DNA of 21,911 nt from a virus. Positions 1 through 21,911 of the stretch are shown here, piece by piece. The stretch lies in the IMG/VR virus record IMGVR_UViG_3300032053_000599, positions 1 through 21,911 of that record. One strand, written 5' to 3'. The notes under the pieces were generated by a model. That model did not search any database and was not told where the DNA came from. It saw only the letters and a program-made list of their open reading frames with translations. Each line of letters begins with the position of its first letter. The first letter of the stretch is position 1. A program made the translations under genes and the position numbers.

Positions 1-384
1 GACCAAGACGACGAAGATAACATATTCGGTTTTTGTTGTTATATAGATATGCCCGGAGAAAGAATATTGAATTATATTTATATCAAAAGAGATTTCCGTA
101 AAATGGGAATAGCAAGAGATATAATATATTCGCTATGGCCTAATAAAAATATACCAGTCATCATTTCGTTTTATACGAACAGGTTTAATTATCTTGAGTG
201 TTCATGTCATGGAAAATCAAACTCATGTAACAAGTGTGGGAATACTGGAAGGCTACGAAGATTCAAAGAGCGTACATTTATTTATAATCCACAAATTATA
301 GATGATTATCTTAAAAACGGTAACAGAAAGGAAACAAATGAGCGAGGAAAAGAGAACAGTTCAGGATGTGACAAGCGATTATAG
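1..384 (+). CDS. GNAT-like acetyltransferase domain with C-terminal zinc-ribbon-like motif (5' truncated by window edge)
   Basis: The reading frame is open from base 1, so the start lies upstream; 127 residues are visible. An ATG at 49 exists, but coding sequence continues in frame before it (FGFCCYID...), so 49 is probably not the true start. Visible residues 22-42 resemble GNAT motif A, the acetyl-CoA pyrophosphate-binding loop: a hydrophobic strand (ILNYIYIK) followed by RDFRKMGIARDII, matching the R/Q-x-x-G-x-A/G pattern. Further on, Cys67-x-Cys69 and Cys76-x-x-Cys79, followed by GNTGR, look like a DnaJ-type zinc-binding knuckle. Small GNAT-like genes are common beside phage packaging genes, but their substrate is usually unknown. 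It overlaps the next gene by 47 bp. The acetyltransferase fold is inferred from one motif only; catalytic function is not shown. Confidence 0.55.
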   Translation, partial: DQDDEDNIFGFCCYIDMPGERILNYIYIKRDFRKMGIARDIIYSLWPNKNIPVIISFYTNRFNYLECSCHGKSNSCNKCGNTGRLRRFKERTFIYNPQIIDDYLKNGNRKETNERGKENSSGCDKRL

Positions 385-526
385 GCAAATATGTTTTGAG
401 CTTGGTAATTCAATCCTAGCAGCAGTGCGTGGTGTTGTAATTGGTACTAGGCTTGACGAAGAATATAATCAGTTGTTCAAAGCAGGCGAGGTAAAGAATG
501 AAGACAAAGAAGTTAAAAAAGATTAA
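338..526 (+). CDS. Small hypothetical phage protein (62 aa)
   Basis: The start was chosen at ATG 338 (MSEEKRTVQD) because AAAGGAAA lies just upstream; an in-frame ATG at 302 would overlap the previous gene further without a better ribosome-binding site. The product is 62 residues: a charged N-terminus, a central helical-looking segment (YRQICFELGNSILAAV), and a very charged Glu/Lys C-terminus. I do not recognise the family. The gene overlaps its upstream neighbour by 47 bp and its downstream neighbour by 29 bp, which suggests translational coupling within the pre-terminase cluster. There is no visible helix-turn-helix, so nothing in the sequence supports calling it the small terminase subunit, although its position would allow a packaging accessory role. 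Confidence 0.6.
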   Translation: MSEEKRTVQDVTSDYRQICFELGNSILAAVRGVVIGTRLDEEYNQLFKAGEVKNEDKEVKKD

Positions 527-833
527 ATTCTCAGAAGCAGTTCAACTTGGTACGAATGCAATAAAAGAAGTTGGAGAGAAGCTTAGTATATGTACGGGAT
601 TTAATTTAATAGAAGCATGGGAGATTGATGATAATTATATTTTGTTGGTTGATATAACAAGCAAAGAATACGTACTCACATCGCGTTTTAATACGCTGTA
701 TATGGAATATGAACAACTCGACAGTGAACTTAAAGAATTTATCTCTGGACGACTTGAAAAAGATCAGAAGGGAATGGATCCGAAGGAAGTGGAAACCAAA
801 CCTGTTAGATCAAAGATTCAAAAAGCAAAGTGA
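498..833 (+). CDS. Hypothetical phage protein preceding the terminase (111 aa)
   Basis: ATG 498 follows a purine-rich GGCGAGG stretch. The protein opens with a basic tail (KTKKLKKIK), then an alpha/beta-looking core that includes the hydrophobic strand DDNYILLVDIT at about residues 44-54, then a charged helical C-terminus ending in KIQKAK. I do not recognise it. It occupies the slot directly before the large terminase where a small terminase subunit is often found, but no DNA-binding motif can be seen. Its last 125 bp are shared with the 5' end of the terminase gene in another frame, an unusually long overlap, and the charged C-terminal third may be shaped by that constraint. Confidence 0.6.
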   Translation: MKTKKLKKIKFSEAVQLGTNAIKEVGEKLSICTGFNLIEAWEIDDNYILLVDITSKEYVLTSRFNTLYMEYEQLDSELKEFISGRLEKDQKGMDPKEVETKPVRSKIQKAK

Positions 834-2145
834 TTTCATAGTCGATCCGGCAAAGATGAAAGCTGCGCTTTGTACGCGTAGGGCTGGAAAGTCTTACGGT
901 GTAGGATTGTATCTTTTCAAAGAAGCATACGAGAACCCGGGAGTAAGTTGTTTATACATAGCGTTGACGCGTGACTCTGCAAAGAAGATAATGTGGCAAG
1001 ATATTCTTAAACGCATTGCGAAAGATAACAGCATTGAGTGTAGGTATAACGAGACAGAGTTGATGATTACTTTATCAAATGAATCAACTATCAATTTGGC
1101 GGGTGCAGACAGTGGGCCGGATGAAATGGAGAAGTTCCTTGGTAGAAAGTATAAGCTTGTAGTAGTTGATGAAGCCGGATCCTTCAGGCAAGACTTGCAC
1201 AGGCTCATATATCAAATTATACGGCCTGCAACGGTCGATCTAAATGGGACAATCGTATTGATTGGTACACCGACAAACTTCAACCAAGGGCTGTATTACG
1301 ACGTTACAATAGGGTTAGAGGCAGGATGGAGCCTACACAAATGGTCTGCGTTCGATAATCCGTTTATATCGGCTCAATGGAAGGAAGAAATAGACAAGAT
1401 TACCAACATGTCACCTCAGATTATTGACACACCGCTATATAAGCAGATGTATCAAGGTGAATGGTTTACTGACACAAGCAAGTTGGTTTATAAGTTTGAT
1501 CCGACACGCAACATTTATGACACATTGCCGAATCAGAATTATTATCATGTGCTAGGGATTGATCTTGGATATGAGGACGATAGTGCTTTCACTGTGTGCT
1601 CATATGCAGACCATGACACGACGTTATATGTGCAAGAGTCTAGCAAGAAGTCGCATATGATTCTTTACGATGTTGCAATGGAGATTAAGCGATTGCAATC
1701 TAAGTATGATATCCACAAGATATTAGTTGATAACTCTGCAAAGCAGGCGGTTGAAGAGATGCGTATCCGTTATGGAATATGCTTTGAAGCTGCCGATAAA
1801 ACCGGCAAATCAGACTTCATCGAGATATGTAATTCTGACTTAATACGAGGTAATGTCAAGTTTCAGCGTGAAAATACTAAGCAACTGCAAAACGAAATGA
1901 CAAACTTAATATGGGATGACCGTTCAAAAAAGAAGCAAGAGCATCCAAACTGCGCAAATCATTGCACAGATTCATTTCTTTATCCGTGGCGTTATTGTTA
2001 TCAATATGCAGCAACACACAAACAGCTTCCAAAAAATAAATATGGCGAAGATTACATGATTGAAAAACTGGAAGAGGAAGCGCGCATGCGAAAAGAATAT
2101 AACGACGGAATCATGCCTATATGGCAACGTGAAAATATCATTTGA
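709..2145 (+). CDS. terL: Terminase large subunit (DNA-packaging ATPase/nuclease)
   Basis: This is the packaging motor: it docks on the portal, hydrolyses ATP to drive DNA into the procapsid, and cuts the concatemer. The 478 residues carry the expected motifs: an adenine-type Q motif (Q40), Walker A CTRRAGKS at 55-62, Walker B VVVDEA at 151-156, and the coupling motif LIGTPT at 184-189. The RNase H-like nuclease acidic residues are D285 (GIDLGYEDD), D341 (LVDNSA) and D421 (HCTDSFLYPW). Length is typical. The start at ATG 709 overlaps the preceding gene by 125 bp. The next in-frame Met (residue 50) would remove Q40 and leave the Walker A motif five residues from the N-terminus, so a start inside the overlap is required even though the upstream GGA is a weak ribosome-binding site. 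Confidence 0.95.
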   Translation: MNNSTVNLKNLSLDDLKKIRREWIRRKWKPNLLDQRFKKQSDFIVDPAKMKAALCTRRAGKSYGVGLYLFKEAYENPGVSCLYIALTRDSAKKIMWQDILKRIAKDNSIECRYNETELMITLSNESTINLAGADSGPDEMEKFLGRKYKLVVVDEAGSFRQDLHRLIYQIIRPATVDLNGTIVLIGTPTNFNQGLYYDVTIGLEAGWSLHKWSAFDNPFISAQWKEEIDKITNMSPQIIDTPLYKQMYQGEWFTDTSKLVYKFDPTRNIYDTLPNQNYYHVLGIDLGYEDDSAFTVCSYADHDTTLYVQESSKKSHMILYDVAMEIKRLQSKYDIHKILVDNSAKQAVEEMRIRYGICFEAADKTGKSDFIEICNSDLIRGNVKFQRENTKQLQNEMTNLIWDDRSKKKQEHPNCANHCTDSFLYPWRYCYQYAATHKQLPKNKYGEDYMIEKLEEEARMRKEYNDGIMPIWQRENII

Positions 2146-2169
2146 CATTTCGACAAACTAAATTAAACT
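2142..2169 (+). promoter_or_regulatory. Candidate sigma70-like promoter at the terL/portal junction
   Basis: An exact TTGACA at 2142-2147 is followed 16 bp later by TAAACT at 2164-2169 (4 of 6 matches to TATAAT). It spans the terL stop codon and lies just before the small ORF and portal, in one of the few real gaps of the block. TTGACA is frequent in this AT-rich window, including inside genes, so chance is a serious alternative. Confidence 0.28.
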
Positions 2170-2177
2170 GAAACTAT

Positions 2178-2405
2178 ATGCCTAAACCTGCGCAAATTAA
2201 TAAACTAGAAAAGATATTCAGCTTAATGGAAAAATATAAGATTGATTCCGTTGAGTGTGAAGGTATAAAAATAAATAAAAGAATTCACATTGTACCAGAG
2301 ACGAAAAATGACCAAGTCACTGAATCACGAGACATTGTCGATCCAGTGACCCAAACCATGCTTATGTCTTTGGGTGCAATGAATGGAACGAGAAACCCTT
2401 CCTAA
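2178..2405 (+). CDS. Small phage protein upstream of portal (75 aa)
   Basis: This 75-residue protein begins 32 bp after terL and overlaps the portal start by 23 bp. The N-terminal half is a probable amphipathic helix (INKLEKIFSLMEKYKIDSVE), followed by a short strand-like segment rich in Lys/Ile and a low-complexity C-terminus. Short proteins with a comparable KIF-x-LM-x-KYKID pattern next to portal genes are familiar to me from podovirus-like genomes, without an assigned function. The ribosome-binding site is poor (TGAAAC), so it may depend on coupling to terL. An alternative ATG at 2227 would drop the conserved-looking helix start, so 2178 is preferred. A role in head assembly is only inferred from position. 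Confidence 0.6.
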   Translation: MPKPAQINKLEKIFSLMEKYKIDSVECEGIKINKRIHIVPETKNDQVTESRDIVDPVTQTMLMSLGAMNGTRNPS

Positions 2406-4260
2406 TACTACCAAAGTTAAAATAAAATCAAAACTTTCTCCTGATAACATCAACGCGCGTTGGTGGCTGATAAACGATGAAGATATTTATACTCATTTGT
2501 TTGCCGCCGCTGCCGCTATCGATAATATGCAGGGAATCAGGCGTGCGCTGAATGTTAAGTATCTGCAATTATACTCAAATATGGAATCTATCGGTTATCT
2601 ATCAAGCTTTTACAATCGTGCATTATATGACAATTATTTCAATGCCCGTATATCTTTGAATGTTTGCAAGGCAGCAGTTGACACAATTACTTCAAAGGTC
2701 GGAAAGAATGATCCGCGTGTCACATTTTTAACTACAAATGGTGATTGGTCTAAGCAACAGCGAGCAAAGAAGCTCACAAAGTTTATCGATGGATTGTTTG
2801 ATGAAGCAAAGGTTTATGAGCTTGGGATCCAATCGTTTCGCGATTCATGCATACTCGATATCGGAGTATTGAAGTTCTATATCTGCAATGGCAAAATTAA
2901 ATGTGAGAAGATAATGCCATTTGAGATTAAAGTTGATTATGCCGAAGGATTGTACGGCAATCCTAAGACTTTATATCAGACAAAGTTCATTGATCGTGAA
3001 ACATTACTGGATATGTTTCCAGACAAAGCAAAAATTATTAATACAGCCGGAAGTGCTACTATCCAAGACGGATTAACTTATTCCGATAGAGTTGGTGTAG
3101 TTGAAGCGTGGCATCTAAGATCGGGTGAGAATGCCAAGGACGGCAAGCACGTTATATGCGTTGATACTGGAAATCTAGTGTCTGAACAATACACAAAAGA
3201 ATATTTCCCATTTGTGTTCATGAAATGGACAGACAGAACAGTTGGTTTTTATGGGCAATCATTGGTAGAGGAAATCTATCCGATTCAAATGGAAATCAAT
3301 AAGATGTGTCGGACTATTCAAATTGGTCAACATTTATCGTGTGTTCCGCGTGTATTTGTTGAAAACAGTTCTAAAGTAATATCAGCACACATCGATAATA
3401 ACGTAGGCGGAATAGTTAAATATTCAGGAACTAAGCCAGAGTTTAGCACATCAATGGCGTTCCCTCCTGAAATGTATCAGCATTTAGATTATCTTTATCG
3501 CAAAGCGTTTGAAATTACAGGTATATCATTGCTATCTGCTACATCACAAAAGCCAGCCGGACTTAATGCAGGCGTTGCTCTTCGTGAATATCAAGATATC
3601 GAAAGCGAGAGATTCTCAACGCTTCAAAAGAAATACGAAAAGTTCTATATCAATGCCGCTAATATTTGTATCGACTTGATGAAAGATATTTACGAGACAG
3701 ACAAAAGTGTATCTGTGAAAGCATCGAATAAACGGTTCATTGACACAATTAAGTGGAAAGATGTGAACATGGAAGAGGATGAATATGTTATCCGAGCTTT
3801 TCCAACATCCATGCTTCCTACAACTCCTGCGGGTCGATTACAACAGATACAAGAGCTTATTCAGGCTGGGTTCATTGGTAAAGAAGATGCGTTATCTCTG
3901 TTGGACTTCCCCGATCTGGATAATTACACGTCGATGTATACATCTTCAAAAGAGATAATTAATCAATATATTGAGCTTATGTTAGAAGACAATCAATATA
4001 ATCCGCCCGAACCGTATTTCAATCTTCAATTAGCAGAGACAATGATTCAGAATGCATACCTGCGTGCAAAGACACAAAGCGTTCCTGAAGAGAGATTAGA
4101 ATTACTGCGCAGATTCTATGAAGACATAAAAGAATTACAGAATATGGCACAACAGCAATTAATGGCGCAGCAACAGGCAATGGCACCACAGCCGACAGCA
4201 TTGCCGCAATTACCTCAAAGAACAGAATTATTACCGAATGTTCCACAACAACCAATTTAA
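2383..4260 (+). CDS. Portal protein (podovirus type)
   Basis: The dodecameric portal ring forms the unique capsid vertex through which DNA enters and leaves. The call rests on position right after terL, on size (625 residues, within the range for podovirus portals), and on sequence character. There is an alpha/beta core with a helical N-terminus (YNRALYDNYFNARISLNVCKAAVDTITSKVG), a clip/stem-like region with the pattern MKWTDRTVGFYGQSLVEEIYPIQ-type residues near 280-305, and a GVALREYQDIESERF segment near 397-411 like those in phage portals of this type. The C-terminus (about 585-625) is Gln/Pro/Met-rich and helical, resembling a portal barrel or disordered tail. The start overlaps the upstream small gene by 23 bp, with GGGTG as a modest ribosome-binding site. 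Scaffold follows after 15 bp. Confidence 0.87.
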   Translation: MERETLPNTTKVKIKSKLSPDNINARWWLINDEDIYTHLFAAAAAIDNMQGIRRALNVKYLQLYSNMESIGYLSSFYNRALYDNYFNARISLNVCKAAVDTITSKVGKNDPRVTFLTTNGDWSKQQRAKKLTKFIDGLFDEAKVYELGIQSFRDSCILDIGVLKFYICNGKIKCEKIMPFEIKVDYAEGLYGNPKTLYQTKFIDRETLLDMFPDKAKIINTAGSATIQDGLTYSDRVGVVEAWHLRSGENAKDGKHVICVDTGNLVSEQYTKEYFPFVFMKWTDRTVGFYGQSLVEEIYPIQMEINKMCRTIQIGQHLSCVPRVFVENSSKVISAHIDNNVGGIVKYSGTKPEFSTSMAFPPEMYQHLDYLYRKAFEITGISLLSATSQKPAGLNAGVALREYQDIESERFSTLQKKYEKFYINAANICIDLMKDIYETDKSVSVKASNKRFIDTIKWKDVNMEEDEYVIRAFPTSMLPTTPAGRLQQIQELIQAGFIGKEDALSLLDFPDLDNYTSMYTSSKEIINQYIELMLEDNQYNPPEPYFNLQLAETMIQNAYLRAKTQSVPEERLELLRRFYEDIKELQNMAQQQLMAQQQAMAPQPTALPQLPQRTELLPNVPQQPI

Positions 4261-4275
4261 GAAAAGGAATTTAAA

Positions 4276-5157
4276 ATGACAGAACAAACAGTAACCGTAA
4301 CAGAAAGACCAACAAACGTAGAAGCTGCCACAATTACACAAGAAGTAATGGCTACAAAAGAACCAGTATCACAACAGGTACCGAAAGACGAACAACCTAA
4401 AACAGAAGCACCACAAGATGACGTGTCCGCTCGTATCGCAGCAATCAGCAAGCGGCAACGCATGCTAGAGTCAAGCAACAAACGTTTAATGGCGGATTAT
4501 GAATCAGCACAGAAGAAACTGGCAGACTATGAGTCACGGTTCAATGGTATTAATGAAGGCAAAAAGAACCCAAAGAAACTATTAGAAACTTTGGGTATCA
4601 CATATGATGACGTTATTAAAGCAGGGCTTAGTGAAGAGTACGAAAAACAACCAGAGCATCAAATCAAAACAGTTCAACAAGAGCTTGCAGAGATTAAGAA
4701 GTGGAAAGAAGAGCGAGAGAATCGAGATCGTGAAGAGTCAGACAAACGTAATATCGATGCTCTAAAATATGAAGTATCGCAGCACATCAAAGGTAACGCT
4801 GAAAAGTACGAATTCATAAATACGTACAATGCAGTTGATGCTGTTATTGATGTGATGAGTGCTTATTATAAGAATAACAATGAAATGTTAGAACTAGACG
4901 AAGCATGTAAAAGTGTAGAAGATTATTATGAATCAGAATTGAAGAAAGTATCTGGCAACAAAAAGTTTAAGAAATTATTTGGTGAGCATATCGAAGAAAG
5001 TTCCACTGACAAAAAAGAACTTCCAAATACACAAACGCTGACAAATGCCAGCACAACTTCGCAGCCAATAATTCCTAAAGAAATCAATAATATTGATGCA
5101 AGGATGGAATACTTGCTTAAGAAGCATGGAGCGACTGCGAAGAATACATCTTTTTAA
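4276..5157 (+). CDS. Capsid scaffolding protein
   Basis: This 293-residue, very hydrophilic protein sits between the portal and the major capsid protein, the standard scaffold position. Residues 1-50 are a disordered, Thr/Glu/Pro-rich segment. Coiled-coil-like helices follow at about 50-90 (SARIAAISKRQRMLESS...) and 125-165 (rich in Glu, Lys and Arg). The C-terminus ends in a short basic helix (MEYLLKKHGATAK), resembling the basic helix that P22-type scaffolds use to bind capsid protein. Aromatic content is low and there is no enzyme motif. AAAAGGAA precedes ATG 4276 by a suitable distance, and the capsid gene begins 10 bp after the stop. Function is inferred from position and composition, since scaffolds share little sequence. 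Confidence 0.82.
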   Translation: MTEQTVTVTERPTNVEAATITQEVMATKEPVSQQVPKDEQPKTEAPQDDVSARIAAISKRQRMLESSNKRLMADYESAQKKLADYESRFNGINEGKKNPKKLLETLGITYDDVIKAGLSEEYEKQPEHQIKTVQQELAEIKKWKEERENRDREESDKRNIDALKYEVSQHIKGNAEKYEFINTYNAVDAVIDVMSAYYKNNNEMLELDEACKSVEDYYESELKKVSGNKKFKKLFGEHIEESSTDKKELPNTQTLTNASTTSQPIIPKEINNIDARMEYLLKKHGATAKNTSF

Positions 5158-5167
5158 GGAGTAAACA

Positions 5168-6418
5168 ATGACTCTCTCTACTAGCAATTTTAATATTCTA
5201 AAGGAACTTTATGACGGACAAACCGTCGAGAACTTGACCTATCCTCGAAATCCTTTCTATGCTCTTTGTCCTAAGAAAGAAGACTTCGAAGGTAAGTACA
5301 AACCAATTCCGTTGATTTATGGCGATCCCCAGGGCCGTAGCGCAACGTTCGCTAATGCACAGACACGAGGAGCTGCTACTTCTCCGCTAAGTAATGAGTT
5401 CTTACTTACTCGCGCTAGCGATTATTCAATTGCTTATCTATCGAGTGAAGTATTGCTTGCATCTCAGAACAACGTTGGAGCCTTTTTACCAGCAGCTCGT
5501 GTTGTAATGGATACAGCGGCTCATGCTCTTGCTCGATCGATCAGCATTTCCATGTACAAAAGTGGATATGGCGATATCGGAACGATTAACAATACGGTAG
5601 CTGGATCGTCAACAATTACCCTTCTTTCAATCAATGATGTTACAAACTTTGAAGTTGGAATGGAATTAGACGTTGCCGCTTCCGTATCCGGACACGTTCT
5701 TAGAGCTCGCGGATCCAGCGGTAATGGTTTGATTATCACAAAGATTAACCGTTCAACTGGCGTGTTGACTTTTGGTTATGCTATTGACGATGCAACGAAT
5801 GGTATTCCTACAATCGCTAATGCAGATACACTTTTTGCGGCTGGCGACAGACAAAACAGCGCGACTCCTACTCGCCTTAAATTAACTGGCCTTGATGGTT
5901 GGATTCCTGCATCTGCCCCGGGCGGATCCGATAGTTTCTTTGGTATCAACCGCTCTATTGATAGTAGGCTCTATGGGTATGCCTACAGCGCTTCGGGAGT
6001 TAGTATAGAAGAGTCCTTGATTGATACCAGTGCATATGTAAGCCGAGAAGGCGGAATGCCTGATTACGTTTTCATGAACCCTCTTCGTTATGCTTCACTT
6101 GAGAAATCTTTGGGTTCAAAAATTCACTATGTCGATATGTCAGTTAATGCCAGTGTTAATTTCGTTGGTATTCTGATTCACGGAGCCAATGGGCCAATCA
6201 AAGTCGTGCCGGATCGTAACTGTCCTTATGGAAAAGCTTACATGTTGCAGCTTGATACTTGGTCTCTTGAGTCTCTTGGAAAAGCTGTTCGATTGTTTGA
6301 CCTTGACGGCGTAACAAGCCTTCGTCAGGCAGCGGCTGACGGCATGGAAATGCGTTGGGTAAGCTATGGAAACTTAGCTTGTAAAGCCCCCGGTTTTAAT
6401 GCGGTTATTAGTTTTTAA
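5168..6418 (+). CDS. Major capsid protein (HK97-like fold)
   Basis: The main shell protein is 416 residues and is preceded by a strong AAGGAG ribosome-binding site. The pattern suits HK97-fold capsids without a protease-cleaved delta domain: an N-terminal arm, an E-loop-like segment (residues about 45-80), a long spine helix around 107-135 (LPAARVVMDTAAHALARSISI), and a beta-rich insertion at about 142-225 that could be an I-domain-like elaboration. It ends with the P-domain and A-domain hallmarks GLDGWIPA (241-248), the NRSIDSRLYG segment (261-270), PDYVFMNPLRY (298-308) and KVVPDRNCPYGKAY (345-358). Arginine is encoded 16 times out of 19 by CGN codons, unlike the AGA/AGG-rich genes around it, consistent with very high expression. 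A strong terminator follows directly. Confidence 0.9.
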   Translation: MTLSTSNFNILKELYDGQTVENLTYPRNPFYALCPKKEDFEGKYKPIPLIYGDPQGRSATFANAQTRGAATSPLSNEFLLTRASDYSIAYLSSEVLLASQNNVGAFLPAARVVMDTAAHALARSISISMYKSGYGDIGTINNTVAGSSTITLLSINDVTNFEVGMELDVAASVSGHVLRARGSSGNGLIITKINRSTGVLTFGYAIDDATNGIPTIANADTLFAAGDRQNSATPTRLKLTGLDGWIPASAPGGSDSFFGINRSIDSRLYGYAYSASGVSIEESLIDTSAYVSREGGMPDYVFMNPLRYASLEKSLGSKIHYVDMSVNASVNFVGILIHGANGPIKVVPDRNCPYGKAYMLQLDTWSLESLGKAVRLFDLDGVTSLRQAAADGMEMRWVSYGNLACKAPGFNAVISF

Positions 6419-6428
6419 TTAATCTGTT

Positions 6429-6455
6429 GGGAGGCTTCGGCCTCCCTTTTCTCTT
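6429..6455 (+). terminator. Rho-independent terminator with C(UUCG)G tetraloop after the capsid gene
   Basis: GGGAGGC (6429-6435), the loop TTCG (6436-6439) and GCCTCCC (6440-6446) form a perfect 7-bp GC-rich stem with the extra-stable UUCG tetraloop. The stem is followed by TTTTCTCTT. It begins 10 bases after the capsid stop codon and ends 18 bases before the next start, with no obvious promoter in between, so readthrough must feed the downstream genes. Confidence 0.92.
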
Positions 6456-6473
6456 AATTAGGAGGACAAATAA

Positions 6474-6875
6474 ATGACTATTGGTGGAAGAAATTACGAT
6501 CAAGGCGTTTTCACTCTTCAGAAAGAAGTAGTGTACCTTGAATACAATTTCGTTGTTGGAACAACTGGCGCTGTTGGAACTATTAAAGGAAGTTGTAAGT
6601 CTATTGTTAGAGATGCACAGGGCGCATATACAATCACATTGGATGAAGGATACAATCGAATGCTGAGCGGTGGATACGGATTTGTCGGTACGACATGTTC
6701 CGGCATCGTTGACGTACAGATTGACGACCTTTCAATCCAGACAAATATTCAAAGCGGAGTACTCAAGATTAAATGTTACAACGCCGCTGGATCTGCTGCG
6801 GATCCTGCATCCGGTGTAGTTCTTTTGATGTGGGGACTGTTCAGAAAGTCTTCTGTTCTAGGGAAGGGCGAATAA
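6474..6875 (+). CDS. Probable head decoration/accessory structural protein (133 aa)
   Basis: This 133-residue protein follows the capsid gene and its terminator and has an excellent AGGAGG ribosome-binding site. It is beta-rich, with alternating hydrophobic strands: VVYLEYNFVVG near 19-29, an aromatic-flanked YTITLDEGYNRML near 52-64, and VVLLMWGLFRKSSV near 115-128. It has no signal peptide or enzyme motif. Proteins of this size and pattern, ending in a DPASG-V-...-L segment followed by a short basic tail, are common right after podovirus capsid genes and are usually listed as structural proteins of unknown role. Capsid decoration or stabilisation is inferred from position and fold character, not shown. 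Confidence 0.6.
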   Translation: MTIGGRNYDQGVFTLQKEVVYLEYNFVVGTTGAVGTIKGSCKSIVRDAQGAYTITLDEGYNRMLSGGYGFVGTTCSGIVDVQIDDLSIQTNIQSGVLKIKCYNAAGSAADPASGVVLLMWGLFRKSSVLGKGE

Positions 6876-6876
6876 T

Positions 6877-7128
6877 ATGTTGCCTATGATTGGTAAAGGC
6901 AAAGGCATCGGAGCCGTTATTGTTGCTGGCATGAAAGAGCATGATGAAGGAATGTCTGAAGCTGAATTCAAAGCCGGACAACTTGCCGCATCGTCTAAAA
7001 TGTTAGCAGCGATCAAGGCAAATGATGCCGAGAAGTTCGCAGAAGCCATGAAAGAATTTCATTATCTATGTGATGATGAAAAAGACATGATGGAAGGCGA
7101 AGAGGAAGAGGAGTACGAGGGGGAATAA
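6877..7128 (+). CDS. Small acidic phage protein (83 aa)
   Basis: The start is one base after the preceding stop, with GGAAGGGC as ribosome-binding site. The 83-residue product has a Gly/Lys N-terminus (MLPMIGKGKGIGAV), a helical middle (GQLAASSKMLAAIKANDAE and KFAEAMKEFHYLC), and an extreme acidic tail that is nearly all Glu after DDEKDMMEG. Short proteins of this design, in which a helix hairpin handles 'A-I-K-x-x-D' residues before an acidic tail, recur downstream of phage capsid genes without an assigned function. The acidic tail could interact with basic surfaces of capsid or portal proteins, but that is speculation. Confidence 0.65.
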   Translation: MLPMIGKGKGIGAVIVAGMKEHDEGMSEAEFKAGQLAASSKMLAAIKANDAEKFAEAMKEFHYLCDDEKDMMEGEEEEEYEGE

Positions 7129-7812
7129 ATGGCTATTAGTTTGGCGAACCTACGTATTGAGGCACAGCGTCGAAGTGATATGGAGAATAACCTTTTCATT
7201 TCTAACGCTGAATGGACAACATACTTGAATGGATCGTTAGGCGAGTTGTACGACTTGCTGTTAGAAGCGCATCCAGAGTATTTTGGTATTTCTGTTTCAA
7301 AGGTTGTAGCTTCTCCGAACAATTACTTTTTATTGCCAGACGACTTCTATAAGCTTTTAGGTCTTGATGTACAGGTGGACAGTATGGGGAAATGGGCGAC
7401 TGTTTCCCCGTACATGTTCCAAGAACGTAACTTTATCAATGTTCGAAGGTTTCCGTTCTATCGCTTCGCGCAGGTTAAGTATCGTCTTATGGCTGGCAAG
7501 TGTATGATGCAGCCTGATGATATGGCAGCGGGAACATATCAAATGTGGTATGCGCCGAGATATACTCCATTTGTAAGCGACTCTGATGTAATTGAGGGTC
7601 TATTAGAAGATTATCGCGACTATATTATAATCGATGCAGCAATCAAAGCATTAACAAAAGAAGAAAGCGACGCGTCACAATTAACTCAACAGAAGATGAT
7701 TATTAAGAAGCGACTAGAGGATGCAGCAGCGGAGCGAGATTATGGAAAGACAGAGCGAATCAGTGACGCACAACAAAATAGTTATCAATCCGCACCTTAT
7801 GGTTGGTGGTAA
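7129..7812 (+). CDS. Head-tail adaptor/connector protein (P22 gp4-like role)
   Basis: The 227-residue protein would bind below the portal and close the filled head. The N-terminal part is helical (LANLRIEAQRRSDM; FISNAEWTTYLNGSLGELYDLL), then a beta-containing middle with YFLLPDDFYKLLGLDV at about 65-80, then C-terminal helices (YRDYIIIDAAIKAL; QQKMIIKKRLEDAAAERD). This helix / 'LP-D-F-KL-G' / helix layout is typical of podovirus head-completion adaptors, and position two genes after the capsid fits. AGGGGG at 7118-7123 lies five bases before ATG 7129. The start is directly adjacent to the preceding stop. The assignment rests on pattern and order. Confidence 0.72.
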   Translation: MAISLANLRIEAQRRSDMENNLFISNAEWTTYLNGSLGELYDLLLEAHPEYFGISVSKVVASPNNYFLLPDDFYKLLGLDVQVDSMGKWATVSPYMFQERNFINVRRFPFYRFAQVKYRLMAGKCMMQPDDMAAGTYQMWYAPRYTPFVSDSDVIEGLLEDYRDYIIIDAAIKALTKEESDASQLTQQKMIIKKRLEDAAAERDYGKTERISDAQQNSYQSAPYGWW

Positions 7813-8121
7813 GTGTTAATATTTAGAAAGATAAACAGCGGAGATGTAGACCTTAATCGAGTACAAGACAACTGCGATCTTGTATTTGGAGATATTGCAG
7901 GTCGAAAGATAGTTGACGGTGCATTGTTGACTGGAATCAATATTGTTACAACTGGAACAAACGTATCAACAAAGCTAGGCAAAAAACCAAGTGGATGGAT
8001 CGTAACGCGTAAATATGCGAACGTTGATGTTTGGGAAGATACTGAAAATAATATATTGCCGGATACTACTGTGTTTTTAAAATCGACTTCTAATGCTACA
8101 ATTGATTTATGGGTGTTTTAA
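7813..8121 (+). CDS. Small phage structural protein (102 aa), GTG start
   Basis: Translation starts with GTG immediately after the adaptor stop (TAAGTG), and the stop touches the next ATG, so the gene is sandwiched with no spacing on either side. The 102 residues comprise an N-terminal helix-like part (VDLNRVQDNCDLVFGDI), a beta-rich segment with GINIVTTGTNVSTKLGKKPSGWIV-type residues at about 42-66, and a C-terminal strand ending in ATIDLWVF. The conserved-looking combination of a 'LG-x-x-P-x-GW-x-V' motif and a terminal 'LWVF' is one I associate with small podovirus virion proteins of unknown position. No catalytic motif is visible. It is likely a minor head or connector-associated component; the exact role is unknown. 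Confidence 0.65.
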   Translation: MLIFRKINSGDVDLNRVQDNCDLVFGDIAGRKIVDGALLTGINIVTTGTNVSTKLGKKPSGWIVTRKYANVDVWEDTENNILPDTTVFLKSTSNATIDLWVF

Positions 8122-11100
8122 ATGCCACTAGATAAACAACCAGTATCAATAGATTTTAGTGATGGACTAGACACAAAGACAGACGATAAGTTAACTGTAC
8201 CTGCAAAGTTAATCGAGCTTGAGAATGGAACATTTTCTAAGCTTAGGGCCATTACAAAAAGAGGCGGATCAACAAAACTATCAAATGATATTTTCAATTC
8301 ATCGTCTCATGTTTCACTTGGTAAGGCATTGGCAGATTACAATAATGAGTTACATCTAGTAGACGGAAGCAATATTTATTCTTATCTCGAATCACAGACA
8401 AGCTGGATTAACAAAGGTAATCTATTTTCATGTGGAATAACAAAGAGTGATATTATTAACAGTTCTAAATATCACGAAGAGCCACAAATAGCATCAAATG
8501 GAAATGTAACTGTAATTGCATGGTGCGAATCGGATTCAAATACTGCAACTGCATATACAGCAATAAAATGCAATGTAATTGATGAAACAACAGGTACAAA
8601 TATATTATTTAATTGTGAAATATCAACCAGTGCATATGTGAGAAATCTAAGGCTTTGTTCAATGGGTAATTATATTTATGTTTTATACATTGACGGCGGC
8701 ACTCCTGCGATTAAATATAGAAGAATAGACATAACAAGTCCGATATCTTTTGCAAGTGCAACTACATTGAAAACTCCCGCTGGATTATTGTCATTTGAAA
8801 TATTTAAAACAGTAATTAGTGGAACAGAATATTGCACGATAGCACATTCTGCGGCAGCAACAATAAAAGTATTCTACATGAATGCAAGCGGTGTCGAGGT
8901 AACATCCCCCGCCGAAGTAACGGTAACAGTTAATAATGATTATCTGAACAAAGTATATGTACTCAGTTATTCATCACATTATTATATTTTCGTGTTCTAT
9001 TATGATTATACAGGAGCTGGTGGGTTAGGTTGTTTCTGCTTATTGGAAGACTTAACAAGCGTATTTGCACCTGCCATATTTGATTCTGACGTTAATATGC
9101 CAGTATATCGTTTGACAGCGATTAATACTGATACCGGAAACTCATTAACATTCATTTATGAAAAGTCTGGAATATCGTCCGCATTAAAAACTACATCATA
9201 CGTTGTAAAAAATACAATAGATATCACCGGAAGCGCCGGAACTCCTGCTACCATAATGAATTCTGTTGTGTTGGCAAGCGAAATGAAGACTATCTATGGA
9301 AACAAGTGCGTTATTGTTCAATATAGCGATGATAATATAAGGACTGGTTTGACTTATTCGGTTGGAAACGTATATCAACAGCCTACATATTATTTAATCA
9401 AAGATGACGGATCAATATTAACAAAGATAGCATCGTTGCATGCTGGAATAAGGAACGTATCTTGGATAACATCCGACTTAACAGGCTTAGTATTGAAAAG
9501 CACTGGAATATATAATTGTGCGTTAACAGAGCTTGGCTCGTTAATAAATCAAAATGGAGTAATATTTTCAAACAATGGAATAGTTAAATATACATTGGAT
9601 TTCATAACTAACAATTTGTATGATTCTGCCAAGCTTGGAAAGAATCTATTTTTATCGGGCGGATCGTTACAAGAATATGATGGAGTAAGTGTATTTGAAT
9701 CCGGTTATAATGTGTATCCGACGATTAATGATTTTTCTACAATTATCGGATTAATAACCACATATCCAAAAGGTTCTCCCGTTGTAAAAGAAAGTAGAAC
9801 TGTAGTAATATGCAGCGATTATATCTATCACGGTCAATATTTCACACTTTATTCAGCAGGCGATGCAACAAAGTACAAGGTTTGGTATGGTTTCGGTGCA
9901 TCGTATGATGCTTTGTTTACTCCAACCACGACAGGAAGTTGGACGCTTATTAAGGTATCAATAGATCCATCATATTATAACAATAAGACGATTATTGACG
10001 CTACTGTGACAGCGATCAATGCGGCGGCAAGTGCTGACTTCACGGCTGTAGAAAGTTATGCAACCGGAGAAGTATCAATTACAAATACGGCAACTGGAGT
10101 TGCTACAAATAGCCAGTGGGCAAAAGATACAACAGGAACAGCATTCACGGCAGCAATATATCAGCATGTAGCCATATATACTTGGATAGATAATAACAAT
10201 CAGATACACAGAAGTTCACCTTCTAATGTGTTGGTTACAGATTTGACAACAGATAGTGCTGACAGTTTTCAATTAGCCATACATTGCAATAGATTGACGC
10301 TTAGAAAATCACCAAGAGATAATATAAGCATTGAGCTTTATAGAACAGCCGGAAACGGTTCTGTATTCTATAGGTGTGCCACAATTGCAAACGATGTAAC
10401 AAAGAATAGCGTTGTTTGTGTTGATAAACTTAGTGATACAGACCTTCAAAAGAACGAAATGCTTTATACTACAGGTGGAATCATTGAGAATATTGTTCCA
10501 TTAAATGGCAGCATTATTGAAACGCATCAAAATAGGTTGTTTGTATCTGGTACCGAAGATCCAACGTTAATTCAATACTCAAAAGAATTTTCACTAGGCG
10601 AATCAATCGGATTTAACGAAACCTTTGAAATACGCGTTGATCCGTTTGGCGGCGAGATTACAGCACTGGCAAGCCTAGATGATAAGCTGCTTATATTTAA
10701 AAAGAATGTGGTTTATTTCACGGCAGGCGATGGATTAAACGCAATGGCGCAAGGCCAGAACTTCATAATGCCACAATTGATTATGTCGGATGTCGGATGT
10801 ACCGATCCAAATAGTGTTGCGCTTATGCCGACAGGGATTATGTTCAAAAGCGCAAAAGGTATTTACATTGTAGAGCGTAACTTGGCAGTTAAATATATTG
10901 GCGCAGATGTAGAAGCATATAATAGCTATGTGATAACATCAGCACAGTTATGCGATAAACTAAATCAAGTGAGATTTACAACTAATAACTATTATACGCT
11001 TGTATTCGATTATTATACTAATCGTTGGAGTACGTTCTATGCTCAAAGTATGATTGATTCTATTGTGCATAATGGCGATTATTACATGCTAAACGAAAGT

Positions 11101-11505
11101 GGAATTGTTTATAAAGAAGATATCACAATTTATAAGGATGATTCCGTTAAATATACACTTAAAGCAAAAACAAGCTGGATAAAATTAAATGCCGTACAGG
11201 GATATCAACGCATTTATAAAGCATTATTCATTGGCAAATTTGATGCAAATCATTCGATAGTTGTTCAGGTAGCATATGATTATGATCCTACAATTATTGA
11301 CACATTTACATATACTCAGACTGATTCATCAACATTGTGGCAATTCTTGGTAGGTCTTAAAAAGCAGAAATGCGAATCAATCCAATTTACTATATATGAC
11401 ACACCAACTGGATCAAATGGAAACAGCCTTGAAATATCGAATATTACGTTATTGGTTGGATTGAAAAAAGGTACTTATAAAATTAAAGCAAGTAGGAGGG
11501 TTTAA
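8122..11505 (+). CDS. Tail nozzle / packaged-DNA stabilisation protein (P22 gp10-like), with embedded extra domain
   Basis: At 1127 residues this is the largest complete protein here. The N-terminus (PVSIDFSDGLDTKTD, then a K-RGG-STKL segment to about residue 54) matches the opening of podovirus stabilisation/nozzle proteins that cap the portal-adaptor stack. Residues about 60-560 look like beta-propeller blades. About 573-676 (YFTLYSAGDATKYKVWYGFG to TGTAFT) resembles an Ig-like module often inserted in phage structural proteins. About 795-972 returns to propeller-like sequence (NRLFVSGTEDP, LLIFKKNVVYF, MPTGIMFKSAKGIYIVE). The last 120 residues form a beta-sandwich-like domain. It is longer than P22 gp10 (about 470 residues). 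Start ATG 8122 directly follows the upstream stop; GGGTG is a weak ribosome-binding site. Arginine is mainly AGA/AGG (19 of 24). Confidence 0.75.
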   Translation: MPLDKQPVSIDFSDGLDTKTDDKLTVPAKLIELENGTFSKLRAITKRGGSTKLSNDIFNSSSHVSLGKALADYNNELHLVDGSNIYSYLESQTSWINKGNLFSCGITKSDIINSSKYHEEPQIASNGNVTVIAWCESDSNTATAYTAIKCNVIDETTGTNILFNCEISTSAYVRNLRLCSMGNYIYVLYIDGGTPAIKYRRIDITSPISFASATTLKTPAGLLSFEIFKTVISGTEYCTIAHSAAATIKVFYMNASGVEVTSPAEVTVTVNNDYLNKVYVLSYSSHYYIFVFYYDYTGAGGLGCFCLLEDLTSVFAPAIFDSDVNMPVYRLTAINTDTGNSLTFIYEKSGISSALKTTSYVVKNTIDITGSAGTPATIMNSVVLASEMKTIYGNKCVIVQYSDDNIRTGLTYSVGNVYQQPTYYLIKDDGSILTKIASLHAGIRNVSWITSDLTGLVLKSTGIYNCALTELGSLINQNGVIFSNNGIVKYTLDFITNNLYDSAKLGKNLFLSGGSLQEYDGVSVFESGYNVYPTINDFSTIIGLITTYPKGSPVVKESRTVVICSDYIYHGQYFTLYSAGDATKYKVWYGFGASYDALFTPTTTGSWTLIKVSIDPSYYNNKTIIDATVTAINAAASADFTAVESYATGEVSITNTATGVATNSQWAKDTTGTAFTAAIYQHVAIYTWIDNNNQIHRSSPSNVLVTDLTTDSADSFQLAIHCNRLTLRKSPRDNISIELYRTAGNGSVFYRCATIANDVTKNSVVCVDKLSDTDLQKNEMLYTTGGIIENIVPLNGSIIETHQNRLFVSGTEDPTLIQYSKEFSLGESIGFNETFEIRVDPFGGEITALASLDDKLLIFKKNVVYFTAGDGLNAMAQGQNFIMPQLIMSDVGCTDPNSVALMPTGIMFKSAKGIYIVERNLAVKYIGADVEAYNSYVITSAQLCDKLNQVRFTTNNYYTLVFDYYTNRWSTFYAQSMIDSIVHNGDYYMLNESGIVYKEDITIYKDDSVKYTLKAKTSWIKLNAVQGYQRIYKALFIGKFDANHSIVVQVAYDYDPTIIDTFTYTQTDSSTLWQFLVGLKKQKCESIQFTIYDTPTGSNGNSLEISNITLLVGLKKGTYKIKASRRV

Positions 11506-11506
11506 T

Positions 11507-12187
11507 ATGCCAGTATTGGGCGGTGATATTTATGGACGCGGATCAACGGTTAGTTTAACACCTGAACAAATGTATAGCCAGACTCTACAACGAGAAATGG
11601 ATTCTGGCGCGTTAATGACTGGCAATATGCCATTAAACTATCAGGCAATTAATCCATACTATCAACAGACACGCGGTCAGATGTCAGATTATTTGACATC
11701 TTTACAAAACTATAAACAGCAAGCTTCACAATTTGCCCGAGAACAAGGTGTTCAAAGTTTGGCAGCTCAAATGGCATCACAACGCGGGATGTCACCGTCT
11801 GCTGCTGGTAGGGCAATGTCTAGCGGAATGGCCGGAATTACTGGACAGGCCGCACAGGTTGGCGCACAGGAACGCCTAGGATTGCTTGGGCAACAGGGAC
11901 AGGCAATACAAGCCTTGAATGCCTTGGATGAGCAACAGAGGCAAGCCATGCTTCAGGAGGCTGCATTAAGAACACAGATGTTGACTGGAATGAGCCAAGC
12001 TGAAACGGCGCGTAAACAACAGGCTCAAGCTGGTAAGTCTCAATTGGCATCAGCCCTGATTGGCGGGGCAATTACTGGATTAAGTGCTGGAATGGGAGCT
12101 GGATTGTTTGCAGGAGGAGCAGGAGCGGCTGCCGGATCCGGTGGAATGGCTGGCGGTTCTTATACAAACTATGGTAACTATGCATAG
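11507..12187 (+). CDS. Putative DNA-ejection / internal virion protein 1 (226 aa)
   Basis: The product is Gln/Ala/Gly/Met-rich and mostly helical, as expected for P22 gp7-type ejection proteins that leave the virion during infection and help build a conduit across the envelope. Residues about 55-175 are low-complexity helical sequence with many QQ and AQ pairs. About 180-212 is a hydrophobic Gly-rich segment (SALIGGAITGLSAGMGAGLF) that could insert in a membrane, followed by a short Gly/Tyr tail. AGGAGGG lies inside the end of the nozzle gene, 7 bases before ATG 11507. It is the first of three consecutive genes of this type. Assignment is by composition and order; ejection proteins diverge strongly. 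Confidence 0.68.
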   Translation: MPVLGGDIYGRGSTVSLTPEQMYSQTLQREMDSGALMTGNMPLNYQAINPYYQQTRGQMSDYLTSLQNYKQQASQFAREQGVQSLAAQMASQRGMSPSAAGRAMSSGMAGITGQAAQVGAQERLGLLGQQGQAIQALNALDEQQRQAMLQEAALRTQMLTGMSQAETARKQQAQAGKSQLASALIGGAITGLSAGMGAGLFAGGAGAAAGSGGMAGGSYTNYGNYA

Positions 12188-12196
12188 GGGGATGAA

Positions 12197-13588
12197 ATGG
12201 CTCTAACAGATTATTCATTGGATCAATATAGTAAAATACCAAATGTAAGCCAAGAAACGCTAGACGCATTGTCTAAACTTCCGAAATATAGCGAAATGGC
12301 TAACTTGGAAACATTACCACAAAATATTCAGCAGACAGCACAAGGAATTACTCCATTTAATCCAGTTGAAGCACAGAACATACAAAAAGCTTCTATGCCA
12401 ATGATTCAAACAGAAGAGCCACAACTAGAAACTGGCGATCAAAAAGATGAATATGTAAAAATGCTCGAATCTGGAAAACTTAAAGACATGCAAGCTTTAG
12501 ATGAGCTTTACAAAATGAGAAGTCAAGCTGCATTGTCTGGATATGAACAGGGAGACAGAGAAGCTGGCGTTGCGGCAGGTGCAATATCAAAGCTTGGAAC
12601 AATCGCAGAGGAGCAACAGAAAACTGTTGATTTCCAAAACGAACAACTCGACAAACACATCCAATCTGCCGATGAAATTAAACGTCAATATGAAGGAATG
12701 AAAGTCGATTCAGGTCGTCTATGGGGTAAAATGGGAACAGGTCAAAAGATTATGGCAAGCCTTGCGCTTGTAATTGGTGGAATCGGATCCGGATTGACTG
12801 GTAAAGAGAATTCAGCATTACAAATAATGAACAATGCAATTGATCGTGATATTCAAGACCAAAGAGATCAGATTACGATACAAGGAAAAAAATATGAAGC
12901 AGCACGCGGAGTTTATAGCGATATGCTTAATAAGTTCGGTAACGAACGCGCTGCAATGGCAATGACAAAAGATTTATATCTGCAAAAAGCACAACTTGAG
13001 CTTAACAAATATGCGCTTAAAACAAACAGCATTGAAGCACGTCAAAAAGCAATGGATGCATCAGCACAACTTGAACAGCAGCGAATTATGATGAATATGC
13101 AATTTAAAGCATCTATGCTTAATGAATTAAAAGCAAAAGGAACCGGAGACATAGCCCGCGGCATTGATACAATACAGGATGAAAAAGAACGAGAACAAGC
13201 AACAGAAGAGTATGGACGTTTACAATCAATGAAAAGCAAAGAACAACAAGTTGATACTATTTTTAGTGATTTTGCACGTATCAAAGAAGAAAAAAGTTAT
13301 TTAACAAGCCCACTTGAAAAGACAAGACAAAAAGAAATGAATAAAACGGCAGTTAGATTATTGCTTGCTGATGTTGCACAAAAGTTCCCAAAAGGAGGAG
13401 AACAGGTTGATAAAATAGTTGATTCACTTACTCCAAGCAAGGGAGATACACCGGAAACAATAGCATTAAAAAAGAAAAGATTGATAGAAACAATTAAAAC
13501 AGCGGATGACAAAGGATTTCCGACACTAACAAAACGTGGATTATTAAAAGAACAAAAACAAATACAAACAGGAAGGCCAGTTAAATAA
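12197..13588 (+). CDS. Putative DNA-ejection / internal virion protein 2 (463 aa)
   Basis: This is a helical, Gln/Lys/Glu-rich protein with long coiled-coil-like stretches (about 120-175 and 255-345). Its clearest mark is residues about 180-222: a hydrophobic Gly segment (IMASLALVIGGIGSGLTGKE) followed by ALQIMNNAIDRDIQDQRDQI. I know this 'GGIG-GLTG ... ALQ ... I-x-DI-x-x-Q' pattern from podovirus ejection proteins. The hydrophobic part may cross or touch the inner membrane after ejection. AGGGGG at 12186-12191 merges with the upstream TAG stop and sits five bases before ATG 12197. The stop overlaps the next start by one base (TAATG), implying coupled translation and matched amounts of proteins 2 and 3. 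Confidence 0.72.
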   Translation: MALTDYSLDQYSKIPNVSQETLDALSKLPKYSEMANLETLPQNIQQTAQGITPFNPVEAQNIQKASMPMIQTEEPQLETGDQKDEYVKMLESGKLKDMQALDELYKMRSQAALSGYEQGDREAGVAAGAISKLGTIAEEQQKTVDFQNEQLDKHIQSADEIKRQYEGMKVDSGRLWGKMGTGQKIMASLALVIGGIGSGLTGKENSALQIMNNAIDRDIQDQRDQITIQGKKYEAARGVYSDMLNKFGNERAAMAMTKDLYLQKAQLELNKYALKTNSIEARQKAMDASAQLEQQRIMMNMQFKASMLNELKAKGTGDIARGIDTIQDEKEREQATEEYGRLQSMKSKEQQVDTIFSDFARIKEEKSYLTSPLEKTRQKEMNKTAVRLLLADVAQKFPKGGEQVDKIVDSLTPSKGDTPETIALKKKRLIETIKTADDKGFPTLTKRGLLKEQKQIQTGRPVK

Positions 13589-16017
13589 TGGCAACATTAT
13601 ATGATGTTCAGACAAAACAACCTGCAAATATTCCAGAAAGCCAGATCGATGACGCTGTAAAGTCTGGAAACTATGCATTTAAAAAGAATGAACAAATTAA
13701 CGTTATTGATCCGACGACAAAAGAAACTGTTTCTGTATCTTCTAAAGATATTAAAGATGCAATAGATCAGGGATATTCAATTGAAACACCTTCTCAACAA
13801 ACTATTCGAAATTATGTCGAAGAAAATAAAGGATTACGCGGAACAACAAAAGTAGCTCTTGGACAATTTAGTAATCAATTCTTGCTTGGATTACCTGAAA
13901 TAGTAGCAGAGAAAAAAGGAGACCCGCTTGAAGTAGCAAAATGGGAAGCTCTTAAGAAAGATCATTCTGCCGCAAATATCGCAAGCGGTATTGCAGGTTT
14001 TGGTGGAAGCTTTCTTTATGGCGGGCCACTATTTAAAGCATCGTCTGTTGCCGGGCGCGCCGCATCGTCAATATTAGCAAAAGGACTTGAAAAAGTAGGA
14101 ATTGAAGCTGGAAGTAAAAGAATAGCGAGTAAAATAACATCAAATATTATAAAAAATGCATCAAGAATGGGAGTTGAGGCAGAAGTTCAAGGATTGCCAC
14201 AAACAATAACTGAAACAGCATTGGCAGACGAAGGAAAGCGTTTTGATACTGCGTCTGAAGCAATATTGATGAATGGAGCACTTGGCGCCGTACTTGGTAC
14301 TGGATTGTCAGGAATAAAAGGATTAAAAGCATTTGCACCTAAATTAAGTAGTTCAATAGAGGTGACAGGAAATAGAACGCTTGGTGACAAAATAAGAACG
14401 TGGTCAGCCGAGAAAGCATTAGGATTTTACAAGTCTGATATTAATCAGATGAATAAATTTGCAAGAAAAGGCGAAGATTTAGCTGCGCAATTTGCAGATA
14501 CGCTTGGGCAAACAGTAACAAGCAATGGTGAAAAAGTTATAAAGCTTGGTGATTCTATCGAGAATATACACGGAAAAGTATCTAACGTATTTGATAATGC
14601 TGGTAGTAAAATTGGTAATGTAATTAAAGTTGTCGATGATAAAGGAATGAAAGTATTTAATCCTAATGAGCTTGCAGATGTTGTTGAAATGTCTCTCGGA
14701 GATAAATACACTGCAAACAAAGCTTTTCCGGAGATATCAAATGAATTCAGCAAACGTGTTGAAAATCTAAGAATGTATGGAGATCAACCGATATCGTTTG
14801 CAGATGCGCAGAAGCTTAAAAGTGATTTCAATATTGGATATAAAGGCGCTGATAACGATAAAAAAGAAATGTATCGTCAAATATACGGTATTATCAATAA
14901 AGAAATTGAAAATAAGATGGAATTAGCTGCATCAAAGTTAAAAGACCCCGGCCTATTTGATACATTTATGCAGGCAAAAAAGGAATATCGAGCATCATTA
15001 AACGCAGGATTGGCTCTTGAAAAAAGACTTGCTGGTAAAGTCGGTAATAAATTTATCGGTTTGACTGATACAATTATAGGCGGTGAAGTGTTACAGGCAT
15101 TTGCAGAAAATCTTGATAAAATATCAGAATTGAAAAATATCGGAATGTTGGGACTAACAACGCTTGCGGCAAAGAAGCTCGGCGAGAAATATGGTGCATC
15201 GACTGTTTATTCAATTATGTCTAATGATGGATTAATGCGTGTATCTGGAATGATGAAAAAGCAAGCAAATAAAATAGGACTTGCTTCACGTTTTATTGAA
15301 GGTAAATCCGGTGTTTCACGTGAAACATTACCGCTTGAAGCAATGCGCAGGTTATTACAAAAAAGTGATGGTAAAAACAAAGAAGAAATGCTTCAAGACA
15401 TAGATAAAAAGCTTGAAGAAGTTGAAATGAATTTTGTAAATAATAAACCGATAAATGATTTGTCGGATTATTTAGCTGCAACCGGAGCTCCTGGAATATC
15501 TCAAGAATTCAGAATTAAAATGCAAAATATGATTGGTTATTTACGCGGAGCCGTTCCAAAGAATCCTTATTTTGATAATCCGCTACATCAGACGAAATGG
15601 AAAGCTTCTGATTCAGAGATAGCAGCATTTGAGCGTAAATTGCATGCGCTAGAAGATCCGTTCAGTATATTACATGATTATGAAGATGATACATTGACAC
15701 GAGATAAAATTGAAGCCGTTAGGGCGATATATCCGGAGACACTGAAAAGAATACAGCAACAGATTATTGATACTGCAACAGAAAAAAAGATGAAACCATT
15801 AAATTTCAAAAAACGTCTTAAATTATCTATGCTTATGGATGCTCCAATTGATAGAAGTTTTTCACACATTGTTGATCTTCAATTCGGTCATATGAAAGGC
15901 GCACAAATGGACATACAACAGCAACAGGAAACCAACAGGATGAGCAATGCAAAGTTTACATTAGCTAGTCAAAGTTCGAGTCGTTCTCAACAAATAGCCA
16001 GTAGGAGCAATACCTAA
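13588..16017 (+). CDS. Putative DNA-ejection / internal virion protein 3 (809 aa)
   Basis: The third and longest ejection-type protein starts within the previous stop (TAATG). Two related short units open it: LYDVQTKQPANIPESQIDDA (4-23) with GNYAF, and VIDPTTKETVSVSSKDIKDA (39-58) with QGYSI. This tandem motif is one I associate with ejection proteins. Gly/Ala-rich hydrophobic stretches follow at about 127-160 (IASGIAGFGGSFLYGGPLF) and 224-245 (AILMNGALGAVLGTGLSGIKGL), candidates for membrane insertion. The rest is helical and charged, ending in a Ser/Gln/Arg-rich tail. No transglycosylase or peptidase motif can be seen, unlike ejection proteins that digest peptidoglycan. Function is inferred from context and composition. 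Confidence 0.7.
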   Translation: MATLYDVQTKQPANIPESQIDDAVKSGNYAFKKNEQINVIDPTTKETVSVSSKDIKDAIDQGYSIETPSQQTIRNYVEENKGLRGTTKVALGQFSNQFLLGLPEIVAEKKGDPLEVAKWEALKKDHSAANIASGIAGFGGSFLYGGPLFKASSVAGRAASSILAKGLEKVGIEAGSKRIASKITSNIIKNASRMGVEAEVQGLPQTITETALADEGKRFDTASEAILMNGALGAVLGTGLSGIKGLKAFAPKLSSSIEVTGNRTLGDKIRTWSAEKALGFYKSDINQMNKFARKGEDLAAQFADTLGQTVTSNGEKVIKLGDSIENIHGKVSNVFDNAGSKIGNVIKVVDDKGMKVFNPNELADVVEMSLGDKYTANKAFPEISNEFSKRVENLRMYGDQPISFADAQKLKSDFNIGYKGADNDKKEMYRQIYGIINKEIENKMELAASKLKDPGLFDTFMQAKKEYRASLNAGLALEKRLAGKVGNKFIGLTDTIIGGEVLQAFAENLDKISELKNIGMLGLTTLAAKKLGEKYGASTVYSIMSNDGLMRVSGMMKKQANKIGLASRFIEGKSGVSRETLPLEAMRRLLQKSDGKNKEEMLQDIDKKLEEVEMNFVNNKPINDLSDYLAATGAPGISQEFRIKMQNMIGYLRGAVPKNPYFDNPLHQTKWKASDSEIAAFERKLHALEDPFSILHDYEDDTLTRDKIEAVRAIYPETLKRIQQQIIDTATEKKMKPLNFKKRLKLSMLMDAPIDRSFSHIVDLQFGHMKGAQMDIQQQQETNRMSNAKFTLASQSSSRSQQIASRSNT

Positions 16018-16050
16018 AGGCAACAACCTTTAACCGACAAGGGGGGTAAA

Positions 16051-16398
16051 ATGGGAAGAAAGAATGTAATTGATGGGTTTTCAAGTATTAGCGCAGGAGA
16101 CATGAGCGGAGATATCACCGGAACGGTAAGCGATGTGCTGTTTACTGACAACATTGGAATGCAAGCCACATGGTCGGGGACTGCTCCTGTTGGCGAATTG
16201 CTTGTACAAGGATCAAATGATGGGATTACATATACAGATTTAGATTTCGGAGTTCCTATTGCAGTTACCGGAACACCCGGGAACCTCTTAATCAATATAA
16301 ACCAGTTCCCATATAGCAAAATACGCGTTTATTATGACAGAACTAGTGGAAGCGGAACGCTTAATGTAAAATTAACAAGCAAGCAGATTGGGGGCTAA
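16051..16398 (+). CDS. Small beta-rich phage structural protein (115 aa)
   Basis: This 115-residue protein opens the adhesion module. It is nearly all beta by eye: a Gly/Asp-rich N-terminus with MSGDITGTVSDV, a WSGTAPVGELLVQGSNDG segment at about 41-58, and a C-terminus with KIRVYYDRTSGSGTLNVKL. The 'W-x-G ... G-x-L-x-V-Q-x-S-x-DG ... R-x-x-Y-x-R-x-SG-x-GTLN' pattern resembles a widespread family of small phage virion proteins of jelly-roll type whose function is unknown to me. The ribosome-binding site is strong, a run of six G at 16041-16046. It probably forms part of the tail tip or fibre attachment, since a fibre gene follows one base later. Confidence 0.68.
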   Translation: MGRKNVIDGFSSISAGDMSGDITGTVSDVLFTDNIGMQATWSGTAPVGELLVQGSNDGITYTDLDFGVPIAVTGTPGNLLININQFPYSKIRVYYDRTSGSGTLNVKLTSKQIGG

Positions 16399-16399
16399 C

Positions 16400-17869
16400 A
16401 TGGCAGAGTATAAATGGCCAGTTGGCGGTAGTGGGGCTGGTATAAAAAAGGTAGCAGATGCAACGGCGCGTCTTGCATTAGTTCCTAACGATGGTGACGT
16501 TGTAATTCAATTGGATACAGATGCAATATGGAGCTATGATGCAACTGGATTAGTTTGGGTATTGCAGAGTGTTGGTGGCGGATATGGTAAAATGTTCACA
16601 AACGCTGCTGATACTGTTGCGGGATATCTCGATGACGAATTAACCGTATCAACTGGACTTACAAAGGCAATAACTGGAACTACAGACAAAAAGGTTCAAT
16701 TAACCAATTCTGATACTGGTAGTGCTGCTGTATCAACACATGAAGGAACGTATGTACATTCTGATATTGCATTAAACACTTCGGCGCGACATGCAGCGGT
16801 AACAATTTCAACAGCAAATGGTTTATCGATACTTGCACAGGCGTTGAGCCTTGGATTAGCATCAAGTGGTGTTACAGGGGCATTATCTGGAACGGATTGG
16901 ACAACATTTAATGCTAAAGAACCAGCATTAACTAAAGGGAATCTGTCTGAAACTACATCAAGCGTATTGACGATTTCTAGCGGTACAAATGCTGTAATTG
17001 GAACAGGAACTACAATCGAAGTTAAACAGGCAGGGGCAGCACAGTCTGGGTATCTTAGTTCAACAGACTGGGGAACTTTCAACGGTAAACAAGGCGCATT
17101 ATCGTTTGGAAACTTAACTGAAACTACAAGCTCTGTGTTGACGATTGGAAGCGGAACAGGAGCTGTTATCGGCTCTGGCACTACAATTACTGTTGCGCAA
17201 TCTGGTTCTGGAACATCGGGCTATCTAAGCTCAACAGATTGGTCTACATTTAACGGGAAGGCACCGTCAGGCGCATCATATCTGACAGCAACAGCAGAAG
17301 GTGGATTAAGTGCTGAAGTAAATTTGGGAGCACTAACAACCGGATTATTGAAAATATCGGTAGCTGCTGGCGTTGCAACACCTTCAACTGCGTCAAGTGG
17401 AACAGACTATGAGCCTCCGGTTACTAAGGGAAATCTAACCGAAGCGACAAGCTCTATTTTAACAATAACTGGCGGAACTGGCGCAGTAATCGGAAGCGGA
17501 ACAACCGTTGAGGTTAAACAGGCGGCAACTGCACAGTCTGGGTATCTTAGTAGTACGGATTGGAATACATTTTCAGGTAAACAAGACAGAATTCGATCTG
17601 TAGTAACAAAAACAGCAGATTATACAGCAACCACGAGTGATGACGTTATTTTATTAGATGGATCCAGCGCAACTGTGAATATTACGCTTTATACCACGAC
17701 AAGTAATAGCGGAAGAATGCTGACATTGATTTGTACTGGCGCTGCAAATGAATGCAAGGTGTCAACAGTTGGTGGAAATCAACTTAATGGTGACACGGTG
17801 TATTATTTCACTGGATTGTATGACAAAATAAATATCGTAACAAATGGTACAGATTGGTTTATAATGTAA
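16400..17869 (+). CDS. Tail fibre protein with ~54-residue repeats (489 aa)
   Basis: A receptor-binding fibre. The start is ATG 16400 because TGGGGG lies five bases upstream; a TTG at 16388 would overlap the previous gene and lacks this spacing. N-terminal residues 16-55 (KKVADATARLALVPNDGDVV, WSYDATGLVWVLQ) are a module seen at the head-proximal end of many tail proteins. Residues 178-231, 235-288 and 342-395 are three copies of a repeat with the core SGYLSSTDWxTFxGK and TTSSVLTI, plus a partial copy near 155-173. The C-terminal 95 residues (VVTKTADYTATTSDDVILLDG to the end) look like a trimeric beta-rich tip domain found on other phage fibres. It binds the cell surface; the receptor cannot be read from sequence. 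Confidence 0.85.
   Translation: MAEYKWPVGGSGAGIKKVADATARLALVPNDGDVVIQLDTDAIWSYDATGLVWVLQSVGGGYGKMFTNAADTVAGYLDDELTVSTGLTKAITGTTDKKVQLTNSDTGSAAVSTHEGTYVHSDIALNTSARHAAVTISTANGLSILAQALSLGLASSGVTGALSGTDWTTFNAKEPALTKGNLSETTSSVLTISSGTNAVIGTGTTIEVKQAGAAQSGYLSSTDWGTFNGKQGALSFGNLTETTSSVLTIGSGTGAVIGSGTTITVAQSGSGTSGYLSSTDWSTFNGKAPSGASYLTATAEGGLSAEVNLGALTTGLLKISVAAGVATPSTASSGTDYEPPVTKGNLTEATSSILTITGGTGAVIGSGTTVEVKQAATAQSGYLSSTDWNTFSGKQDRIRSVVTKTADYTATTSDDVILLDGSSATVNITLYTTTSNSGRMLTLICTGAANECKVSTVGGNQLNGDTVYYFTGLYDKINIVTNGTDWFIM
16931..17584 (+). repeat. Three diverged ~160-bp coding repeats in the tail fibre gene
   Basis: Copies lie at about 16931-17092, 17102-17263 and 17423-17584. They share an encoded core of GNL-x-E-x-TSS-x-LTI, then G-x-x-AVIG-x-GTT, then SGYLSSTDW. 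The first two are nearly adjacent; the third is separated by about 160 bp of different sequence. A partial fourth copy (GALSGTDWTTFNAK) precedes them. The DNA copies differ at many third positions, so the duplication is old rather than a fresh tandem expansion. Confidence 0.85.
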
Positions 17870-17879
17870 GGGGGAAAGA

Positions 17880-19751
17880 ATGAAGTTATTATCAATACTT
17901 TTAATTTTTACATCGTTAATACTTGCCTCACCGCTACCCGATGCGGATAGACAATTATATCAATTCCTGAATATGAAGGATAACACAAATGGTGGCTGTG
18001 AAAACGGAACATCGAAATGGACAAATAGCGGCGGGACATTTACAACTACATCAACAGCAGCAAACGTAGCAGACGGAAAGCGCGCATGTTCATTTGATGC
18101 AAGCAATACATCACAATATTTTGAAACTTCACAATTTACATTACCAGCATATATGCGTGAAAAGCATTGTCTCGCTCGTGTATGGTTAAAAGGATTCGAT
18201 GCAAATTATGCTATCAATATAATCGATGAAGACAACGACGTATTAGCAACATATACTTTGACAGCATATACATCATATCAAATGGTTGATATTAATTTTG
18301 TTCCTGATAGCGACGGGACTACAGTAAGATTTCAGATTATATCAAGCGCAGACGGCGCAATAGGATACCTGGACGATCTATATATAGGATTGGCAACGAA
18401 TCTTACTCAGGTAAGTCAGGCATACAATTTTGCTGGAGCAAAATTTACTGGAAAAGCTAGTTGTGAATGGACAAGTACAGCCGGATCTTTTACTGATTTT
18501 GCAACAGACGCAGACTGTAGCACTGTAGCACTATCTGGAAGCGCAACAGGAACCGGTACTGGATATCAACCAGCGGTGACAACCGGAGCTGGTAAAAGCG
18601 GTGATTATTATGTGTTCGCTACGGGAGCATTTCAAGTTGTTAGTTCTAGCGATACTTGTTATTTTACAATTAGCGATGGTACAACAAAAAGTGGGAAGGC
18701 AACACTAACAAGTATTTCATATGAAAGTGTTCCGACTTTAATTGGAAAATTTTCATATACATCATCATTTGCTGCTAAAACATTTATTATTCAGGCATAT
18801 CGTTCTGGATCAACAAATAATTGTAGAATAGACAATCAACAAACGGTACAGAACTTTGAAATAAATGTTCTCTATGTCCCCTCAGGTTCAGAACTCGCGG
18901 TAACGAATGAGACAATGACACAAATCGGGCGTGCGTCGCATGATGTTATCTGTGGTAGTTGGTTAAATACTAACGCAACATATGATTTACCAACTGGTGA
19001 TGCAACCTGCAATTTTTCATTTGACACCACCCGATCGACTAATTGGCCAACAATAACAAGCGTTGCAGACGGTACTGGTAATCAACCGGGAATTAAATTT
19101 ACTCCTACAAGATTAGGAACAATTTTTATTTGTGCGCAGGCAAATTATCTTATGAATCAAACAGCGAATAAAACAGCTTTTGCAAAATTATTTTCTGATG
19201 GTGTCGCTATTACTAATCAACATTCTCAATATTGGCAAGCTTCCGGTGCTGCCGCTTCTTCTTCGTTAGTAATTTGTACCACGGACAAAATAACATCTTT
19301 TGCACAAAAACAATATGATATTAGATTAGCAGTCGATACAGGGGGGCAGACTAATCTTTATGGCCCAATTGATTGGGATATGTTCTATATATCTAATCAA
19401 CTTCCGATGCCTAACATTTTGAACATGGTTACCACATCTTCAAATGGTGGTTTACGCATTAATAGCGCAACGCTTAATTGTGATTCTGGATCATCAATAA
19501 CTTCACAGGATGGGACTTGGATTTCTGCAATCGGTAATATTTCAAGCGGCGCATGCGCAGTAACAGTGACTAGTGGGATATTCACGACAACGCCAAGATG
19601 TTTTGCAAATGCAATTGGTACAACGAAAGATGTTAGGTGCCAATTGAACCCAACGAGCACAACGGCGTTTACGCTGTATGCCACAAAACCAAGTGACGGG
19701 TCGGATTTAACAACGGTTGATTGCGATGTGTATTGTATAGGCGGCAAATAA
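17880..19751 (+). CDS. Cys-rich jelly-roll-like protein with predicted Sec signal peptide, in the tail fibre cluster (623 aa)
   Basis: The N-terminus MKLLSILLIFTSLILASP has the form of a signal peptide: Lys2, a hydrophobic core at 3-15, and a possible cleavage after Ala16 or Ser17. AGGGGG at 17869-17874, five bases before ATG, supports this start. Residues about 31-170 resemble a carbohydrate-binding jelly-roll (GTSKWTNSGGTF to YLDDLYIG). About 185-335 and 350-508 look like two copies of one domain (EW-x-ST / SW-x-NT, DADC / DATC, then YQPAVT / NQPGIK). The final 115 residues hold five more cysteines. In all there are 17 Cys, spread evenly, unlike nearby virion proteins, which suggests disulfides formed in an oxidising compartment. 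Host adhesion or surface display is inferred. It could still be a virion fibre whose hydrophobic N-terminus docks on the tail. Confidence 0.72.
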   Translation: MKLLSILLIFTSLILASPLPDADRQLYQFLNMKDNTNGGCENGTSKWTNSGGTFTTTSTAANVADGKRACSFDASNTSQYFETSQFTLPAYMREKHCLARVWLKGFDANYAINIIDEDNDVLATYTLTAYTSYQMVDINFVPDSDGTTVRFQIISSADGAIGYLDDLYIGLATNLTQVSQAYNFAGAKFTGKASCEWTSTAGSFTDFATDADCSTVALSGSATGTGTGYQPAVTTGAGKSGDYYVFATGAFQVVSSSDTCYFTISDGTTKSGKATLTSISYESVPTLIGKFSYTSSFAAKTFIIQAYRSGSTNNCRIDNQQTVQNFEINVLYVPSGSELAVTNETMTQIGRASHDVICGSWLNTNATYDLPTGDATCNFSFDTTRSTNWPTITSVADGTGNQPGIKFTPTRLGTIFICAQANYLMNQTANKTAFAKLFSDGVAITNQHSQYWQASGAAASSSLVICTTDKITSFAQKQYDIRLAVDTGGQTNLYGPIDWDMFYISNQLPMPNILNMVTTSSNGGLRINSATLNCDSGSSITSQDGTWISAIGNISSGACAVTVTSGIFTTTPRCFANAIGTTKDVRCQLNPTSTTAFTLYATKPSDGSDLTTVDCDVYCIGGK

Positions 19752-19951
19752 TGGCGACAATAGAAGTAAATGGAACAAAATTCACAAGCTCATGGATCAA
19801 AATATTGTTCCCCGTAAAGAAGGATACAAAGCTTGCTAATACATGGTATGTGTCATTTATGACACCAACAGGGATGTGGCACACCGAGACGTTGACAACA
19901 GAAGCGAATGCAATAGCATTAAGGGATGCATTGTCTCAAATAATGGAATAG
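19751..19951 (+). CDS. Hypothetical 66-aa phage protein
   Basis: The ATG at 19751 overlaps the previous stop by one base (TAATG), with AGGCGG upstream. An in-frame start at 19721 would lie inside the previous gene and adds ten unconvincing residues. The protein is small and soluble, with beta-like sequence (ATIEVNGTKFTSSWIKILFPV; ANTWYVSFMT) and a C-terminal helix (TTEANAIALRDALSQIM). I do not recognise it. It is coupled to the signal-peptide gene before it and ends in TAG, whose A and G begin the AGGGGG ribosome-binding site of the lipoprotein gene. No signal peptide is present. Its function is unknown; it could be a chaperone for a fibre, but nothing in the sequence shows this. Confidence 0.6.
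   Translation: MATIEVNGTKFTSSWIKILFPVKKDTKLANTWYVSFMTPTGMWHTETLTTEANAIALRDALSQIME
19892..19919 (+). promoter_or_regulatory. Weak candidate promoter ahead of the lipoprotein gene
   Basis: An exact TTGACA (19892-19897) is followed after 16 bp by TAGCAT (19914-19919, 4 of 6 matches to TATAAT). Transcription would start about 35 bases before the lipoprotein ATG at 19960. It lies wholly inside the 66-residue gene and TTGACA is common in this window, so chance is likely. It is recorded because an independent promoter is typical of moron genes. Confidence 0.18.
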
Positions 19952-19959
19952 GGGGTATT

Positions 19960-20088
19960 ATGAAATATTTATTATTGTTAGTTGTGATGTTTTTTGCAGC
20001 ATGTACCGTGATGGGTTGTTCTGGAAAAGTTATTGTCAAAGACTGCGAATCTATTGGTGGCAATGTTTATCAATGTTACAAAATCTGA
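19960..20088 (+). CDS. Very small lipoprotein (42 aa)
   Basis: ATG 19960 follows AGGGGG (19950-19955) by four bases; longer in-frame starts upstream lack such a site. Residues 1-19 form a classic lipoprotein signal: Lys2, a hydrophobic core LLLLVVMFFAA, then a lipobox-like VMGC with Cys20 as the lipidated residue (an alternative is FAAC with Cys15). The mature part would be only about 23 residues and holds two more cysteines (29 and 39) that could form a disulfide. Phages carry such proteins as outer spanins (Rz1 type) or as superinfection-exclusion lipoproteins (T5 Llp type). Spanin is less likely: the mature part is not proline-rich and no Rz or lysis gene adjoins. The gene sits between adhesion genes, so receptor masking is a reasonable guess only. 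Confidence 0.72.
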   Translation: MKYLLLLVVMFFAACTVMGCSGKVIVKDCESIGGNVYQCYKI

Positions 20089-20096
20089 GGTGTTGA

Positions 20097-21911
20097 ATGA
20101 TTATTACTTATCCTTTTAGTGATTCTCCTAGCAATTATACTTTAACCAATACTGAACTTATTGGAGGTAAGGCGCAATTAACGCTAACCAACAATACAGG
20201 GCAAGTATTTAATCAGCCATTCACTTCTAGTTCTGGATTCACATTTGATGCGGCGAAGGCAGAATTTTCTGGCGGTAAAGTACAACAGAAAGACCAACGT
20301 CCGGCGAATGCAACATTCGGGGCAACATATACAACAGATATTAATGGTTCATGGGGAAGCGGTAGTTTAACTGGAACCGGAACAGGGTCTCCAACTGTTT
20401 CTGCTGGGAAATTAGTATTAACTGGAGGTGGACTTAAGTTTGTATCATATCCTGCCGCGAACATAACATCATTAGTACAAACTGGAACAATTAGATTAAA
20501 ATATACTCCCAATTATTCTACGACACCGGCAGCTAACAGATTTTTTTTCGGAATTGCAGAATCAGCCGTATCTGTAAATAATAAATTTAATTTTTATCAT
20601 GATTCTACTGGTCATTTGCGTATATATATGTATTCTTCAACCGGGGCGTTGTTAATTGGAACAGACTTAGGTTTTTGGAACCCAACATCTGGAACCGAAT
20701 ATGAATTTTGTATTTGTTATGATTTGACATCTGGATCAACAAAAACATTTATTGACGGAATACAGTTTGGAAGCACTATTTCTTCAACTGGCACAAGATC
20801 AAATAGCATAGGAACGTTTAACATTGGTACTGGAGCTACCGGAACTGATCTATCAGATTTTTATATTAATGATTTAATTTGCTATTCTACAGTTTTATTT
20901 ACATCAAATTATACTCCCGGTTATACTGTTGTAGAAAGCTCATATTGTGCAAGCAATGTCGATCTTCCTATATTTACATATTCAGATATTGGAACAATCC
21001 AAGCTTTAACAGGATTCACTACAACCGAAGCAAATACACCAAGATATACAATAAATAGTAAATATTGGAATGGCTCTGCGTGGGTTGCTAGCAGTGGAGT
21101 ATATGCACAGGCAAACACAAAGACGGACATTAATGCGCATATTAGTACGCTAACGATTGGTTCAACATATTCGGTAAGCATATTGTTTACCGATTCAAAC
21201 ACTCAATCTAATGTTGATGGTTTGAATATTACATATACTGGACAAAAATATAATTTAAGTGGATCGGTTAAAACAAGTGGATTTACTTGTGAAAGCATTT
21301 CTTTGATTGTTGAAACAGTAACAAAGCCTGCATCGACAACATTAACCTATGCGATAGAAGTAGACGGTATTCTTAAGTGGTGGGATGGGGCGGCATGGTC
21401 AACGAGTAATGGTGCGGTGGCTCAAACCAATTCGATTGCAACTATTATTACAAATCTTACAACGCTTATTACTGTAGTATCGACAGTTAAAATGTATATG
21501 TTGCTTGAGACATCTGTTCCGACCGTGTCAACTCCGGATATAGATGAATTGTCAGTAACATATGATTATGCTGCGGTAATTACGTCTCCTACTACTTGCA
21601 TAGTTTATGGGATTTATCGTGATATATCAGGAATCGGAGTAAATGGGGCAACAGTAACAGCCACGCTGTATAGATCAAGCGGGGAATATAAAGAGGCAAG
21701 TGCATCAATTATAGAAAGCCCGTTGTCTGTAACAACTGGACCGCAAGTGCTGCATCCTGCATGGGCTGATGGATACTTTGAGCTTGATCTAATATGGGCG
21801 TCTGAATACGAGGGAACCGGACTCTATAAGATAACAATAGAAAAGGCTTCCTCTTCTTTGTATACAGCAAAAACAAGTACTGGCGCTATCTTGATAACTG
21901 TACCTGATTCT
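20097..21911 (+). CDS. Lectin-like (LamG/concanavalin-like) tail fibre or adhesin, 3' truncated by window edge
   Basis: The frame is open from ATG 20097 to the last base (605 codons, no stop), so the C-terminus is missing. GAGGTG lies six bases upstream. After an N-terminal attachment-like region (1-75), residues about 78-275 look like a concanavalin/LamG jelly-roll: GTIRLKYTPNY, FFFGIAE, KFNFYHDSTGHLRIYMYS, YEFCICYDL, KTFIDGIQFGS, and DFYINDLICYS. Two related modules follow at about 319-385 and 424-490, both with a W-x-G-x-AW core and a TL spacer, ending in L-x-I/V-TY. Residues about 495-605 resemble an Ig-like/carboxypeptidase-regulatory domain (GIGVNGATVTATLY). This layout suggests a glycan-binding virion fibre. 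It lacks the signal peptide seen two genes earlier. Confidence 0.8.
   Translation, partial: MIITYPFSDSPSNYTLTNTELIGGKAQLTLTNNTGQVFNQPFTSSSGFTFDAAKAEFSGGKVQQKDQRPANATFGATYTTDINGSWGSGSLTGTGTGSPTVSAGKLVLTGGGLKFVSYPAANITSLVQTGTIRLKYTPNYSTTPAANRFFFGIAESAVSVNNKFNFYHDSTGHLRIYMYSSTGALLIGTDLGFWNPTSGTEYEFCICYDLTSGSTKTFIDGIQFGSTISSTGTRSNSIGTFNIGTGATGTDLSDFYINDLICYSTVLFTSNYTPGYTVVESSYCASNVDLPIFTYSDIGTIQALTGFTTTEANTPRYTINSKYWNGSAWVASSGVYAQANTKTDINAHISTLTIGSTYSVSILFTDSNTQSNVDGLNITYTGQKYNLSGSVKTSGFTCESISLIVETVTKPASTTLTYAIEVDGILKWWDGAAWSTSNGAVAQTNSIATIITNLTTLITVVSTVKMYMLLETSVPTVSTPDIDELSVTYDYAAVITSPTTCIVYGIYRDISGIGVNGATVTATLYRSSGEYKEASASIIESPLSVTTGPQVLHPAWADGYFELDLIWASEYEGTGLYKITIEKASSSLYTAKTSTGAILITVPDS

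Follow-up and report, generated by a model that had tools for sequence, protein, structure and literature searches.

A phage tail-fibre locus encodes an exported mosaic lectin-like protein that may be the tip of a two-piece fibre

What is a protein with an export signal doing in a tail-fibre locus? Tailed phages are not thought to mature fibre parts outside the cytoplasm. The window considered here, which is the whole of one IMG/VR record (21911 bases), carries podovirus-like phage genes (terminase, portal and tail), and an earlier note, made from the letters of this stretch alone, had pointed to a product of its fibre operon with an export signal and many cysteines. The features of the locus are as follows.

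16051..16398, + strand: 115-aa protein; in relatives conserved where the fibre locus begins, E down to 2.7e-24
16400..17869, + strand: upstream signal-less fibre-like protein, candidate virion-bound stub; 489 aa, 2 Cys
17870..17875, + strand: GGGGGA, ribosome-binding site for the exported protein, read from the sequence
17880..19751, + strand: predicted exported fibre protein of 623 aa with 17 Cys, a mosaic of lectin-like modules
17880..17927, + strand: Sec-type signal peptide, residues 1-16, read from the sequence and kept in homologues
17928..17984, + strand: short mature N-terminus with the motif LPDADR, common to short-leader members of the family

Because a strong ribosome-binding site (TAAGGGGGAAAGA at 17867-17879) directly precedes the ATG at 17880, we regard this ATG as the correct start; it lies 10 nt beyond the stop codon with which the fibre-like gene upstream ends. 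The encoded N-terminus, MKLLSILLIFTSLILA followed by SPLP, combines Lys2 with a hydrophobic core at residues 3-15 and a plausible cleavage site at A16/S17, where the Ile at -3 is not ideal and where the sequence holds no lipobox. Its hydrophobicity is the highest in the window except for that of a 42-aa lipoprotein. Signal peptides were called with a home-made tripartite test, run as a script, together with the conservation of the leader in homologues; the test was positive here and distant homologues keep the leader, in agreement with the export signal that the earlier note had described (Lys2, core 3-15, cleavage near 16/17). The note had also counted the cysteines correctly, both the two in the flanking fibre-like protein and the 17 in this one (positions 40, 70, 97, 195, 213, 260, 315, 358, 377, 418, 466, 534, 559, 574, 587, 615 and 619). 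On the basis of the 0.83% Cys in the other proteins of the window, 5.2 would be expected (P(>=17)=2.7e-5).

Neither Pfam nor PHROGs yielded a family match for the 623-aa protein. Searches by tblastn gave no significant match, whether with the protein itself in INPHARED, with a distant family member against phages or with another member against plasmids, and peptide-pattern scans of viral and genome contigs, based on the whole protein or on the Bd2734-like module described below, gave none either; Peptidase_S74 was not found within the window. A DNA pattern for W-T-x-S-G-G-T-F-x-x-T, combined with an alignment scan, recruited about 26 relatives on IMG/VR viral contigs of several phage types. 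The aligned relatives have 19-31% identity to the 623-aa protein, several of them over most of its length. When the leader was compared across these homologues, as the earlier note had proposed, the script recognised a signal peptide in 22 of the 24 testable members, against 15 of 247 other ORFs taken as background. It failed on L121, whose leader is clearly hydrophobic and contains a Glu in the n-region, and on L122, where a signal-like start was found in another frame. The leaders differ in sequence among members and keep the anatomy of a signal peptide, and the mean Cys content of the family is 1.8%, compared with 0.5% for the remaining large proteins on the contigs that carry it. The motif after the short leaders has the consensus [LI]x[EDN]xD[KR]. 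Export of the 623-aa protein by Sec is thus well supported; the leader would then be cleaved, and the cysteines would presumably pair as disulfides.

Two further observations concern this family. The L122 ORF (L122:1550-5686, on the same contig as L136:1384-1617) encodes 1378 aa, bears the first domain (D1, below) and has no leader, and the signal-like start in its overlapping frame suggests a frameshift or a sequencing error. In several relatives, the exported fibre protein is followed by a smaller leader-bearing, Cys-containing protein of 173-240 aa (L152:7901-8623, L112:2029-2550, L154:7807-8514 and L155:7850-8518), which is not present in the window.

What would such a protein do once exported? 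An AlphaFold2 model of the monomer, based on 13 sequences of the family and with a mean pLDDT of 72, divides it into four domains.

17985..18398, + strand: D1, residues 36-173; predicted carbohydrate-binding-module fold, CBM4/16/61-like, with many PDB homologues (8xmz, Z 15.2)
18420..18878, + strand: D2, residues 181-333; predicted TNF-like module, homologous to the tip of the mosaic adhesive trimer (MAT) Bd2734
18921..19397, + strand: D3, residues 348-506; predicted second TNF-like lectin fold (9ib7, Z 12.6; 2wq4, Z 11.9)
19452..19748, + strand: D4, residues 525-623; predicted C-terminal beta knob, with Cys574 and Cys619 invariant

Bd2734 is a MAT fibre of Bdellovibrio bacteriovorus, the TNF-like tip of which is known (PDB 8OKW; PMC10769870). 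This structure was the single match of the 623-aa protein in a phmmer search of the PDB (E 5e-11); the D2 model superimposes on it with Z 22.6 and 1.4 A over 150 residues, and all four cysteines of D2 are common to the Bd2734 tip. D4, modelled separately with pLDDT 87, has no clear match among PDB structures; its similarity to the knobs of phage fibres and tailspikes, many of which were among the matches, and to H-type lectins is weak (best Z 7.9, all <8). Matches of single domains to fibroin and neuraminidase were weak and were taken as chance. A mosaic in which one CBM-like and two TNF-like lectin modules precede a putative C-terminal knob is thus well supported by the model, and the class of these folds suggests that the protein trimerises.

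Like Bd2734, the 623-aa protein unites a signal peptide, a mosaic fibre and a TNF-like adhesive tip of known type; unlike it, the protein is encoded by a phage in a tail-fibre locus and has two tandem TNF-like modules followed by a putative C-terminal knob. In the MAT superfamily, the signal peptide is followed by a conserved beta domain of about 130 aa without PDB homologues (PMC10769870), whereas the domain after the leader here has a CBM fold, a difference that rests on the description of the MAT domain. If the protein joins the virion, the homology of D2 to Bd2734 would connect host recognition by phages with the MAT adhesins that predators use on their prey.

The same pair of genes occurs in an isolated Bdellovibrio phage, phi1422 (JQ177062), as gp67 and gp68. 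The former (352 aa, annotated 'putative tail-fiber') has no Cys; the latter (614 aa, annotated 'hypothetical') starts 1 nt after it and has a signal peptide, MKFMIAFIIALFSVTMATA, and 8 Cys. A profile of the family ranked gp68 first among 4500 frames (E 3.5e-8), with the match in D1 only, and a D1 profile scored 27.8 bits against gp68, compared with <=13.8 in 2000 shuffles. The two loci are alike in that a signal-less tail-fibre protein is followed by a Cys-bearing protein with a signal peptide and a homologous D1, and they differ in that homology to gp68 is detectable in D1 only. Since D2 matches a Bdellovibrio protein and phi1422 harbours this gene pair too, Bdellovibrio-like hosts appear likely for the family, and the phage of the window probably infects such a predatory bacterium. 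As phi1422 is an isolated phage, whether such an exported protein joins the virion is open to direct testing.

Which gene accompanies the family elsewhere? In almost all loci, the family gene lies directly 3' of a short, Cys-poor, fibre-like gene (the stub) on the same strand, and with few exceptions the gap measures -4 to 24 nt. The exceptions are L124, L145 and L130, in which the protein upstream is itself leader-like at its N-terminus, and L132, with a 270-nt gap; L149 was left unresolved in this survey. In three unrelated stub groups, the match of the stub to tail-fibre families is confined to their N-terminal part. First, in Mu-like contigs, it comes after homologues of baseplate gp47/gp48 and matches the N-terminal part of phrog_2617/1858/6859, families of 346-1018 positions. 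Second, in the T7-like contig L121, the first 127 residues of a 377-aa stub match the N-terminus of tail-fibre families (its match to Pfam Phage_T7_tail, at E 5e-4, is below the cut-off). Third, the remaining group matches phrog_2282. One stub group has an extra conserved C-terminal domain in common and may represent short fibres that are complete in themselves. The length between leader and D1 tracks the stub group, with short leaders beside one group in 7/7 cases and long shafts beside the two others in 11/11; Fisher's test gives 3e-5, uncorrected for relatedness, and much of this correlation could reflect co-inheritance of neighbouring genes. The stubs converge on 'EV' at their C-termini; this was weighed as a possible docking motif and is largely accounted for by GAGGT, which serves the following gene as ribosome-binding site. 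Contigs L125 and L126 contain additional fibre-like genes, and the fibre loci at L124:9133-12745 and L145:3918-7800 hold three consecutive leader-bearing proteins, the upstream ones of which begin, when mature, like STTTKQID.

In the window, the upstream protein at 16400..17869 matched neither a fibre family nor a PHROG; its C-terminal domain is common to fibre-locus proteins of relatives of the window phage. The 623-aa protein has a short leader, yet this upstream protein falls outside the stub group usual for short leaders. The relatives, collected through the portal and extended downstream, have clear counterparts of the genes at 13588-16017 and 16051-16398, followed by a fibre-locus protein and then by a one-piece signal-less fibre that starts M[SA]YIGKNP or similar. 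Since this one-piece fibre occupies the slot of the exported protein, the 623-aa protein sits where a fibre would be expected. The earlier note had held that leaderless homologous fibres would argue against its reading: the homologues keep the leader, whereas these positional counterparts lack one and have another N-terminus. A D4-like domain is detectable in two of the one-piece fibres, L092 and L093 (E 2e-4 and 6e-4), in neither case with the conserved Cys pair (the cysteines of L093 lie elsewhere), which suggests that the Cys pattern accompanies export.

How might an exported protein serve as a fibre? The reading we prefer, for which the scales stand about level, is that the tail fibre is made in two pieces and that this gene supplies the receptor-binding half, which is exported and joined to virions at lysis. 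The protein would leave the cytoplasm via Sec, and the cysteines of its lectin mosaic, the folds of which are well supported, would pair in an oxidising compartment. Virions would meanwhile assemble in the cytoplasm with the signal-less upstream partner alone and would pick up the exported tip once lysis mixes the compartments. The tip would then recognise glycans on the host surface; this host is probably a Bdellovibrio-like predator, which exports MAT fibres of its own that contain such a module. That structural parts can in principle be added late is shown by T4, whose unassembled tail parts join in mixed extracts (PMC9576892); a precedent for a Sec-exported tail-fibre tip was not found in the literature searched. 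Other points that weigh against this reading are the possible co-inheritance behind the correlation of stubs and leaders, the stub group that may be complete in itself, the upstream protein of the window, with neither a fibre-family match nor the expected stub type, and the additional fibre-like genes in L125, in L126 and, in the window, at 20097. The 623-aa protein resembles one-piece fibres and tailspikes (AP22 gp53, phiAB6 and R-pyocin fibres) in its locus and, weakly (Z 7.9), in its C-terminal knob. Those proteins carry the virion-docking part on the same chain and have no signal peptide; here a signal peptide takes the place of the docking domain, and in the homologues a docking-type domain lies on the upstream ORF. 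If the exported tip does join virions, a portion of the fibre of a tailed phage matures outside the cytoplasm, and disulfide-dependent receptor-binding modules become usable for phages. With somewhat less assurance, we speculate that the arrangement is widespread, mainly among phages of Bdellovibrio-like predators, as a cytoplasmic stub plus an exported disulfide lectin tip, shared with or borrowed from host adhesins and joined at lysis.

Could the protein instead act without ever joining the virion? The signal peptide, the Cys content and the homology of D2 to host MAT adhesin tips would also suit an adhesin that coats the infected cell or presents its lectin modules there or in the lysate, with receptor masking, superinfection exclusion or, in the manner of a MAT adhesin, a changed encounter of the infected or lysogenic predator with its prey as possible roles. 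Exported phage proteins of this kind are familiar: Lom, Cor and Llp are small outer-membrane or lipid-anchored proteins encoded beside receptor-binding genes, and the 623-aa protein shares their export signal and place beside fibre genes, but it has no lipobox or outer-membrane barrel and consists of soluble lectin folds in the model. We consider this alternative possible, at a clearly lower probability, since the gene stays in the fibre slot behind a stub in unrelated phages instead of being scattered, its positional counterpart in the window relatives is a one-piece fibre, the protein lacks any anchor in lipid or membrane, and the domain next to the leader has a fold other than that of the MAT N-terminal domain. 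The earlier note's proposal that a fibre operon encodes a lectin-like protein of the exported, disulfide type is borne out by the MAT-type tip, the TNF-like and CBM folds and the conserved leader; its suggestion of receptor masking or cell coating fares worse, and on positional evidence (stub adjacency, and a one-piece fibre in the slot) masking is the less likely of the two live options, a receptor-binding fibre part being favoured. The locus and the fibre-like modules would also fit an ordinary cytoplasmic virion fibre with an uncleaved hydrophobic plug that binds the upstream protein, but this is improbable given leaders that vary in sequence yet retain signal-peptide anatomy, the Cys enrichment of the family over the large proteins encoded around it on its contigs, and the lack of the conserved Cys pair in D4-like domains of signal-less fibres.

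Several other genes near these loci deserve mention. Two genes past the exported fibre protein, at 19960-20088, the window encodes the 42-aa predicted lipoprotein (MKYLLLLVVMFFAACTVMGCSG...), which could be spanin-like or an exclusion lipoprotein. Another signal-less fibre-like protein, at 20097-21911, is truncated by the contig end and has a weak concanavalin-like (Laminin_G_3) match. In the window relatives, a large Cys-poor protein in the region of the internal virion proteins starts with MLRAILIFVLLGSTAMAK or a similar stretch that looks like a signal peptide, as at L088:14558-17080, L089:2820-5309, L093:1416-4358, L094:2643-5360, L101:2415-4937 and L092:7104-9932.
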